A stretch of 64,000 bases of DNA from an uncultured Leptolyngbyaceae cyanobacterium (lineage in GTDB: Bacteria > Cyanobacteriota > Cyanobacteriia > Leptolyngbyales > Leptolyngbyaceae): the NCBI GenBank assembly GCA_938023035.1, contig CALIDI010000052.1, forward strand, positions 1-64,000. The letters run 5' to 3'. Positions 1-64,000 of the stretch are shown one piece after another. Below the pieces are notes generated by a model that was not told the origin of the DNA, ran no database searches, and was given only the letters and a program-made list of their open reading frames with translations. Positions within the stretch are counted from its first letter, which is position 1, and each line of letters begins with the position of its first letter. A program made the translations under genes and the position numbers.

Positions 1-184
1 TAACTTCAACCAATCCATCATTGACTCTCAAGGTCGTGTGGTGGGCACCTGGGCTGATGTGTTGAACCGTGCCAACCTGGGGATGGAAGTGATGCACGAG
101 CGTAATGCTCACAACTTCCCCCTCGATTTGGCGGCAGGTGAAGCGGCTCCAGTGGCGCTGTCTGCTCCTCAAATCAATGGCTAA
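1..184 (+). CDS. psbA: Photosystem II D1 protein, C-terminal end (partial)
   Basis: The frame from base 2 gives 60 codons and TAA, matching the conserved C-terminus of D1, the PSII reaction-centre core protein in the thylakoid membrane. It includes the segment [19 protein letters not shown]. In the family this region supplies ligands to the oxygen-evolving Mn4CaO5 cluster (the conserved His and Asp in HNFPLD) and is trimmed by the CtpA protease just after the LA of LDLA. The tail [12 protein letters not shown] is the extension removed on maturation. The 5' part lies outside the window. A strong hairpin terminator follows 28 bases after the stop. Which psbA isoform it is cannot be told from this fragment. 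Confidence 0.97.
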
Positions 185-212
185 TTCCTAGTCTCGACTA
201 GGTGTTTGCAAG

Positions 213-236
213 GCGCTCCCTCTGGGGGCGCTTTTT
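213..236 (+). terminator. Rho-independent terminator of psbA
   Basis: A GC-rich hairpin (arms GCGCTCCC and GGGGGCGC around TCT) is followed directly by TTTTT. It lies just after the psbA stop and separates that highly expressed gene from the TPR gene. A TTG at 240 falls immediately after the T run, which argues against it as the start of the next gene. Confidence 0.88.
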
Positions 237-356
237 GCTTTGAAGATTTTGCTGGTGGATTCTCTGCCCCCTTGCGGAAACCACGGAGTTGAGTTTGAAG
301 TCCAACTTAACAAGTGTGGAAATTTCGCAAACACTCATCAGGGGCGGAGGGTCGTG

Positions 357-1757
357 ATGACAGCTTCTCGCTTACAGTACGCCGTGAAGCGTTACGATGC
401 GGCGATCGCTATCCTAGAAACTCATGCAGCGTTGGCCCAGGGAGATGCGGCCGCTAATTTGCATGACGCTGGGCTTGTGGATGCGATTCTAGAAGTTTTA
501 GCCGCGCGGGATGCCGTGCAGGTTGCTCTAGCCAGTCGAAACCATATTGCCCCTTCGGGTCATCTGATTCGCCGGGTTAAAGAGTTAGATAGCCTCCTGA
601 ATCAACATCAACTCTTAATTAATCGCTTTGTCAAGCTAGCAGACTGGCGCGAGGTTTTAAATCCTCCTAATAAAGATTGGTGGTGGGCGATGGATGACAA
701 ACCATCTGTGCCACTGCATGATCGCTTTGATCCTTTCTGGCAAGGCTTGTCGATTATCTTTTTAACAGCTGCTGCTAGCCTATTAGCTGCCATGTCAACC
801 CGCTTTTTTCGCGGTGGGCCAGATGAACTGGGTCTTTCCGCCATTTTGATTTCAAGCGTAATGACCTTGCTAACCGCAGGAGGAGCGCTCACACGGGGAG
901 GTCGGCAGGCAATCGAACATTTACTGATCAGCCTCAAAGTGAGCAAGCATTTATGGGATGAGTTAGCGTGCCTGGTTTCGCTACTCTTGCTCGTGTTAAT
1001 GGCTCTATCCTGGCAAGCCTTACCATTACTTTCCCATCGCTATGCTCTGGTCGGTAATGAAGCTCTGCAACGAGAACGCCTGGTAGAAGCACGGGAAGCC
1101 TATGAGCGGGCTACTCAAATTGATCCAGAAAATATTAATGCCCATCTCAGGCTAGGCCAGACCTATGAAAAGATGCCCGATGCTAGAAAAGCGGTAGAGC
1201 GCTATGAAATTGCTATCCGTAGTGGCCGTTTGCCAGAGGTAGACTTGCTCCCCACGTATAACAGCCTGATCACCCTGGAAACCCGGCGGCGTAACTATGA
1301 ACAGGCCGAAAACTGGCTGCACGAATGCCAGAACCAGTTACCACAACAACTGGCTAATTGTGCGATCGAAACGCTGGTCAAATCTTACCTGACGAATAAA
1401 AAGTATGTTGAGGTCTCTGCCCTTTTAATCAGCGATCGCAACAAATTTAGCCAGGTGAGTAACTTTGGCCACTACCCGCCGGGTAAACGCTACCAAATTC
1501 TCACCTACCTAGGACAAGCCTTTTTAGAACAAAAGAATTCGGCTCCCGCCGAGCAAGCCCTCCGCCAAGCAATCACCTTGATTGAGACGAACGCCCCGGC
1601 TCATTGCTTGCTGGCGCAGGTGCTAGAACAACGACAAGAACTTGCTCAAGCCAAGGCCGAGTGGGAACTCTGTATCGCCTATGGAAGTCTGAAGGATCCT
1701 GAGGAGTCAGCATGGATGAATCAGGCCAGACAACGCTGGGCAGAACTAGGAGATTAG
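357..1757 (+). CDS. TPR-repeat membrane protein
   Basis: Protein of about 466 residues. The ATG at 357 is chosen because GGCGGAGG lies 5-6 bases upstream; the open frame extends back to a TTG at 240, but that lies at the psbA terminator. The N-terminal part is helical. Three hydrophobic stretches follow (around FWQGLSIIFLTAAASLLAA, LSAILISSVMTLLTAGGAL and LACLVSLLLLVLMALSW). The C-terminal half has several tetratricopeptide repeats (for example ALQRERLVEAREAYERATQI, AHLRLGQTYEKMPDARKAV and LGQAFLEQKNSAPAEQALRQ). TPRs mediate protein-protein contacts; no enzymatic motif is seen. The next gene starts 6 bases after the stop, so the two are probably co-transcribed and may act together at the cell envelope. 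Function unknown. Confidence 0.8.
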   Translation: MTASRLQYAVKRYDAAIAILETHAALAQGDAAANLHDAGLVDAILEVLAARDAVQVALASRNHIAPSGHLIRRVKELDSLLNQHQLLINRFVKLADWREVLNPPNKDWWWAMDDKPSVPLHDRFDPFWQGLSIIFLTAAASLLAAMSTRFFRGGPDELGLSAILISSVMTLLTAGGALTRGGRQAIEHLLISLKVSKHLWDELACLVSLLLLVLMALSWQALPLLSHRYALVGNEALQRERLVEAREAYERATQIDPENINAHLRLGQTYEKMPDARKAVERYEIAIRSGRLPEVDLLPTYNSLITLETRRRNYEQAENWLHECQNQLPQQLANCAIETLVKSYLTNKKYVEVSALLISDRNKFSQVSNFGHYPPGKRYQILTYLGQAFLEQKNSAPAEQALRQAITLIETNAPAHCLLAQVLEQRQELAQAKAEWELCIAYGSLKDPEESAWMNQARQRWAELGD

Positions 1758-1763
1758 ACAACG

Positions 1764-2132
1764 ATGAATGCTGCAAAAGAATTGCTGGCTCTGGCCATAA
1801 TTGGCAGCTTAATGAATAGCGGCTCGGTCACTGCCCAATCTAGACCAGCGATCGCGACAGTGATTAGCGTCAGTGGGCGCGTTGAGGTTAGGCAGGGCAC
1901 TGCCAACTACCGTTTGGCTAAACCAGGAGAAACTCTGGCCCGTGGCGACTTAATGCGGGCACAACGGGGAGCAAGAGGAGTCGTGCGGTGCCGCGCCAAT
2001 GCTAGCACCTGGGTCATACCTGATGATGGCCTACCCTGGGGGATTGCGAATGTCTGCCCCAGCCAAACGAACCGTAATGCTGGAACCCTTGGCAGCCTCT
2101 TCAGTTGGCTACAAGAAGGGTTGGGCCGGTAG
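1764..2132 (+). CDS. Secreted FecR-like small protein
   Basis: 122 residues with an N-terminal signal-like hydrophobic segment (ELLALAIIGSLMNSGSVTAQ) and probable cleavage after TAQ. The mature part contains ATVISVSGRVEVRQG and then YRLAKPGETLARGDLMRAQRGARGVVRC. This resembles the FecR-type beta domain (V...G.V.V...... L..G..L..GD.....G....), which typically acts in the periplasm. The start has GGAGA about 10 bases upstream, within the end of the preceding TPR gene. The tight spacing suggests a two-gene operon. Precise role unknown; the FecR assignment is from pattern only. Confidence 0.65.
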   Translation: MNAAKELLALAIIGSLMNSGSVTAQSRPAIATVISVSGRVEVRQGTANYRLAKPGETLARGDLMRAQRGARGVVRCRANASTWVIPDDGLPWGIANVCPSQTNRNAGTLGSLFSWLQEGLGR

Positions 2133-2157
2133 AAGACTCTAGGCGATTGTCTGAGTG

Positions 2158-2215
2158 CCGCACCACCCTGATCCTCCTCGCTTGAATACCCGTCAGGGCG
2201 ATGCCCCTGCTGCGC
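2158..2215 (+). repeat. Dispersed repeat, type A copy 1
   Basis: The segment contains CGCTTGAATACCCGTCAGGG and GCGATGCCCC. Related copies occur at 41330-41376, 51149-51190 and 60831-60875, and inverted at 62213-62265. The last shares the flank GCCGCACCACCCT with this copy. It is non-coding and lies between two convergent genes. Confidence 0.7.
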
Positions 2216-2305
2216 ACACCCTTCGGTCTACCGTCCTCGCTCTCAGATACAAGGGTATGACTTGCTCCTCGCAGGGTAGGCAGGCTGAGTCGTCAGGCCT
2301 CAACA

Positions 2306-3235
2306 TTATGCGCCATCATTCACTGTTCCCAGGAATTGTTTTAACGCCCGCTGCACCAAGGCTGTTGTTACCGCTGGCAACTCTAACTGCGGGGTTAATC
2401 CGCAGTCTTCAATGATGTGGAAAGAACAGACAGCCATAGAATTGAGGGCAGCCAGGCGCTGTCCCAGTTCAAGCGGGGTAAACTGAGACTGACGCCCCCA
2501 CAAAATTGCAGTTGGCTTTGCCAATTGAGGCAAATATTCAGCCAGGTCAAAACATAAATCCCCCCGCACAAAGGCCAGCGCCGCATATTCGGCATTGGGT
2601 TGCTGGGCCGAGGTCAAGTAAGCGTCTACCAACTCAGGGGATATGCGCTCAGGGTGAGCGAACTGACGCTGTTCTAAAAAGCTGCGAATCCCTGCCATAG
2701 AGGCGACCCCAGCCCTGTAAATTAGGCGATCTAGAAAGGGAATGCTCACCAGTTGGGCGAAAAAGCTGCGGCGATAATCTACTCCAAAGTCAGATAAACC
2801 TGATGGACTCACCAGTACCAAACAACGTACCCGCTCTGGATGGGCGATCGCTAACCGAACCATCATAGCCGCCGTCAGAGAGGATGCAATCACCGCTGCA
2901 GGGGCTGAACCGATCTGCTCCAAAAACTCTTCCATTGTTGTTAGATAATCCTCTACCCGGTAATCACGAGCAGGATGATCAGACTTGCCCCACCCCAGTA
3001 AATCGGGGGCAAACACTGGATATTCTGTAGCAAAAGCTGGATACACCTGCGACCACTCATAGGCCGACGATCCTCCCCCAAACCCATGGAAAAACACCAA
3101 ATTGGGGCGATCGCTAGTAGCAAGAGTCTCTGCCTGGGTATAGTAAGTCATTCTGCCCAGAGAGGTGCTGACAGAGGCTTGCTTGAAACCAGGGGGAACC
3201 TGCATAAAACCTGATCCTGAGGTGTATTGCACCAT
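2306..3235 (-). CDS. Alpha/beta-fold hydrolase family protein, degenerate catalytic residues
   Basis: The alpha/beta hydrolase fold is recognisable from LVFFHGFGGGSSAYEW (oxyanion region), FAPDLLGWGKSD and the C-terminal strand/helix order. About 309 residues from the ATG at 3235; ATGs at 3328 and 3205 are alternatives and no clear ribosome site decides between them. The nucleophile elbow, normally GxSxG, reads AVIASSLTAAMM. The usual acid loop (WGxxD) reads ILWGRQSQFTP, and the usual GH near the C-terminus reads DCGLTPQLELP. So the Ser is kept but the expected Asp and His are missing. It may be a pseudoenzyme or use other residues. It is convergent with the FecR-like gene and divergent from tRNA-Pro. 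Confidence 0.85.
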   Translation of the reverse strand: MVQYTSGSGFMQVPPGFKQASVSTSLGRMTYYTQAETLATSDRPNLVFFHGFGGGSSAYEWSQVYPAFATEYPVFAPDLLGWGKSDHPARDYRVEDYLTTMEEFLEQIGSAPAAVIASSLTAAMMVRLAIAHPERVRCLVLVSPSGLSDFGVDYRRSFFAQLVSIPFLDRLIYRAGVASMAGIRSFLEQRQFAHPERISPELVDAYLTSAQQPNAEYAALAFVRGDLCFDLAEYLPQLAKPTAILWGRQSQFTPLELGQRLAALNSMAVCSFHIIEDCGLTPQLELPAVTTALVQRALKQFLGTVNDGA

Positions 3236-3362
3236 GGTTTTATCACATTTTGATAGCGAGAAGTCGCCGCTGCCTGCAAGCGTCGATCTATCCAAATCGA
3301 CAAGGCTCAGCAAAATTGTCACGCTCATCTATGCACAGCCTATGCTATATTTGTAAAACTGT

Positions 3363-3436
3363 CGGGGCGTAGCGCAGCTTGGTAGCGCACTACTTTGGGG
3401 TAGTAGGGGTCGTGGGTTCAAATCCCGCCGCTCCGA
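3363..3436 (+). tRNA. tRNA-Pro(GGG)
   Basis: Full cloverleaf: acceptor arms CGGGGCG and CGCTCCG, D-stem GCGC/GCGC, anticodon stem CTACT/AGTAG with loop TTGGGGT (anticodon GGG), variable loop GGGTC, T-arm GTGGG-TTCAAAT-CCCGC, and discriminator A. CCA is not encoded, as in most cyanobacterial tRNA genes. Confidence 0.96.
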
Positions 3437-3443
3437 TGCGATG

Positions 3444-3467
3444 AAACCGCTCGTAATGGGCGGTTTT
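3444..3467 (+). terminator. Terminator after tRNA-Pro
   Basis: Stem AAACCGC / GCGGTTT with loop TCGTAATGG, followed by T residues, 7 bases after the tRNA end. It has the shape of a short rho-independent terminator. Confidence 0.75.
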
Positions 3468-3842
3468 AGTCCTTTAAAGAGACTGGCTCGGAGCAAGCCG
3501 ACTCAATCAGCCCTCTTCTCATCCCATACAACATGCGCTGTGGCGCTGAAACCCATGGCGACTCTCTATGGTCACCTCCTGGATCAAGCAAATGTCGGCG
3601 ATTTCCCTTTCTATTGATGCCCCAGTTGCGTCAATAGGGGTAAATCCTCGCGTTCTAGGAGAATCACAACTCGTTGTAAAGAGCAGACTCTAGAATCAAG
3701 TAAGAGCTAGTGGCTAAATGCCTAACATTCTAGGCTGGGCGGTTTGTCTCGTGGTCAAGCGATCGCTCCAGATTTCTCGGGCCGGAATGCAATAGGCCAA
3801 GCGAGGATTTGCCCTAAAAGGGTTAACTGGTAAGGAGATGAA
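3468..3842. other. Intergenic region without recognised gene
   Basis: About 375 bases with no open frame of convincing length. The only functional element I can support is AAGGAG at 3833-3838, a good ribosome-binding site for the next gene. Confidence 0.6.
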
Positions 3843-4604
3843 ATGATAAGCCACTCATTTGGGTTTTACGGAATTGCTTTCTTTGGAATTATTCTCTTGC
3901 GGTATTTTTTGGTAGCTGGTGGAACCTACCTCTTCTTTTATTCGCCTTTTAGTCAAACCTTGATTCATCATCAGTTGGCCTATCAATCACCTTCCTGGCG
4001 GTCAATCCGTCATGATATTCAACTTTCGGTTCTTTCTGCCGGGGTGTTTGCCCTAGCCGCCGCTTTTATTCTCGCAGCCTATAACGGGGGCATGACCCGC
4101 CTGTATAGTGAGCCTCAACTTCACGGGCTGTGGTATTTAGGGGTAAGTTATGCTGGCGTGTTACTGCTTCAGGATGCTTACTTTTACTTCACCCATCGCT
4201 TGTTTCATCATCCGCGGCTTTTTCGTTGGTTGCATCAGGGCCATCATCAATCGCGTTCTCCTACCCCCTGGACTTCCTTTGCCTTTGACCCACTCGAAGC
4301 GATTGTGCAATCGTTCTTCCTGGTTGGGCTTGTTTTTATGATTCCGCTGCATTTCGTTACGGTTATTGCAGTGCTTGTGACAATGACGGTATGGGCTGTG
4401 GTAAACCACCTGGGAATTGATCACCTGCCGCTGTCTTTTCCCCATCGCTGGTTAGGGCGGTGGTTTATTGGGCCTGCTCATCATTCCGTTCATCACCTCA
4501 AATACACTGTGCACTATGGCCTATACTTCACTTTCTGGGATAAGCTACTGAACACGCAAGACCGCAGCTATGACCAGACAATGTGCAGCTCAGGTAACCC
4601 CTGA
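3843..4604 (+). CDS. Sterol desaturase / fatty acid hydroxylase superfamily protein
   Basis: 253-residue integral membrane protein of the diiron hydroxylase/desaturase superfamily. The His clusters that bind the two irons are visible in order: HRLFHHPRLF, HQGHHQSRSPTPW and HHSVHHLKYTVHYG. Several hydrophobic segments surround them, as expected for a membrane-embedded diiron oxygenase acting on a lipid. The start is fixed by AAGGAG 5 bases before ATG. Bacterial members hydroxylate or desaturate sterols, fatty acids, sphingolipids or carotenoids; the substrate here cannot be inferred. The cyanobacteriochrome GAF gene follows on the same strand after about 160 bases with no clear terminator between them. 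Confidence 0.88.
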   Translation: MISHSFGFYGIAFFGIILLRYFLVAGGTYLFFYSPFSQTLIHHQLAYQSPSWRSIRHDIQLSVLSAGVFALAAAFILAAYNGGMTRLYSEPQLHGLWYLGVSYAGVLLLQDAYFYFTHRLFHHPRLFRWLHQGHHQSRSPTPWTSFAFDPLEAIVQSFFLVGLVFMIPLHFVTVIAVLVTMTVWAVVNHLGIDHLPLSFPHRWLGRWFIGPAHHSVHHLKYTVHYGLYFTFWDKLLNTQDRSYDQTMCSSGNP

Positions 4605-4762
4605 GTAGGGGAATCATAAACGTTGAACCATGGCAGGTAATCTTTAAAGAAAGGTGTATCTTTTATAGATACATACGGCTCCCTCGTAATCTATTGATTT
4701 AACTTGTGCATCATTTCTCTTCTGAAAGGCGCAATGCTGATTCAGCCGCCGGAGATCCCAAA

Positions 4763-5275
4763 ATGCAACGGGTGCTTCAGCATCTTCACACGACCCTAGA
4801 GCGCGATCACTTGGTCGGGCAGATTACGAATAGCCTACGGCAACAGCTTGGAGTTAATCGGGTCGTGCTGTATTACTTTTATCGCCAATGGAAAGGTCAA
4901 GTAACGTTTGAAGCCATAAGCGATCCAACGTTTTCTATTTTTGGTTCAACAGGCCCCGATGACTGTTTTAACGAAACCTATGCTGAGCTGTACCTAAAAG
5001 GACGAGTACGGGCGATCGCAGATATTGAAACAGAGCCGATTTCAGACTGTCACCGTGATTTTCTCCGCTCAATGCAGGTGCGCGCTAATTTAGTTGTGCC
5101 TGTGCTGATTCCCCAAGGGTTATGGGGGTTGCTCATTGCCCATCACTGTCAGTCTCAGCGTTTCTGGTCAGATTCAGATATCTCAGCGATGCAGCAAGGA
5201 GCCACGACATTAGCGATTGCCCCTTCCATCGCTGGCAGTAACGGGCAGACCCCGTTGAATCCTGAGTCACGATAG
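4763..5275 (+). CDS. Stand-alone cyanobacteriochrome GAF domain (DXCF type)
   Basis: 170 residues from the ATG at 4763, which has GGAGAT 6 bases upstream; a GTG at 4706 would add 19 residues. The whole protein is one GAF domain. It carries the canonical bilin-attachment Cys-His (Cys96-His97 in SDCHRDFLRSMQVRANLVVP). It also carries a second Cys in a DXCF motif (D66-D67-C68-F69 in GPDDCFNETY), followed by LKGRVRAIADI. The later strand LWGLLIAHHC is typical of bilin-binding GAFs. The two Cys are 28 residues apart, the same as in the studied DXCF photoreceptor TePixJ. Such domains covalently bind phycocyanobilin or phycoviolobilin and switch between blue-type and green-type states. No kinase, cyclase, methyl-accepting or HTH domain is attached, so any output must be through a partner. 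Confidence 0.87.
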   Translation: MQRVLQHLHTTLERDHLVGQITNSLRQQLGVNRVVLYYFYRQWKGQVTFEAISDPTFSIFGSTGPDDCFNETYAELYLKGRVRAIADIETEPISDCHRDFLRSMQVRANLVVPVLIPQGLWGLLIAHHCQSQRFWSDSDISAMQQGATTLAIAPSIAGSNGQTPLNPESR

Positions 5276-5585
5276 GAGGCGCGGCTCTACTCTCAAGCAT
5301 CTACTCTCAGGCGTTTGTCCAAAAATAGGGGGCAATTTTGGTTAAGAATGAACCTCGCGTCTAACCATCCATCCAAAGCCTGATTCAACGTATGACAAGC
5401 GGCTAAGGTTTTCACCTATTTTTTGGCTTTTAGTTTACTCCCCGCACAGCGGCGTGGTTTCTGGTAAGAGCCTATAGGTAATTCATGAATCTTGAGTAAT
5501 GTTCCCGACAAGTTATTGAGTCATAGAGTGATGATTTGTCCCCAAGTGGGCACACTAGAAGTAGACCTCGTGGAAGTCACCCGAA
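5276..5585. other. Intergenic region upstream of ParA-fusion operon
   Basis: About 310 bases with no credible gene. An inverted repeat CCAAAAAT...CAATTTTGG at 5319-5341 may end the GAF transcript, though no clean T run follows. The rest presumably holds the promoter of the following operon; no confident -35/-10 pair was found. Confidence 0.45.
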
Positions 5586-6926
5586 ATGAACATGACTGCA
5601 ACGCATCTTCGAACTGCCCTGCAAAGCCTCCCCGAGAATGCACCCGAGGCACTTGTCGATAGCCTTTTTGTGCCACATCTGTTAGAAGCGCTTGGGTTTA
5701 CCTCTGAAGAAATTTTTCCACAGTACAAAACAGGGAATGGAAGTGAAAAAGTCGATAAGGCGGCTCGTAAGAACACAGAGGAAGCTAGTTTTATTCAAAC
5801 CGGATCAAACCCGTATTTACTCGTTGAGTTAAAGGGCCGAGATGTCAACCTATCTAGTGGCACGGCTCAGTATCAGTCAACGGTCAAGCAATTAAAACGC
5901 TACCTTCTAGCCCCTAACTGCCAGTCAGCTCAGTACGGCTTAATTACTAACTCCTGCCATATTCAGCTCTTTCGCAAACATGGCAAGGTGGTTTTTCCAG
6001 CGACGGAGTGCCTCGTCCTAAATGAGGAAACCATTGATGGCATTGTTGCTTCCATTAGGCAGAAAATTGAACAACCGTCAAAAGCTTTAACAGTCGCTAT
6101 CTATAACAATAAAGGCGGCGTTGGTAAGACAACGACAACGGTTAATTTAGGGGCCATTCTGACTTTTCTGGGCAAAAAAGTACTGATGGTTGATTTCGAT
6201 CCAAATCAGCAGGATCTGACCAGGTCTTTGGGGCTTGCTCTCAGTGAAGATCAGGTGTTTCAGGCACTGACTGATCGCACAGTAGAGTTGCAAAGTACGA
6301 TTAGACCCTATCGCCATCCCTTAAAATCTGGAAATGCGCTCAGGTTTGATGTTGTGCCAGCGGACAAAAAGTTATCAGAATATCCTGAAAATTTACTGCG
6401 TAATCTGGTTAAGAAAGACACCTTGCATCTCAAGCTAGCACCCCTCAGACAGGAGTATGACTACATTCTGATTGATGCTCCACCAAACTGGCGGGTCTTT
6501 AGTCAGCTAGCTGTCTATGCTGCGGATGTTGTGTTAATTCCAACGAAGCACAACAACCTCTTCTCGCTAGAGAATGCGGCAACGGCGATCAAGCGGTTCA
6601 TTCCTGAAGTGCAGGCGGAGAAAGGAGACGGCAGCCCCGTTGCCTTGCCGATTTTTTTTAATGGTGAAAAAGCTACCCCGCCCCAGTTAAAAATGGCCCA
6701 TGAAGAAATCGGTAATATTATTAGGGCAGCGAAAAAAGAAGGATTTGACCTGTTGCCCTATTTTTTCCCCAGATATTCAGGGGCGAGGAAAGATCTCTAT
6801 ATTTCTGTGGTACCCAGCTACGCCAACATTGCCAGTGCCGCTTTTGCGCGAACACCCGCTGTTTATCGCGATCGCTCAGCCCATGAGCACTATAAGAGCT
6901 TAGTCAAGGAGTATTTTTTACAATGA
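5586..6926 (+). CDS. PD-(D/E)XK nuclease-like domain fused to ParA/MinD-type ATPase
   Basis: 446 residues. Residues about 1-160 resemble the N-terminal nuclease-fold domain of type I restriction R subunits and related proteins. A candidate PD-(D/E)xK core is visible: Asp57 (EKVDKAA), Glu81-x-Lys83 (LLVELKGRD) and a Q102xxxY106 motif (KQLKRYL) as in RecB-like nucleases. Residues about 167-446 are a ParA-type ATPase with the deviant Walker A KGGVGKT (176-182), the Asp-rich VDFDPNQQDLT segment and Walker B-like YILIDAPP. ParA ATPases form ATP-dependent dimers on DNA and partition plasmids, chromosomes or cargo. No N-terminal HTH is present; the nuclease-fold domain takes its place. The next gene overlaps by 4 bases (ATGA), so the two are translationally coupled. 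Nuclease activity is inferred, not shown. Confidence 0.85.
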   Translation: MNMTATHLRTALQSLPENAPEALVDSLFVPHLLEALGFTSEEIFPQYKTGNGSEKVDKAARKNTEEASFIQTGSNPYLLVELKGRDVNLSSGTAQYQSTVKQLKRYLLAPNCQSAQYGLITNSCHIQLFRKHGKVVFPATECLVLNEETIDGIVASIRQKIEQPSKALTVAIYNNKGGVGKTTTTVNLGAILTFLGKKVLMVDFDPNQQDLTRSLGLALSEDQVFQALTDRTVELQSTIRPYRHPLKSGNALRFDVVPADKKLSEYPENLLRNLVKKDTLHLKLAPLRQEYDYILIDAPPNWRVFSQLAVYAADVVLIPTKHNNLFSLENAATAIKRFIPEVQAEKGDGSPVALPIFFNGEKATPPQLKMAHEEIGNIIRAAKKEGFDLLPYFFPRYSGARKDLYISVVPSYANIASAAFARTPAVYRDRSAHEHYKSLVKEYFLQ

Positions 6927-7615
6927 GTAGCCTTAGCGACATTGGGAATCTAATGCACTTGTATCTGGATGAAATTAACCCTGGAGAGGGAACAGATGCG
7001 GCTGATTTTTTAGTTAGAGCGGCAGCTCACTTACTCAACCAAAAAGGTGGGCGCAACTGGGTACCTGTGATTGTTAAAGAAACAGGAAAAGATCAGTACG
7101 AGGTCATTGGTAATGCCTTTGTCTACGCAGTCGCTGAAGAGGCTGGCTTAGAGCGAGTGTGGTGCATTGTAGCGGATGACAGCGACGATACCTCTGAAGT
7201 TACAAAAGTTCTGGCTAGGGAAGCGTACCCCAAGATCAATCTATCCAAGGCATCCAGAGATGAGATTGTGGCGGCTCTAAGGTATTTAGCTGAGCAACCT
7301 AATAGTGTGCTTAGGACCATTCAGCCTGAAATTGCTGCAAATCGCATTGATGAAGCGCCCCGCCAGTATTGGAAGAGTTTTGACCCAATTACGACGCTCA
7401 AGTGTGGCATTACCAAAGGTAAGAGGCTCGATGCCCTGAAGCAGGTGTTTTATCTGGAGCCACAACCGCTGCCAGATAGGATTACGGATGTAAAACTCCT
7501 TGATACAATGACCACGGCTGAGCTAAGGGCGATCGCCAAGACACGAGGAATTGCTGGAATCAGTAAAATGAAAAAGGATGCGCTTGTAGAGGCTTTGAGT
7601 CATCCGATTGGCTAA
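6923..7615 (+). CDS. ParB-like protein with C-terminal Rho-N/SAP-like domain
   Basis: 230 residues; the ATG overlaps the stop of the ParA-fusion gene (ATGA). Residues about 44-85 (NWVPVIVKETG, YEVIGNAFVYAVAEEAG, VWCIVADD) follow the strand-helix order of the ParB/sulfiredoxin N-terminal fold, where PIVV, YELI-G-RR-A and vpviv recur. The arginines of the ParB GERRxRA box, needed for CTP binding in true ParB, are absent. The C-terminal 44 residues (MTTAELRAIAKTRGI and SKMKKDALVEAL) match the Rho N-terminal/SAP-like helix-extended-loop-helix fold that binds nucleic acid. The gene pair therefore looks like a ParA-ParB couple rebuilt with other DNA-binding parts. The ParB relation is a pattern judgement; the Rho-N match is stronger. 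Confidence 0.68.
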   Translation: MSSLSDIGNLMHLYLDEINPGEGTDAADFLVRAAAHLLNQKGGRNWVPVIVKETGKDQYEVIGNAFVYAVAEEAGLERVWCIVADDSDDTSEVTKVLAREAYPKINLSKASRDEIVAALRYLAEQPNSVLRTIQPEIAANRIDEAPRQYWKSFDPITTLKCGITKGKRLDALKQVFYLEPQPLPDRITDVKLLDTMTTAELRAIAKTRGIAGISKMKKDALVEALSHPIG

Positions 7616-8134
7616 GAGTTCAGCCTAAATCAGAAGTCTTGAATCTCTTTGGGTTCATACCCCGCCCCCGGGAGGATGGTTTAAGGGTCGATCTCCCGGT
7701 AGCCTTGACGACTCAAGTTGCGTCTATGGCGATCGCTGCCTACTTAGTCCATTTGGGGTTACAGGTGGGGTTACAGGAGAGATACAGGCGTTGCCTCCAG
7801 CCAGCAGTTCCACTCCTATTATCCCGTTCTCAATCAGGCGGCTATGGCTACCTACGGACAAAGCCCTGCCTCCGCAGGTGACGGAAGGCTCTGGCAGTAA
7901 CGGGTCAGTCGGCAGGCTTGGCTGGTAGAGTCGCAGCTTTAACCATTGCACACTGCGCCATTCTCTTAGGGCGAAACCGTGCTGGGGCTTTCCCTATGGG
8001 TTCACACGATTGATTTTTAGCTGCATCCACTTCTGCCTTTTAGCAAGTGCCTTTTAGGAAGATATTTCGTCATCCCCATCACATCCCTTCTAGCGGCGTT
8101 TTTGCTAAGGTGCCTGAAAACGGGTGAGGTAACA
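7616..8134. other. Non-coding region with unexplained GC-rich sequence
   Basis: About 520 bases. Open frames here (for example 7639-7881 on plus and 7724-7951 on minus) have no ribosome site and low-complexity translations, and I recognise neither. A short direct duplication (GGGGTTACAGGTGGGGTTACAG, about 7756-7777) is present. GAGGT at 8125-8129 is the ribosome-binding site of the next gene. Confidence 0.45.
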
Positions 8135-8950
8135 ATGCGACTAGATGCGGGGTGTCGAATTTGCTTTGAAGCTAGTGCGCCCAGCCCGCTGATTTTAATG
8201 CTAAGGCCGCGCAGTGGTTCGGGCCAGTGGGTGGTGCGTGAAGAATACGTGTTTGAACCAGGCGTGCCAGTTGTCGAGTACACCGATAACTACGGTAACC
8301 TTTGCCAGAAGCTGGTGACACCAGAGGGTGCTTTCCGAGTGGTGACGGCGGCTTGCGTTGAGACTGCCGATGAGATCGATGTGCAGTTGGGCGCGCCGTT
8401 TGTCCCTGTTCAGCATCTGCCCAATGCGGTGCTTCAGTTTCTTTTACCGAGCCGGTACTGTCAGTCGGATCTATTGGGTGATCTAGCCAGCGAGATTGTG
8501 GCTGGCCATGAGGCGGGGTATGACCAGGTGGAAGCCATTCGGCACTGGATTCAAACAACGGTTGAATATTGCTATGGCTCTAGTGATTCTTCGACATCTG
8601 CTGTAGATACGGTCAAAAGTAAGGTTGGGGTCTGTCGTGATTTTGCCCATTTGGGCATCGCCCTCTGTCGGAGTCTCAGCATTCCAGCGCGCATGGTTGT
8701 AGGCTATCTTTACGAATTAGAGCTGATGGATTTGCATGCCTGGTTTGAGGCGTTTGTGGGCGATCGCACCCGCTCGACCGAAGGGCGTTGGTACACTTTT
8801 GATGCAACCCAGAAAGAATTGCGCGGTAATCGAATTGCGATCGCCTACGGGCGTGATGCCACAGATGTCGCTCTAGCCACCCAGTTTGGCCCCTTGCAGT
8901 TGGTCGATATGGAGGTATGGGTCAAACCCGCTGATTTGGAAACACCCTAA
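8135..8950 (+). CDS. Transglutaminase-like domain protein
   Basis: 271 residues from the ATG at 8135, preceded by GAGGT at 6 bases; a TTG at 8102 is possible but lacks such a site. The N-terminal half is the beta-rich domain often found before bacterial transglutaminase folds. The catalytic triad is visible: Cys167 in KVGVCRDFAHL, His201 in LMDLHAWFEAF and Asp223 in YTFDATQ. Bacterial members are usually cysteine peptidases or amidases rather than cross-linking enzymes. No signal peptide is evident, so the protein is probably cytoplasmic. It stands alone between long spacers. Confidence 0.88.
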   Translation: MRLDAGCRICFEASAPSPLILMLRPRSGSGQWVVREEYVFEPGVPVVEYTDNYGNLCQKLVTPEGAFRVVTAACVETADEIDVQLGAPFVPVQHLPNAVLQFLLPSRYCQSDLLGDLASEIVAGHEAGYDQVEAIRHWIQTTVEYCYGSSDSSTSAVDTVKSKVGVCRDFAHLGIALCRSLSIPARMVVGYLYELELMDLHAWFEAFVGDRTRSTEGRWYTFDATQKELRGNRIAIAYGRDATDVALATQFGPLQLVDMEVWVKPADLETP

Positions 8951-9433
8951 CCCACTGCGGGGTATGACACCTATCAGTTCCCGTCGTATCGCTTGAGTCA
9001 GAAAGCTGAGGACAAAACCCAGTACTCAACTGCTAATACTGGGTAGGCGTCCTGACTTGCCGTCGCCGAGAAACAGGGCGACCGCTCTATTACGCTAAAA
9101 AGGAGGCATCCGTATGGAAGCCTGCGATAGCGAAATCGAATACCAATTCAACTCATTCGCGCGATCGCTCAAAGTCTTATTAAGAAAAGCTTAAAATCTT
9201 TCTTCAGATAGTCATCATTAACCATGTGGGCTTTCTTTTAGTAAGGCCTAATCTTGACGGAGGTAACAGATTAAGTCTGCCCTAGAAGTTCTGGTTAAAC
9301 CAGGTGATAGCAGGGGTAAATTAGGAGCAGCTTTGGTCGAGCACTGCCTTAGACTCAAGCTCGCTTTTACCAACAGTCGTTATGTCGTATTTATGCCCTG
9401 AGCTAACGGTTTCCGGGCGATCGGAGTATTTCA
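8951..9433. other. Intergenic region before sigma-factor locus
   Basis: About 480 bases without a credible open frame. It is AT-rich around 9175-9230 (TATTAAGAAAAGCTTAAAAT), which could hold promoters for the downstream genes, but I cannot name a specific site. Confidence 0.4.
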
Positions 9434-9622
9434 ATGGCTGAGCGTCTCCTCCTCGCAGGATTGATCACCTTTTCACTAAGTGTCTTTTCGGGTATGCCTG
9501 GCTCTCAGTCGCTTCAAGCGGAGCCAAATCGAGTTGTACAGCCCGTCCAGCAGGTTGCCCAACTGTTGAAAGATCATTCCTTTTGGCAAAGCCTATTTCG
9601 GCGCAGAAATTACAGAATGTGA
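9434..9622 (+). CDS. Small secreted hypothetical protein
   Basis: 62 residues. It starts with a typical signal-peptide-like segment (LLLAGLITFSLSVFSGMPG, then SLQAEPN), followed by a short polar tail. GGAG lies about 9 bases before the ATG. It sits 142 bases upstream of the ECF sigma factor on the same strand, so it could be a sensor or marker peptide of that system, but this is speculation. It could also be a chance frame. Confidence 0.4.
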   Translation: MAERLLLAGLITFSLSVFSGMPGSQSLQAEPNRVVQPVQQVAQLLKDHSFWQSLFRRRNYRM

Positions 9623-9764
9623 CGACCTGGCCTTGCCCGACCTTGGTCGGTAGCGCATTGCGCCCCTTTACTGCTAGGGTTAAACCGATCCGCGAATTCA
9701 GTGGGAACCCTTTTCCGCGACATTGCGTCAAAAGGGGTGGAGCGTTTACAAGCGAATCCTACCC

Positions 9765-10421
9765 ATGAGTCAATCTCTTTCTGTATGCTGGTCATCAGTT
9801 CAGGCAATCACGGCTAAGGCACCTGTGCAAGCTGAAAAACTGTCGAATTATGATTTGGTGTTGCAGTGCCAGGCAGGGCACTGCCCTGATAAAGCCGCGT
9901 TTGCCGAGCTGGTGCGCCGCTACCAATCCCATGTTGAGAAGGTACTCTACCATCTGGCACCCGATTGGACTGATCGGGCCGATCTGGTGCAAGAAGTTTG
10001 GATTCGGGTATACCGCAATATTCGGCGGCTAAATGACCCGGTGAAGTTTCGCGGCTGGTTAAGTCGTATTGCGACCAACCTGTTTTACGATGAGCTGCGC
10101 AAGCGGAAACGAACCGCCCCGCCCCTCTCTCTGGATGCCCCCCTATCGGTTGAGGATGGCGAGATGGATTGGGAAATCGCGGCAGATACTCCAGGCCCTG
10201 ATGAAAATTTAACCACCCGTGAGTTTTATGACCAGTTGAATGCTGCGATCTCAGATTTACCTGAAGCCTTCCGAACCACGATTGTTTTACGCGAAATCCA
10301 GGGCATGGCTTATGAAGAAATCGCTGAAATTACGGGGGTTTCTCTCGGAACTGTCAAATCTCGCATTGCCCGTGCCCGGCTACGGCTCCAGACTCAACTG
10401 GAGCATTACCTGAATGGGTAA
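9765..10421 (+). CDS. sigG: ECF-type RNA polymerase sigma factor (SigG-like)
   Basis: 218 residues from the ATG at 9765; a TTG at 9723 in the same frame is less likely. Sigma-70 region 2 is clear (AFAELVRRYQSHVEKV, then DLVQEVWIRVYRNI and KFRGWLSRIATNLFYDELRK). Region 4 follows the linker (AISDLPEAFRTTIVLREIQG, YEEIAEITGVSLGTVKSRI), with the helix-turn-helix that reads the -35 element. There is no region 1 or 3, as in group 4 (ECF) sigma factors. The anti-sigma gene follows on the same strand after about 200 bases. This pairing matches the cyanobacterial SigG group used in envelope or oxidative stress; the exact symbol is inferred from that resemblance. Confidence 0.87.
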   Translation: MSQSLSVCWSSVQAITAKAPVQAEKLSNYDLVLQCQAGHCPDKAAFAELVRRYQSHVEKVLYHLAPDWTDRADLVQEVWIRVYRNIRRLNDPVKFRGWLSRIATNLFYDELRKRKRTAPPLSLDAPLSVEDGEMDWEIAADTPGPDENLTTREFYDQLNAAISDLPEAFRTTIVLREIQGMAYEEIAEITGVSLGTVKSRIARARLRLQTQLEHYLNG

Positions 10422-10624
10422 ATCTATTTATCTTCTCCTCACTGAGGGAATGGATGATTCTGCCGGGGATTTACTGCATAATGTGACTAAAAAGTTAAAT
10501 TCAAGCTCCTAAACTGATGCCCAGCTCAAAACCCCTGGCGACCGATAGATGGTTTTTAAGGTCTGGACTTGGGTTAGGTTTAGCTTAGTGGGTGCGCTCC
10601 TTTAGCAATAGAAGTGATGTCGTG

Positions 10625-11161
10625 ATGTCAAACTTTAACAACGAAACGGATTCTTCTGCTTTCCATGAAACGCTCCTGCGTGATCGCTTTGAGCTGCTGA
10701 GCGCCTATGTCGATGGAGAAGTTTCGGCAGCGGAGCGGCGGCAAGTTGAGGAATGGTTGGCGAATGATCCAACAGTGCAGCAACTGCATAGCCGTTTGAT
10801 GAAATTGCATCAAGCGTTTGAGGCGATGCCTGCACCTGTTGCCACCCAATCTCATCAAGAGCTTGCGAGTGCGGTGTTTGAGCGGGTAGAGCGGCGCTCT
10901 CGGCGACGCTGGTTTTTGGGTGGCCTAGCGGCTCTAGCTGCGGTGGCTGTTGGAGCGGTTTCGGTCTTGCTGCCCGGTGAGCAATCCCCTATTCCTCAGC
11001 TTGCTAATGAATCAACTAAGGAAGTCCCGCTTAAGTCTGGCAATACATCAGAGCCACTATTGATTGCGCTGGACAGGCCTCTTGTCGAGATTCCTAAATC
11101 GCCCGTTGCTCCGGATAGGTCTTCAGAGGGGCTAAAGCCTGAGCGGGAAGTGACTCAATAG
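10625..11161 (+). CDS. Anti-sigma factor, single-pass membrane protein
   Basis: 178 residues from the ATG at 10625; another ATG-like start at 10592 is upstream. The cytoplasmic N-terminal part (RDRFELLSAYVDGEVSAAER and VEEWLANDP) is the anti-sigma domain fold that holds the ECF sigma factor. It lacks the HxxxCxxC zinc motif. One transmembrane helix follows (WFLGGLAALAAVAVGAVSVL) and then a polar Ser/Pro-rich tail. The frame ends at TAG 11159-11161 but stays open for 55 more codons with similar composition, so the tail may be shortened by a nonsense change. Its place after the sigma gene supports the role of releasing the sigma factor on a membrane signal. Confidence 0.84.
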   Translation: MSNFNNETDSSAFHETLLRDRFELLSAYVDGEVSAAERRQVEEWLANDPTVQQLHSRLMKLHQAFEAMPAPVATQSHQELASAVFERVERRSRRRWFLGGLAALAAVAVGAVSVLLPGEQSPIPQLANESTKEVPLKSGNTSEPLLIALDRPLVEIPKSPVAPDRSSEGLKPEREVTQ

Positions 11162-11329
11162 GTGGAGTCTTTGCAGACGCGGTTAAAACTAAATCGTTCT
11201 GCCCGGTTAGCTCCTGTCATGCCCGAGCAGGAAGTGATTCAATCGCTGAAGTCGCCTTTTGGGCAACTGTCACCAGCTTTTATTGGAAAGCCACCTGACC
11301 CGAAGGTCAGTTTGCGCCTACAACTTTAG
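11162..11329 (+). pseudogene. Possible cut-off C-terminal tail of the anti-sigma gene
   Basis: Read in the same frame after the TAG, 55 codons are open up to TAG at 11327-11329. The translation starts VESLQTRLKLNRSARL and includes PEQEVIQSL. The last residues before the first stop are PEREVTQ, so the motif PE(R/Q)EV(T/I)Q recurs on both sides of the stop. A single CAG-to-TAG change would explain this. It could also be chance. Confidence 0.4.
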
Positions 11330-11624
11330 CTGGCTTCACATGTTCCGAGATACTAAACTACGCAAGTGTATTAGAACATTTGGGTCAAGGAAGGATCAGG
11401 GGACGGTTTACTGGCTAGGGGGTTCGATCTTGCAGCCCGTCTCGAACTTTGGCTTGTATTGCGATCAACCCTGCGTCTATCCTTGTATGGCGATTAACCC
11501 TGTGTCTACCCCTGATGAAATCCATAGGCATTAGGGGTTTGCACGAAAATAAGATGCCTGCGATGGGTTATGGCGATCGCCTGCCCCATCCTGTGAGAAG
11601 GGATGTTATCGAATGGTAAATCTC
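11330..11624. other. Intergenic region, convergent gene ends
   Basis: About 295 bases between the anti-sigma tail and the end of the minus-strand GGCT-like gene. The open frame 11259-11534 has no ribosome site and an unconvincing translation. Nothing else is recognised. Confidence 0.4.
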
Positions 11625-12092
11625 TCAGATGTTTGCCCTGTTGCTTTTGATCGAGCGCAGGGCTTCCTCTTGTTGAGCACTGCTCCAGCGATCGCAGAGC
11701 AGCCTGATTCCGTTGAGGCGATTGATTTGTGCCAGGGTCATACAGTAGGCCCAAGCTTTGCCTAGCGCAGCCTGCTCGTAGTCGAAAACATCAATCAGTT
11801 GCCGATCGTATTGATGGTCTTCTCGCTTTAAATCAGGGTAGTGTTGCTGAAAGGTCAAGGGGTCATGTTGCTCAAACTGATCTAAGACCTCTAAAGCAGG
11901 AGTTGTTAACTCCATCCAGTAACCCTGAATCGAGCGATCGCCGCAAGTGAGGGCTGGATACCCCAACGGCAGAGCATACAGTTCTCCCAGAGTAAGGGCA
12001 GGCTGTGCTCGCATCACCATTGCCGCACAGATGTGATGATTAATGCACCCCGGCATCAGGGTGCCATAGGCAAAAATAACGACTCTAGACAT
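11625..12092 (-). CDS. Gamma-glutamylcyclotransferase-fold (AIG2-like) protein
   Basis: 155 residues from the ATG at 12092; a TTG at 12101 would add three residues. The N-terminal FAYGTLMPG is the signature that binds the gamma-glutamyl group in GGCT-fold proteins. YALPLGYPALTCGDRSIQGYWMEL and the later VFDYEQAALGKAWAYCM fit the beta-barrel. Enzymes of this fold cyclise gamma-glutamyl amines or peptides to 5-oxoproline, but many members have other or unknown substrates. A second protein of the same broad fold lies at 58263-58679. Confidence 0.82.
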   Translation of the reverse strand: MSRVVIFAYGTLMPGCINHHICAAMVMRAQPALTLGELYALPLGYPALTCGDRSIQGYWMELTTPALEVLDQFEQHDPLTFQQHYPDLKREDHQYDRQLIDVFDYEQAALGKAWAYCMTLAQINRLNGIRLLCDRWSSAQQEEALRSIKSNRANI

Positions 12093-12259
12093 CAGTAGCA
12101 AGTCTCAATTCAGTGAAATTGAATGAGGTTGAAGTTGAGTGGCCAGGTTTCTCCGTTTGAGACACATTTCACGTTTCATATCGCCCCGCGAAGCCACTGT
12201 CCTTAACCTTGTTTGAATAGGCGTTTAAGTAGACAGTCCTAATGAACTGTCATTAGGGA

Positions 12260-12298
12260 GGAGTGGGGACTATGCCCCTTGGCAAAGGGTTCCACTCC
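12260..12298 (-). terminator. Hairpin downstream of amidase gene (weak terminator candidate)
   Basis: Inverted arms GGAGTGG and CCACTCC enclose a second small inverted repeat (GGGGACTATGCCCC). It lies between the 3' end of the minus-strand amidase and the start of the minus-strand GGCT gene. There is no T run on either side, so intrinsic termination is uncertain. Confidence 0.35.
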
Positions 12299-12417
12299 CC
12301 CACCGCCAAAATCGTCTTCAATTAAATTGCGCCCAGCTACCTCGATCCAGCCGTTGAGCAGTGAGCCAAGTCGAAATAAACCTCAGGTTGCATAGATTGT
12401 TGCCAGGGCTGACGCAA

Positions 12418-13362
12418 TTAGGAGACCCCATCTGTAGGTGGAAGGCAGCGCAGATCAATCTCGTTGGTGCGTGGAAACGTATTTAATAGTGAAATAAACC
12501 AGGCAGTATCAAAGCTGCGAGGATCCATCCGCGATCGCGATCGATCCACCTGGCGATGGGTTGTCACCCGATCATCGGGTATGCCAGTCTTTGCGACCAG
12601 CCAGGCCAGTGATTGATATTGCTCAAAGGTATAGCCACTGTGAGTTGAGCGGTTATTATTGCCATCTGCGGGCGTTTCGAGAGAAATATGGTAAGCAAAG
12701 TTATTTACAGAAGGGGGCATTTGGGGATTGGTGCGAACGGCCTCTGTGCCACTGTTGCCGGAGAAGACTGAGTTGCCAGCTCCATAGGCCCGTTTGTCTG
12801 GGGGAACCACATAAAAGACCGTGCCATCGCGGCCAATGAGGGTATGGTAGCTAACCTGGTCATCATCATAGGGATGGTAGGTGCGAAACAGATTGAGGGC
12901 ACTTGTGGCCGACCCTACTGTTTCATGCAGCACCACGATAGGGTTGAGTAGGGCGGGCTTGCCGCTGGCATCTAAAAAGTAGCGATCGCCAAAATTAGAC
13001 GCATCGGCCAGGGCAATCACCTCCCTGGGAGTGTAAGAGCGAGCTGTTTCGCTTAAAGTTTCCGGCGGTTCAGGGCTTGGCTGGCGAAACCGACTCAGCG
13101 TAACCTGGCTGGCATCGATGCGAATGTAAGGCGTTTTGGTACCCGGTCTCTTAACCACAGGCTTCAGGGCGCACTGCTTAGAGAGGGGCGATGTCATACT
13201 CACCTGGAGTACCCTAGGAGGCTGAACGTCTGCTCCTGGGGTCTCGAACCCAGCCAGTTGAGGATGCCGTTTACTGCCTAACAAAATCGCTAGCAGCAGC
13301 ATGGTTAGAGATAAAATCACCAAACTAATGATGCCGATTACTCTTCGTCGCATAAGAAACAC
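12418..13362 (-). CDS. N-acetylmuramoyl-L-alanine amidase (Amidase_2 / PGRP type)
   Basis: 314 residues; the start is the ATG at 13362 or 13353. An N-terminal membrane anchor or uncleaved signal (RRVIGIISLVILSLTMLLLAILLG) follows a positive start, placing the enzyme outside the membrane. The amidase fold begins at IVVLHETVGSATSALN, whose His is a zinc ligand. It continues with VSYHTLIGRDGTVFYVV and NFAYHISLETPAD. It ends with VTTHRQVDRSRSRMDPRSFD, which supplies the last His and acid residues. The reaction is cleavage of the amide between MurNAc and L-Ala in peptidoglycan, for wall remodelling or recycling. The domain is full length. Confidence 0.9.
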   Translation of the reverse strand: MFLMRRRVIGIISLVILSLTMLLLAILLGSKRHPQLAGFETPGADVQPPRVLQVSMTSPLSKQCALKPVVKRPGTKTPYIRIDASQVTLSRFRQPSPEPPETLSETARSYTPREVIALADASNFGDRYFLDASGKPALLNPIVVLHETVGSATSALNLFRTYHPYDDDQVSYHTLIGRDGTVFYVVPPDKRAYGAGNSVFSGNSGTEAVRTNPQMPPSVNNFAYHISLETPADGNNNRSTHSGYTFEQYQSLAWLVAKTGIPDDRVTTHRQVDRSRSRMDPRSFDTAWFISLLNTFPRTNEIDLRCLPPTDGVS

Positions 13363-14028
13363 TCAATATTGCGGTTGATTCTGCCGTGCTTTTTACCAGT
13401 GCATCGTTATCTAAAACACAATTGGTTCGAGATTTTTTCTGTCTACTGGCCATCACCACACAATCAGGCGTCATTTATTCTAACTTCAGCCCTGCTCAGA
13501 GTCGGTGGTTTCCCACGACAGAACGGCTCTTCTGGTTTGCCGGTGAAAGCGTTGCTAGGGAGGCTCTTGCAGTCCCCAAAAAACTGACAGGGGGCTGAAT
13601 GGACGAAGTAACCTCTTTTGTGACTTGTCCTAACCCCAAGAGAGGCACAAACCTTTAGGCTTAGCCTTGGATGCGGTCTATTGCGTCTGGACGGGGACAA
13701 CTTGGAACCTATCGCTGGCAGTATAGCCGCTGGGATCAATTTGGAGGCAAGAGATTGTGCATCAGCACGGTTGCTGCGGGGTTGAAGTTCTTCATTATTT
13801 CTCCAAGCACAAAAATCAAACGTCATTAATTTCTAAGCTTGCCTATTGCCGCTGGCATCTAGAAACCTGCGATCGCGGGATCCACCGTTTTAGAGATTGG
13901 TCGCGATCGCCCAGTGGCTGAGTCCATGAGGGCACGGATATCCAGCCATAGGTGGGTACCTCTATCCCCCTTCCTGAATAGGTAGCTAATGGCTATTCCC
14001 TCCGATTGAGCCAAGCCTTTTTGAGAAA
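13363..14028. other. Long intergenic region, divergent promoters
   Basis: About 665 bases between the divergent amidase and PsiE-like genes. Two overlapping plus-strand frames (13369-13587, 13386-13598) and one minus frame (13464-13826) are open, but none has a ribosome site or a recognisable translation. The region 13850-13885 loosely resembles a stretch inside the amidase gene (CCGCTGGCATCTA), perhaps an old partial duplication. Confidence 0.4.
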
Positions 14029-14094
14029 ATGACGTTTAGGAGTTTCCCCAGTGAAAGAATCTGCTATTCTCTGCTTCAGATGTGGCAGAAATTT

Positions 14095-14559
14095 ATGGAA
14101 CCTGATCGTCGCTCCCTTAATCGAGCCAAGCGCTTTTTTAGTGATAAGAGTTTTCTCGACGCGCTCCGTGGTCTAGAGGTTTTTGTTTCAAAATTTCTGT
14201 CCATTGCCCTGGTGAGCGTCATTCTGGCCTCTCTATTCGACTTAGGGGTGGTTTTGGTGCAGGAGCTATTTACCCCTCCCTACGCGCGCTTGAGTGCTTC
14301 TCTCACCCGAATTTTTGGCCTGTTTCTCAACGTTTTAATTGCCCTAGAATTGCTGGAAAACATTACCGCTTACTTAAAGAAACAATCTCTTCAGGTAGAG
14401 TTGGTGGTGGTTACAGCCCTGATTGCCGCTTCTCGAAAAATTATTATTCTGGATCTAGAGAAGACCGCCGGGCTAGATTTGATTGCCCTGGGCTTTACTA
14501 TCTTTGCGATTTCGCTGAGTTATTGGATCGTTCGTCGAGTCAGCCAGCGCCAGGGATAA
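14095..14559 (+). CDS. PsiE-family (phosphate-starvation-inducible) membrane protein
   Basis: 154 residues from the ATG at 14095; an ATG at 14029 in frame would add 22. Four hydrophobic helices are visible (SKFLSIALVSVILASLFDLG, IFGLFLNVLIALELLENITAY, LVVVTALIAASRKIIILDLE and IALGFTIFAISLSYWIV). The motif with LELLENITAY followed by VELVVVTALIAASRKIIILD is characteristic of the PsiE family (PF06146). The biochemical role is unknown; E. coli psiE is induced by phosphate limitation. The downstream frame overlaps its end only if an early start is taken; the chosen narM start lies 47 bases after this stop. Confidence 0.83.
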   Translation: MEPDRRSLNRAKRFFSDKSFLDALRGLEVFVSKFLSIALVSVILASLFDLGVVLVQELFTPPYARLSASLTRIFGLFLNVLIALELLENITAYLKKQSLQVELVVVTALIAASRKIIILDLEKTAGLDLIALGFTIFAISLSYWIVRRVSQRQG

Positions 14560-14606
14560 GCTTCTATTCTTTGAGGGATTCACTCACACCGATTGGGATT
14601 GTGTCG

Positions 14607-15074
14607 ATGGAGCCGTTTTTTCAGTTTGAGTCAGATTTTGTCGAGTCTTTGCGCTGTATCCCCATGCAGGTCAGGTTTAAGCTAGACACTTGCGGCGTTA
14701 AGCTCAAGCTGACCCAATGGCACCAGCTTAGTCAAGCTGAGCGACAGCAGCTTGTTACCCTGGCCTGCTCTACCCCGGCAGAAATTGAGTGTTATCGCGC
14801 CACGCTACAAAGTTGGGTGCAAAATCGTACCGGAACAATGGCTCCACCGCTACCGATTGAGGCCTCTCCAGCTTGGTTGAATAAGACGACGGTTCCTGAA
14901 AGTGTCCAGGCTAGGGCAACTGCGCTAGCGATCGCCATTACCCCCTCCCAATGGGCTACCCTCACCCCGTTGCAGCGCTTTGCCTTAATTAAGCTAAGCC
15001 ATTCTGAACACGAGAACAGCAATTTTTTGCCTGCCCTGCAAGAATTTGGCTTAATCCCAAAAAAGGAGCCTTAA
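14607..15074 (+). CDS. narM: Nitrate reductase-associated protein
   Basis: 155 residues. The ATG at 14607 gives the family-typical start MEPFFQFESDFVESLRCIPM. The segment MQVRFKLDTCGVKLKLTQW and the C-terminal WATLTPLQRFALIKLSHSEH match the conserved cyanobacterial family (PF09655). NarM in Synechococcus is needed for biogenesis or activity of ferredoxin-nitrate reductase. The nitrate reductase genes themselves are not in this window; moeA, for the molybdenum cofactor, is 19 kb away. It sits directly after the PsiE gene on the same strand and may be co-transcribed with it. Confidence 0.9.
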   Translation: MEPFFQFESDFVESLRCIPMQVRFKLDTCGVKLKLTQWHQLSQAERQQLVTLACSTPAEIECYRATLQSWVQNRTGTMAPPLPIEASPAWLNKTTVPESVQARATALAIAITPSQWATLTPLQRFALIKLSHSEHENSNFLPALQEFGLIPKKEP

Positions 15075-15082
15075 TCGGCTCC
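15065..15082 (+). terminator. Hairpin after narM
   Basis: Arms GGAGCC and GGCTCC with a 6-base loop overlap the narM stop region; an A run lies before it and GATGCTTT after it. A weak intrinsic terminator. Confidence 0.45.
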
Positions 15083-15628
15083 GATGCTTTGTTCATGAGA
15101 GGACGCGTAACAAGCCAATTGAGAAAACAGACGTTGCTTTAAGAAGATTTACAGTTTCATCAGAAATCTCTGAAGGGTCACCGAAAAGAGTTTTGCTAAC
15201 TCGGGGCTAACGATCTGCGCTTAGATGAAGGCCAATCGGGTCAGGCCCAACAGCATCACTGCACAGGCAACGACCAGCAGAAGGGTCATCAGAACCGATT
15301 GTCCTAGTGGGTTTTTGGGAGTTTCCATAGAGGAGTCCGAGGTTTTCTAAAGGTATGCCTGAGGATAACAAGTCTGTTTGCAAAGTGTGGCGATCGCCCA
15401 TGAAACTTAAATTTGAGCAATTTTTCTTAAAGAAAGTCTCATCTTAAGCAAAAAGATCGGGTCTTCCTGGCAAGTTTCATGAGTCATCTTCAGCGAGGGG
15501 GAATTTTGCCAAGGTGTCATCGTAAAATAGAGAAAAATTTAGAGTTTTTAACAAACTGAGTCGAGTCGGCTGGGTTGCTGCAATTTCCACTCGTTCTTGC
15601 CCTGATTTCCTAAGCTTGAGGATTGCCT
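15083..15628. other. Long intergenic region, possible remnant of a tiny membrane ORF on minus strand
   Basis: About 545 bases. On the minus strand an ATG at 15329 opens METPKNPLGQ, and in another frame MTLLLVVACAVMLLGLTRLA ends at TAA 15223-15221. The two would join only across a +1 shift in an AAA run near 15300. Otherwise nothing is recognised. GAGG at 15617-15620 serves the next gene. Confidence 0.3.
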
Positions 15629-15997
15629 GTGTACTTTTATTACGAACCACCTTATTTCTTACTGGTTGCTGGGCTGCTGGCCGGCATTTTATCGGGGGTT
15701 GCCTTTGAAGCGGTGCTGAAAGGTAATGTGCGCGATTGGTCTAAGAATCGCTCTACGCGCACGCTGGCAAATCTCCAGGGGTTACAGCTCTTTATTCCAT
15801 TTGTTGGCATAGCTGGCGGGGTCTGCATTTTTTTGGCCTCTGGGATTCAGATTTTTGGCTTCCCTGGCAAGATTGCTTACTTTTTATCGGTTCCCTTAAC
15901 GGTTTTTATTAGCTGGTTAGTCTGGTCTCAATTGGGCAAAATCCTGGTTCAGCTTGAGCAGGGTGGCTCCAAGGCCCTTGATTTAGACTCGTTTTAG
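15629..15997 (+). CDS. Conserved small membrane protein, unknown function
   Basis: 122 residues from the GTG at 15629, chosen because GAGG lies 8 bases upstream; the TTG at 15623 would be only 2 bases from it. Three hydrophobic segments are seen: LLVAGLLAGILSGVAFEAVL, FIPFVGIAGGVCIFLASGIQ and IAYFLSVPLTVFISWLVW. The loop between the first two carries basic residues (KNRSTRTLANLQG). No family is recognised, but the composition and start make it a credible gene. It is followed after about 110 bases by the DUF3352 gene on the same strand. Confidence 0.7.
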   Translation: MYFYYEPPYFLLVAGLLAGILSGVAFEAVLKGNVRDWSKNRSTRTLANLQGLQLFIPFVGIAGGVCIFLASGIQIFGFPGKIAYFLSVPLTVFISWLVWSQLGKILVQLEQGGSKALDLDSF

Positions 15998-16108
15998 GGG
16001 GGTAACGCCTTTTGTTCAAACAAAACTTTCCCGACTGCCGCCTTTCAGGTTTGGTAGAGTGACAGGGGCAATCGTTTGTCTTCTGCCTGTTTTCTCTGCA
16101 AACTTCCC

Positions 16109-17941
16109 ATGACCAGACCTCAAAAGCCTAAAAACGACCCACCGCAAAAGCGCTCTAAAAAGCCAACGCTCTTTCTGACTATTGCTGCTGCCGCCCTGCT
16201 TGTAGGGGGAGGAGCGGCAACTCTTGCCTATTTTCTAACTCGTGGGGCTGCCCCTAGTGATTTGCCAGTCGGTGTGAATGTGGTGCCTCAAGATGCTTTG
16301 ATGGTGGTCTCTCTGACAACCGATGGAGAACAGTGGAATCAGCTCCGGCGCTTTGGTACTCCCCAAAGTCAAAAGGTTTTTGACCAAAGTTTGGCTCAAT
16401 TGCGCGATCGCCTCTTGACGGCTAACAGTCTAGATTACGAGCAAGATGTCAAGCCTTGGGTTGGCGATGAGGTGACCTTTGCTTTTTTCAATCGGGCCAA
16501 TTCAGCCGCTACTCCAGGGGGGCCGCCTGCGGCGCTGCCTTCTCCTGCTCCGGGGGCTAGCCCGAATCTACTGCCACCGCTGCCCACACCGCAAAACACC
16601 CAAGCCACCCTTATTGTGCTACCGATTCGGGATGCGCTGAAAGCAAAAGTGATTCTAGAAAAGCCCCGTACCCAGTCCAATCCATTAACTGAGCGTACCT
16701 ATCAGGGCATCACCATTTGGGAAACTCAACAGCAAGGGCAGACGGTTTCCCTGGCCGTTCTGGATAACCGGTTGCTGTTGGTGGCTAATGATGCCAAAGC
16801 GATGGAGCGAGCAATTGATACCCATCAAGGGGGAGCCGCCTTAGCGGTGCTGCCGGGATATCGCCAAGCGCTGGCTAAAATTCAGTCGGGGCCATCTTTT
16901 GGTCGGCTCTATGTCAATTTGCCGGCGGCAGCGGCGACAAGCCCTGGTCGCACAAACCCCCAGGCGATCGCTGCGCAACAACTGCAAGGGCTGGCTTCTA
17001 CTATTAACCTGGAGTCGGAGGGGGTTCGGTTTAAAAGTGTTTATTGGCTCAGGCCTGATAGCGATCGCCGTCATATCGTGCGCAACAATGCTCGTGACAT
17101 TGCCAGCCGCCTACCGGGGGATACGCTACTCATGGTATCTGGCGGCAGCTTCCAGCAGTTTTGGCAAGACTACAGCCGGGGTTCAGCGGTCAATCCCTTT
17201 TTGCCCCTCAACCCGCAGGCGCTTGAACAAGGCATCCAACAAACCGTGGGGATGGATCTGCAAAAGGATTTCCTGGCCTGGATGGATGGTGAATTTTCCC
17301 TCGCTCTGGTCGGGACACCCCAGAATCCCCCCCAAACCGTACCCTACAGCTTTGTCATCATGGTTAAAGCCAGCGATCGGCGCACAGCAGAAGCTTCCTT
17401 CAAAAAGCTAGATCAAGCCATGGCAGAGCGCTACAAACTCAAGGTCGAAGAATCAAAGGTGGCCAATCAGTCTGTTGTCAATTGGTCGCTACCGTTAGCA
17501 GGGCCAACCATTACCCACGGCTGGCTAGATGGAGATGTTGCATTTCTGTCCCTGGGTGCGCCCCTGGCGCCCAGTTTAATTCCCCGCCCTGCAGAAAACC
17601 TGGCTGAGAGTGAAACCTTTAAGCGCACGGTACCCCGCGAACTAACTCCCAATAACGGGCATTTCTTCGTAGATATTGAGCGAGCAATTACCGCTAAAAG
17701 TTTGCCGCTTCTCCAGATTCCACCCGGCAATCGGGATTTGTTTGCAGCGATTCGCTCTCTGGGGGTAACGGCGGCCTACAGTGACGATCGCACCATTCGG
17801 TTCGATGTGTTTACAGCCTTGCAGAAGAGTGAAGCCACACCCGGCCCATTACCAGCGCCAACCCCGCCTGCTCCTGGGGCAGGTGCCCGTCCGGGTAGTG
17901 CCCTGCCAGAGGCTAGCCCAGAAGCAACGCCAGCCAACTAA
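16109..17941 (+). CDS. DUF3352-domain membrane-anchored protein
   Basis: 610 residues from the ATG at 16109; a TTG-type start at 16076 adds 11. A basic cytoplasmic head (KPKNDPPQKRSKKP) precedes one transmembrane helix (LFLTIAAAALLVGGGAATLA). The large outer part has the features of DUF3352 proteins common in cyanobacteria: VPQDALMVVSLTTDGEQW near the start, DYEQDVKPWVGDEVTFAF, and a repeated half around DLQKDFLAWMDGEFSLALVG. The two acidic-W-x-G-x-E blocks suggest an internal duplication. The tail and one internal loop (around 16510-16600) are Pro/Ala-rich. Function unknown; probably facing the periplasm. Confidence 0.83.
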   Translation: MTRPQKPKNDPPQKRSKKPTLFLTIAAAALLVGGGAATLAYFLTRGAAPSDLPVGVNVVPQDALMVVSLTTDGEQWNQLRRFGTPQSQKVFDQSLAQLRDRLLTANSLDYEQDVKPWVGDEVTFAFFNRANSAATPGGPPAALPSPAPGASPNLLPPLPTPQNTQATLIVLPIRDALKAKVILEKPRTQSNPLTERTYQGITIWETQQQGQTVSLAVLDNRLLLVANDAKAMERAIDTHQGGAALAVLPGYRQALAKIQSGPSFGRLYVNLPAAAATSPGRTNPQAIAAQQLQGLASTINLESEGVRFKSVYWLRPDSDRRHIVRNNARDIASRLPGDTLLMVSGGSFQQFWQDYSRGSAVNPFLPLNPQALEQGIQQTVGMDLQKDFLAWMDGEFSLALVGTPQNPPQTVPYSFVIMVKASDRRTAEASFKKLDQAMAERYKLKVEESKVANQSVVNWSLPLAGPTITHGWLDGDVAFLSLGAPLAPSLIPRPAENLAESETFKRTVPRELTPNNGHFFVDIERAITAKSLPLLQIPPGNRDLFAAIRSLGVTAAYSDDRTIRFDVFTALQKSEATPGPLPAPTPPAPGAGARPGSALPEASPEATPAN

Positions 17942-17961
17942 TCGAATTTTGCTCTGTCGCC

Positions 17962-18744
17962 ATGCCCAAATGCCATCAGACGCTCAAAACACTCTTACTG
18001 CAAATTCGTGATGATGCGGTGACCAAGCAAGAGGAACTGGATGAATTTATCCGATTTAGTGGCTTGCAACCGAGTCAGATTGAGGTTCTCAATGTCTTTG
18101 CGACCCCCCAGTTTGATCCGGCGTTGCTGTCCGGCTATGACGCTCTATTTGTAGGAGGCTCTAGCGATGCCTCCGTCACCCAACCAGAAAAATATCCTTT
18201 TGTTGAACCCAGCAAGCAGTTGCTCTATGACTACTGGCAACGGGGCATTCCTGTTTTTGCCTCCTGTTTTGGTTTTCAGCTTGCCGTTGAAGCGATGGGC
18301 GGTAAGGTGATTGTTAACCCAGCACAGATGGAACTTGGCATTTTACCCATGCGACTTACATCAGCGGCCTTTTGCGATCGCCTGTTTCAGGATATACCAG
18401 ATCCTTTTTGGGCGGTCGTTGGCCATAAGGAACGGGCACTCACCTTACCCAGTGGCGCAATTTTGCTGGCCTCAACAGAAAAATGTCCTTATCACGCTTT
18501 TCGCATGGTAGGCAAACCCTTTTACGCCTTTCAGTTTCACCCTGAAGTCGATGCAGCCGATTTCTTTGCGCGCATTCATCGCTACTGCGATCGCTACCTA
18601 GATGACCCCGCTCACTTGAAAGAGCTGCTAGGTGAACCCCGAGACACCGCAATCGCCAATCGCCTGATTCAGAAATTTGTCGAACGGATCGCCCTTGACC
18701 CACAATTTGAGGATAAGAGTAATGCTGACCAATCCTACGGCTGA
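17962..18744 (+). CDS. Class I glutamine amidotransferase-like protein
   Basis: 260 residues, ATG start 20 bases after the DUF3352 stop. The GATase-1 fold is clear: YDALFVGGSSDASV, then the nucleophile Cys102 in PVFASCFGFQLAVEAMGG, and the His193/Glu195 pair in YAFQFHPEVD. Free-standing members of this group transfer or release ammonia from glutamine, or act on gamma-glutamyl compounds. The synthase partner is not in the window. The C-terminal about 60 residues after the triad (RYCDRYLDDPAHLKELLGEP) are helical and not part of the core. The close spacing suggests co-transcription with the upstream gene. Confidence 0.85.
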   Translation: MPKCHQTLKTLLLQIRDDAVTKQEELDEFIRFSGLQPSQIEVLNVFATPQFDPALLSGYDALFVGGSSDASVTQPEKYPFVEPSKQLLYDYWQRGIPVFASCFGFQLAVEAMGGKVIVNPAQMELGILPMRLTSAAFCDRLFQDIPDPFWAVVGHKERALTLPSGAILLASTEKCPYHAFRMVGKPFYAFQFHPEVDAADFFARIHRYCDRYLDDPAHLKELLGEPRDTAIANRLIQKFVERIALDPQFEDKSNADQSYG

Positions 18745-18988
18745 GAAACCATTGCGGGCTGTGGGCCGAAGGGTTGGCGTTGGTGTAGCCTGAGAACATA
18801 GCCCACGGTACAGGATCAACCTATAATCAACTGGTACTCCTGACCTAGAGTTCTCAACCCCAAGTTTAAACCTGATTGCGATCGTCCGGTCGCTGATTCC
18901 ACTGGGGGTTTACCCCTGTACTCCGTCCTCAATCCGGTGGCGACGGCTAAAAACTCCAACCTTTCTCCCTCACTCACCCCTTCCTGCT

Positions 18989-20212
18989 ATGACTGCGACT
19001 CCCCTAAGCTGGGCAGAACTCGAAACTCTCACCGATTTTCAAATTGACCCCGTTAACGGCCCAACCAACGCCCAAGCTCGACTGCGCCTATTTGGCCAGC
19101 GCGAAACCGATGTGCGTGTCACCCTCTATCGCGACAACCATGCCTGGTGTCCCTACTGTCAGAAAGTCTGGCTCTGGCTGGAGGAAAAGCAAATTCCCTA
19201 CCGGGTCGAGAAAATTACAATGTTTTGCTACGGGGAAAAAGAAAGTTGGTACAAACGCAAGGTGCCCTCTGGCATGTTGCCAGCGCTAGAACTCGACGGG
19301 CAGCTCATTACCGAAAGTGATGATATTCTGCTCGCTCTGGAACGAGCCTTTGGCCCGCTCCAGCAAGGAATAGAAGATCCGGCTGTTATCCCCCTGCGGC
19401 GACTGGAGCGCTTACTCTTTCGGGCCTGGTGCACCTGGCTCTGTTACCCCGCGCTGATGCCCCAACAAGAGCGGCGCAATCGCGGCCAGTTTGTCGAAGT
19501 CGTAACAATGGTTGAGCAGGCCCTCGCCCAAACCCCTGGCCCTTACTTTTTGGAGGAGTTTGGTACGGCAGATGTCATCTTTACCCCCTATGTCGAACGG
19601 ATGAATGCCAGTTTGTACTACTATAAGGGCTACTCTTTGCGAGAAGAAAACCCTAGGCTATCGGCTTGGTTTGATGCGATGGAGCATCGCCCCACCTATC
19701 GCGGTACCCAAAGTGATTTCCATACCCATGTCCATGATTTACCTCCCCAGATGGGGGGCTGCTGGGAAAATGGTGAACCCCAAGCACGACTAAATCAGCA
19801 GCGGGTGGATCATGGCCCTTGGTTTGGCTTGCCGGATGTTACCTACCCAGAACCAGCAACCTCGCGCGCTGAAGCGTTACGGCAGGTAATTAGACACCGG
19901 GCTAACATTATTCGGGTGAACCCAGCCGATGATGCACTGTTTGACCAGGCTTTGCGCTGCGCCCTGACGACCCTGATGACCGGGGCCGTTTGCGTACCAC
20001 CACCTGGCGCTGACACAGCCTTACGCTATCTTCGCGATCGCATTAGCGTGCCACGGGATATGTCGATTTACGCCGCCAAGCGACTGCGAGAAGCCCTCGA
20101 ACAGACGGCGGCTCTGGCCGGAACAGGTCAGGGCACACCGATCCCGACAAAGCATCGGCGAGATCAAGACCCGGCCAACTTTGCCAAGCGTAATGAGGTT
20201 GCCAATCTTTAA
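18989..20212 (+). CDS. Glutathione S-transferase family protein with C-terminal extension
   Basis: 407 residues, longer than the usual 200-240 of GSTs. A thioredoxin-fold domain carries C54-P-Y-C57 ([18 protein letters not shown]), the cis-Pro segment ([12 protein letters not shown]) and the SNAIL/TRAIL-like [13 protein letters not shown] that binds glutathione. The helical C-terminal domain (residues about 130-250) includes [20 protein letters not shown]. The final about 160 residues (from [15 protein letters not shown]) are an additional helical region that I do not recognise. The CPYC motif suggests a Cys-type (omega/glutaredoxin-like) chemistry, such as dehydroascorbate or mixed-disulfide reduction. 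Expected to be cytoplasmic. Confidence 0.87.
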
Positions 20213-20358
20213 GAAGGATCCCAAAAACAATCTGTGCAGTATGCTTTAGCAGGATCAACCTACTTTTCTTGTAAAATTTAAAGCTCATTAGACACTGTAA
20301 TTAATTTTGGGGTGCGTGTGGGGTGAAGCACACGATTCGCTATCTGCCAAATTTGAGT

Positions 20359-21279
20359 ATGACAGACCCAGCTAATGACATCTTTCTCCAAGCAAGTCAG
20401 GGGAGTGTAGCCGCCATTATTCAGGTGTTGAATGAGCGCCTTTCGGACTGCGGTGTCAGGACACGCGCGATTTTTCAGAATGGAGTTTTGCAAATCTTAT
20501 GCGAGGCGGCCACTTCTGAGCAACTGGATGTGGCGACCTTACCAGAGCGTATTCGCAAGATTTTAGAGGCGATCGCCCCCCGCAATATCCGCCGTGTCAA
20601 TATCAATAGTCGAATTGTGCGGGAGCAACAACTGCTCTGGTTAGAAGAAATTAGTCGTGACCCAGATGGTCAGTTGCTCTGGTCAAAAGAAATCTTACTC
20701 AAGCAGCCGAGCCTGGTACAACGACTTCTGCGAGATTTCCAGAACTTACGGCTTCACCAAACCCACAATAGTTTAGCCGCCGTGTCTCCCCGCAAACAGC
20801 AAGCCCAAAAGCAACTGATGCGGGGTGGCTTAATTGGAGCGGCAACCGTTTTACTGGTGGGTGCGGGTGTGTGGGCCGTTATGACCCAGCGTTTGACTGA
20901 GTTGCAACAGCCGTCAACCTCTGAGCCGGTTGCGTCTGCTCCCGTTCAGCCAGAATCTGAGACAACAGCATCGACTCAACCGGTTGCCCCCTCCTCGGTT
21001 GCTGCCCAACCCCGCTCATCGGCAACGCCAACCACTACCCAGACGGGTGTGGCTGTAAAAGACCCTTTTGTGCAAGCAGTGCGGCTTGCGGAGCAAGCGG
21101 CAGAAGCGGGTAAGCAGGCGAACTCGGCGGCGGCTTGGCTAGAAATTGCGGCCCGTTGGCGACAGGCTTCTGACTTGATGGCAGCGGTGCCAGAGAGCGA
21201 TCGCCGCTATGCCCTGGCGCAAGATCGCGTCGTTACCTATCTGCGCAACAGTGAAGCAGCCCTGCAAAATGCCCAATAA
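20359..21279 (+). CDS. Single-pass membrane protein with cyanobacterial N-terminal domain shared with two other genes
   Basis: 306 residues from the ATG at 20359; a GTG at 20323 would add 12. The N-terminal about 120 residues (FLQASQGSVAAIIQVLNERL, GVRTRAIFQNGVLQILCEA, RRVNINSRIVREQQLLWLEE) form a domain also seen in weaker form at 38367 and 43632. One transmembrane helix follows (LIGAATVLLVGAGVWAVM) and a Ser/Thr/Pro/Gln-rich linker. A C-terminal helical unit ends the protein (WLEIAARWRQASDLMAAVP, YALAQDRVVTYLRNSEAAL), like the units repeated in the 38 kb protein. No catalytic motif. Probably an envelope or scaffold protein; function unknown. Confidence 0.78.
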   Translation: MTDPANDIFLQASQGSVAAIIQVLNERLSDCGVRTRAIFQNGVLQILCEAATSEQLDVATLPERIRKILEAIAPRNIRRVNINSRIVREQQLLWLEEISRDPDGQLLWSKEILLKQPSLVQRLLRDFQNLRLHQTHNSLAAVSPRKQQAQKQLMRGGLIGAATVLLVGAGVWAVMTQRLTELQQPSTSEPVASAPVQPESETTASTQPVAPSSVAAQPRSSATPTTTQTGVAVKDPFVQAVRLAEQAAEAGKQANSAAAWLEIAARWRQASDLMAAVPESDRRYALAQDRVVTYLRNSEAALQNAQ

Positions 21280-21770
21280 GAGCCAGCCTACCCCATGCTT
21301 GCACGAGCAAGCCAGCAAAGCTGGTTTTCATCCTCATCCGAAATTCCCTGATAACCTGTTGTAGATCACGACTATAGATTGGCGCTTAGAGAATCCTAAG
21401 GAATAAAGTTCTATCACCTGAAACCTAACCACAGAGAACACAGCGACTGCTCTCGGCGTCCTCTCGGTCTCTGTGGTAGAGCGCTAAAGTTTTCAGTCCA
21501 TTGAGTTTGTAATGCTAAGGACAAAACATAGAGCGACTCCCTGGTGCTCCCGATACTGAGTACCCTTATATCGGTTTATCACTTGATTGACTTATATTCC
21601 TAAGCGGCCATTCTATTCATGCTCCTGTGGCTAAGACCTGAAGCCAGTACTGGACACAGATTCGGTCAAAGTCTCCCAGTTTAATGGGTGTGCTAACGGC
21701 CTGCTCCCATTCTGGCTTACTCTTAGAGCCGCTGGTTAACAAAATCAGGGATGACTGCCTCTTTTGCTTT
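21280..21770. other. Intergenic region with a short inverted repeat
   Basis: About 490 bases with no credible gene. Around 21427-21478, ACCACAGAGAACACAG and CTCTGTGGT form an inverted pair of the kind seen in dispersed bacterial repeats. Nothing else is recognised. Confidence 0.4.
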
Positions 21771-22172
21771 ATGCGCTACCACACCATGTTTTGGGAAATT
21801 CTCCAAGAAATTGAAGACTTGAGTCCTCGTCTGCGCCTGCAACTTCCGGCCAATCGAGAATCTATCGGGCGGCAGTTGGGCTGTGTGATTATGGCAAAAC
21901 AGCGTTTAGAGGAGGTCTATGATCGAGTTCAGGCGCTTGTATTGCGGCATCGGCTGACCAACCTCCGTTCGGCTTACCTCCAACTTGGTCAGATTTTGGA
22001 CGAAATTCTGTGGCATGCAGATAGTTATAGTTTATTGACAGAAGAGTTGTCGATTGACCCGGTAGGAAGCCATCTCTGCTTTCAAAGCATTGATGCAGCG
22101 ATCGCCGCAGATTTACAGCAAATTCAGGCATTAAGCCGGAGCGTTCCACTACCGCAACGGCTCGTCAGTTGA
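21771..22172 (+). CDS. Hypothetical helical protein
   Basis: 133 residues from the ATG at 21771 (MRYHTMFWEILQEIEDL); the frame is open from 21684 but the extra part is unlike protein, and an ATG at 21786 is an alternative. Almost entirely alpha-helical and charged (KQRLEEVYDRVQALVLRHRL, SAYLQLGQILDEILWHAD, AAIAADLQQIQALSRSVP). No membrane segment, metal site or known motif. It ends about 100 bases before the convergent Hsp70-family gene. Likely real from codon pattern and HIP1 content, function unknown. Confidence 0.55.
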   Translation: MRYHTMFWEILQEIEDLSPRLRLQLPANRESIGRQLGCVIMAKQRLEEVYDRVQALVLRHRLTNLRSAYLQLGQILDEILWHADSYSLLTEELSIDPVGSHLCFQSIDAAIAADLQQIQALSRSVPLPQRLVS

Positions 22173-22275
22173 GAAATGAGGATTGGATCAAACGACGCCA
22201 GCGTGTTATAGCCTTTGGGTAAACGGAGGTTTGAGACGGCATCTTAATTTGTTATTTATTCCCATTCCTAAGAAG

Positions 22276-23835
22276 TCAGCGCAACTGGGCGATCGCCTGA
22301 GCACTCACCAGGGTTTGATTGGTCAACAGGTCGTAGACGGTTGCCAGCAGGGTGCGATCAGCGTTGACCTGGAATGTGACAGAAATACGATCCACCCCAA
22401 CATCTCCGGGCGGGTCAAGGTGGGCTACACACACCGGCTGCCCATCCTGACTCAAGGAACGAAAATGCTCGATCTGGTTCAGGGCGCTACTGGTCATGCG
22501 CCCCTGGCTGTCATAAACCACCTCGGCCTGCCGCATTTCAGCCACTTCACCAATATCTAGGTGAATCACTTGTTGGCCAGCATGGGCGACCTGTAGGGTC
22601 AACGGCTCTTGGCGCTGGCAGGGGTAAGCCGTACCCTGATCAAATAGGGGGTAATAGGAGTAGGTTTTGCTAAACGGTTCCCAGAGGCGAATAGCATAGC
22701 TATGGTGTAAATAGTCATCAACGCCAGCTAATTGGCTCAGACTTAGTGCTCCGTGGGCAACCGCTGTAAAGGGTTTATGCAGCTTAACTCGCTGTTTGCC
22801 AAAGTAGGAGAGGATGAGCTGTTGCACGGCTGGAATCAGGCAACTTCCTCCCACTAACAGCACAAGGTCGATCTGGCTTTTGGGGATCCCTTTGCCGAGG
22901 GCGATCGCCAACACCTCATCCAGAGCTTGCCGGAGTTGCTCTAGAAACTGGTGTTGCTCTAGCAAGTCCTCGTAGGCAGAACGGGTCAGACTCAGCTCAT
23001 GGGCGATTAACCGTTCATCATCAAACCAACTTTCCCTGGCAAAAGACTCGTGGGATAAACGAATTTTGAGCTTTTCAGCCACCTCTAACAGGTTTTGCCA
23101 GCCAATCGCACTAATACCGGCACGCGTTTGCCCCGTTTGGCGAAGATAGTGCTCCCCAATCCAGATATCGATATCGACGCCACCGATATAGGCCTCTGCT
23201 TTTGCCAACACTTCTGCCTTAAGCAGGGTCTGCCCTGCTTGCAGGGTCGCTGTGCGTACCAGGCTGAGATCCAGTGTGCTGCCACCAAAATCAATCACTA
23301 GGGCTAGGGTACCGGGCCGTTTTGCTGTATACCCGAGGGCCGCTGCTGTAGATTCGTCTACCAAGCGCAAGTTTGGCAAATCCAGTTGCTGGGCTAGGTG
23401 CCGAAACCAAGCGAGATAGGCTTCAAAGGCCCCAACAGGCACGGTAAAAATCACCTGACTCGGTTGCAGTTTGGGTTGCACCTGCTGCCAGAGGTCTGTT
23501 AAAAAGCGTTCAGCAACGGTAGTGGCGCTGTAGGATTGGCCATCAATCTGTCGCGGGGGGGGCTGAAAATCGGCCACAAGGTCGCGCTTAAATCCCTGAA
23601 AGTGTCGCTCAGGTTGAGCAAGCCCTAACCGCTGGGCACGGACAGCTTCGCCAATCAGGATATCTCCGCTGGTTGCTACAAAAAGCTGGGTGGGAATCAC
23701 AGAGACCGGGCGATCGCCGACGGTAAAATGACGCGAGAGTCCTTCCAACACTAGCGTTTGTGGTTTTTGGCTAAGCCGATCTAGCACACAGACAACGGTA
23801 TTACTTGTACCAAAATCAATTGCAACCGTGGTCAT
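22276..23835 (-). CDS. Hsp70 family (DnaK-like) protein
   Basis: 519 residues from the ATG at 23835, which gives MTTVAIDFGTSNTVVCVL; the frame runs back to 23877. The actin-like ATPase core is clear: DFGTSNT phosphate-1 loop, LRLVDESTAAALGYTAK, VIDFGGSTLDLSLVRT (phosphate-2) and LVLLVGGSCLIPAVQQLI (adenosine motif). The protein is about 120 residues shorter than DnaK, and its C-terminal part after residue about 380 does not look like the standard peptide-binding domain plus lid. Many cyanobacteria have such divergent Hsp70 copies beside DnaK1-3. It probably uses ATP-driven binding of a specific client rather than general folding. It is transcribed away from the TM2 gene. Confidence 0.9.
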   Translation of the reverse strand: MTTVAIDFGTSNTVVCVLDRLSQKPQTLVLEGLSRHFTVGDRPVSVIPTQLFVATSGDILIGEAVRAQRLGLAQPERHFQGFKRDLVADFQPPPRQIDGQSYSATTVAERFLTDLWQQVQPKLQPSQVIFTVPVGAFEAYLAWFRHLAQQLDLPNLRLVDESTAAALGYTAKRPGTLALVIDFGGSTLDLSLVRTATLQAGQTLLKAEVLAKAEAYIGGVDIDIWIGEHYLRQTGQTRAGISAIGWQNLLEVAEKLKIRLSHESFARESWFDDERLIAHELSLTRSAYEDLLEQHQFLEQLRQALDEVLAIALGKGIPKSQIDLVLLVGGSCLIPAVQQLILSYFGKQRVKLHKPFTAVAHGALSLSQLAGVDDYLHHSYAIRLWEPFSKTYSYYPLFDQGTAYPCQRQEPLTLQVAHAGQQVIHLDIGEVAEMRQAEVVYDSQGRMTSSALNQIEHFRSLSQDGQPVCVAHLDPPGDVGVDRISVTFQVNADRTLLATVYDLLTNQTLVSAQAIAQLR

Positions 23836-24070
23836 AAAATTGCTCTGGGATACCCGCCGGGGCGATGAATCAATCATCCAACATGGGATGAAGTCAGTGA
23901 TATCAGGTATATCAGGGGGCTGCGTCAGCCTGGTTGAGCCGAATGACGGATCGCACCAGAAGGCTTCGACGGAGCGGTGCTAAAGTCTAAAATTCCATCG
24001 GCAAATGTTCAGAGACCTGTCTATGATGGAGGCAGTTTTTATTTGTATGGGCTGCGCAATCCAATCCTAG

Positions 24071-24466
24071 ATGTCATTTCTTGAAGTTGCCACTAAATCT
24101 AAAAACCGTCAAGTTGCGGCATTACTTGCAATCGCCGGGGCGATTGCCCCGATCTCTGGCTTTCATAAGTTTTATATGGGTCAGCCAGTTTGGGGCTGGG
24201 TCTATTTGTTGCTATCTTTTACCCCGATTCCTCGGGTGGCCAGTGCGATTGAAGCCGTCTGGTATTTGTTTCAGGATGGTGATGAATTTAACCGCCGCTT
24301 TAATGTGTTCTCCTTGCCACCCCAATCAAAATCAGCTATTGAACCCAAAGCCGTTGAGGCGATCGCCGAGGCCCTGCGCCAACTGGATCAGTTACGCGCA
24401 GAGGGGTTGATCTCAGAGTACGAATTTGAGCAAAAGCGTCGCAGTTTACTGAACCAAATTCCTTAA
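24071..24466 (+). CDS. TM2-domain membrane protein with SHOCT-like C-terminus
   Basis: 131 residues. The TM2 domain is clear: two hydrophobic helices (VAALLAIAGAIAPISGFHKF and WGWVYLLLSFTPIPRVASAI) joined by the short FYMGQPVWG turn. The C-terminal 35 residues (AEALRQLDQLRAEGLISEYEFEQKRRSLL) are a SHOCT motif, a short helical oligomerisation element. Function unknown. It is the first of three genes on the same strand (TM2, HhH protein, eda); the next starts 74 bases after its stop. Confidence 0.83.
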   Translation: MSFLEVATKSKNRQVAALLAIAGAIAPISGFHKFYMGQPVWGWVYLLLSFTPIPRVASAIEAVWYLFQDGDEFNRRFNVFSLPPQSKSAIEPKAVEAIAEALRQLDQLRAEGLISEYEFEQKRRSLLNQIP

Positions 24467-24540
24467 GATTGTGGTTCCTATCTGAATTTCGTAAGGCAGG
24501 ATTGTGTCAAGTAAGTCACATGCTTTTAAGTAACGAGGCA

Positions 24541-25083
24541 ATGGCACGGCAAAACTGGCTGACCGCCGCAAGAAATCTACTGGGCCACTCTCTGGCGGCA
24601 AAGATTAAAAATGACCCCTTCTATCGGTTTCAAACCCTGGCCGAAATCCAGCTTGCTGCCCGGCTAGGCATTACCATCGACGTGAACCAGGCCAGCGTTG
24701 ATGATTGGTTACGCCTACCGGGAATTTCCATCCATCAGGCGCAAATGCTGGTTAACTTGACTCAGGCGGGTGTGGCTTTCCATAGCCTTGAGGATGTGGC
24801 AGCGGGGTTGGGCGTTCCGGCTGCGCGGCTGAAGCCCCTTGCACCGATTCTGAGCTTTTACTACTACGACCCGGAGAGTGTCTGTCTGGCTCAACCGGTC
24901 AATGTGAATCGGGCAACTCTGGAAGCTCTATTACAGGTGCCAATGATTGACGCCTCCCTGGCCCGCAGGATTATTGCCCAGCGCTCATCGGCTGGCCCCT
25001 ACCGCAATCTGGCCCATCTGCAACAACGGCTGGCCCTGCCAGCAGACCTGACGGCCCAGTTGATGCACTATTTACGGTTTTAG
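24541..25083 (+). CDS. ComEA-like helix-hairpin-helix protein
   Basis: 180 residues from the ATG at 24541; in-frame starts at 24469 and 24520 are possible. It has two helix-hairpin-helix regions: DVNQASVDDWLRLPGISIHQ, continuing with QAQMLVNLTQ, and VNVNRATLEALLQVPMIDAS, continuing with LARRIIAQRSSAGPY. The pattern (N-A..eeL..lpGi....A..Ii..R...G.f) is that of ComEA/competence and DNA-repair proteins and implies non-specific DNA binding. No signal peptide is seen, unlike true ComEA, so it probably acts in the cytoplasm. It lies 16 bases upstream of eda. Confidence 0.82.
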   Translation: MARQNWLTAARNLLGHSLAAKIKNDPFYRFQTLAEIQLAARLGITIDVNQASVDDWLRLPGISIHQAQMLVNLTQAGVAFHSLEDVAAGLGVPAARLKPLAPILSFYYYDPESVCLAQPVNVNRATLEALLQVPMIDASLARRIIAQRSSAGPYRNLAHLQQRLALPADLTAQLMHYLRF

Positions 25084-25099
25084 ACCATCCCTGAGAACA

Positions 25100-25753
25100 A
25101 TGACTTCTGATCACTGGTTGCAGTTGTTGAAATACCACCGGGCGATCGCCGTCATTCGCACAGATCATCTAGTTCAAGGGCTGCAAATGGCTCGAGCGAT
25201 CGCGGCGGCGGGTATGGCTTTGATTGAAATCACCTGGAATAGTGATCGCCCGCATCAACTGATTCGGCAATTACGAGCCGAATTACCCCGCTGTTATATC
25301 GGCGCAGGGACTTTATTCACTCCGTCACAGGTTAGCGAAGCCGTGGCCGCTGGTGCCCAGTTTCTCTTTACCCCCCATATTGCTCCTGACTTGCTCCTAC
25401 TTGCCCAAGCCGCCCATGTTCCCTTAGTGATGGGGGCGCTTTCTCCCACTGAGATTGTGACAGCCTGGCAGGCAGGGGCTAGTGCGGTCAAGGTCTTCCC
25501 GATCAAAGCAGTAGGCGGGGCCGACTATATTCGCTGCTTACAGGGGCCATTAGGGCACATTCCCTTGATTCCAACGGGTGGAGTGACCCTGGCCAATGCC
25601 AAAGATTTGCTGACCGCAGGGGCAATCGCGGTCGGGTTGGCGGGGGAACTGTTTCCCAAGGGGGTCGTTGCCAGCGAAGACTGGTCAATGATTACGGCTA
25701 AAGCAGAAGCACTGAGTCACCACATTGCTGGTTACCGGTGCCGCGTTGAATAA
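25100..25753 (+). CDS. eda: KDPG/KHG aldolase
   Basis: 217 residues, class I aldolase of the Entner-Doudoroff pathway. It splits 2-keto-3-deoxy-6-phosphogluconate into pyruvate and glyceraldehyde 3-phosphate in the cytosol. The Schiff-base Lys131 is in SAVKVFPIKAVGGADYI and the catalytic Glu43 in LIEITWN. The phosphate-binding GAGT (68-71) and PTGGV segments are present. The length is typical (about 210). A functional Entner-Doudoroff route has been reported in cyanobacteria such as Synechocystis. The partner dehydratase is not in this window. It directly follows the HhH gene and may share its transcript. Confidence 0.93.
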   Translation: MTSDHWLQLLKYHRAIAVIRTDHLVQGLQMARAIAAAGMALIEITWNSDRPHQLIRQLRAELPRCYIGAGTLFTPSQVSEAVAAGAQFLFTPHIAPDLLLLAQAAHVPLVMGALSPTEIVTAWQAGASAVKVFPIKAVGGADYIRCLQGPLGHIPLIPTGGVTLANAKDLLTAGAIAVGLAGELFPKGVVASEDWSMITAKAEALSHHIAGYRCRVE

Positions 25754-26133
25754 ACGGACATCGCTGAACTTGGATAGGAATCACCCAATTCGCCCCCACC
25801 CTAGCCCACTCCCTTTAGGAACGGAAATCGGCTTTCTCGCTCCCTTGTATCTCGATCAAAGAAGACGCTGAGAGATAGAGGTGGCTTAGGCTAAAAATTT
25901 TGCCTTGCTGTACTTGTCAGCGCGATCGCCGGTGGTGGAGTCTGCACATCGAGTAGTATTTTTTGCTGGTGAGTACCAACGAGTCCTGCGAGAATGCAGC
26001 TTAGAACATTGGAGCGCTAGGTGCTCATGGACACGGTCTCCTAAAGCACCCAGCAAAGGCCAAGGCAGCGGCGCGACTGTCCACCTGAGGCAAGTGGATA
26101 GTGACGTTAAAGAGATTGAGTCTAAGCAGATAA
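25754..26133. other. Intergenic region between convergent genes
   Basis: About 380 bases. The plus-strand open frame 25905-26246 runs antisense into the COP23 gene and has no ribosome site. No terminator hairpin with a T run was identified. Confidence 0.4.
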
Positions 26134-26961
26134 CTAGCGGAATCGATCAGGACTCAGCCGTAGACCGGGCCGGAGGTTGGATCCGCCTTGACGCAGAAAT
26201 TGCCCAGTACCGCCATCCGCCTGATCTAGATAAGGACGCAGGTTAATATTGCGGCTACTGGTGCGATCGCGGTTCCGACTCAACCGAGGTAACCCATTTA
26301 ACACTTGTCCAATCTGGCTCAGGGCATCATTACCCCCCGCAAAGGTATTAACAGCGGTGGTTTGTTGCCCCCGATCGGCGACGGCAATATTCTCAAATAC
26401 GCGATCGCGAGTCTGAGCCGCATCCTGTCCCTGGGGTACAGTTAGCACAATCCGACAGGCTGGCACCTGCTGGGTCGTTACACAAACAACGTTATAACCA
26501 TTCTCAAGCCCTGTACGCATTTCTAGCAGGCCGTCAGGGCGATAGGACTCCAGCCGACGGCTGATTTCCTTACACCGCCGCTCAGAAGACCAGCCTCCTC
26601 CCATCGGAGTTGGTTTTGCCCACGCATAAAACTGATTGGGCTGGCTTTCAGGATTGTACATCACCGTGTACTCGCCATTCACAACCTGGCAGCTAAAGCG
26701 CGTATTGGCCAAAGGCGGATTAGTGCGACCCGGTTGCTGCGTAGTATCCGGTTGTTGTGGCTCCGTCTCAATCACTACATCTCCAGGATTTTCGCGATCA
26801 GACTGGGTGGACTGGGCGATAACCGGAACCAGCGGAGCCGCAATTGACGGCTGCGCATGGAGCATGCCAACCCCTGCCCCAACTGCCAGAGAAGAAACCC
26901 CTAACATCACACCCGTGGCTCGCATTGTCGCCGAACGGAAGTTAGACCCCCAAATAACCAT
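26134..26961 (-). CDS. COP23-domain secreted protein
   Basis: 275 residues. The ATG at 26961 has GAGG 8 bases upstream on the minus strand. A signal peptide follows (MRATGVMLGVSSLAVGAG, then VGMLHAQPSIA). After an acidic/Gln-rich linker, the COP23 domain has its usual cysteines: TRFSCQVVNGEYTVMY, RRCKEISRRLESY, NVVCVTTQQVPACRIVL. The domain is named after a circadian oscillating polypeptide described in Cyanothece. It is widespread in cyanobacteria and presumed periplasmic; its activity is not known. The C-terminal tail (SRNRDRTSSRNINLRPYLDQ) is basic and low-complexity. Confidence 0.86.
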   Translation of the reverse strand: MVIWGSNFRSATMRATGVMLGVSSLAVGAGVGMLHAQPSIAAPLVPVIAQSTQSDRENPGDVVIETEPQQPDTTQQPGRTNPPLANTRFSCQVVNGEYTVMYNPESQPNQFYAWAKPTPMGGGWSSERRCKEISRRLESYRPDGLLEMRTGLENGYNVVCVTTQQVPACRIVLTVPQGQDAAQTRDRVFENIAVADRGQQTTAVNTFAGGNDALSQIGQVLNGLPRLSRNRDRTSSRNINLRPYLDQADGGTGQFLRQGGSNLRPGLRLSPDRFR

Positions 26962-27563
26962 GAGAAAACCTCAACTAATAGTTTGCGACTTCACTACTTT
27001 CTCAAAACAACCTTACAAGGCACTGGCCAACGATCTCTAAACCTGTGAGGGCAGCAGGGTAGAACATTACCCGTTTTACTCTGAATCAGCAGAAATCACT
27101 CCTACACTGAGTCAAGCTGCAACACTTGGGCAAGCGGGCTGATTTTTCCAGAACAAGATTTTCTTCGAGAAAAATAAGACTCCGCTCTGGTCAGAACGCC
27201 CTACTGCTAAGAGGAAGTGCTGTCAGTCAGCAGCCTCGCTCTATGACTGTTGACTCGCTCTGTACGGTTTAGACCGTTGATCAAAGTATTTGGTTCCCAA
27301 ATCGACCCATGTTCCCGTCAAAACCACTTCTCTTTCTCCAGATAGGCTGATCGGCCTAGGCTATGGCAAAGTTGATTGAGACATTCGCTAAAGTCTCTCC
27401 ATACTTGGTTGACACAAGTTTATCTCAGAGTTCATATCAGAAACTTAACAGGTATTACTTTCAGTAAATGAGCGATTCATCAGCTTCACTAATTTCACAA
27501 AACTTTATTCTTGCCATAGGGTAGCGTATACTACCCATGACGATGATAGGAGCAGGATTGTAG
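26962..27563. other. Divergent promoter region of COP23 gene and crtR
   Basis: About 600 bases with no credible gene. A perfect hairpin (27519-27536) lies just before crtR. A short minus-strand frame at 27461-27712 overlaps crtR and is a shadow. Confidence 0.5.
27519..27536 (+). promoter_or_regulatory. Perfect inverted repeat upstream of crtR
   Basis: GGGTAG-CGTATA-CTACCC, a 6-bp perfect palindrome 27 bases before the crtR start. It could be a regulator-binding site or a 5'-UTR hairpin. No T run follows, so it is not a terminator. Confidence 0.5.
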
Positions 27564-28505
27564 ATGTCGGCGGTAGTAAAGCGCCTGACCGTGCCAAGAG
27601 AACTCATGGGTGCCCCCGAAGAGTTTTTTAATCCCACACTGCTAATGTTTTTGCTGGCAGTGGTATTGGCCGTTATTGCAGCGTTTGGGTACTTTTCTTT
27701 TGGCTGGTACAAGTGGATTATTTTTGGCTTAAATACGGTGGCCCTTCATCTTGTTGGTACGGTAATTCACGATGCCTGCCATAATGTTGCTCACCGTAAC
27801 CGAATTCTGAATGCGGTAATGGGTCATGGTAGTGCTCTGATGCTGTGCTTTTCATTCCCGGTGTTTACGCGGGTGCATATGCAGCATCATGCCCATGTCA
27901 ATGATCCAGATAATGACCCCGATCATATTGTTTCAACCGCTGGCCCTTTGTGGTTTATCAATGCCCGGTTTCTCTATCATGAGGTCTATTTTTTCCGGCG
28001 GCGACTCTGGCGCAAGTTTGAGTTAGGTGAATGGCTTATCGCTCGCTCTCTGACCGTGTTACTTCTATTTTTAGCTGTGCGTTACGGCTTCATTGGCTAT
28101 ATTTTTGATTATTGGTTTGTACCGCTGGCGTTTGTAGGTCTAGCCTTGGGCCTATTTTTTGATTACCTTCCCCATCGCCCCTTTCAAGAGCGTAACCGCT
28201 GGAAAAATGCGCGTGTTTACCCTAGTCGCATACTCAATTGGTTAATCATGGGGCAAAACTACCACTTGATTCATCATCTTTGGCCTTCGATTCCTTGGTA
28301 TAACTATGAGCCAGCCTATCGAGCGATGCAGCCTTTATTGGATGCTAAGGGTTGTCATCAGTGTCTGGGTTTAACGCAGACGCAGCGAGATTTTTGGGGA
28401 TTTATTTACGATTTCTTCATTGGTATTCGATTTCATCGGCGACAGCAGCCCTATCAAGATTCTGTGCAGCCGTTGCCCTCCGTCTCTTCTAAGGAGGCAG
28501 CTTAG
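27564..28505 (+). CDS. crtR: Beta-carotene hydroxylase
   Basis: 313 residues. Membrane diiron hydroxylase of the fatty-acid-desaturase superfamily that adds 3-OH to beta-ionone rings, making zeaxanthin or myxol-type carotenoids. The His motifs are in place: HDACHNVAH (69-77), HMQHHAHVND (105-114) and NYHLIHHLWP near residue 235. Hydrophobic segments are LLMFLLAVVLAVIAAFGYF, IIFGLNTVALHLVGTVI and LTVLLLFLAVRYGFIGYI. The overall match, including GPLWFINARFLYHEVYFF, is to cyanobacterial CrtR and not to the CrtZ type. The product protects membranes against high light. It stands as a single gene. Confidence 0.94.
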   Translation: MSAVVKRLTVPRELMGAPEEFFNPTLLMFLLAVVLAVIAAFGYFSFGWYKWIIFGLNTVALHLVGTVIHDACHNVAHRNRILNAVMGHGSALMLCFSFPVFTRVHMQHHAHVNDPDNDPDHIVSTAGPLWFINARFLYHEVYFFRRRLWRKFELGEWLIARSLTVLLLFLAVRYGFIGYIFDYWFVPLAFVGLALGLFFDYLPHRPFQERNRWKNARVYPSRILNWLIMGQNYHLIHHLWPSIPWYNYEPAYRAMQPLLDAKGCHQCLGLTQTQRDFWGFIYDFFIGIRFHRRQQPYQDSVQPLPSVSSKEAA

Positions 28506-29009
28506 TAAGCTGTGAAAACGACTGTGGCGATCGCTGCTTTGTGTCGGGTCAGCTCAGAGTTCCTAGACCGCTGCGCAGAAAGCCAACCTATGGGCAAGCC
28601 GCCTTCATGATTGCGAGCATTCTGTCTGTATAGAATGTTTTGCTGGCATAGCTCTTCCTGCTATCGTCGTCATCCTGCTTTTCGTGACAGTAGTGAATCA
28701 GAAGGTCTACCTAGTATTCGGGGTTGAGTTATCTTATTCCTTATCTCATTTCTTAAGGGATAGACAATCATTAGGTATTTTCAGCCGCTTTTCAGCAAGC
28801 GTTCACCCGTTCGAGGTTCGTTTCCTCTGTCTTCTACATAGGGCTACTATCAGCGGCGGGCAATGGCTTTTGTCTAAAGCCTTCTGAGCAAAGCGATGTA
28901 TTTTACGGCTGTCAAGCCATTGGGGTTGTCGTTAGAGGTAGGCTGACGGGGTCATGTCAGAGCGGTGTGGCTCCGACATGCTGGTCATTGACTGGGCAGA
29001 CGCTTGCTG
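28506..29009. other. Intergenic region
   Basis: About 500 bases. The open frame 28684-28887 lacks a ribosome site and its translation is not protein-like. GCGGCTGTCAAG and surrounding bases show no clear structure. Nothing supported. Confidence 0.35.
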
Positions 29010-29633
29010 ATGACTTTACCTGCACAGTTTATTTGTGGAGCGATTCGATTGACTGGCACTTATAACATTCCAGCAATTGTTGAGGGCTACGCTCAGGGCT
29101 ATTTCTTGATGGCAGATGATTCTAGAGATAGCTTGGGCTGGTACTCGAGTCGCGATCGCGCTTTGATTCCTTTAGATGATCGCTTTCGTTACCCTCACTC
29201 TTTGAGACGAGTGCTGAACCAAAATCGGTTTGAAGTCCGGATTAACCATGCGTTTGAGGCGGTGGTTGAGGGGTGTGCTGATCGGGAAACAACATGGATT
29301 TCAGCCGAGTTAAAGCAAATCTACCGGGAACTGCATGAGGCTGGTTGGGCCTATAGCTTTGAGACCTGGCAGGGCGAGGAACTGGCCGGGGGAATTTTAG
29401 GAATTGCTATCGGCGGGGCTTTTATTGGAGAGTCGATGTTTTATCGTATTCCAGAGGGGTCTAAGGTTGCGATGGTAAAGCTGGTATACCATCTCCGCGA
29501 TCGCGGCTTTCGGTTATTTGATGCCCAAATGATCAATCCGCATCTGGAGCGCTTTGGGGCTTATATTATTCGTGATAAGGAGTATAAGATTTTGCTCGCC
29601 CAGGCACTGACACAGGTTTGCCAATTTGTCTAA
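29010..29633 (+). CDS. aat: Leucyl/phenylalanyl-tRNA--protein transferase
   Basis: 207 residues from the ATG at 29010; a TTG at 29004 is an alternative. It transfers Leu or Phe from tRNA to the N-terminal Arg or Lys of proteins, marking them for the ClpS/ClpAP N-degron pathway in the cytosol. Family features: [16 protein letters not shown] near the start, [17 protein letters not shown], and the core [18 protein letters not shown] continuing into [33 protein letters not shown] fits the DcQ..t.HL.SlGA block, with Ala in place of the usual Cys. Length is typical for the short cyanobacterial form. Confidence 0.92.
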
Positions 29634-29803
29634 GCTGGATAGACTATCGCTCTATCAATCTGCCACCCCTGTTTCCGAGAATGTTAACCTGGCGTATTTT
29701 TGTGTAAATTTTGTCTGTAAAACTGGGGCAACTTTGCGTAGAAATCATTCCCCGTATTGAAGGTTGATTACGGCAGTAGCATTGTTGAATAGGAGAAACA
29801 GCC

Positions 29804-31042
29804 ATGAGAGTGGGTTTGCAAGCTGCACTAAGTGATGCCAGCGTGGATTTAGCGCAATCTGTTAGTCAGCGGCAACTTGCGATCGCCGTGACGGCCATAC
29901 CTGAAACTGGCAACCGGGATGTGCCGCTCAACCTATGTTTAATCCTAGATCACAGCGGCTCCATGGCTGGTAAACCCCTAGAGATGATGAAAGAAGCCGC
30001 AAACCGTTTAGTGGAGCGCCTATCCCCTGGCGATCGCATCTCTCTAGTTAGCTTTGACCACAAAGCCAAAGTGTTAATCGCCAATCAACCTGTTGAAAAC
30101 CCTGCAAGTGTCAAGCTGCAAATTAATCAACTACGGGCTGGGGGGGGCACAGCCATTGATGAGGGTCTACGCCTGGGAATTGAGGAATTGGCTAAAGGCA
30201 AAAAGGATACGATTTCCCAGGCTTTGCTGCTAACCGATGGTGAAAATGAGCATGGTGACAATGAGCGGTGTCTCAAGTTGGCTAACCTGGCCACCGATTA
30301 CAACCTGACGGTAAACACTCTAGGATTTGGCAATCACTGGAATCAGGATGTGCTAGAAAAAATCGCCGATGCAGGCGGGGGCACCCTCACTTACATCGAG
30401 CATCCAGAGGCAGCCGTGCAAGAATTTAGTCGCTTGTTTGAACGGGTACAATCGATTGGCCTTACCAATGCCTACCTGCTATTGCTCTGTGAGCCAGGGG
30501 TACGGTTAGCAGAGCTAAAGCCTATCGCCCAAGTGGCCCCCGATACGATTGAATTACCTGTTGACCAGCAGGGGGCTATCCATGTAGTGCGTCTAGGGGA
30601 TTTAATGACCGATTTACCCCGTGTGGTACTGATAAATCTGTATCTGGGTCAGAAATCTGCTGGCGACCAAGTGATTGCCTATTTGCAGGTGCGCTATGAT
30701 GACCCCCTGAGAGGTCAGGAGCAGGTGTTATCTGAGCGAGTGCCGGTGCTGGCTCACTTTACGACAGCTTATCAACCCCAGCCCAATAGTGAGGTGCAAA
30801 AATATATTCTGGCCTTAGCGAAGTACCGCCAGACTCAAATTGCAGAAACAAAACTGCAAACCGGCGATCGCGCCGGGGCGGCTACCATGCTGCAAACAGC
30901 GGCTCAAACAGCACTGCAAATGGGGGATCAGCGAGCTGCGACCGTACTGCAATCTAATGCGACTCGCCTACAAGCGGGAGAAGAGCTATCAGAGGGCGAT
31001 CGCAAAAAGACACGGATTGTTTCTAAAACCACCTTGCATTAA
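29804..31042 (+). CDS. von Willebrand factor A domain protein
   Basis: 412 residues; AGGAG precedes the ATG by about 9 bases. The vWA domain has an intact MIDAS: D49-H-S51-G-S53 in LNLCLILDHSGSMAGKP, Thr in GGGTAIDEG and Asp in LLLTDGENEHGD. This means metal-dependent ligand binding. The C-terminal 180 residues form a beta-rich part and a helical tail (LALAKYRQTQIAETKLQTGD). No signal peptide or membrane segment, so cytoplasmic. The partner is unknown; such proteins often assemble with AAA ATPases or kinases, none of which is adjacent. It is followed by a long spacer. Confidence 0.86.
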   Translation: MRVGLQAALSDASVDLAQSVSQRQLAIAVTAIPETGNRDVPLNLCLILDHSGSMAGKPLEMMKEAANRLVERLSPGDRISLVSFDHKAKVLIANQPVENPASVKLQINQLRAGGGTAIDEGLRLGIEELAKGKKDTISQALLLTDGENEHGDNERCLKLANLATDYNLTVNTLGFGNHWNQDVLEKIADAGGGTLTYIEHPEAAVQEFSRLFERVQSIGLTNAYLLLLCEPGVRLAELKPIAQVAPDTIELPVDQQGAIHVVRLGDLMTDLPRVVLINLYLGQKSAGDQVIAYLQVRYDDPLRGQEQVLSERVPVLAHFTTAYQPQPNSEVQKYILALAKYRQTQIAETKLQTGDRAGAATMLQTAAQTALQMGDQRAATVLQSNATRLQAGEELSEGDRKKTRIVSKTTLH

Positions 31043-31796
31043 TCCAGATTTTTTGTAAACAAACCAGGCAAAACAAAGGACTGGCCCGATAGAGAAGTTT
31101 GACAGGGTGGGCGATCGCTCGGTTCCCCCGTCGAGCTTGTTGTGAGGTAATGCGACAGGCAGACACAGACCGGGTTCAGCGGCCGTAGCCACAAAATTTC
31201 TTTCAGACTCCGCCATATCAGGAGTTGATCGAAAGGCTGGTTCCACGGAATTTTGATTTGTTCAATACAGCCAAAACGTTAAACCCTAGGAATGTAGGCA
31301 AAAAGATCCTATCTGTCATCCCACATCTGGATCATAGAAAAAGCCGAAAAGCTTGGTATAATTGAGGGATGGAAACAACTTCCCCTGAGGGTTCAGGCCT
31401 GGGTTAAGTTAGCTCAGCTTCTTTAATCCAGAACTTTGCATCGTTGCTAACGGAAAAAAATGTCCATTGTCTTGATTATGTAAAGATTTTTCGTAGTCTT
31501 TGCGCCTTTCGGGTGCACGCGGTATCGTCTTTAGGAGAGATTAGGAATCCTGGCTAAAGGTAACCACTGTATTTGATGGCAACAGTACTATCGTTATAAG
31601 CTACCGTTGCCGATCCATGAGTATCTTGGATTGCCTAATCTTTCTTTGGGTGGTAGAACTGCTGAGTGGTTTTGCTACGAATCTCCAGGTTTCATGTTCA
31701 ATGGCTGAATGTTGCTCAATCTCATAGATACCTTAGATTGAGATATTATCTTGACCCGGTAAGCTTTCTTTAACTCCAACTCCTTAGGTAAACCCT
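31043..31796. other. Long non-coding region (possible small RNA locus)
   Basis: About 750 bases with no credible protein gene. It contains a consensus-like -10 box TATAAT (31357-31362) in GGTATAATTGAGGG and, further on, CTTTGCGCCTTTCGGGTGCACGCGG. The region could hold a long leader or a small RNA, but I cannot name one. Confidence 0.4.
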
Positions 31797-32033
31797 ATGC
31801 TGCGCCCAGAAACCTACTACTCCGAACTAGTCACTCATCATCCCAATTCGGTCTCTTATTTGAGACCGTCTAAGGAGAAGACTAGACTCAAGCAGGTTTT
31901 AGACCAAGCGGCAGAAATTGATTCTCTAGTAGCAGCTTTAGTTCCTGAAGAAGCCAGTCCTAACAAGCGGGCGATTGTGCGCCATCTGGTCGCTTGTTGG
32001 TTTGATGAACAAAGTCGCAAAGCCATTGGCTGA
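31797..32033 (+). CDS. Small conserved-type hypothetical protein
   Basis: 78 residues. The translation is protein-like: MLRPETYYSELVTHHPNSV, then SYLRPSKEKTRLKQVLDQAA, and a C-terminal helix KRAIVRHLVACWFDEQSRKA. The ATG follows CTCCTTAGGTAAACCCT without a strong ribosome site. It lies isolated between 750- and 1070-base spacers, unusual for such a small gene, and so may have its own long leader and tail. No known family is recognised. Confidence 0.6.
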   Translation: MLRPETYYSELVTHHPNSVSYLRPSKEKTRLKQVLDQAAEIDSLVAALVPEEASPNKRAIVRHLVACWFDEQSRKAIG

Positions 32034-33103
32034 TTTGTAACTTAAAGCTTGTTCTTAGCCGTCTCAAGTACAGAAATACCCTATTAAAATTTCTTTGCGT
32101 TAAATAAAGTGTAGGGTGAAGGGGGGGTTACTTGACATTAGGCTCTCGGCAGGGGCCTTCACTATGTTCTCCTGGGATGTTGTGCTGATTTCTTTAAAGT
32201 AAGGCCATTGAAGCTTGGTGGCGATTGATGGCACGGTGATTCTGTACTGGCTTCTCTGTGATGGCCTTTTTACCTTTAGGTAAGGGGCTTAGGCCCTTGT
32301 GGTTCTTGCTGGCGTTCATATATCCGTATCTAATTGCTATTGTTCGCCTCTTGGACGATTGCTTTGAAGAATTGCTGAGGCTAAGTTTTCAGGTGGTATT
32401 GCGATAAGCAAGCGTATTGGGAGACTTTAAGCACCCCGGGGGCTTCGCCCTTAGCTAGGGGGAACTCTTACTCTGCACCCCGTCTGAACTTTAGTTCATG
32501 CTGCTATCATCTCTAACAGCCAGCCCGCAGCCAAGAAGTGAGAAAGCCAGCTGGCTTGTCTGGCATCACTAAAGATTTTGGGATTCAGCGGATTGCGACC
32601 ATGCATAGGTGAAAAGATTAGAGATGGTTTGATTAGGCAACTGTATCAGGAAGCTTGAGCAGCCCTACTTTAGAGTGAGTTTGAAAATGTCCGACGGTTA
32701 AAACCGCGACGATAGGAGACCGACCCAACTGGAGCCTGTCCTACCTACAGAGGCAAGGCCTGGTTTGTATCGCTGCGACTTGAGTCATCAGAGCGACCGA
32801 CCAGTGGGCTTTTAAAGCATCCTCTTAGGCTAAAGGGTTAGATTGACTAGATCACTACCTAGACTACTGGGGAAGGGATCTGGGCACCCATTCAACCGTG
32901 TCCCAATCGCTTGGCTATCCTCTCTAGCAACCGGTCGTCCGTCCCGATAGAGGGGAAGCATTCTTCGACAAAGCTTATGGAGGCGTTTTGAGAGATTTCA
33001 ACCGCTCAAAACTATTCCAGAAGTAAAATCCTTTGTGATCAACGACAAGGTCTTTCGTCTCTTGAATCAGTTTTGCCTTGCTTTAGAAAGTGAGTTGAAT
33101 GCA
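32034..33103. other. Long non-coding region with dispersed repeat
   Basis: Over 1 kb without a credible gene. It includes small hairpins (for example ACCTTTAGGT near 32270, CACCCCGGGGG near 32433) and one copy of a repeat (32690-32775) shared with 61890-62050. Could hold a small RNA; none identified. Confidence 0.45.
32690..32775 (+). repeat. Dispersed repeat, type B copy 1
   Basis: Contains GACGGTTAAAACCGCGAC followed by CCAACTGGAGCC and CCTACAGAGG. The 61890-62050 element has GGCGGTTAAAATCGCGGC, CCAACTGGAGCCGG and GGAGGTAGAG in the same order, so both belong to one repeat family of the kind common in filamentous cyanobacteria. Confidence 0.6.
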
Positions 33104-33661
33104 ATGAAACGGCAAAAACGAATAGGTGCTTTGATTCGGTTGCTTGGAGGTTTAACGGGCCTGGCAATCGGTTTGGCTGGCTGTGATACCCCACCCACCC
33201 TGGAGGGTAGCCGCCCAGAGACGCAACCGGAGACCAGGGAATCGCCTCTGGAGGAGGTGCCTGCGACAGATAACCCGGCTACAGCTGTAAGCCCTTCCCC
33301 TGGAGCCGAAACTAGCGAAAGGGTGCCAATTACGGTTTATCTGGCTGATAACCAATGCAATTTAGTTGAGCAGAAGATAATGGTATCCCCAACGCAACCG
33401 ATGCGGGGGGCGATCGCTCAAATCCTCAATAGCCGCATGAATGCAAACTTTAAGGTGAGCAATTACCAGGTTAATGTGGCAGACGGGGTGGCTACGGTGG
33501 ATTTGCAAGCCTCGACAGAAGCTGAACGCAGCTTTGAATCATTGTCTTCCTGTGAGCAAACCGCGTTATTTGGCAGCATTCAGCGCACGCTGACGGCAAA
33601 TGCTCAGTGGAAAATTAAGGATGTTCAGTTTACAGAGAAAGGGGAGCCGCTAGAGTACTAA
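33104..33661 (+). CDS. GerMN-domain lipoprotein
   Basis: 185 residues from the ATG at 33104. The N-terminal signal KRIGALIRLLGGLTGLAIGL leads into the lipobox LAGC, so the mature protein should be lipid-anchored at Cys. A Pro/Glu/Thr-rich linker follows. The GerMN domain (ITVYLADNQCNLVEQKIMV, PMRGAIAQILNSRMN, VADGVATVDLQAS, LFGSIQRTLTAN) is known from the spore germination protein GerM and many cyanobacterial envelope proteins. Its ligand is unknown. The frame is open back to 33035, but a later start is needed for the signal peptide. moeA starts 38 bases downstream. Confidence 0.88.
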   Translation: MKRQKRIGALIRLLGGLTGLAIGLAGCDTPPTLEGSRPETQPETRESPLEEVPATDNPATAVSPSPGAETSERVPITVYLADNQCNLVEQKIMVSPTQPMRGAIAQILNSRMNANFKVSNYQVNVADGVATVDLQASTEAERSFESLSSCEQTALFGSIQRTLTANAQWKIKDVQFTEKGEPLEY

Positions 33662-33699
33662 GGAGATTCTCAAACAACGATCGTTCCTTACTATTACCA

Positions 33700-34995
33700 A
33701 TGCTTTCTGTCTCGCAAGCTGAAATGCTTATTCTTGAGCGGGTGCAACCCTTTGATCCGACCCATGATAGTGAGTGGGTTAGCCTGATGGAGGGGCGTGA
33801 TCGCGTGCTGGCCCAGCCTATCACCAGCCCCCTCGACTTCCCTCATTGGGATAACTCAGCGATGGATGGTTATGCGGTGCGTTATGCCGATGTGGCTCAG
33901 GCAACGCCAGAGTCTCCTATAACGCTGACTGTGGTTGAGACGATTCCAGCAGGTGCTGCGCCACAACACACGGTTACGGCAGGTGCTGCGGCGCGAATTT
34001 TTACGGGGTCTGTGATGCCCCCCGGTGCAGACACCATTGTGATGCAGGAAAACACTCAGCGACAGGGCGATCGCGTTCTCATTTTCACTGCTCCAGCCGC
34101 GCCCTGTGCCTTTGTGCGCAAGCGGGGGAGCTTCTATCAAGCGGGGGCGGTACTGCTAGAAGCAGGAATACAACTACATGCGGCGGAGATTGCTGTCCTG
34201 GCAGCGGCTCAATGTGCTCAGGTGGCTGTTTTTCGCCGACCGCGTGTTGCGATTCTCTCTACGGGGGATGAGTTAGTTGGCATTGAGCAGCGGCTGGGGC
34301 CTGGGCAAATTGTGGATTCTAACCAGTATGCCCTGGCAGCCGCCTTGGCTGCGACAGGGGCCGTTCCATTACCGTTAGGGGTTGTGCCGGACCAACCCAA
34401 TGTGCTGAAACGTCAGATCGAGCAGGCGATCGCGACAGCGGATGTGGTGCTTTCTTCTGGGGGAGTTTCTGTTGGCGAGTACGACTATGTGAATGAGATC
34501 TTGGCAGCTCTGGGGGCCGAAATTCTGATTCGAGCAGTGGCCATTAAACCAGGAAAACCGCTAACCGTGGCACATTGGGGCCTTCATCCTGGAGCAGTGC
34601 AGGCAGCGGCGGCGCTGCTCTATTTTGGGCTACCTGGAAATCCTGTTTCAGCCCTGGTTACCTTCTGGCGGTTTGTGCAACCGGCTCTGCGCAAGCTTAT
34701 GGGGTTTAAGGAATCGCAGTGGCGATCGCCCGTTGTCACCGCTACTACAGCAAGTACTCTGCGTGCTGACGATTGTCGCGAAACCTATATTTGGGGTCAA
34801 CTGCACTTAAGCCAGGGAGAATACCGCTTTATCCCTGCGGGGGGTGGCCATAGTTCTGGCAATTTGATCAACCTAGCGGGTAGCAACGGTCTGGCGATTC
34901 TTCTCCCTAGTCGAGGGACGATTGATGCGGGGCAATCTGTGTCGGTGATGCAAATTTCGCCTCCTTTTCTGCAGAACATGGATGCCATTGTTTGA
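33700..34995 (+). CDS. moeA: Molybdopterin molybdenumtransferase
   Basis: 431 residues, full length. MoeA inserts molybdate into adenylated molybdopterin to give active molybdenum cofactor. Recognised by DFPHWDNSAMDGYAVRY in domain III, the GSVMPPGADTIVMQE motif, the MoaB/Mog-like core VAILSTGDELVG and VLSSGGVSVGEYD, KPGKPLTVAHW, and FGLPGNPVSALVTF. The cofactor is needed for nitrate reductase, which links this gene to the narM gene at 14.6 kb. It lies between the GerMN lipoprotein gene and the DUF1611 gene, all on the plus strand. Confidence 0.95.
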   Translation: MLSVSQAEMLILERVQPFDPTHDSEWVSLMEGRDRVLAQPITSPLDFPHWDNSAMDGYAVRYADVAQATPESPITLTVVETIPAGAAPQHTVTAGAAARIFTGSVMPPGADTIVMQENTQRQGDRVLIFTAPAAPCAFVRKRGSFYQAGAVLLEAGIQLHAAEIAVLAAAQCAQVAVFRRPRVAILSTGDELVGIEQRLGPGQIVDSNQYALAAALAATGAVPLPLGVVPDQPNVLKRQIEQAIATADVVLSSGGVSVGEYDYVNEILAALGAEILIRAVAIKPGKPLTVAHWGLHPGAVQAAAALLYFGLPGNPVSALVTFWRFVQPALRKLMGFKESQWRSPVVTATTASTLRADDCRETYIWGQLHLSQGEYRFIPAGGGHSSGNLINLAGSNGLAILLPSRGTIDAGQSVSVMQISPPFLQNMDAIV

Positions 34996-35047
34996 GCGCG
35001 CGCGCTGACAATGAGCACTATTCGGGCATCCAACCAGAGGGAAAGCA

Positions 35048-36091
35048 ATGCTGAAAGTGGATCAACCGATCGCTATTTTGCTCCATGGCGGCATTTTAGA
35101 TGGGCAGGGCAAAACTGGATTAGCCATGCTGCGCTTTAGTGAGGCCAATATTGTTGTGGTGATTGATCGGGAGTGTGCTGGGCGATCGCTGGAAGAACTC
35201 ACGGGCATCCCACGCGAGGTGCCCATTGTAGCCTCAATTACTGAAGCCTTAGCCTATGAGCCAGTCGTGCTAGTGATTGGGATTGCCATTTTAGGAGGGG
35301 CGTTGCCTTCGGACTGGCTGGCAGAAATTGCCGAGGCCATCCAGGGGGGACTGTCGATCGCTAATGGCCTTCATACTCGCCTGGGAGACAATCCTGACCT
35401 GGTGCAACAGTTACAGACAGGACAATGGATTTGGGATTTGCGCCAGGAGCCAGCCGATTTGCCTGTGGCCACAGCCGCCGCTCGACAACTCCGGTGTCGG
35501 CGAGTGCTTACCATTGGTACGGATATGGCGGTGGGTAAAATGTCTACCAGCCTGAGCCTGGATCGGTTAGCCCGGCAGCGAGGGCTGCGATCGCGGTTTC
35601 TCGGTACCGGCCAGGCTGGTATTTTGATCGCAGGGGATGGCATTCCCCTAGATGCGATTCGCGTAGATTTTGCCGCAGGCGCAGTAGAGCAATTAGTGAT
35701 GCGTCATGGAGATGCCTATGACCTGCTATTGATCGAAGGGCAGGGGTCTTTACTACACCCGGCTTCTACAGCCACCCTGCCGTTAATGCGAGGCAGCCAG
35801 CCGACGCATTTGGTGCTAGTGCATCGGGCCGGGCAAACCCATATTCGCCGCTACCCCCAGGTTGCCATCCCACCCTTGAGTCAGGTGATCTCTCTATATG
35901 AAAGTTTGGCCGGAGCCGCAGGTACGTTTACCGCCGCGAAAGTAGTGGCGATCGCCTTGAATACCCACGGACTCGATGGCGCAGCGGCCCAGGCTGCGAT
36001 CGTCACCACCCAGGAAGAAACTGGCCTACCCTGTACGGATCCGATTCGGTTCGGGGCCGAACCGATTCTCGACGCAATACTAGCAACGTAA
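35048..36091 (+). CDS. DUF1611 family P-loop protein
   Basis: 347 residues; GAGGGAAA precedes the ATG. The N-terminal domain (ILLHGGILDGQGKTGLAMLR, IVVVIDRECAGRSL, VLVIGIAILGGALP) is Rossmann-like. The C-terminal domain has a P-loop-like VLTIGTDMAVGKMSTSLSL and DLLLIEGQGSLLHP. This architecture is the DUF1611 family. Some marine bacterial members (DgcN) have been reported to be D-glutamate N-acetyltransferases; whether this one is cannot be said. In several genomes the family is next to a dipeptide epimerase gene; none is seen here. A terminator follows at 36211. Confidence 0.85.
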   Translation: MLKVDQPIAILLHGGILDGQGKTGLAMLRFSEANIVVVIDRECAGRSLEELTGIPREVPIVASITEALAYEPVVLVIGIAILGGALPSDWLAEIAEAIQGGLSIANGLHTRLGDNPDLVQQLQTGQWIWDLRQEPADLPVATAAARQLRCRRVLTIGTDMAVGKMSTSLSLDRLARQRGLRSRFLGTGQAGILIAGDGIPLDAIRVDFAAGAVEQLVMRHGDAYDLLLIEGQGSLLHPASTATLPLMRGSQPTHLVLVHRAGQTHIRRYPQVAIPPLSQVISLYESLAGAAGTFTAAKVVAIALNTHGLDGAAAQAAIVTTQEETGLPCTDPIRFGAEPILDAILAT

Positions 36092-36210
36092 GTCAATGCG
36101 CTATTAAGTCAATGCGCTGTTATGAGGGTTTGGTGCTCAATTTTGTTTCGACGTTCTGTTTTTCATGGCCACGCGCACCAGCAAGCTAAGGACATAACCC
36201 GGTGCTCAAG

Positions 36211-36230
36211 CACCCATGTTGGGTGTTTTT
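36211..36230 (+). terminator. Rho-independent terminator after DUF1611 gene
   Basis: CACCC-ATGTT-GGGTG hairpin followed by a T run (TTTTT), on the plus strand 120 bases after the stop. It separates the moeA-DUF1611 group from the convergent two-component genes. Confidence 0.75.
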
Positions 36231-36321
36231 CTCCCCAAAGCAGCATAGCCCTCACTATGCAGGTTAGGACGCTCTAGCCTGCACAAAGCTGGGTCATGCT
36301 GTCTTTTTGCCCCTGTGTCCT

Positions 36322-36340
36322 TATCCCCTGTTTGGGGATA
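36322..36340 (-). terminator. Hairpin just downstream of histidine kinase stop
   Basis: TATCCCC-TGTTT-GGGGATA, a perfect 7-bp stem 10 bases beyond the kinase stop on the minus strand. It lacks a T run, so it may stabilise the 3' end or act as a factor-dependent terminator. Confidence 0.4.
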
Positions 36341-36349
36341 GGCCAGGGT

Positions 36350-37495
36350 TTAGTTGACTGAACTCAGCTTTCTAAAAGATTCACTACTAACAGAGGCTTG
36401 TGTAACCGGTAAACAGAAGCGAAAGATGCTCCCTTTTCCGACTTCGCTACTCACTTCAATCACTCCTCCTTGCAGTTCAATCAGCCGTTTTGAGATTGCC
36501 AACCCTACCCCTGTGCCCGCTGGGTGCAGCGTCCGTGATTTTGGCGATCGCCAAAATCGCTCAAATACATAGGGTAAGTCAGCAGATAAAATCCCTTGGC
36601 CATTATCTTCCACAACCACCCATACCCATTGGGCACTTTTCCAGGCGCGCAGAGTAACGCAATTGGCATTGGCATAGCGCAGGGCATTACCAATCAGGTT
36701 AATCAACACCTGCTCAATCCGCTCTGGGTCGGCCAGTACGAGGGGCAAGTCGGCGGCACAATCTACCTCAATCGTGGGCAGAGAATCCATCAACTGTTCA
36801 CCAAAGCGTTGTTGTAACTCCTCCAGCAGTTTTTTCAGGTCAAGGGGCTGCCGATGAATCGGTAAATAACCCGTCTCTGCCTGGGATAGTTCTTGCAAAT
36901 CGTTCACTAGCCGTTGTAAGCGTTTCGCCTCTTTGGCAAGGAGTTGATAGGTCTCTGGCGAGGGGGCGATCGCCCCGTCTGCCAAACCTTCTAAATACCC
37001 CTGTACCACCGTCAGCGGAGTGCGGAGTTCATGGGTCAGGTCGCCGATTAATTCATGGCGGCGTTGTTCTACTCTTTCTAAGTCAGCGGCCATGCGGTTA
37101 AAGCTCAAGGCCAGATGGTCTAATTCTGGAATGTCGCTGCCTGGAAGACGCTCGTCGAGATAGCCCGCTGCTAACCGTTGAACTCCGCGCTCAATTTGTT
37201 TGAGGGGCTGCACAATGCGCCGCGCCGCAAAGTAACTCACCCACCCCGATGCCGAAGCGCCCACCAATACTGACCAGAAAGCACCCCGGCCCCAGGCATA
37301 CTCAAACCCATCCAGCAATTCCTGACGGAGAAACTCTAAAGCAAAGCCGCGAATCTCCATTTGCTGTAAATGGGAAACGAAGTACTGAGAAGAAAAGAAA
37401 TGGCTGGCTGCGGTCAAGATGCCAACACCCACCAGCATTACGGTCATGTGGGAAAAGAAGAAGCGATCGCGTAATTTCAGCGGTGCCTTGCTCAT
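36350..37495 (-). CDS. Sensor histidine kinase (HAMP, HisKA, HATPase_c)
   Basis: 381 residues from the ATG at 37495, with GAGG 9 bases upstream inside the end of the regulator gene; ATGs at 37504 and 37528 overlap the regulator more. Two transmembrane helices (MTVMLVGVGILTAASHFF and FWSVLVGASASGWVSYFAA) enclose a short outer loop of about 35 residues, too small for a separate sensor domain. HAMP follows (RRIVQPLKQIERGVQRLAAG). Phospho-acceptor His155 is in GDLTHELRTPLTVVQG. The ATP-binding N, G1 and G2 boxes are LINLIGNALRYA, VEDNGQGI and GTGVGLAISK. It pairs with the regulator immediately upstream. The signal may be membrane state. Confidence 0.94.
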   Translation of the reverse strand: MSKAPLKLRDRFFFSHMTVMLVGVGILTAASHFFSSQYFVSHLQQMEIRGFALEFLRQELLDGFEYAWGRGAFWSVLVGASASGWVSYFAARRIVQPLKQIERGVQRLAAGYLDERLPGSDIPELDHLALSFNRMAADLERVEQRRHELIGDLTHELRTPLTVVQGYLEGLADGAIAPSPETYQLLAKEAKRLQRLVNDLQELSQAETGYLPIHRQPLDLKKLLEELQQRFGEQLMDSLPTIEVDCAADLPLVLADPERIEQVLINLIGNALRYANANCVTLRAWKSAQWVWVVVEDNGQGILSADLPYVFERFWRSPKSRTLHPAGTGVGLAISKRLIELQGGVIEVSSEVGKGSIFRFCLPVTQASVSSESFRKLSSVN

Positions 37496-37496
37496 C

Positions 37497-38198
37497 CTAG
37501 CCATCCTCAAACTTATAGCCAACACCAATCACGGTTTTGACAAAACTGGGATTGGCCGGGTCTGGTTCGATTTTCTTTCTCAGACGGGCTACGTGGGTAT
37601 CCACTACCCGCTCATCGCCAAAAAAGTTATTGCCCCAGAGCTTGTCAATCAATTGGCTGCGATTCCAGACTCGACCGGGAAAGCTCATAAAGGTAGCCAG
37701 CAGATCAAACTCCAGAGTAGTTAAATCCAGATTTTCGGGTGACTGGTTTTCGTCAAAGCGTTGGGCCAGCCGCTGTTCAGGGTCGAGTAAAAAGTGAGGT
37801 GTCCGGTAGCTAACGGTAGCCCCAACCTGGCGTAGATTGCGACGCAGCAGTGCCCGTACCCGGGCTACCATTTCCTTAGGGCTAAAGGGTTTGACCATAT
37901 AGTCATCAGCACCGGTGGAGAGACCAATGATGCGGTCAAGCTCCTCTCCCTTTGCTGTCAACATCAGGATAAAGGGGTCTTTTGTTCCTGGCTTTTGGCG
38001 AATGCGGGCACACACTTCCAGACCATCTAACTCTGGCAGCATCAGATCCAGAATGATCAAATCAGGGGGCTGCTCTTGCCACAGCTTCAGCGCTGTCATG
38101 CCATCTCGACAGGAACGACAGGCAAACCCTTCCCGCTCCAAATAAAGTTGGATCAGTTGAGCAATTTCGGCTTCATCTTCAACAATCAGGATTTCCAT
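37497..38198 (-). CDS. OmpR/PhoB-family response regulator
   Basis: 233 residues. The receiver domain has the acidic pair ED (7-8), phospho-acceptor Asp51 (LIILDLMLPELDG), Thr in MLTAKG and Lys in DYMVKPFSP. The C-terminal winged helix has TTLEFDLLATFMSFPGRVWN, the recognition helix VVDTHVARLRKKIE and the wing VKTVIGVGYKFE. It is expected to bind direct-repeat promoters as a dimer. The kinase gene follows within a base or two, so they form one operon. No specific cyanobacterial orthologue (such as RpaB or SphR) is assigned. Confidence 0.93.
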   Translation of the reverse strand: MEILIVEDEAEIAQLIQLYLEREGFACRSCRDGMTALKLWQEQPPDLIILDLMLPELDGLEVCARIRQKPGTKDPFILMLTAKGEELDRIIGLSTGADDYMVKPFSPKEMVARVRALLRRNLRQVGATVSYRTPHFLLDPEQRLAQRFDENQSPENLDLTTLEFDLLATFMSFPGRVWNRSQLIDKLWGNNFFGDERVVDTHVARLRKKIEPDPANPSFVKTVIGVGYKFEDG

Positions 38199-38366
38199 AC
38201 ACTTCCTGCCAGGGATGCCAACCGTATACTCCTGAACAGCATCCTAGCTCAATTGGCCACTAGGCGATCGCAGCGGCCAACTGTTTGCTTAACTTGTGGG
38301 AATGTTGTTCCCATTTTGCCATCTGCGAGTAGGATGGGGGCTACAGTAAAGCTGGTTTTGGTTGCG

Positions 38367-40304
38367 ATGGAAGTTGCACTCCCCCAAACATCTCTTCAAA
38401 CCCTGGCTCAGGCATTGCAGCAACGTTTACAGGCAACAGACCAAAGCACAAATGTAGGTGCTCCACCCCTCCGCATTCAGTGCGCCATGAAGCAAACAAC
38501 TCTCATGGTCTTGGCGGAGCATGCAGCAGCGGCTGAGGTACCGTCTGTTAGTGCCCTGTTTGATCACCTCAAACATGTTGTGCTGGCGATCGCGCCGGAC
38601 TATGTTAGCCCTGAGCGAGAACTAGACAAACCCTACTGCCAACAGGTCAGGCTCTACCTGCGGGCACGGGGGCAATCGGAACCAGCCGCTTTTTTGAGTT
38701 TTGCCTACCAGGTGCCAGAGGCATCGCCAGATTTATCAGTAGTGCGAGCCAATGAGTCTGAGGTGCAACCCAATGAGTCTGAGGTGCAACCCATTGAGTC
38801 TGAGCCAGCAGACGCTTTAGATCACGGCAGCGATCGCCACTGGCCCGATCATCCCGAAGGGCCTAGAACCTGTTCGCTCCGATCGACAGAGGGCACTGCG
38901 CCAACGACGGTTGATTCTGATCAGGAGGCAACGACCACAGCCCTTGCCCTCTTTAATCCTGACTTCGCAACAGTGCCTGAGCCGGAGGAACAACTATCCT
39001 TTGGGCAGAGACTTTTCAGCCAGCGCCCTCTATGGCTGGCGGCGGCTCTCGGTATCAGTGTCATTTCCTTTGGGGCTGGCATGCTGTTGGTGACTTTTCC
39101 CTGTGTCTTTGGTCGCTGTGAGCCGGTACAAATGGCGGAGATAATGAGCCGCAAGTCAGCGCGATCGCTGCAACAGGCTGATTCTAACCAGGAGTTGTTA
39201 CAGATTCGCCAAACCTTGGGACAAACCCAGCAATTGTTGGGCCAGGTACCTCCCTGGTCAGCTAAGCATGAGCAAGCCCAGCTACTACTGCGTACCAACC
39301 AACTGCAAACCCAGGAGGTCGAGCGCTTACTTGAGGCAGAACGGAGTGCCCGCCAAGCTCAGGAAAAAGGTCAAAGCCTACCTCAATCGGCCACGGGTTG
39401 GCAGGAGGTGCGATCGCTCTGGCAACGAGCCATTAGTCAATTAGAGGCAATTTCGGCTGAGCGGCCCAGCTATGACCTGGCTCAAAAGCGCCTGGTTCAT
39501 TATCGAGAAGGGTTGGCAGTGGCGAGCCAGCTCTTACACGAAGAACAAACCGCCCAGAGTCAGGTCAAAGCCGCCCAGAGTGCAGCCCAAAAGGCTGAGG
39601 CGCGCCAAGGCCTGGCCCAGACCTTAGAACACTGGCAACTGGTGCAGGCAACCTGGCAGATGGCGGTCAACCATCTGATGCAGATCCCCAGCACGACAAC
39701 CGCTCATGCCGAAGCCCAAACCCTGCTGAGCCAATACAATGCTAAATTAGCAGAGGTTCGCGATCGCGTTAGTCGTGACCAGGCGGCCCAAACAGCCTAC
39801 ACCCAGGCAAACCAACTGGCAAAGGCCGCTCAAACCTACGAACAACAAAACCAATGGTCGCGGGCCGTTACGACCTGGCGCCAAGCCCTCCAAAATGCCC
39901 GCCAGGTTCCTCAAAACACCCCCCAGTTTGAGGCGGCTCAAGCGTTGGTAGAACCTTACACCCAGGCCCTTGCTGCTGCTGAGAGCCAACTGCGCGTTGC
40001 CGTCAAACTGCAAACCGCTCAAGAGAACCTCAACCGAGTTTGTGAAGGCACACCCAAAACCTGTAGCTTTTTAGTCACCCAGGATGTGATTCGAGTGCAA
40101 TTCTCCCCCCTTTATGAGCAAGCCATGCGCACGGCCTTCGCCGCTGGGCAAGCGGGAAACTCCGGCGCAGTCGGCGGTGCCCTCAACCATATTGATGGGC
40201 TGCGTACAGCCCTTCAGGCGATCGCCAATCATTCTGGGATTCCGGTTGAAACCTATAGCGCCGATGGGAGCGAAATTCTCTGGGGGTTTAATCCTGGTGG
40301 GTAG
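38367..40304 (+). CDS. Large single-pass membrane protein with helical W-repeat region
   Basis: About 645 residues from the ATG at 38367; the open frame reaches back to 38076 but that part overlaps the divergent regulator gene, and 38334 is another option. The N-terminal domain (SLQTLAQALQQRL, LFDHLKHVVLAIAPDYV, QQVRLYLRARGQ) resembles those at 20359 and 43632. After an acidic linker with a 21-bp tandem repeat and one transmembrane helix (PLWLAAALGISVISFGAGML), the outer part is helical. It holds at least three copies of a unit W..V...W..A...L..I......A..LL..Y (for example GWQEVRSLWQRAISQLEAI and HWQLVQATWQMAVNHLMQI). The C-terminal GerM-like or ligand domain is not recognised. Function unknown. 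Confidence 0.78.
   Translation: MEVALPQTSLQTLAQALQQRLQATDQSTNVGAPPLRIQCAMKQTTLMVLAEHAAAAEVPSVSALFDHLKHVVLAIAPDYVSPERELDKPYCQQVRLYLRARGQSEPAAFLSFAYQVPEASPDLSVVRANESEVQPNESEVQPIESEPADALDHGSDRHWPDHPEGPRTCSLRSTEGTAPTTVDSDQEATTTALALFNPDFATVPEPEEQLSFGQRLFSQRPLWLAAALGISVISFGAGMLLVTFPCVFGRCEPVQMAEIMSRKSARSLQQADSNQELLQIRQTLGQTQQLLGQVPPWSAKHEQAQLLLRTNQLQTQEVERLLEAERSARQAQEKGQSLPQSATGWQEVRSLWQRAISQLEAISAERPSYDLAQKRLVHYREGLAVASQLLHEEQTAQSQVKAAQSAAQKAEARQGLAQTLEHWQLVQATWQMAVNHLMQIPSTTTAHAEAQTLLSQYNAKLAEVRDRVSRDQAAQTAYTQANQLAKAAQTYEQQNQWSRAVTTWRQALQNARQVPQNTPQFEAAQALVEPYTQALAAAESQLRVAVKLQTAQENLNRVCEGTPKTCSFLVTQDVIRVQFSPLYEQAMRTAFAAGQAGNSGAVGGALNHIDGLRTALQAIANHSGIPVETYSADGSEILWGFNPGG
38751..38804 (+). repeat. 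21-bp tandem repeat inside the 38 kb membrane-protein gene
   Basis: Unit AATGAGTCTGAGGTGCAACC+C is present twice (38751-38771, 38772-38792), then a partial third copy. It encodes NESEVQP-NESEVQP-IESEP in the linker before the membrane helix. Confidence 0.85.
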
Positions 40305-40370
40305 AGTGAGGGGCGTGCGCCAATCAGACCACAAGAGGGTTGAGTTTGACAATGCGTTTCTCCAGAAAGG

Positions 40371-40430
40371 AATGATTTTGTATCGCGATGCACAAAAAAC
40401 AATGATTTTGTATCGCGATGCACAAAAAAC
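40371..40430 (+). repeat. Perfect 2 x 30 bp tandem repeat upstream of ntcA
   Basis: Two identical 30-base units (40371-40400 and 40401-40430) stand head to tail 93 bases before the ntcA start. Each contains one NtcA-box-like palindrome. The exact identity implies a recent or maintained duplication. Confidence 0.95.
40379..40424 (+). promoter_or_regulatory. Two NtcA-box-like palindromes in the ntcA promoter
   Basis: Each repeat unit has TGTA-TCGCGATG-CACA (40379-40394 and 40409-40424), one mismatch from the NtcA consensus TGTA-N8-TACA, with the wider arms TTTGTA/CACAAA. A good -10 (TATGAT) starts at 40431, just 6 bases after the second box. The spacing does not fit the usual activator position about 22 bases before -10. 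The boxes could therefore repress or fine-tune. Autoregulation by NtcA is known in cyanobacteria; here it is an inference. Confidence 0.6.
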
Positions 40431-40522
40431 TATGATAGAGATCGGCTTAAGTGATCTGATATACCATTCCTCACAAGTTGCTCTGCAGAACAGCTTGGTT
40501 CGTTTATCACCCTCTAAAACTT

Positions 40523-41203
40523 ATGGCTGTGATTGCACCTGACAAATCGCTGGCATCGGTCTTCCGCCAAATGACTGGCGGCACCTTTCCTCCTATTGTG
40601 GAATCCTTTGAGCGTGGTAAAACGATCTTTTTCCCTGGGGATCCGGCGGAGCGGGTTTACTTTCTCCAGAAGGGAGCGGTGAAGCTATCACGGGTTTATG
40701 AAGCCGGGGAAGAAATTACAGTAGCCTTGCTGCGAGAAAACAGTGTGTTTGGGGTTCTTTCGCTACTAACGGGCAATAAGTCAGATCGGTTTTACCACGC
40801 TGTTGCATTTACTCCTGTCGAGCTGCTCTCAATTCCCATTGAACATATGGAGAAAGCCCTAAAAGATAACCCGGATCTCTCATTGCTGCTGTTACGGGGC
40901 CTGTCTTCTAGGATTTTGCAGACAGAAATGATGATTGAAACCCTGGCCCATCGGGATATGGGTTCGCGCTTAGTGAGCTTTCTACTGATTCTCTGTCGCG
41001 ACTTTGGCATGCCCACCCCCAATAACGACGGCATTACGATTGACTTGAAGCTTTCTCACCAGGCGATCGCGGAGGCGATCGGCTCCACTCGTGTTACCGT
41101 GACCCGACTGCTGGGCGATTTACGGCAAGATAAAATGATTTCAATTTACAAGAAAAAAATTACCGTACATAATCCCGTCACCCTGAGTCAGCAGTTTACT
41201 TAA
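40523..41203 (+). CDS. ntcA: Global nitrogen regulator NtcA
   Basis: 226 residues from the ATG at 40523 ([20 protein letters not shown]), the usual NtcA length and start; the frame extends back to 40478. CRP/FNR family. The N-terminal effector-binding beta barrel ([34 protein letters not shown]) binds 2-oxoglutarate. The long dimer helix follows. The C-terminal helix-turn-helix ([20 protein letters not shown]) recognises GTA-N8-TAC. NtcA activates ammonium-repressed nitrogen genes with PipX when 2-oxoglutarate is high. It has its own promoter region with a duplicated NtcA-like box. Confidence 0.97.
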
Positions 41204-41329
41204 GCAACAATTGGTAGACGCAATGGTTTTTGTCAGACGCATCGCACAGAGTCAAAAGGCTCTTATCTGGGTGTACAGTGCGATAGCTAGGACTGAATGG
41301 CAGAAATTTCTGGGCTAGAGCCTCAGCTA

Positions 41330-41447
41330 CCCTCATCCCCCTTGCTTGAATGCCCACGGCCATGTGCCTGTGCTCTCATCAACGGAGCAGTGGAAATGGC
41401 TCCAAGCCCTTCTCTACTTTGGGAGAGAGTTTGGGGTGAGGGGAGCC
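41330..41447 (+). repeat. Dispersed repeats, type A and type C, copy near serS
   Basis: Type A part: CCTCATCCCCCTTGCTTGAA and TGCCCACGGC (41331-41360). Type C part: CCCTTCTCTACTTTGGGAGA, GAGTTTGGGGTGAGGGGAGC (41407-41446), a hairpin-forming segment also found at 49628-49712, 60963-61040 and 62110-62190. Non-coding. Confidence 0.7.
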
Positions 41448-41516
41448 AGACTGATGGCTTAGTCTACTAGGCTTGAGTGTGGGACAATTTGAGTCGTGAA
41501 TTTCTGAGGACTCGTT

Positions 41517-42794
41517 GTGCTGGATCTAAAGTTGATTCGTGAAAACCCTGAACAGGTACAAACCAAACTCAATCAACGGGGTACAGGTTATGAGATTCAG
41601 CCCATTCTAGAGTTGGATGCAAAGCGGCGAGAGCTAGAGCAAGCGCGATCGCAGCTACAAACCCGCAGCAATGAGATCGGCAAACTCGTTGGGCAGAAAA
41701 TGAAAAGCGGTGCTGCCCCCGATAGTGCCGAGATCCAGGCACTGAGAGCCGAAGGCAACGACCTGAAGGCAAAATTGGCTGATTTAGAACCTCAAGAAAA
41801 AGAGTTAAAGGCCCAGATTGATACCCTGCTGCTCGCACTCCCTAATCTGCCGAGTGATCTGACCCCTGTTGGCAAAGATGAAACCGAGAATGTGATCATT
41901 CGCTCCTGGGGGGATGACTACAAGCCCCAACACGCCGTTTTGCCCCATTGGGAAATTGGTGAGAATCTAAATATTCTCAATACAGAACGGGGCACGAAAG
42001 TCGCCCAAAGTCGTTTCGTTTTATTGATTGGAGCCGGTGCCGCTCTAGAGCGGGCACTCATCCAGTTCATGCTGGCTGAGCACATCCAGGCCGGGTACCT
42101 AGAAGTATTGCCCCCCTTTCTCGTCAACACCGAGTCCCTCACGGCGACCGGCCAGTTACCGAAATTTGCTGAAGAAAGCTTTAAGTGCAGTGAGGATGAC
42201 CTCTGGCTAGCGCCCACAGCAGAAGTCCCTGTCACCAACCTCTATCGGGATGAAATCTTAGATGCGGCGACCCTACCGATCTACCACTGTGCCTATACTC
42301 CTTGCTTTCGGCGTGAAGCAGGCAGCTATGGGCGCGATACCCGTGGTTTGATCCGGCTGCACCAGTTCAACAAGGTAGAATTAGTCAAGTTAGTGTCGCC
42401 TGAAACCTCAGAACAAGAGCATCAAACCCTGGTAGAAAGGGCAGAGGCTCTTTTGCAGGGGTTAAAGCTACCCTACCGTGTCATTGAACTCTGCACAGGA
42501 GATTTGGGCTTTGGTGCTGCCCGGTGTTACGACCTAGAGGTATGGTTGCCTTCATCAGGCACCTATCGAGAAATTTCTAGTTGTTCCAACTTTCACGATT
42601 TCCAGGCACGGCGGGGTAACATCCGCTTTAAGACTGCCGGGCAGAAAGGCACGCAGTTTGTCCATACGCTAAATGGTTCTGGCTTAGCTGTCGGGCGAAC
42701 GATGGCCGCAATTCTAGAAAACTATCAACAGCCTGATGGCACAGTGCGGGTACCAGAAGTGTTACAGCCCTACTTAGGCAGAGCGATCTTGTAG
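41517..42794 (+). CDS. serS: Seryl-tRNA synthetase
   Basis: 425 residues with a GTG start giving [18 protein letters not shown], the standard N-terminus. Class II synthetase charging tRNA-Ser with serine in the cytosol. The N-terminal antiparallel coiled coil (residues about 30-105) grips the tRNA long variable arm. Class II motif 2 is seen in [20 protein letters not shown], and motif 3 in [20 protein letters not shown]. Full length. It converges with the yajQ-type gene 44 bases later. Confidence 0.97.
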
Positions 42795-42838
42795 CCAGAG
42801 ATCGGGGTCTCGACCTGACGATAGTGACCGTGCTCCAG

Positions 42839-43330
42839 TTACCGGTAGTTGGTGAATTGCAAGGCCACTGGCAGGTCTTCCTGTCGCAGACGCTGAATCA
42901 CCGCTTGCAACTCGTCTTTTGATTTGGCGCTGATGCGCACAGCATCCCCTTGGATTGAAGCTTGCACCTTCTTAAACTCATCCCGAATCAGCTTGGTAAT
43001 CTGTTTACCGACATCCTGGCTAATCCCTTTTCGCAGGGTGATTTCCTGTCGTACTCGATTGCCACTGGCCGACTCGACTTTGCCAAATTCAAAAATCTTC
43101 AGCGAGAGATTGCGTTTGGCCGCCTTAGACTGCAACAGGGTGTGGACAGCTTGCAGCGTAAACTCACTATCTGTCTGAATCGTGATCGTGGTTTCCCCTA
43201 GTTCTAGGGTGGTTTTTGTGTCTTTCAAATCGTAGCGGTTTTGAATTTCTCGATTGGTCTGGTCGATCGCGTTGACGAGTTCTTGGCGGTCAAAATCGCT
43301 CACTACATCGAAGGAAAAGGAAGCAGCCAT
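42839..43330 (-). CDS. YajQ/DUF520 family nucleotide-binding protein
   Basis: 163 residues, start [20 protein letters not shown]. The family signature includes [52 protein letters not shown] and [20 protein letters not shown]. Members bind nucleotides, and cyclic di-GMP in Xanthomonas, through two ferredoxin-like folds. The cellular role in cyanobacteria is not established. Complete and typical in length; single gene on the minus strand. Confidence 0.94.
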
Positions 43331-43631
43331 AGCTAATACATGGAAAATAGCAGTTACGACTAGGAGGGTTTTTCTCCCTTGAGGCAGGAGAACTATAGAA
43401 TCCTATCTGAGGGTTTGCTAAAAAACAACTTCAAGAAATTGCTAGGGGTAGCGCTTCGCCAACAGCCCTTAGAAGATTTATGTGCGCATTGGCTCAAATT
43501 GCAGTATCACTTTAGGGTGAGGGCACTCTAGTTCATCCGTTCATGGGGGCATGGGTCAGTTAAGAGGGAATGACTTGCTGACTTGTCAAGCCGGATGTTC
43601 AGGGTTGCTAGTGTTGGTGGAGGGTAAGGTG

Positions 43632-45845
43632 ATGGTTGACTCGGGTACTCTTTACTCTGAGGGGTGGTTACAAGCTGCAAGAGCGGGTGATCTGCGGGCG
43701 ATCGCCCGGTGGCTGAATCATCACCTCATGCCCCATGGTATTCGCGCCTTGGTAGGGAGTGATCGCTCAGGTCGGTTGCAGGTCATGGTAGAGCTATATC
43801 CCTCTGAGGAGAGTTTGCAATTAGCTGGCCCCTGGCGGGATCCACTCATTCGCTACATTTGCCATCAGCTCTGGCAGTTGCACTCTCCGGTGATTGAGCG
43901 AGTCTGTTTACGCGCCCGTTTCCGGGGCGATCGCCAAATTCTCTGGCAACATCCGGTGCGGTTGCGCCAGCCCCGGCGATCGCTGGCGATCGCCGCAACT
44001 CCTCTACAACGAAGGCTGAAGCGAGTCAGTCGTCAACGGCGGCGGTTACGGCTGCTGCGAACAGCGATGGTGAGCGGTTCCACCGCCGCTGCTTTTCTGG
44101 TCGGTGGTGTGATTGCCTCTGTCAAATCTCCCGTAGAAAATAGCAACGCGCTGACCTCGCCCGTGGCTAGTGAGACAGAGCGACCCTCTGAAGTAAAAGC
44201 CGCTACTGAAACTGTGGTTGTGAGAAAGCATGACCAGGTAGCTGACCCCAGCGACCCCAATGTGACCATGCTCTTTTCAGGGGATGTCACCCTATCGGAC
44301 AACTATGAAAGACAGTACGGCCATGACCCCAGCCATGCCTTTGCCAAGCTAGATAAGTATCGCCAGGTAGATCTAGCCATGGTGAACTTAGAAAACCCCC
44401 TAACCCGCTCAACCCTGCGCCAACCCAGCAAACGCTTTGCCTTTAAGGCGGATCCCAAAATGGTTGATGTGCTTAAACAGGGCGGGGTGGACATTGTTAC
44501 CTTAGCCAATAACCACACCATGGATTACCAAGAGCCAGGGCTAATTGAAACCCTGGAAGTCCTGGATGAGGCTGGCATTATGCGGGTTGGAGCTGGTAGA
44601 AATCTGGATGAAGCCCGTCGCCCGAAAATTGTCGATGTCAAGGGGCAACGCATTGCCTTTTTGAGTTACTACGGCGAAGAATATACAGCGACGGCAACGA
44701 AAGCGGGGGTGAACACCATTGATGAAACCCGCATTGCTGAGGACATTCGAGCTATCCGCGACCAAGTAGACTGGATTATTGTGAACTATCACTGGGGGCA
44801 AGAATTAGCAACCCATCCAGCCGAATGGCAGCGGACTTTGGCTCGCTTCACGATTGACCAGGGGGCGGACGTTATTGTGGGTCACCATCCCCATGTCTTA
44901 CAGGGAACTGAACTGTATAAGGGGCGTCCGATCGCCTACTCCCTGGGTAACTTTATCTTTGGTGGGAATTCGCGCAGCAATTACGATACCGCCATCTTGA
45001 AAGTCGCCGTCAACGATCGCCAGATGAAGGTCGATTTGCTTCCAATTCAGGTGCGACAGTATCAACCCCAAATCGCCCAGGGAGAAGCGGGGGCATCGAT
45101 TCTGAAACAGGTGCAGCAGTTATCTGCTGGGTTTGAGCAGCCCATGCAGGCATCGATGGTATTAGAAATCCAACCGAGCGCCAATCCGGGTAAGGCGGCG
45201 CGATCGCCCATGGTGAACCCCGCACAACCGGCAGCACCGACCCCTACCCCACCCATGCCCTCAGAGGCAGAAGTTACTGAGCCAGCAGAACCGGTTCCAG
45301 AAGGTGTGACTGGGTCTCCAGAGGCGACCCCCGATGGGGGCTTTATCACCGCGCCTAACCACACCCCCTTTAATAAGAGCAACCCCGACTCTTGGAATTT
45401 GCCCCAGCCAAAACAACAGCCCAAGTGGCGATTACGCCTGCCCTTTAGCCAACCCAAACCAGAGGAAGCGGTCGAGCCAGAGCCAGAGACCACCGATGCC
45501 AGCGAAACCGATGCGCTCCTACCAGAGGGAACGCCGCAGGCTGAGGCAGACGCCTCACCGGCAGAAACGATCGCTGCAACTTCGCCATCGACCGTGACAT
45601 TGCCTGTGGTTGCTTCTGGAAAGATTGAGCGCCGTACCAGCACAACCCTTCGCCAAGCGGAAGCAAACCCCTGGCAATCTTCAGCGTCATCGGGAGCTGC
45701 GATCGAGTCAATTTCCGGGCAGCCAGTGCCCGATAGGGGTGGGAGCTTTGAGCCAGAAATTTCTCCGCAGGATTGGGAGCAACCTGGTAGAGTAGGGGCG
45801 GAACTGGTGCCCGATGTTTCTCTACGAGGTGCACCGCAATGGTAA
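43632..45845 (+). CDS. CapA-family (PGA_cap) protein with cyanobacterial N-terminal domain and Pro-rich tail
   Basis: 737 residues from the ATG at 43632, which follows GGAGGG and AGGTG; an ATG at 43551 is in frame but has no such site. The first about 120 residues (WLQAARAGDLRAIARWLNHH, GIRALVGSDRSGRLQVMV, RFRGDRQILWQHPVRLRQP) match the N-terminal domain at 20359. One transmembrane helix follows (SGSTAAAFLVGGVIASV). The CapA metallophosphatase-like domain has MLFSGDVTLSD, AMVNLENPL, VTLANNHTMDYQEPG, WIIVNYHWGQEL and VIVGHHPHVLQGTE, holding the metal ligands. The last about 230 residues are Pro/Glu/Ala-rich and probably disordered. CapA proteins act in poly-gamma-glutamate synthesis or as surface phosphatases. 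The epimerase gene starts 12 bases later. Confidence 0.88.
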   Translation: MVDSGTLYSEGWLQAARAGDLRAIARWLNHHLMPHGIRALVGSDRSGRLQVMVELYPSEESLQLAGPWRDPLIRYICHQLWQLHSPVIERVCLRARFRGDRQILWQHPVRLRQPRRSLAIAATPLQRRLKRVSRQRRRLRLLRTAMVSGSTAAAFLVGGVIASVKSPVENSNALTSPVASETERPSEVKAATETVVVRKHDQVADPSDPNVTMLFSGDVTLSDNYERQYGHDPSHAFAKLDKYRQVDLAMVNLENPLTRSTLRQPSKRFAFKADPKMVDVLKQGGVDIVTLANNHTMDYQEPGLIETLEVLDEAGIMRVGAGRNLDEARRPKIVDVKGQRIAFLSYYGEEYTATATKAGVNTIDETRIAEDIRAIRDQVDWIIVNYHWGQELATHPAEWQRTLARFTIDQGADVIVGHHPHVLQGTELYKGRPIAYSLGNFIFGGNSRSNYDTAILKVAVNDRQMKVDLLPIQVRQYQPQIAQGEAGASILKQVQQLSAGFEQPMQASMVLEIQPSANPGKAARSPMVNPAQPAAPTPTPPMPSEAEVTEPAEPVPEGVTGSPEATPDGGFITAPNHTPFNKSNPDSWNLPQPKQQPKWRLRLPFSQPKPEEAVEPEPETTDASETDALLPEGTPQAEADASPAETIAATSPSTVTLPVVASGKIERRTSTTLRQAEANPWQSSASSGAAIESISGQPVPDRGGSFEPEISPQDWEQPGRVGAELVPDVSLRGAPQW

Positions 45846-45857
45846 GGAGCCTCAACT

Positions 45858-46730
45858 ATGCCCGCTGCGATCGCCCATGAGCAACGACAGTACGCAACCT
45901 ATCTGCTCTCCCAGAGTGAGCCTGCCTCCTTGTTAGAAGTCGTGCCCGAACGGGGGGGCATTGCTTTGCGCTGGCAGTTTCAAGGGAAGGAAATTTTCTA
46001 CCTGGATGCCGAGCGGTTCAAAGATCCCACTCTCAGCGTCAGGGGAGGAAACCCCATTCTCTTTCCAATCTGCGGCAACTTACCTGATAACACTTATACC
46101 CACAAGGGCCAGAATTATCCGTTGAAGCAACATGGCTTTGCCCGCGAGTTGCCCTGGCAGGTTAGCCCCCTGACAGACGAAGCCAGCGGAAAATTAGTGC
46201 TCAGTCTGGAAAGTAACAATCAAACCCGGGCCGTTTACCCCTTTGAGTTTCACCTGGCCTTTAGCTATCAGTTAGTGGGCAACCAATTGCGCACCACCCA
46301 AACGGTGACTAACCCTTCGACAGAACCGCTGCCCTTTTCGTTAGGATTTCACCCCTACTTTTTAGTCGATGATAAAACCCAGCTCCGCTTTGATATTCCC
46401 GCCAGTGAGTTTATCGACCAAAAGACCAAAATCGCCCACACCTTTGCTGGTGAGTTTGACCTGAGTCAAGATGAGTTGGATTTAATGTTTCCCAACCTGA
46501 CGCGCTCCTCTGCTCACGTTGTTGATTTGCAGCAGGGTACCCGCCTGACCCTCGACTTTAGTGAGGCCTATCGTAATTTGGTATTTTGGACGGTGAAAGG
46601 CAAACCCTTCTACTGCTTAGAACCCTGGACAGCAGGGCGCAATGCAATGAACACCGGCGATCGCCTGATTTATCTCGATCCTGGCGCAAGCTTTACCGCC
46701 TTTGTCAACCTGACCGTCGAACCAGCCTAA
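45858..46730 (+). CDS. Aldose 1-epimerase family (mutarotase) protein
   Basis: 290 residues. Galactose-mutarotase-like beta-sandwich that interconverts alpha and beta anomers of aldoses or hexose 6-phosphates. Visible: RGGNPILFPICGNL (sugar-binding Arg and Asn), QHGFARELPW with the catalytic His, LPFSLGFHPYF with the second His, and YCLEPWTAGRNAMNTGD with the catalytic Glu. The PWTAGRNA block is typical of the cyanobacterial and plant group related to glucose-6-phosphate 1-epimerase. It closely follows the CapA gene and probably shares its transcript. Confidence 0.9.
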   Translation: MPAAIAHEQRQYATYLLSQSEPASLLEVVPERGGIALRWQFQGKEIFYLDAERFKDPTLSVRGGNPILFPICGNLPDNTYTHKGQNYPLKQHGFARELPWQVSPLTDEASGKLVLSLESNNQTRAVYPFEFHLAFSYQLVGNQLRTTQTVTNPSTEPLPFSLGFHPYFLVDDKTQLRFDIPASEFIDQKTKIAHTFAGEFDLSQDELDLMFPNLTRSSAHVVDLQQGTRLTLDFSEAYRNLVFWTVKGKPFYCLEPWTAGRNAMNTGDRLIYLDPGASFTAFVNLTVEPA

Positions 46731-46765
46731 GCAGAGGTTGCAGGCCAGCCCCAAACCCAACCCCT

Positions 46766-48100
46766 CTACGCCACGACCCTCAGACGAAAGTTGTCAGAGG
46801 GTACAAAAGTAATGCCGCGCCGCATGGGCCTAACAGGGGTGGTGTGAGCTGGGGCAAGGCGATAGGTTTGGAGAATCGTGGCCAGTACCAACTTCATCTC
46901 ATATAGAGAGAACGCTGCCCCAATACAACTGCGAGATCCGCCGCCAAAGGGAAAAAACTCATAGGGCGACATCTTTTTTTGCAAAAATCGCTCGGGTCGA
47001 AATTGATCGGGGTTAGGGTAGGTCGCAGCCCGTCGATGGGCCGTATAAATGCAAGGAACGAGAACCTCACCCGGTTTGTAAAGCCTGCCTTCAATCTGCA
47101 CGGGTTTGCGTACTACTCTGGGTTGAGCAATCAGGGCAATTGGGTAAATCCGCAAGGTCTCTTTACAAACAGCATCGAGCCAGGGCAATTGCGCGATCGC
47201 CTCTGGGGTCTCTGCCTGCTCCAGTTCTTGCCGCAGCCGTGCCTCCACTGGTGGCTGTTGATGAATCCAATAAAAGGCCCAGGTTAAAGCAGAAGCCGTG
47301 GTTTCATGGCCTAACAACAGTAACGTCATTAGTTGATCCCGCAATTCGGTATCACTCATGGCCTCACCCGATTCATCCTGGGCGGTCAGTAACAACTCCA
47401 AAACATCTCCACGAGTCATTTCACTGCACTGACGGCGATCGCCAATTTCTGCTGCAATCAGCCGATCAATCTGCTCACGTTTGTCCAAAAACCGCCCCCA
47501 GGGACTCCATCGCCCCAGATTACACTGCAATTGGGGAAAGAAAAACTGACTGGAGTAAAGGGGCGCCGTAATCGCCTCGAGCAACTCACTTAAGTGCTGC
47601 TTCAGGTGCTCGTAGCGCTGCCCTGGTGCCAAACCAAAGACGACCCGCAAAATCACCTGGAGAGAGATAGCCGACACAATCGGGCGAATGGATAAGGCCA
47701 TACCCGGTTGCCAATGGGCGATTTCAGTGCGCGTCAGGGTGCAAATGGTAGAGCCGTAAAATTTCATGCGATCGCCATGGAGGGATGGCATCAAAAGCTG
47801 ACGCTGGCGCTGATGGGGTTTACCCTCCTGCATAATCAGAGATAACTCTCCCACCAGCGGACGAAAGGGGTGAGTCACTCGCCCCAAGGCCAAGCAATCG
47901 GCCTGGGTCGTAAAAATCTCGGCGATCGCTGCCGGAGCACTAAAAAACACAACAGGTGGCGAGTTCCAACCTAGGACGCGCGTACTAAACGTATCACCAA
48001 ACCTACGAGCACAGCGGTCTAGAAAAGTGATGGGGTCAGCCACCAATTGCAACGTTTGCAGCAGTGGAGGAAGGGAGTACAAATCCAAAAACTTTGTCAT
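46766..48100 (-). CDS. Cytochrome P450, CYP110-like
   Basis: 444 residues, full length, no N-terminal membrane anchor, so a soluble bacterial P450. Landmarks in order: I-helix LLLLGHETTASALTWAFYW with the oxygen-activating acid-Thr pair, K-helix KETLRIYP (ExxR), FRPERFL, and the haem loop FPFGGGSRSCIGAAF with thiolate Cys392. The ending RPMRRGITFVPSDNF is typical of the cyanobacterial CYP110 group, which oxidises fatty acids, alkanes or terpenoids. Redox partners (ferredoxin) must come from elsewhere. It converges with the epimerase gene. Confidence 0.93.
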   Translation of the reverse strand: MTKFLDLYSLPPLLQTLQLVADPITFLDRCARRFGDTFSTRVLGWNSPPVVFFSAPAAIAEIFTTQADCLALGRVTHPFRPLVGELSLIMQEGKPHQRQRQLLMPSLHGDRMKFYGSTICTLTRTEIAHWQPGMALSIRPIVSAISLQVILRVVFGLAPGQRYEHLKQHLSELLEAITAPLYSSQFFFPQLQCNLGRWSPWGRFLDKREQIDRLIAAEIGDRRQCSEMTRGDVLELLLTAQDESGEAMSDTELRDQLMTLLLLGHETTASALTWAFYWIHQQPPVEARLRQELEQAETPEAIAQLPWLDAVCKETLRIYPIALIAQPRVVRKPVQIEGRLYKPGEVLVPCIYTAHRRAATYPNPDQFRPERFLQKKMSPYEFFPFGGGSRSCIGAAFSLYEMKLVLATILQTYRLAPAHTTPVRPMRRGITFVPSDNFRLRVVA

Positions 48101-48240
48101 ATCTTTAGCTAATTACAAAGAAACATTGCGATTTTCCCTGTTTTCCTGCTAAGAGGTTGTACGCTTCAGCATTCTAAGGATGTGCACTACCGCAGACCGC
48201 AGGGCAAACCCTTACGATTCTGATGCGAAATTAAGGTTGT

Positions 48241-48284
48241 TAATATGATTGCCCACTTACCTTAATATGATTGCCCACTTACCT
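48241..48284 (+). repeat. Perfect 2 x 22 bp tandem repeat
   Basis: The unit TAATATGATTGCCCACTTAC+CT occurs twice without gap, 35 bases before the cNMP-binding protein start. Each copy contains a -10-like TAATAT, so promoter strength or start position may be affected. Confidence 0.93.
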
Positions 48285-48318
48285 AAGTCTAGTGATTCAA
48301 AAGGACGTATGTTCACCT

Positions 48319-48858
48319 ATGGAAAAGGTATTGTTTATTCTGGCAGAGCTAAATGATGACGATATTGACTGGATTTTAGAAACAGGCAGCCGCGAAGAAA
48401 TTTCTGCTGGAACCGTCTTGATCTATGAGGGAAAGGCGATTGATGCGGTTTATATTCTGCTAGAAGGTGAGCTGAGCGTTAAGACAAAGGCAACGGGCGA
48501 TCGCGAACTGGCCAACCTACTCAGCGGTGAGGTTGTAGGCGAAATGTCTTTTGTCGATACACGCCCCCCCTCTGCCACTGTAACCGCCAAGCAGAACTCC
48601 ATTGTGCTGTCTCTGCCGCGCAAACAACTAGCTACTAAATTAATCCAGGATGTTGGTTTTGCTTCGCGGTTTTATCGAGCCATGGCGGTGTTTCTCTCCC
48701 ACCGGCTACGGCTAACTGTCAAGCAACTTAGCAGCCAAGCCGGTTCAGGGCCTGTCAGCCTACCAGATGATGAGTTGGCAGATGAGGCACGGGTAGGGGT
48801 CGCCCTTGCAAAAACCCGGCTTGATTGGCTCCTGCGTCGCCTTAAAGATGGGTGCTAA
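48319..48858 (+). CDS. Cyclic nucleotide-binding domain protein (no HTH)
   Basis: 179 residues from the ATG at 48319 (MEKVLFILAELNDDDIDWIL); the frame opens at 48271 within a tandem repeat. One cNMP-binding beta barrel: ISAGTVLIYEGKAIDAVYIL, LLEGELSVKTKA and the phosphate-binding cassette LSGEVVGEMSFVDTRPPSAT with its Gly-Glu and Arg-Pro-Pro-Ser residues. A long C-terminal helix (RAMAVFLSHRLRLTVKQLSS) follows, but no DNA-binding wing or kinase domain. It should be a sensor or regulatory subunit that responds to cAMP or cGMP through protein contacts. Confidence 0.85.
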   Translation: MEKVLFILAELNDDDIDWILETGSREEISAGTVLIYEGKAIDAVYILLEGELSVKTKATGDRELANLLSGEVVGEMSFVDTRPPSATVTAKQNSIVLSLPRKQLATKLIQDVGFASRFYRAMAVFLSHRLRLTVKQLSSQAGSGPVSLPDDELADEARVGVALAKTRLDWLLRRLKDGC

Positions 48859-49281
48859 ACCCTTAATTCGCTTTCTGCCGCACTGTATACACTGTATATA
48901 ACAGAGCAGCATTTGACGAAGCAGAATTTGGCTGAGGCTCACTCAAGGCCCCTCACACCGGAGTCTAGCCTTTTGGGATGACTTGGCGATGGACATTGGC
49001 GATGGGCAATGGAGTAAAGGGCGTTGCTTAACGCAGGGGTGCATTGCCCTCATCTCTCTTTCTTGATTTAAACCCTTTTACCATTAACGTGAGTTCGACA
49101 AGGAATAGAGTGCGGAAAGAAAGGCTTTGACGCAAGCATGTTAACCACAACTCATTAAAGTTTATTTCGATAAGTATAAAACCTCATACAAAAATCGATG
49201 GGTAGCGCTTAGGATAGAAACTTAGAGTTTCTGAGAATCGCGTCAACAAAAGTTCACAATTAATACTTTGCACGACTTGCT
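48859..49281. other. Intergenic region
   Basis: About 420 bases. Holds a short direct repeat ACTGTATAC-ACTGTATAT at 48883-48900 and an AT-rich stretch (49150-49200). No gene supported. Confidence 0.4.
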
Positions 49282-49476
49282 ATGACTCCCTCTGAAATCA
49301 CCCAATCCCTTCATTTAGCAAAAGCGTTGAATCTTATTGTTTCTAGCCGGCATATTAATGGGGTTTTGCATGTCTACAATGCAGCGGGGTATGCTCGACC
49401 ATGGGATAGTTTTGCGTCAGAATATCCCCTCGAACGTCTGCAGGCCATGATCAAACGAGCGTATCGAGCAGCTTAG
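49282..49476 (+). CDS. Small hypothetical protein
   Basis: 64 residues: MTPSEITQSLHLAKALNLIV, then SSRHINGVLHVYNAAGYARP and ERLQAMIKRAYRAA. The composition is protein-like, with an N-terminal helix, a short beta-hairpin and a C-terminal helix. The ATG lies 8 bases after ACGACTTGCT, without a canonical ribosome site. The frame is isolated in non-coding DNA. No family recognised; probably real but unproven. Confidence 0.5.
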   Translation: MTPSEITQSLHLAKALNLIVSSRHINGVLHVYNAAGYARPWDSFASEYPLERLQAMIKRAYRAA

Positions 49477-49609
49477 TATGGCTACACAGAATCCAAATGC
49501 TTAGCGCAAAGTGAACATGCTGAGTGTGTGAATGTTGCAAGCTATACTGGTTTTCGCCTGGTTGTAAGGGTCAGGTCTAGTCATTCCAGGCTGAAATGAA
49601 AAGCGAGCG

Positions 49610-49720
49610 TGTCACCTTTGCAGGCCCTCATCTCCCAGCTCCTGCTCCTAGGTTGGGAGCAGGGGAGCTACTAAGCGACTTCAAAGTTCCTCTTCCCAAT
49701 TGAGATAAGGGTGAGGGCAA
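49610..49720 (+). repeat. Dispersed repeat, type C, copy near pheS
   Basis: Starts with GTCACCTTTGCAGGCCCTCA, identical to 60950-60969, and continues with a hairpin-forming CTCCTGCTCCTAGGTTGGGAGCAGGGG and CTTCAAAGTTCC. Non-coding. Confidence 0.8.
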
Positions 49721-49781
49721 ACATAACACACACCCAATGAAAATGCATCAAACTTTAAAGGGAAGGGTTTCAAAGAGAAAG

Positions 49782-49808
49782 GTATCGTGACACTCTCGAT
49801 ACCCTTTT
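49782..49808 (-). terminator. Hairpin terminator downstream of pheS
   Basis: GGTATCG-TGACACTCT-CGATACC with AAA before and CTTTT after, so it can act on either strand. It lies 125 bases beyond the pheS stop and ends the transcript on the minus strand or the short plus-strand gene. Confidence 0.6.
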
Positions 49809-49933
49809 CCGTATTGTTTCCATATTGAGTGGTCAAAACATCGCAGGTTCGTTATGGCCTGATAACGAACGATGGTTGAGCCAAGTCAAATCTTGTGCGT
49901 GCGCAGCTCACACTCTCAGACTCTTGCCAGCTT

Positions 49934-50938
49934 CTAGAACTGTTTGAGGAACCGTAAATCGCTACTGTAGAGACGGCGAATATCATCCAACTGGTGCAAT
50001 ACCTGCGCTAACCGCTCTACCCCCATGCCACCTGCAAACCCGGTGTAGACCTCTGGGTCGTAACCAACAGCCTTCAGTACATTCGGGTCAACCATGCCAC
50101 AGCCCATGATTTCAAGCCAGCGGCCTTTCCATTGCAAGTCTACCTCTGCCGATGGTTCCGTAAACGGAAAGAAGCTAGGGCGCAGCCGGATCGGCACTTC
50201 GCCGAAGAGTTGCTCCAGCAAAACCTTGATGGTGCCTTTCAGATCGGTAAAGGTCAGCCCCTCATCAACGGCTAAAAATTCAATCTGGTGAAATACAGCG
50301 GTGTGGGTTGCATCCACGGTATCCCGACGATAGCAACGACCTGGAATAATGATCCGTACGGGTGGTTCGTTATTTTCCATGTAGCGAATCTGAACTGAGG
50401 AGGTATGGGTGCGCAGCAGGTTGCCATCGGGCAAGAACAGGGTGTCTTGCATATCGCGGGCCGGATGGTCGGGCGGAAAGTTGAGGGCCTCAAAGTTATA
50501 GTAGTCGCTCTCCATTTCTGGCCCATCGGCCACGGTGTAACCTAGGCCGACAAAGATATCGACCACTCGATCCATCATGGCATTGAGGGGGTGCACCCGC
50601 CCTTGGGGAACAAATATCCCTGGCATTGTCACGTCTAGAGCTTCAGACTCTAGCTGAGCCTGAATTTCGGCAGCCTCTAATTCGCTTTTACGCCGATCTA
50701 AATCGGCTTGAATCGTTTCTTTAATCTGATTAGCCAGAGCGCCAATTTTGGGGCGATCGCCAGGGTCTAGCTTACCCATGCCCCCTAACACCTGAGGAAT
50801 CGGGCCTTTTTTGCCCAGGTACTTAACCCGCAACTGTTCCAGTTGCTCTAGGGTCTCTGCCTGGGCTAAGGCGACCTCGGCTTCCTGGTGAATAGCCTGG
50901 AGTTGGGCTTCTAATGCTTCAGACTGGGCGATGCTCAT
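49934..50938 (-). CDS. pheS: Phenylalanyl-tRNA synthetase alpha subunit
   Basis: 334 residues, full length. Class II catalytic subunit of the alpha2beta2 enzyme that charges tRNA-Phe. The N-terminal coiled coil (residues 5-90) binds tRNA. The core shows [65 protein letters not shown] (motif 2), [12 protein letters not shown] and [14 protein letters not shown] with [12 protein letters not shown] (motif 3). pheT is not adjacent, as is common in cyanobacteria. Start [14 protein letters not shown]. Minus strand, single gene. Confidence 0.97.
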
Positions 50939-51148
50939 GGGTTTTGAATCACAGAGTGCTTAGATGGGGAGAATGCCTAAATGCAGGCATTAGGGCAGAA
51001 AAGCCACGATTATCAGTTTAGAGGCTGGGCTGACTGGTTGAGCAAGATCCTCAAGAAGTTCTTCTAAAAATGCCCATCTCCAACTATAGAAATAAGAAAT
51101 GCAAGATTGAGAGTAACGACTTCGGCGGTTCTCTTGGGTGCCGAATGG

Positions 51149-51190
51149 CCCTCATCCCCCATGCTTGAATGCCCGTCAGAATGCCTCGGT
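51149..51190 (+). repeat. Dispersed repeat, type A copy 3
   Basis: CCTCATCCCCCATGCTTGAA followed by TGCCCGTCAGAATGCCTCGG; nearly the same as the copy at 41331-41360. Confidence 0.75.
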
Positions 51191-51324
51191 TAAAGGATCC
51201 TTGAGATGGCTAGGGGATTTGACCACGTCTAGCTTAAAACCAATGGTTTCTCCACGGGCACAACCCGAGGGCTGAACTTGAATAAGCTTTATAGCAGTTG
51301 CCAATGGTTCTCACAGCGATCGCA

Positions 51325-51394
51325 AATCAGAAAGCCTACCAAGCATCGACGTTTGAATGCCTGGTTTTGTCCTAAGCTTTCTGGCCAACGCGAT
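51325..51394 (+). repeat. 70-bp direct repeat upstream of surE, copy 1
   Basis: AATCAGAAAGCCTACCAAGC then GGTTTTGTCCTAAGCTTTCTGG and CCAACGCGAT. It matches 51534-51603 base for base over much of its length, with about 15-20 differences. Confidence 0.75.
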
Positions 51395-51533
51395 CAATTG
51401 GCGCTCCTAAGCCAGATCCGAGGCTTAGACCCAGACTCGCTCGTACAATCGGAAAGCGGGAAGAATCAATGGGCTTGGTTACAGTTTTAAACTGCCAGCA
51501 ATAGCCGTTGCCATGAAAACCATCGCGACGGCG

Positions 51534-51603
51534 AGTCAGAAAGCCTATCTAGCATGGGCGGTTGAGCACTGGGTTTTGTCCTAGGCTGTCTGACCAAAGC
51601 GAT
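51534..51603 (+). repeat. 70-bp direct repeat upstream of surE, copy 2
   Basis: AGTCAGAAAGCCTATCTAGC then GGTTTTGTCCTAGGCTGTCT and CCAAAGCGAT. The second copy of the element at 51325-51394; it ends 39 bases before the surE start. Confidence 0.75.
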
Positions 51604-51642
51604 ATAGCGATACAAACACATGAGGAATATTTGGGGATAGTC

Positions 51643-52461
51643 ATGAAGTTGTTAGTGAGTAATGATGATGGAGTCTATGCTCTGGGTTTGCGGACGTTAG
51701 CCAATCAACTAGCGGCAGCGGGGCATGAGGTGACCGTGGTTTGTCCTGATCGCGAACGATCAGCGACCGGCCATGGGTTGACGTTACATCGTCCGATTCG
51801 GGCCGATCAGGTTGAGGCCGTTTTTCACCCCACCATCAAGGCATGGGCCTGCTCAGGTACCCCGGCAGATTGTGTCAAGCTGGCCCTTTGGGCTTTGCTC
51901 GATAGCCCTCCTGATTTAGTTTTGTCGGGCATTAACCATGGGGCGAATCTGGGGACGGATGTATTGTACTCTGGTACGGTATCAGCCGCTATGGAAGGAG
52001 TGCTGGAGGGGATTCCTAGTATTGCTTTGAGTTTGTGTAGTTTTACGCTCAGGGAGTTTGGCCCGGCGGCGCAATTTGCTCAGTCGCTGGTGACGCAACT
52101 GGCGCAACACCCGTTGCCAGAGTTACTCCTGCTGAATGTCAACATTCCACCCCTACCGGCAGAGAAAATTGCTGGAGTAAGGGTGACCCGTCAGGGGATT
52201 CGTCGCTACATTGACTTGTTCGATCGGCGGGTTGACCCTCGAGGTAAGACGTACTACTGGCTAGCGGGCGAGGTTTTAGAAGAGGTGACCGATACTTCTA
52301 GTTTTGCCGATCAGGCTCCAACGGATGTGGATGCTGTGCGAGAGGGGTATATTGCCATTACCCCGCTGCAATTTAACCTGACCTCAGCCGCAGGTTTAAC
52401 AATGTTGCAAAACTGGCGATCGCAACAAGGGGCGGAGTCCTTCGGTGTTTTTACATTCTAA
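51643..52461 (+). CDS. surE: 5'/3'-nucleotidase SurE
   Basis: 272 residues from the ATG at 51643, giving [19 protein letters not shown], the standard SurE start; the frame opens at 51562. Metal-dependent phosphatase acting on nucleoside 5'- and 3'-monophosphates and polyphosphate. Metal ligands are Asp8, Asp9, the Ser in [13 protein letters not shown] and Asn in [34 protein letters not shown] completes the active-site region. Its end overlaps the glcF end by 4 bases, so the two genes are convergent with shared stop-codon bases. Confidence 0.95.
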
Positions 52462-53801
52462 TCAAAGGGCCGCCCTGCGGCTGGGAGAGGAGTTTGACGA
52501 ATGGCGGCATCTAATAACTGCATCGGGTGCAACACGGGTACTGGTTGGCCCTGAAGCGCCAGGTGTTTGCTGATCTGGATATAACAGCCAATATTGGCCG
52601 AGGCAATGACCCTGGCTCCGGTATTCAGCAAATTTTGTACCTTTTGTTGCCCCAGTTCATGGGAAACTTCGGGCTGGAGGATGTTGTAAACGCCAGCACT
52701 GCCACAGCAGAGGGCGGCATCTATCGGTTCTCGCAACTGCACACCAGGAATTTGCTTGAGCAGTTGGCGGGGTTGAACACTGATTTTTTGCCCATGGAGC
52801 ATGTGGCAGGCATCTTGATAGACCAAGGTGAGGGGTTCTGCTTGTAGCGGATGCAGGGGGGCCGTGAGACCCACATCTGCGAGAAATTCTTGGACATCCC
52901 GCACCTGATACGCAAAGCTGGTAGCAGCAGCCCGGTAGTCGGGGTCGTCTGCCAGAATCGAGCCATATTCCTTTAGGGTATGGCCACAGCCAGAGGCATT
53001 GACGAGCACGTAATCGACCCCCGTAGCGGCAAAACTATCGATGAGTTGACGAGCGAGGGTCTGGGTCTGGGCCGTTCTGCCCTGGTGATGGGCGATCGCG
53101 GCACAGCAGCCCTGCCCTTTGGGAATCACCACTTCGCAGCCATTGGCCGTTAGAACTCGCACTGTGGCCTGATTGACCTCTGGGTTAAGCAAACGCTGCA
53201 CACAGCCTAAAAGCAACCCTACCCGATAACGCCGGGTACCCTGGGCGAGGATGACCTCTGGCCAGTCATCCTGCCAGGTTTCCGGGACAATTCGAGGTAA
53301 CAATGATTCCATGGCGGCGAGCTGGGGAGAAATCTGGGTTAACCAGCCCAGCGATCGCACCCATTTCTGTAGCCCTGACCGTTGATACACCCCCAGGGGC
53401 CGCAACAACCATCGCAGCCGCTGGGGGTAGGGGAAAGTCGAGAAAATGAGCGATCGTAGTAGCTGTTCGGCCAGCGATCGAGGGTGATTGCGCTCAACCT
53501 GTTGGCGCGTCGCCTCAATTAATTTGTCATAGCGCACCCCAGAGGGACAAGTCGTGACACAGGCCAGGCAGCCCAGACAGGTGTCAAAATGCTCAACCGT
53601 GGTTGGAGAAAGCGGAATCTCCCCCTCATTCACCCCATCCATCAGATAAATTCGCCCTCTGGGCGAGTCGGTCTCTTGCCCAATCACCCGATAGCTAGGG
53701 CAGGTTGCCAAACAAAATCCGCAATGCACACAGGCATCAATCAGCTTGGGGTCGGGTGGATGCTGCGCGTCAAAGGTAGGCTGAGCCGGAGTCGTTACCA
53801 T
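52458..53801 (-). CDS. glcF: Glycolate oxidase iron-sulfur subunit
   Basis: 447 residues. Two 4Fe-4S ferredoxin motifs at the N-terminus ([16 protein letters not shown] and [18 protein letters not shown]) and two CCG-type domains ([26 protein letters not shown]). With GlcD/GlcE this subunit passes electrons from glycolate oxidation to the membrane quinone pool, in photorespiration. GlcD and GlcE are not in the window. It follows the TPP-enzyme gene by 72 bases on the same strand. Similar proteins include lactate utilisation LutA, but the length and two ferredoxin motifs favour GlcF. Confidence 0.92.
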
Positions 53802-53873
53802 AGGGAATCATTACCTGGGTCAGTCAACTAAAGAGTATGGATCGCTCAATCATGAATCTGTTGAGATGCTGCC

Positions 53874-56087
53874 CTATGCCAGTAAATCTAACGCGCGCTG
53901 CCAAATCTTGTCGGCAGAAATACCGTTCAACCCCATCAGTTCCGTTGGGGTTGCAGTCGTTTCGCCCCTCTGCCAGGCGATCGTATCTCGGTTAGCCCGG
54001 CTGCGCAGCATCAGTGGCTCTAGCATACCGCTGGCACCGCCCGTAATCCCCAATAGCACATCACCACTAAACAAGCGCTCAAACCCGCTATCGTCAAGAA
54101 ACTGGCCGTCTGGCTCTGCGCACAGCTCCCAGGCAACATCCCTGGGGCGATAAAGTCGTCTGGGGTTGACGACTGATACCACCCGCACACCATACCCCTG
54201 GGCTTCTAATTGGCTTGCTGCGGCTAAAACAGGCTGTAGCACTAGGTCACCCACCACAGCCAACACTATCTGCGAGCGACCTGTGGATTCTTGTAAAACA
54301 ATGGCCCCCTCTGTCAAGGCTTGCCGAGTTTGCTCTAGCGTTGTGCGAATTGGCAGGGGGGACTTGCTGGCCGTGATGACGACCCCTTTATTCTTTTGGC
54401 CCAAGGCCCATTCGTAACAGACCTGAATGCTGTTGGCATCGGGAGGAAACAGGGGGAAGACATTGCCATTGCGCATCATGGCAGCAAAGTAGGCCTCAAT
54501 CTCAGGGCGTTGGTGGGTCCAACCGTTGCGACCCTGCTCTAAGGCCCCTGCTGTAAATAGGGTCACGGTGGCAGGGGTCGGGCGACGCAGCTCAGCCATG
54601 GCCTGGGTCACTGTTTGCCAGATGGGCAAACCGTTAATCGCAAAGGATTCGTAGGAGCACCACAGCGATCGCGACCCGAATAAGGCCAAGCTGGCTGCCA
54701 ATCCGGCACAGGCATCTTCACTCAGGGGTTCATAGACCTGCCCCTGGGGCTGCTGGTTATAGAGCGGATCAACCGTAGGATGAATGATTTTCAGCGCCTG
54801 GTTAATGTTGGCAATACCCGAAGCTTCATTACCATCAGCATTAGTGACCAAGTAGCGGGGGTCTTGCTGACCCACATAGGCTACTAACCGGCCCATTGCC
54901 GTCGTGGCGACTTTGGCCTCTCCACCGCTGGGGTATTCTTCTAGCGGCAATTGCCCTAAATCTGGCAAGGGGAGTATTGATTCTGTCACAGCAACCTGAT
55001 GGGCTGGCCCGCCCCCTGCCCGTTCGCAGTTAGTGCGCACTAATTGCCAGGCCGCCACAGGCAACGCACGGGCCTGAAGAGCACTGACAATCTCTGGATG
55101 CTCGAGCGTATGGTGCCCATAGAGATTGTGGGATTTAGAGCCTCGAGCATGCACCCCCGCCCCCTTCAGTTGTTTCAAGATCAGAACGGTCAACTTGCCG
55201 CCCATAGCCAGTCGAGCCGCTTTGTCAGCAGCAACCAGTACTGCCTGGGTAAACTCTAGCCGCTTGGCAAAGCTAAAGGCGGTGCTATCGACATAATCAC
55301 CGGCCTGGTTTTGGTCGTCGAAGTCTTTGGCATCGACCAAGATCACCTCATCAAAGCCATTGCCACGCCAAAAGTCTACCATTTGGGTATTGCTGCGGGT
55401 TGAAACCATGCTGTGGTGTTCCTGGGAATAGCCGTTCCACACCAGCACGGGCAAAAAGTTCGTAATGTCTGGGTAGGCGGTGTGGAAGTGACTGATGGAA
55501 CTGATCACGTAAGGTTCACCTAGGCCCCCATCGCCAATGGTGCAAGGAAACAGGCGATCGCGATGGAGCAATGCCCCCGCCATAGCAAAGTGTTGACCCT
55601 GGCCCAGCGGCCCAGCCGGAGCCAGTAGCCCCGGAATTTGTCCAGAGAGGTGCCCCAAAAGGCCATGCTGCTCTCGAAAGCGATCGCGCAACTGTTGCAC
55701 GGTCTCAATCCCCATCGCCTCTAGAGAACGGTCTAAAAACATGGCACTGTAGAAACCAGGGGCATGGTGCCCAACTTCTGTGACAAAGTTTTTGTGACCT
55801 AATAGCACCAGGGCGGCATAGGCTTCGGCCTGGCTGGCAAACCCACCAGGATGCCCCGATGCCTTGCTAGCTGTCACCTGTAAGGTGAGATACCGGAGCG
55901 CGTCGGCATAGAGCAAGGTCTGGTAAGCAGCGGCAGGCTGCTGGAGGTCGGTAATTGCCGTTTCTCCAGGGGCAATCACAGGAGTCTTGCCGTAGCTTTC
56001 CCACTCAGGAACGTTCTCACTCAGGTATTGAATCCCCTCCAAGAAGCGGGGGACATTAGCCGTGGGGGTGCTAACAGTCGCAGTCAT
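53874..56087 (-). CDS. Phosphoketolase/transketolase-like thiamine diphosphate enzyme
   Basis: 737 residues. The N-terminal PP domain has SKASGHPGGFASQAEAYAA (transketolase-like SGHPGG, 77-82), then GPLGQGQHFAMAGALLH and the TPP motif GDGGLGEP (185-192) with VWNGYSQEHHS. The middle pyrimidine domain has QVYEPLSEDACAGLAASLAL, WCSYESFAINGL, then GRNGWTHQRPEIEAYFAAMM and VFPLFPPDANSIQVC, which resemble phosphoketolases. A C-terminal transketolase-type domain follows. It would use ketose phosphates, making either acetyl phosphate (phosphoketolase) or a C2 transfer. The mixture of motifs places it between the families. It is in a same-strand group with the M20 and glcF genes, near photorespiratory metabolism. 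Confidence 0.75.
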   Translation of the reverse strand: MTATVSTPTANVPRFLEGIQYLSENVPEWESYGKTPVIAPGETAITDLQQPAAAYQTLLYADALRYLTLQVTASKASGHPGGFASQAEAYAALVLLGHKNFVTEVGHHAPGFYSAMFLDRSLEAMGIETVQQLRDRFREQHGLLGHLSGQIPGLLAPAGPLGQGQHFAMAGALLHRDRLFPCTIGDGGLGEPYVISSISHFHTAYPDITNFLPVLVWNGYSQEHHSMVSTRSNTQMVDFWRGNGFDEVILVDAKDFDDQNQAGDYVDSTAFSFAKRLEFTQAVLVAADKAARLAMGGKLTVLILKQLKGAGVHARGSKSHNLYGHHTLEHPEIVSALQARALPVAAWQLVRTNCERAGGGPAHQVAVTESILPLPDLGQLPLEEYPSGGEAKVATTAMGRLVAYVGQQDPRYLVTNADGNEASGIANINQALKIIHPTVDPLYNQQPQGQVYEPLSEDACAGLAASLALFGSRSLWCSYESFAINGLPIWQTVTQAMAELRRPTPATVTLFTAGALEQGRNGWTHQRPEIEAYFAAMMRNGNVFPLFPPDANSIQVCYEWALGQKNKGVVITASKSPLPIRTTLEQTRQALTEGAIVLQESTGRSQIVLAVVGDLVLQPVLAAASQLEAQGYGVRVVSVVNPRRLYRPRDVAWELCAEPDGQFLDDSGFERLFSGDVLLGITGGASGMLEPLMLRSRANRDTIAWQRGETTATPTELMGLNGISADKIWQRALDLLA

Positions 56088-56209
56088 GGGCGAGAACCTC
56101 TCAAGTCACTGACTTTCATTGAACCCTGTTTAGGGCACTTGGGAAAGGGAAAGCCCTAGGAAAGTGCAGGGGGATTGTGATAGAGAGAAGTCTATGCGCA
56201 GGGGGTTGG

Positions 56210-57460
56210 TTAAGGCTCCAACGGGTAATGCTGATCAAGCCTGAGCAAGGTTTGTAGCAACACGTTTGCTCCCTGGGTACAGTGTTGATCACTCGTGAAT
56301 TCTTCTTCTGAATGGCTGATTCCCCCTTGGCTGGGCACAAAAATCATCCCCATGTCGGTAAAGCGCCCAATTTCCTGAGCATCATGCCCCGCTCGACTGG
56401 GCAGGTCAAGAGTACGGTAACCCTGCTGGTTTGCCAGATGGCGGATGGTATCGAGGAGGAAGGGGGTAGCCAGGGTCGGCAAGACATGGAACGTTTCCTG
56501 CATGTCAATCTCAGTATGAGTGGCCTGGGCGATCGCCGCAAATTCTCGCCGCAGCATGGTTACTAGCTCATCCAGATGGTCTTGTGACAAATCCCGCAGG
56601 TCAATCCGCAGGTCTACCTGAGCTGGGACGGTATTTGTGGCACAAGGCAAAACTTTGAGATAGCCAACGGTACCTACCTGCTCGCCGGGAGTTTCGGTGA
56701 CAATGCGATTGACGGCCAGCACCACCTGTGCAGCAGCGACCAGGGCATCTTTCCGCATATGCATCGGCGTCGTCCCAGCATGGTTAGGGCGACCCGTCAC
56801 ATTCACTTTAAAGCGGTATTGACCCACAATTCCTTGAACGACCCCAATCTCAGCTCTGGCGGCCTCCATTACCCCCCCCTGCTCAACATGCAATTCTACA
56901 AAGGCGGCAATCTGGTTGCGATCGCGGCGGGCGGTGTTAATTTTGGCCCAATCGCCCCCAATTTTCTCCAGACAAGTTTGAATGGAGGTGCCGTCCTTAC
57001 GCGCGTAGTATGCCGGGTCTTCCTTGACTTGGCCCGCCATCGCCTTGCTGCCTATTACGGTGGATTCTTCATCGGTAAAGACAATCACCTCTAGAGGATG
57101 ATCTAGCCGCATCTGGTTTTCATGCAGCGTATGCACCACCTCAATCCCGGCTAACACACCCAGGCAGCCATCGTAGCGCCCAGCCATTAGCACCGTATCA
57201 ATGTGGGAACCGGTGGCCAAGGCTGGAGCCTGGTCATACTGCCCTGGATAGCGCCCAATGATGTTACCAGCGGCATCAATGCGAACAGTCATGCCCGCTT
57301 CCACCATCCAGGATTGCACCAGTTGGCGGGCCAGTAGGTCTTCTGTCGAAAATGCCACACGGCTTACCCCGCCGTTCGGCTGTTTGCCAATTTCGGCAAG
57401 TTGGTAAATGCTGCGATGCAGGCGATCGCCTTGAATCGTCAAAATTGAAGCAACAGTCAT
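56210..57460 (-). CDS. M20-family amidohydrolase (allantoate/N-carbamoyl amino acid type)
   Basis: 416 residues, start MTVASILTIQGDRLHRSIYQ. Binuclear zinc hydrolase. Metal ligands are in ATGSHIDTVLMAGRYDGCLG, VIVFTDEESTVIGSKAMAG, FVELHVEQGGVME and the late SQGGISHSEEEFTS. The family splits allantoate, ureidoglycolate or N-carbamoyl-L-amino acids, freeing ammonia. Which substrate it uses cannot be told; the nearby allophanate-related protein hints at ureide or urea nitrogen. Complete length. The TPP gene follows 122 bases later on the same strand. Confidence 0.92.
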   Translation of the reverse strand: MTVASILTIQGDRLHRSIYQLAEIGKQPNGGVSRVAFSTEDLLARQLVQSWMVEAGMTVRIDAAGNIIGRYPGQYDQAPALATGSHIDTVLMAGRYDGCLGVLAGIEVVHTLHENQMRLDHPLEVIVFTDEESTVIGSKAMAGQVKEDPAYYARKDGTSIQTCLEKIGGDWAKINTARRDRNQIAAFVELHVEQGGVMEAARAEIGVVQGIVGQYRFKVNVTGRPNHAGTTPMHMRKDALVAAAQVVLAVNRIVTETPGEQVGTVGYLKVLPCATNTVPAQVDLRIDLRDLSQDHLDELVTMLRREFAAIAQATHTEIDMQETFHVLPTLATPFLLDTIRHLANQQGYRTLDLPSRAGHDAQEIGRFTDMGMIFVPSQGGISHSEEEFTSDQHCTQGANVLLQTLLRLDQHYPLEP

Positions 57461-58262
57461 GGGGTTTCCTCTTCAGGTAAAGGCTTAAGAACCAATCTGG
57501 TAAAGCTAGCTGGAGTTCTATCCAGAAAACGTTAGAAAACTTCCATTCAGACCAGACATTGGCAAAAGTCATTGCAACTGGGCCTTCAGGCTGTTCATGA
57601 GGCGTCAACACTGGGGTTTATGGGTTGCATCAACCCGCTATACAGGCAGATGTCACTAGCCGATCAAGGGCGCTCAACTTCATTTAGCTTCTGAACGGCG
57701 ATCAGCGCATAGGCATCCAATATAGGAGCATGACCGGACTGCAAGCCTCGCTACAGAAACCTCACGACAATCGTCATGCCATTGATGACTCCGGTAGCCA
57801 TTGAGCTTACATTGCTGCAACTGCAACCGATGGAAGTGGCAACCTCCTTGTCGCGACTGTCACTGTGCCGGGGTAATCGGTGCTTAACCCCTCAGGCATA
57901 GCCAACTGTGCCTTACTCTAGGCAGTTTTTATCCGGCAGATTGTGCGATTCAACACGGTCAACCTAATTTCTCGAGAGCATCTTGACCGCTGACCTGGCA
58001 AAATGAGCCACAAAACCTGCGATCGCGGAACGACACTGACCCAGTCAAGCTTATACCAATCGCCAATCATTGTATACAATAATTTGAACATTGAATGTAT
58101 ACAATCTAGTCGTGCTAGTCGTTCTGTCTTTTGAAAGGAACGAAGTCAGCTCCATCTAGTCAAAGCCCAAACCAGTCGGTTTGCTTGGTGCTGCATCATC
58201 AGTTTCAATCTGGGCTTGGTCTGTATCCAACTATGATAAGTTCAACCTGCAAGGAGATCTTT
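57461..58262. other. Intergenic regulatory region
   Basis: About 800 bases between the divergent M20 gene and the allophanate-related gene. A minus-strand frame 57276-57611 is a shadow. The paired palindromes at 58069-58105 are the notable content. AAGGAG at 58250-58255 serves the next gene. Confidence 0.5.
58069..58105 (+). promoter_or_regulatory. Two TTGTATACAA-type operator palindromes
   Basis: ATTGTATACAAT (58069-58080, a perfect 12-base palindrome) and ATGTATACAAT (58095-58105) have centres 25 bases apart. The TGTATACA core is typical of GntR-family (FadR/VanR group) operators. They lie 160 bases before the allophanate-related gene and may control it or the divergent M20 gene. The regulator is not in the window. 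Confidence 0.6.
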
Positions 58263-58679
58263 ATGAGTCAGTCTGAAGCGTCTACCCGTCGCATTTTTAT
58301 CTGTGGTTCGGCCCTGCGTGGGCAACCCGATCATGGCAATCTAGGCAACGCCCAATTTATTCGCGAAGCCAGCACTCAGCCGCTCTACCGCCTGCATGCA
58401 GCCGGCAATGGCTGGCACCCGGCGATCTATCCGGTCGAGACAGGGGGCATTGCAATCCCTGGAGAGGTGTATGAGTTAACCACAGAAGAGTTTGAGTATC
58501 TGGCCGCAAATGAACCCCCCAACATGTATCCTAGTAATGTGGTAACCGAAGATGGGGAAGTGTTGACGGCTTTTCTTTATCCCCGTGAGTTGGTTGAGCA
58601 GTATCAATGGGAAGATATTTCTCATCTAGGAGGCTGGGCCGCCTACAAGGCCCGTCAGACGGTTACAAATAACTCATGA
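58263..58679 (+). CDS. Allophanate hydrolase-related GGCT-fold protein
   Basis: 138 residues from the ATG at 58263, preceded by AAGGAG; the frame opens at 58131 but the added part is not protein-like. It begins RRIFICGSALRGQPDHGNLG, which resembles the (Y/C)G(S/T)xLRG signature. It continues YRLHAAGNGWHPAIYPVET, IPGEVYELTTEEFEYLAANE and FLYPRELVEQYQW. These match the C-terminal domain of allophanate hydrolase (AtzF/DUR1 type), which has a gamma-glutamylcyclotransferase-like fold. No amidase domain is attached. It may be an accessory for ureide or allophanate use. The RCK protein starts 77 bases after it. Confidence 0.8.
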   Translation: MSQSEASTRRIFICGSALRGQPDHGNLGNAQFIREASTQPLYRLHAAGNGWHPAIYPVETGGIAIPGEVYELTTEEFEYLAANEPPNMYPSNVVTEDGEVLTAFLYPRELVEQYQWEDISHLGGWAAYKARQTVTNNS

Positions 58680-58756
58680 AGATTTGTGGGCTAACTTTAG
58701 AGTTGTGGCATTCTTAGGAGGAGAGGGTTTGCGTCCGTGTCCCTTGGAAAGTCACT

Positions 58757-60763
58757 ATGTCAACCCCAGAGAAGGTTCCGCCTAGAGACTTGTTTATTGT
58801 TTGCGGGCTAGGCAGTTTAGGGCAATACTGCGTTGCTCATCTAAAAGAGTTTGGCGTTAAAGTCGTTGGAATTGAGCTGACTCCACCCTCGAGTTGGGAA
58901 ATTGCAAGTTTTCCCGATCAGTTGGAGCGATTCATCGTGGGTGATTGTTGTCAGGGCGAGGTGTTGCAGTCCGCAGGTATTCAGCAGGCGCGAGCGATTC
59001 TATTTGTCACCAGCGATGAGCGGATTAATATCTCCGCAGCCTTTGCCGCGCGATCGCTCAATCCAACCGTGCGGCTTGTCGTTCGTTCGGCCCAGGAAAA
59101 TTTAAATCAGCTCTTAGCAGAGCAAGTCGGCAACTTTGTGGCCTATGAAGCCACTCAACTACCAGCGTCTAGTTTTGCTTTGGCGGCCTTGGGTAGCGAT
59201 ATCCAGGGGGTGTTTATTCTGGAAGAGCAGCCCTTCCAGGTTTTCACTATCCAAATTGGGCCTAACCATCGCTGGCGCGATCGCCGCCAACTGTTTGAGT
59301 TGCAGGGCAGTCGTCGGAGAGTGTTAGAGCATCGGCGGGGTCATCAGCCCGTAGCCAAGAATTTCTACAATTGGGAGCCAGAAGAGCGGATACAGGCGGG
59401 GGATATCGTCAGCTATGTGGAAATCGCCGAAACACTTACCTCCTTTGTGCCGACCGAGGCTCCTGATTCCAAGCAGGATAAGAGGCCAAACCTGGCTCGC
59501 CTGCCGCATTGGGGCACACTGAGCCAAAAGTTGAGCGTTTTTTGGAAGGGGAGTAGTCAAGCCCAGCGGGCCGCGCTTGTCTCGGCAATGCTGATGCTGG
59601 TGCTTTCCCTCAGTTGTGCCGGTCTCTATCGGCTGCAATACCCCGATATGTCTCTACTAGATGCAATCAACGCCTCTATACTGCTGATTTTTGGCAACTT
59701 TGATGGACTCTACGCCGACCGCATTTTAGAAGACCCACCCCCCGGGTGGTTGTATGTCTTCAGTGTGTTTATCATGGTGGCAGGCACTCTATTTATCGGG
59801 ATCTTGTACGCTTTGCTGACCGAGCGAGTGCTAGCAGCCCGGTTTCAGTTTGCTAAACGCCGTCCTCCCTTGCCAAAGGCAGGGCATATGGTTGTCATTG
59901 GCTTGGGGCACGTGGGGCAACGCGTTGTCAAAATTTTGCAGGATTTAAAGCAACCGGTTGTGGGGGTGGGTAGTGCCAACCTTGCCTCGGAAGCCTTACC
60001 CGATTTACCTCTGGTGACAGGGTCTTATAAAGATGCCTTGGATCGCGTCAATCTAGAAACGGCGAAGAGCGTGCTTTTACTTACGGATGATGAGGTCGCC
60101 AACCTGGAACTAGGGCTAATGGTGCGGCAGCGCAATCCTCGCTGTAATCTGGTGATTCGCAGCCTGGAGGAACGTTTTGCTAAAAGTGTGGGGAAATTGT
60201 TACCCGGTGCCAAGGTGCTGGGGATTTACGCCCAGGCAGCAGAGGTATTTGTCGGGGCGGCCTTTGGCGAAAATATATTACACTCATTCCGGCTGGGCGA
60301 TCGCACCACCCTGGTGACGGAATACAGCATTGAAGCAGGGGATACCCTGTGCGGGTATCTGATCTCTCAGGTTGCCTATGGATATGGCCTTGTGCCGATT
60401 TTACACCAGCAACGCGATCAAGACTCTGTCAAGCTCATGCCTTCAGAAGATATTCGCCTAGAGGCGGGCGATCGCCTAGTCGTGTTGGCAGATACCGATG
60501 ATTTACAGCGGGTCGAGCAGGGTAAAATTGCTCCTCGTCGCTGGCTTGTCAGAGTCGAGAAGATGGCCTTTCCCAATTCTGAATTTGACGGGATGCAAAC
60601 CATTGCCCGCATCTCTGGATGTGATGTGAGTGTTGCCAGCACCCTCATGCAAACTCTGCCTGGAACCCTGCCCTGCCCGCTCTATAAACATCAGGCTCTC
60701 CGCCTAGTACGAGCGCTCAGCAAACTTCAGATTCGTGCCCATTTACTCGCAGCGCCGATGTGA
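58757..60763 (+). CDS. Two-TM ion channel-like protein with RCK domains on both sides
   Basis: 668 residues. RCK/TrkA-N domain 1 (DLFIVCGLGSLGQYCVAHLK, VVGIEL) and domain 2 (HMVVIGLGHVGQRVVKILQD, LVTGSYKDALDRVNLETAKS) are Rossmann folds that bind nucleotides. TrkA-C-like parts follow each. Between them lie two transmembrane helices (AALVSAMLMLVLSLSCAGLY and WLYVFSVFIMVAGTLFIGIL) with a pore-loop region ASILLIFGNFDGLYADR. The potassium filter TVGYG is absent, so potassium selectivity is doubtful. Cyanobacterial proteins of this type are annotated as potassium channels; the sequence supports a regulated ion path or sensor. Confidence 0.82.
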   Translation: MSTPEKVPPRDLFIVCGLGSLGQYCVAHLKEFGVKVVGIELTPPSSWEIASFPDQLERFIVGDCCQGEVLQSAGIQQARAILFVTSDERINISAAFAARSLNPTVRLVVRSAQENLNQLLAEQVGNFVAYEATQLPASSFALAALGSDIQGVFILEEQPFQVFTIQIGPNHRWRDRRQLFELQGSRRRVLEHRRGHQPVAKNFYNWEPEERIQAGDIVSYVEIAETLTSFVPTEAPDSKQDKRPNLARLPHWGTLSQKLSVFWKGSSQAQRAALVSAMLMLVLSLSCAGLYRLQYPDMSLLDAINASILLIFGNFDGLYADRILEDPPPGWLYVFSVFIMVAGTLFIGILYALLTERVLAARFQFAKRRPPLPKAGHMVVIGLGHVGQRVVKILQDLKQPVVGVGSANLASEALPDLPLVTGSYKDALDRVNLETAKSVLLLTDDEVANLELGLMVRQRNPRCNLVIRSLEERFAKSVGKLLPGAKVLGIYAQAAEVFVGAAFGENILHSFRLGDRTTLVTEYSIEAGDTLCGYLISQVAYGYGLVPILHQQRDQDSVKLMPSEDIRLEAGDRLVVLADTDDLQRVEQGKIAPRRWLVRVEKMAFPNSEFDGMQTIARISGCDVSVASTLMQTLPGTLPCPLYKHQALRLVRALSKLQIRAHLLAAPM

Positions 60764-60830
60764 AAATAGGCGATTAGATTGGGTTCATCTCACTTTTGCA
60801 AGTTGCCCCACCCCGCAGGAAACGCCAAGC

Positions 60831-61062
60831 CCTCCATCCCTCTTGCTTGCATGCCTGTTAGGGCGATACCTATTCGCCCAAAATGGGCGCAGGGGAGCTA
60901 GATTCAAAGTCCCGCTCCCTCCTTAGAAGACGGATTTAGGGAAGAGCATGTCACCTTTGCAGGCCCTCATCCCCCAACCCTTTCTCCTAACCTGGGAGAA
61001 GGGGAGCTGAACCATTTCAAAGTCCCGCTTTCTATATGGGAGAGGGATTTCGGGTGTAGCTT
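60831..61062 (+). repeat. Dispersed repeats, types A and C, before methyltransferase gene
   Basis: Type A part at 60831-60875 (CCTCCATCCCTCTTGCTTGC) and type C at 60949-61062. The latter starts with GTCACCTTTGCAGGCCCTCA as at 49611 and continues with TTTCTCCTAACCTGGGAGAAGGGG (a hairpin). Non-coding. Confidence 0.75.
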
Positions 61063-61102
61063 GCTTCCCGTAGAGTGGGTTACGAAACCAGAATGCACTT
61101 GA

Positions 61103-61780
61103 TTAGAGTGAACGCTTAAACTCACAAACCTTAAACAAAAATGGCGGAAAGCGAAAAGGCAAATAATAGGTTCTCCTTAATTCAAACGTTTGGCTAATCG
61201 CATCAATCAGATGATTCACATTCGTATGGTGATAATCACCTTTGCCAGAAAAACCAGCCAGAAAACGACCAATCTTATAAACAAAATTTTCCGTTGGCCC
61301 GGATACGATTAGGCGTCCACTTCTTCGCAGTTTTTGAGCAAATGTTTTCAGGTATTGGGCGAGTTCATCGGCTTCAAGATGTTCCAAAACGTCAGCAGCA
61401 ATGATCAAATCGAGCGACTGATCGAGAACCTCAGATAAATCATCAATAAAATGGACATTCAGCCCCAATTTTTGATTCAGCCGTTTGGCAAACTCCGGAA
61501 ACCGATCAATGGCATAAACCTGGCCACATTGTCGGTTCAGTTCCGGTAGAAATAGGCCCACGCCACAACCAAATTCCAGAACGGTCATCGCTTTTAAGCA
61601 GCCTGCCAGTTGGGCGATCGCCTCATATCTTCTCCACATCAACCACCGAATTAGGGGATTCCAGTGTAGATAGGAAGGAATCGCCATCTCATCTTTGTCG
61701 TGGTTAGAGATATGAGGAACATCCTCTGAGAGGAGGTCTTTTAGCTCCCGCATCGAGATTTTGTGAATTTTGTGGGTCAT
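61103..61780 (-). CDS. Class I SAM-dependent methyltransferase
   Basis: 225 residues. Motif I VLEFGCGVGLFLPEL binds S-adenosylmethionine, followed by QVYAIDRFPEFAKRL, LDLIIAADVLEHLEADELAQ and the post-motif SGRLIVSGPTENF. The acceptor is not known; the class includes many small-molecule and lipid methyltransferases. It stands alone with repeat-rich spacers on both sides (60831-61062 and 61890-62265), which may hint at an insertion of this segment. Base composition is more AT-rich than neighbours in the 3' part (AAAAATTTT-type codons). Confidence 0.85.
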   Translation of the reverse strand: MTHKIHKISMRELKDLLSEDVPHISNHDKDEMAIPSYLHWNPLIRWLMWRRYEAIAQLAGCLKAMTVLEFGCGVGLFLPELNRQCGQVYAIDRFPEFAKRLNQKLGLNVHFIDDLSEVLDQSLDLIIAADVLEHLEADELAQYLKTFAQKLRRSGRLIVSGPTENFVYKIGRFLAGFSGKGDYHHTNVNHLIDAISQTFELRRTYYLPFRFPPFLFKVCEFKRSL

Positions 61781-61889
61781 CTTTATTAATGGCTTTTTTT
61801 ATGGCTACTTTTCAGGATCAGCTCTCCCGAAATTAGGGTGGTATATTGGTATATCTAGACGATGCTTGGAAGCTGTTTACAAAGTATCT

Positions 61890-62050
61890 GGCGGTTAAAA
61901 TCGCGGCTATATCACTCTAAGTCCACATAAATCCAGGTTCGCATAAATCCAAATCCGCATAAGTCCAAATCCGCATAAATTCAAGTTCGCCGCGGCGGAT
62001 TTAAACCAACTGGAGCCGGCCACAACCGGCGGAGGTAGAGTTTTGTCCGT
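61890..62050 (+). repeat. Dispersed repeat, type B copy 2
   Basis: Begins GGCGGTTAAAATCGCGGC and contains TTTAAACCAACTGGAGCCGG and GGAGGTAGAG, in common with 32690-32775. This copy carries an inserted 16-bp tandem array (61926-61989). Confidence 0.65.
61926..61989 (+). repeat. 4 x 16 bp tandem repeat
   Basis: Four units of CATAAATCCAAATCCG with small changes (at 61926, 61942, 61958 and 61974) lie inside the type B element between its conserved ends. Confidence 0.85.
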
Positions 62051-62100
62051 GCTGTTAACTTTGGTTCTCACCCGAAAGAGAAGGGAGAATAGAGACTTAC

Positions 62101-62265
62101 CAGGCCGTTGGCTTTAGCCCTTACCCGAAATCCCTCTCCCAAGGAGGGAGGGGAACTTTGAATCTGGCTCCCCTTCCCAAGTTTGGGAGGAAACCACAGG
62201 AGGTGGGCAGCCGGGGCATCGCCTGGACAGACCTTCAAGCAAAGGGGATAAGGGTGGTGCGGCGC
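62101..62265 (-). repeat. Dispersed repeats, types A and C, inverted copy
   Basis: Read on the minus strand, TTGCTTGAAGGTCTGTCCAGG and GCGATGCCCCGGC match the type A copy at 2158-2215, including the flank GCCGCACCACCC. CTCTCCCAAGGAGGGAGGGG and CTTCCCAAGTTTGGGAGG belong to type C. Confidence 0.65.
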
Positions 62266-62345
62266 AAAAGTGTCTAGACTATTGCTTTTATCTCTCTGCC
62301 TTTATCGTTTGGCCCTACGGTTGGATAGAAGATTGATTCGCGTTC

Positions 62346-63041
62346 CTAAATACTGCCATACACTGGGATGATGGCTCCCCGCAGGTCTCTGGCGGCTTCT
62401 GAGGCCAGGAAGCAAATAACCTCCGCTAGAGACTCTGGCTTCACCCAGCGATCGGCGTTATCGCTGCCCATGGCCCGTCGATTGGCCGGGGTGTCAATGA
62501 TGCTGGGCAGTACCACATTGGCGGTGATATTTGTTCCCTTGGTTTCCTCTGCGATCGCCTGGGTTAGCGCCACAACGCCGGCCTTTGAAGCCGAGTAGGC
62601 CGCTAGTTCAGCCCCTGGCTCTACCGCGCCGCGCGAGCCGAGGGTAACAATTCTGCCATAGCCCTGCCCTAGCATTCTGCGCAGACTGTGCTTACAAACA
62701 AGAAAGGTTGTTGTCAAATTTAGCTCAAAATCTTTATGCCATTGCTCTAGGGAATATTCATGGGTCTTGCCCATAGAAAAGCCCCCCACTAGATGAATCA
62801 GCGCATCGATGCGTTCCATTCCATCGACTAATCGTTGCACCAAGGCTTCATCCGTTAAATCCGTCGAGACAAATCGGGTACGAGCAAAATCGGCTGGCGT
62901 TAGCAGCCCTTTCAATCGTTCAACTGACTGAGCACCGGTGTAGGCAATCGTAACCTGGGCACCCCGCGCCAAAAGCGTTGGGGTTACCCCCAGCCCTAGC
63001 CCTCCTGTGCCTCCGGTTAACAAAACTTGTTTTCCTTGCAT
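62346..63041 (-). CDS. Short-chain dehydrogenase/reductase
   Basis: 231 residues. Classical SDR fold: cofactor motif TGGTGGLGLGVT (residues 9-20), then active-site Ser136 (TLGSRGAV), Tyr149 and Lys153 (AAYSASKAGVVALT). It uses NAD(P)H to reduce or oxidise a hydroxy/keto group; the substrate is unknown. It lies 10 bases after the Rre1-like regulator gene on the same strand and is probably in its operon. Full length for the family. Confidence 0.92.
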   Translation of the reverse strand: MQGKQVLLTGGTGGLGLGVTPTLLARGAQVTIAYTGAQSVERLKGLLTPADFARTRFVSTDLTDEALVQRLVDGMERIDALIHLVGGFSMGKTHEYSLEQWHKDFELNLTTTFLVCKHSLRRMLGQGYGRIVTLGSRGAVEPGAELAAYSASKAGVVALTQAIAEETKGTNITANVVLPSIIDTPANRRAMGSDNADRWVKPESLAEVICFLASEAARDLRGAIIPVYGSI

Positions 63042-63051
63042 GTGGCCTTTC

Positions 63052-63759
63052 CTATTCGCGATTGCCCGATTGCACTAAGCCATTTTCCAGAGCAAAGCGC
63101 ACCAACTCCGTGCGGCTGGTGGTACCTGTTTTGGTGAATAGCCGACTGACATATTTTTCGACATTGCGAACGCTGGTATCTAGCCGACTGGCAATTTGCT
63201 TATTCATCAAACCATCGACGACCAGGGCTAAGACACTCTCTTCGCGGGGGGTCAAATCCAGTTTGAGGCTGGTGGTGGGCGAGGGCAGCGCCCCTCGCTG
63301 AGTCAATAGGGCTTTGATTTCAGCAATCTGACGGGCCAAGTCGGCAATGTTGTAGCTTTCATCACTGGCAGCTTCTCGCAGAGCAACCTGGCGATCTAAC
63401 AGATTTTGAACTACTGCCACTAGCTCATCTGGGTCAAAGGGTTTAGAAATGTAGGCATCGCAGCCTGCGTTATAGCCCTGGATGCGATCGCTAGTCATGC
63501 CCCGTGCCGTTAGAAATACCACTGGCAAGGTTTTGAATTGGGGGTCTTCTCGCAGTTGCTTGAGAAACTGGTAGCCATCGACCTGGGGCATCATAATATC
63601 GCTGATGATCAGATCAGGTAGCTTTTGCTGCGCTAGTTCCAGTCCATCCTTGGCATTGCTGGCGACGTAAACGGTAAAGCCACTATCCTCTAAATAAGCC
63701 TGCACCGCCTGTCGCAAGCCTGGTTCATCATCCACAAGCAACAGTTGACCCCCTGCCAT
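63052..63759 (-). CDS. rre1: NarL/LuxR-type response regulator, Rre1/Ycf29-like
   Basis: 235 residues. Receiver domain with phospho-acceptor Asp54 (LIISDIMMPQVDGYQFLKQL) and TARGMTSDRIQGYNAGCDAY, then KPFDPDELVAVVQNL, which is the signature of the cyanobacterial/red-algal plastid Ycf29 group. LuxR-type HTH at the end: LTPREESVLALVVDGLMNKQ and RNVEKYVSRLFTKTGTTSR. Rre1 in cyanobacteria acts with Hik2/Hik34 in salt, heat and redox stress. The group assignment is by resemblance. It is divergent from proS and precedes the SDR gene by 10 bases. Confidence 0.83.
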   Translation of the reverse strand: MAGGQLLLVDDEPGLRQAVQAYLEDSGFTVYVASNAKDGLELAQQKLPDLIISDIMMPQVDGYQFLKQLREDPQFKTLPVVFLTARGMTSDRIQGYNAGCDAYISKPFDPDELVAVVQNLLDRQVALREAASDESYNIADLARQIAEIKALLTQRGALPSPTTSLKLDLTPREESVLALVVDGLMNKQIASRLDTSVRNVEKYVSRLFTKTGTTSRTELVRFALENGLVQSGNRE

Positions 63760-63966
63760 TGTAATCTTCTCCTGTTGGGTTCATCCCCAATCATACAAGG
63801 GAGTTACCGTGCAGCGACAGGAATCAGGAGAAGTAGGATGCGGGAGGACACGAAGGATCAGCCATTCAGAGAGGAGCGGTTTGAGCGATCGCCCGTTGCC
63901 TTCTGGCGTGGCTTCATTTGCTTTAGACTGGGGAGATAATTACTGAGTCTGATAAGGAAGCAGTCG

Positions 63967-64000
63967 ATGCGGCTCTCTCAAATGCTCTTTGTCACCCTGC
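63967..64000 (+). CDS. proS: Prolyl-tRNA synthetase, first codons (partial)
   Basis: Eleven codons at the window end read MRLSQMLFVTL, which is the characteristic start of bacterial-type ProS. AAGGA lies about 10 bases upstream. The rest of the gene is outside the window. Confidence 0.7.
   Translation, partial: MRLSQMLFVTL

Follow-up and report, generated by a model that had tools for sequence, protein, structure and literature searches.

ParA proteins have a known role in transporting DNA and other cargo. According to excerpts of a study of ParB-CTPase-fold proteins (PMC12704722), replacing the arginine of the ParB P motif with alanine abolished NTP binding, and the DUF3850 fusion alone consistently adjoins parA among the fusions surveyed. 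In a window of 64,000 nucleotides, the whole stretch of DNA analysed here from an uncultured Leptolyngbyaceae cyanobacterium (contig CALIDI010000052.1), we characterized two overlapping genes, A and B, that resemble a ParABS partition system in layout but whose ParA has a nuclease domain where ParABS ParA has an HTH or nothing. A published description of a nuclease-ParA protein with a ParB-like partner was not found in full-text searches of PMC, in agreement with the original prediction of a candidate undescribed module, and the portions of PMC1913061, PMC7156551, and PMC7159879 consulted do not describe it. We propose that this cyanobacterial two-gene cassette may be a system that cleaves DNA in conflict or in the control of plasmids.

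Results

Gene A (positions 5586–6926, forward strand, 446 amino acids; ORF call and Pfam) encodes a PD-(D/E)XK nuclease-like domain joined to a ParA-type ATPase, and gene B (6923–7615, forward strand, 230 amino acids; ORF, Pfam, and AlphaFold2) begins 4 bases before the end of A, both exactly where the original prediction had placed them. Residues 1–165 of A (5586–6080) form the HSDR_N_2 or PD-(D/E)XK domain, based on Pfam, AlphaFold2, and PDB matches. Scanned alone, this part matched HSDR_N_2 (PF13588), the N-terminus of type I restriction R-proteins, at residues 26–131 (E 1.7e-5) with a score of 25.3, compared to 22.9 for full-length A and a curated cut-off of 25, and the family was present in 42 of 46 relatives of A (Pfam, E up to 0.1). 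The AlphaFold2 model of the domain (pLDDT 93.9; 46 aligned sequences) had the BpuSI nuclease domain as top PDB match after re-ranking with VIA-align 2 (Z 12.8, 143 amino acids, 3.2 Å), followed by the DrdV nuclease domain (Z 12.0); the HsdR fragment 3h1t matched with Z 10.6 (120 amino acids, 3.2 Å) and EcoR124I HsdR lower, with Z 7.8. In Foldseek's own ranking, 3ijm, which has a restriction-endonuclease-like fold, and BpuSI were at the top, while a Holliday-junction enzyme was a weaker structural match (Z 5.9). Searching the PDB by sequence with this domain returned no matches or chance ones. Mitoribosomal proteins were also among the structure matches of the domain (Z 8.4–9.1).

The residues named in the original prediction, D57 of the PD motif (5754–5756), E81-x-K83 (5826–5834), Q102 (5889–5891), and KGGVGKT at 176, were all found, together with an acidic residue in an early helix, E21 (5646–5648). 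Among 71 distinct full-length A proteins (82 loci, less 8 duplicates and 3 proteins of <400 amino acids), all gathered by similarity to the window protein, E21, E81, and Q102 were present in 71, D57 and K83 in 70, and Y106 in 61. The sole exception at D57 and K83 was locus L025, which had lost both and still had an open frame. Four plasmid relatives with 20–25% identity in the N-terminal domain retained E21, the aspartate, E81, and K83; in alignment A5 the D57 column was off by one in the plasmid rows, and their aspartate match comes from a separate alignment in which Q102 was unaligned. E21 was invariant in 18 of 18 aligned N-terminal domains, divergent plasmid copies included. Given that the active-site pattern was kept in the 71 A proteins and the four plasmid relatives, the conservation of D57, E81, and K83 that the original prediction had proposed to check holds. 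Together with the AlphaFold2 model and PDB matches, in which D...(E/D)xK lies on adjacent strands, it strongly supports a predicted PD-(D/E)XK nuclease fold with a conserved active site, as originally suggested for this domain, and neither of the two refuting outcomes named there was seen.

These results also bear on the idea that the HSDR_N-like domain serves as a DNA-binding adaptor without catalysis and that the module positions cargo, like the carboxysome-positioning McdAB. While the natural double mutant L025 persists with its frame open, and ParA-type ATPases have many cargos to position, as described in excerpts of PMC10241942, retention of the active-site residues in 70–71 of 71 proteins and in plasmid copies of ∼25% identity makes a non-catalytic domain hard to sustain, and we consider this explanation very improbable.

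The remainder of gene A, residues 166–446 (6081–6923), encodes a ParA/AAA_31 ATPase domain (Pfam, residues 169–343, E 2.6e-35) with a deviant Walker A motif, K176-GGVGKTT (6111–6134), of which both lysines were invariant in 71 sequences. K176, K181, D203, D205, and D297 were present in 71/71 A proteins, and the ParA ATPase is complete, as had been claimed. In PADLOC, NCBIfam, and PHROGs, no full-length known family covered the nuclease-ParA fusion: the best PHROG, the ParA-like partition protein phrog_164, spanned residues 165–444, and the best PADLOC-DB matches were PDC-M28B (6.5e-7, residues 128–205) and mad2 (8.9e-4, N-terminal domain). PADLOC-DB had no strong full-length defence-system match for A and no match at all for gene B.

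The AlphaFold2 model of B (pLDDT 90.5; 39 aligned sequences; mean of 68 for the first ten residues) suggested three domains. Residues 9–102 (6947–7228) have a ParB N-domain fold, matching Myxococcus xanthus ParB 7bnr (Z 12.4, 90 amino acids, 2.3 Å), and Pfam ParB_N was recovered in 39/39 B relatives (E up to 0.1). In the window protein, the ParB_N match was weak and under its cut-off (residues 48–92, E 0.002), and given that B scored 18.5 bits against PF02195, below the cut-off of 26.3, it would be missed by a cut-off search; B is a branch of the ParB fold likely to escape threshold-based surveys. Residues 103–180 (7229–7462) are a probable helix-hairpin-helix (HhH) region in the model, with a moderate match to ComEA 8dss (Z 6.7, 61 amino acids, 2.1 Å) and what we take to be a likeness to the known motif. 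Residues 188–230 (7484–7612) form a Rho_N/SAP-like tail that matched the Rho N-terminus 2a8v (Z 7.1, 43 amino acids, 1.2 Å). Both the ComEA and Rho matches are below our caution level of Z 8, and the tail has Pfam support independent of the fold match (Rho_N, residues 193–225, E 2.2e-8; 29/39 relatives). The ParB-like fold and Rho-N/SAP-like C-terminus originally predicted for B were therefore both recovered. In one B branch, a second copy of residues ∼105–178 replaces Rho_N, and in a 312-amino acid B from a 1.8-Mb genome two stretches align to the same part of B.

No HTH family was recognized by Pfam scans in the window B or its relatives. Where ParB has its P motif (GxxR), B reads G-N-A-F-V (residues 63–67, 7109–7123; residue counts and profile alignment): position 64 was N in 72/72 sequences, position 66 was F in 70 sequences and L in the other 2, and position 67 was I in 42, V in 29, and A in 1. 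The GERR of five canonical cyanobacterial ParBs fell on B residues 64–67 in a weak profile alignment (probability 24%), and the P-motif arginine was absent in 72/72 B proteins both in this register and in that starting from G63. The first 11 residues (6923–6955) are a conserved, IGNLM-like peptide, with G8 and L10 in 72/72, which resembles but differs from the ParA-binding motif LG-R/K-GL and is a candidate ParA contact. By sequence, then, the ParB-like partner is degenerate, without a recognized HTH or P-motif arginine. This degeneracy, the probable HhH region, and the clustered fast evolution of A in Microcystis described below go beyond the original prediction.

HhH and SAP-like domains together with a PD-(D/E)XK nuclease recall structure-specific nucleases. 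The module could accordingly be a structure-specific repair or recombination nuclease, in which B would bind branched DNA, A would cut it, and ParA would set place and time. The domain combination, weak matches of the C-terminal part of B to FAN1 (Z 4.9) and T4 endonuclease VII (Z 4.3), and the long maintenance of the module in Microcystis are in line with such a role. However, ∼89% of sampled cyanobacterial genomes do without the module, the nearest matches of the nuclease domain are restriction enzymes despite the weaker Holliday-junction enzyme match, and the clustered fast evolution of A is left unexplained. We regard a repair role as improbable.

Gene A was detected in 42/386 cyanobacterial genomes (E up to 1e-40), leaving ∼89% of those sampled without it, while the profiles of the A N-terminal domain and of B each matched 45/386 (1e-6). 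A B match was present in 36 of the 42 genomes carrying A. The six genomes with A and no B match were G078, in which A is broken over contigs, G089, G179, G247, G280, and G306; three of these represent one genus. The B match of G145 covered a remnant of 48 residues, and A and B were on separate contigs in G133. Conversely, nine genomes had a B match without A at the cut-off for A; two of these (G002 and G374) had a divergent A N-terminal domain nearby, and the other seven B matches were short or distant. At the locus level, B was found in 81/82 A loci, with the 4-base overlap in 53/82 (some loci counted twice), and A and B distances correlated over 65 loci (r 0.87), which shared ancestry alone could yield. 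Among 54 named loci fetched via A with flanks of up to 8 kb, A was present in 54 and B in 52; the third most frequent family reached 7, followed by families in 5–6 loci that mainly reflected Microcystis or Okeania/Trichodesmium synteny. No third gene travelled with the pair in these 54 loci, and it is strongly supported that A and B travel as a unit.

The A of the window was more similar to copies from Nostoc (72%) than to those of the same-family genomes G185 (62–63%) or G060 (49–50%). Module copies are mostly chromosomal, with 15 or more genomes having A on a contig of >1 Mb, and some are on plasmids: close copies of A on Nostoc plasmids of 35.7 and 55.1 kb (G042), and divergent pairs on pABRG53g (12.6 kb), pLBA (two L. 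boryana records), pPg_01, and a 30.7-kb Nostoc plasmid. Within the best 80 relatives, full-length A proteins were all cyanobacterial except L044, from a 3.7-kb contig binned as Tatlockia, which is most likely misbinned. In samples from the three phyla to which genomes of Gallionellaceae, Prevotella, and Paenibacillus belong, none of which held a positive control, the A N-domain profile A5 matched 0/249, 0/198, and 1/199 genomes, the lone match being weak (E 4.8e-6) and in an 822-amino acid frame. In an empty-site comparison, proteins flanking the module were matched in 10 and 8 of 20 relatives, and outside the window genome these matches did not lie near each other on one contig.

We also considered a viral origin of the module, which was rejected: pattern-based scans of viral contigs revealed no relatives of the A N-terminal domain or of B, phage records contained no B match, and none of the 25 phage records matching A covered 80% of the protein, with mainly the ParA part matched among those listed.

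The association with defence islands raised by the original prediction was not seen. We compared PADLOC matches in 114 ORFs beside 19 modules to those in 114 ORFs taken as controls from the same contigs, omitting a 20th locus pair (L213, L233) and counting families rather than ORFs (best 25 of 75 and best 25 of 119). Among the matches listed, restriction genes were type II MTase and REase and type IV REase beside the module, and type I MTase and specificity genes in the control set. The best 25 of 138 Pfam families beside the module were mainly housekeeping, with DUF29 (4 ORFs) and AAA_21 (3) at the top. No enrichment was seen in this paired test, whose sample is too small to exclude it.

A serious rival to a role in conflict is partition or plasmid maintenance. 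The pair could be a divergent cassette in which ParA moves B-tethered DNA and the nuclease domain aids maintenance, for instance through resolution of multimers or tangled copies, or acts as a DNA-binding arm; chromosomal copies would then be captured or would serve multi-copy chromosomes. The order of the genes, with ParA ahead of a ParB-fold protein, is that of ParAB, and copies occur on several cyanobacterial plasmids. On pABRG53g, whose gene table is incomplete, no partition-like cassette is annotated other than the divergent pair, which shares the plasmid with a CyRepA1 replication gene; B there is a short, 134-amino acid frame that ends at the record end. Canonical ParB (PF02195, E up to 1e-10) was absent from five of ten A-carrying genomes and on a contig other than that of A in four of the rest (G000, G308, G251, and G091; same contig in G014), compared to presence in 7/14 control genomes. 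Against this explanation, B has no recognized HTH and lacks the P-motif arginine in all 72 sequences, the two Nostoc plasmids with close copies also bear ParM, one of them with two additional ParA/ParB pairs, and a third plasmid, with a divergent pair, bears canonical ParA/ParB. Furthermore, A lies on contigs of >1 Mb in 15 or more genomes, and most sampled cyanobacteria lack it. No recurring repeat or palindrome was found near the operon in the flanks tested: counting words in 61 flanks upstream and 64 downstream revealed no shared parS-like repeat, only clade-level words close to the promoter and start codon, along with the frequent word GCGATCGC, presumably HIP1. Repeats in the operon flanks of the window were short, with two copies only, and parS may also sit far from an operon. 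On balance, we consider partition unlikely, but a serious contender.

In Microcystis, A was near-core (10/12 genomes), with shared flanking genes. Across ten Microcystis genomes and 15 local families, each in four or more genomes, mean dN/dS was highest for A (0.66), compared to 0.12 for B and 0.01–0.36 for the thirteen others. The pN/pS of A was 0.66 (bootstrap 0.48–0.88), with 0.55 (0.34–0.96) in the nuclease and 0.72 (0.50–1.07) in the ParA part. Changes were clustered (0/1000 codon permutations equally uneven), with windowed pN/pS of ∼2 near window-protein residues of about 209–227, 259–278, and 379–402, and of 2.6 at residues 99–118 in the nuclease domain, where pS was very low; these windows were chosen post hoc. 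Ten catalytic and Walker positions were invariant in this set. The four-gamete test was failed by 3038/6216 informative site pairs, 34% within 60 bases and 54% beyond 300, and this rise with distance is the pattern expected from recombination. One of the ten copies had an in-frame stop. In a Nostoc-type set of seven, A had a dN/dS of 0.14–0.15, limiting the fast evolution to Microcystis among the sets compared. Clustered fast change with recombination is frequent in arms-race genes. Relaxed constraint is a possible cause of the fast evolution, although the hot patches are separated by blocks free of amino acid change, which speaks against plain decay.

Discussion

In our study, the explanation that best accommodates these observations, which we hold tentatively and at somewhat less than even confidence, is that A and B are one machine, an ATP-gated DNA nuclease, most likely for conflict with other replicons. 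ATP-bound A would dimerize and sit non-specifically on DNA like ParA proteins, while B would sense DNA state or structure, rather than a parS sequence, via its HhH-like and SAP-like parts. The N-terminal peptide of B may touch the ParA domain of A, and clustering or the ATP cycle would pair two nuclease domains, resulting in a DNA cut. Targets could be invading or competing plasmids and phage DNA, such that chromosomal copies would act in defence and plasmid copies in inter-plasmid competition.

An ATP-gated nuclease in conflict is favoured by the conservation of the nuclease fold and active site, also in plasmid relatives of ∼25% identity, and by the recurrence of B with A (81/82 A loci; 52/54 fetched loci). 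The patchy spread of the module, with the window A closest to Nostoc copies, and the fast, clustered, recombining evolution of A in Microcystis with catalytic residues fixed are consistent with a conflict role. On the other hand, A occurred without a B match in 6/42 genomes, and L025 retains an open frame without D57 and K83, both of which speak against this explanation. It is further weakened by the lack of defence-island enrichment in our small paired test, by the near-core status of A in Microcystis with shared flanks, unlike most defence systems, and by the partition genes also present on three plasmids that carry the module or a divergent version of the pair. Likewise, the fast evolution was seen in Microcystis alone, with a whole-gene ratio below 1, windows chosen post hoc, and one stop-bearing copy.

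It is conceivable, though we are doubtful, that the module represents a new class of conflict systems, in which a ParA-type ATP switch, rather than a helicase or SMC motor, would license a restriction-type nuclease, a ParB fold lacking the NTP motif and the parS reader and refitted with domains that bind DNA structures would do the targeting, and the patches in Microcystis A would be the interface with invader factors. A conserved ParA fusion to an apparently active restriction-type nuclease would link DNA positioning with DNA cutting. One phylum shares this fusion and the refitted ParB, offering a testable two-gene system for cyanobacteria that bears on their control of plasmids and phages.

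Fusions of the ParB-CTPase fold are similar to B in that a ParB-type N-domain is joined to other domains, whereas HhH or Rho_N fusions are not named in the excerpts available of PMC12704722, and the window B has a probable HhH region and a Rho_N tail. Compared to ParABS, the module shares the deviant Walker A ParA, an overlapping next gene that encodes a ParB-type N-domain, a conserved N-terminal peptide in B, and occurrence on plasmids. It differs in that B has HhH-like and Rho_N/SAP-like parts and neither a recognizable HTH nor the arginine of the P motif GxxR (72/72 B, by a weak alignment to canonical ParBs), and in that parS-like repeats were not found near the operon. The layout fits that of ParAB, but the P motif speaks against membership in ParABS, to which the searches for an HTH and parS lent no support. 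The fold and the E..D..ExK..Q pattern of A are those of type I and IIG restriction enzymes (HsdR N-terminus, BpuSI, DrdV), but an SF2 translocase, a methylase, and a specificity subunit are absent from the module: a ParA-type ATPase replaces the helicase in A, and only A and B recur, without HsdM or HsdS. Finally, anti-plasmid systems of the Wadjet and Ddm type share with the proposed machine the idea of an ATPase and a nuclease acting on plasmids, and are set apart in description by ATPase and nuclease families other than those joined in this module.

In the L025 relative (G157:C5) of the nuclease-ParA fusion gene (A), sequence comparison revealed natural loss of two predicted active-site residues of the N-terminal domain, D57 and K83, while the frame was otherwise open and the Walker motifs of the ParA part were intact. 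This allele is presumably catalytically dead and, if so, a natural comparison allele is already at hand. The Microcystis A genes (L234-L243) had fast-evolving patches in a mosaic pattern, whereas the ParB-like partner gene (B), which overlaps A in the same operon, was conserved.

No recognizable B was found 3' of A in L205 (G089), where A sits on a 2,593,857 bp contig, L206 (G280), or L197 (G306). In Nostoc sp. UHCC 0870, plasmids L110, L112, and L113 stacked multiple partition-related cassettes, drawn from ParM/StbA, ParA/ParB, ParG, and ParDE, alongside either the A/B pair itself or a divergent version of it.

Elsewhere in the window, judging from translation only, a sigma-factor-like ORF (9723-10421) was followed by one probably encoding an anti-sigma protein (10592-11161).

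Outside the cyanobacterial phylum, the N-domain profile search weakly matched L244 (G908; E 4.8e-6) within an 822-aa frame, possibly an HsdR-like protein.
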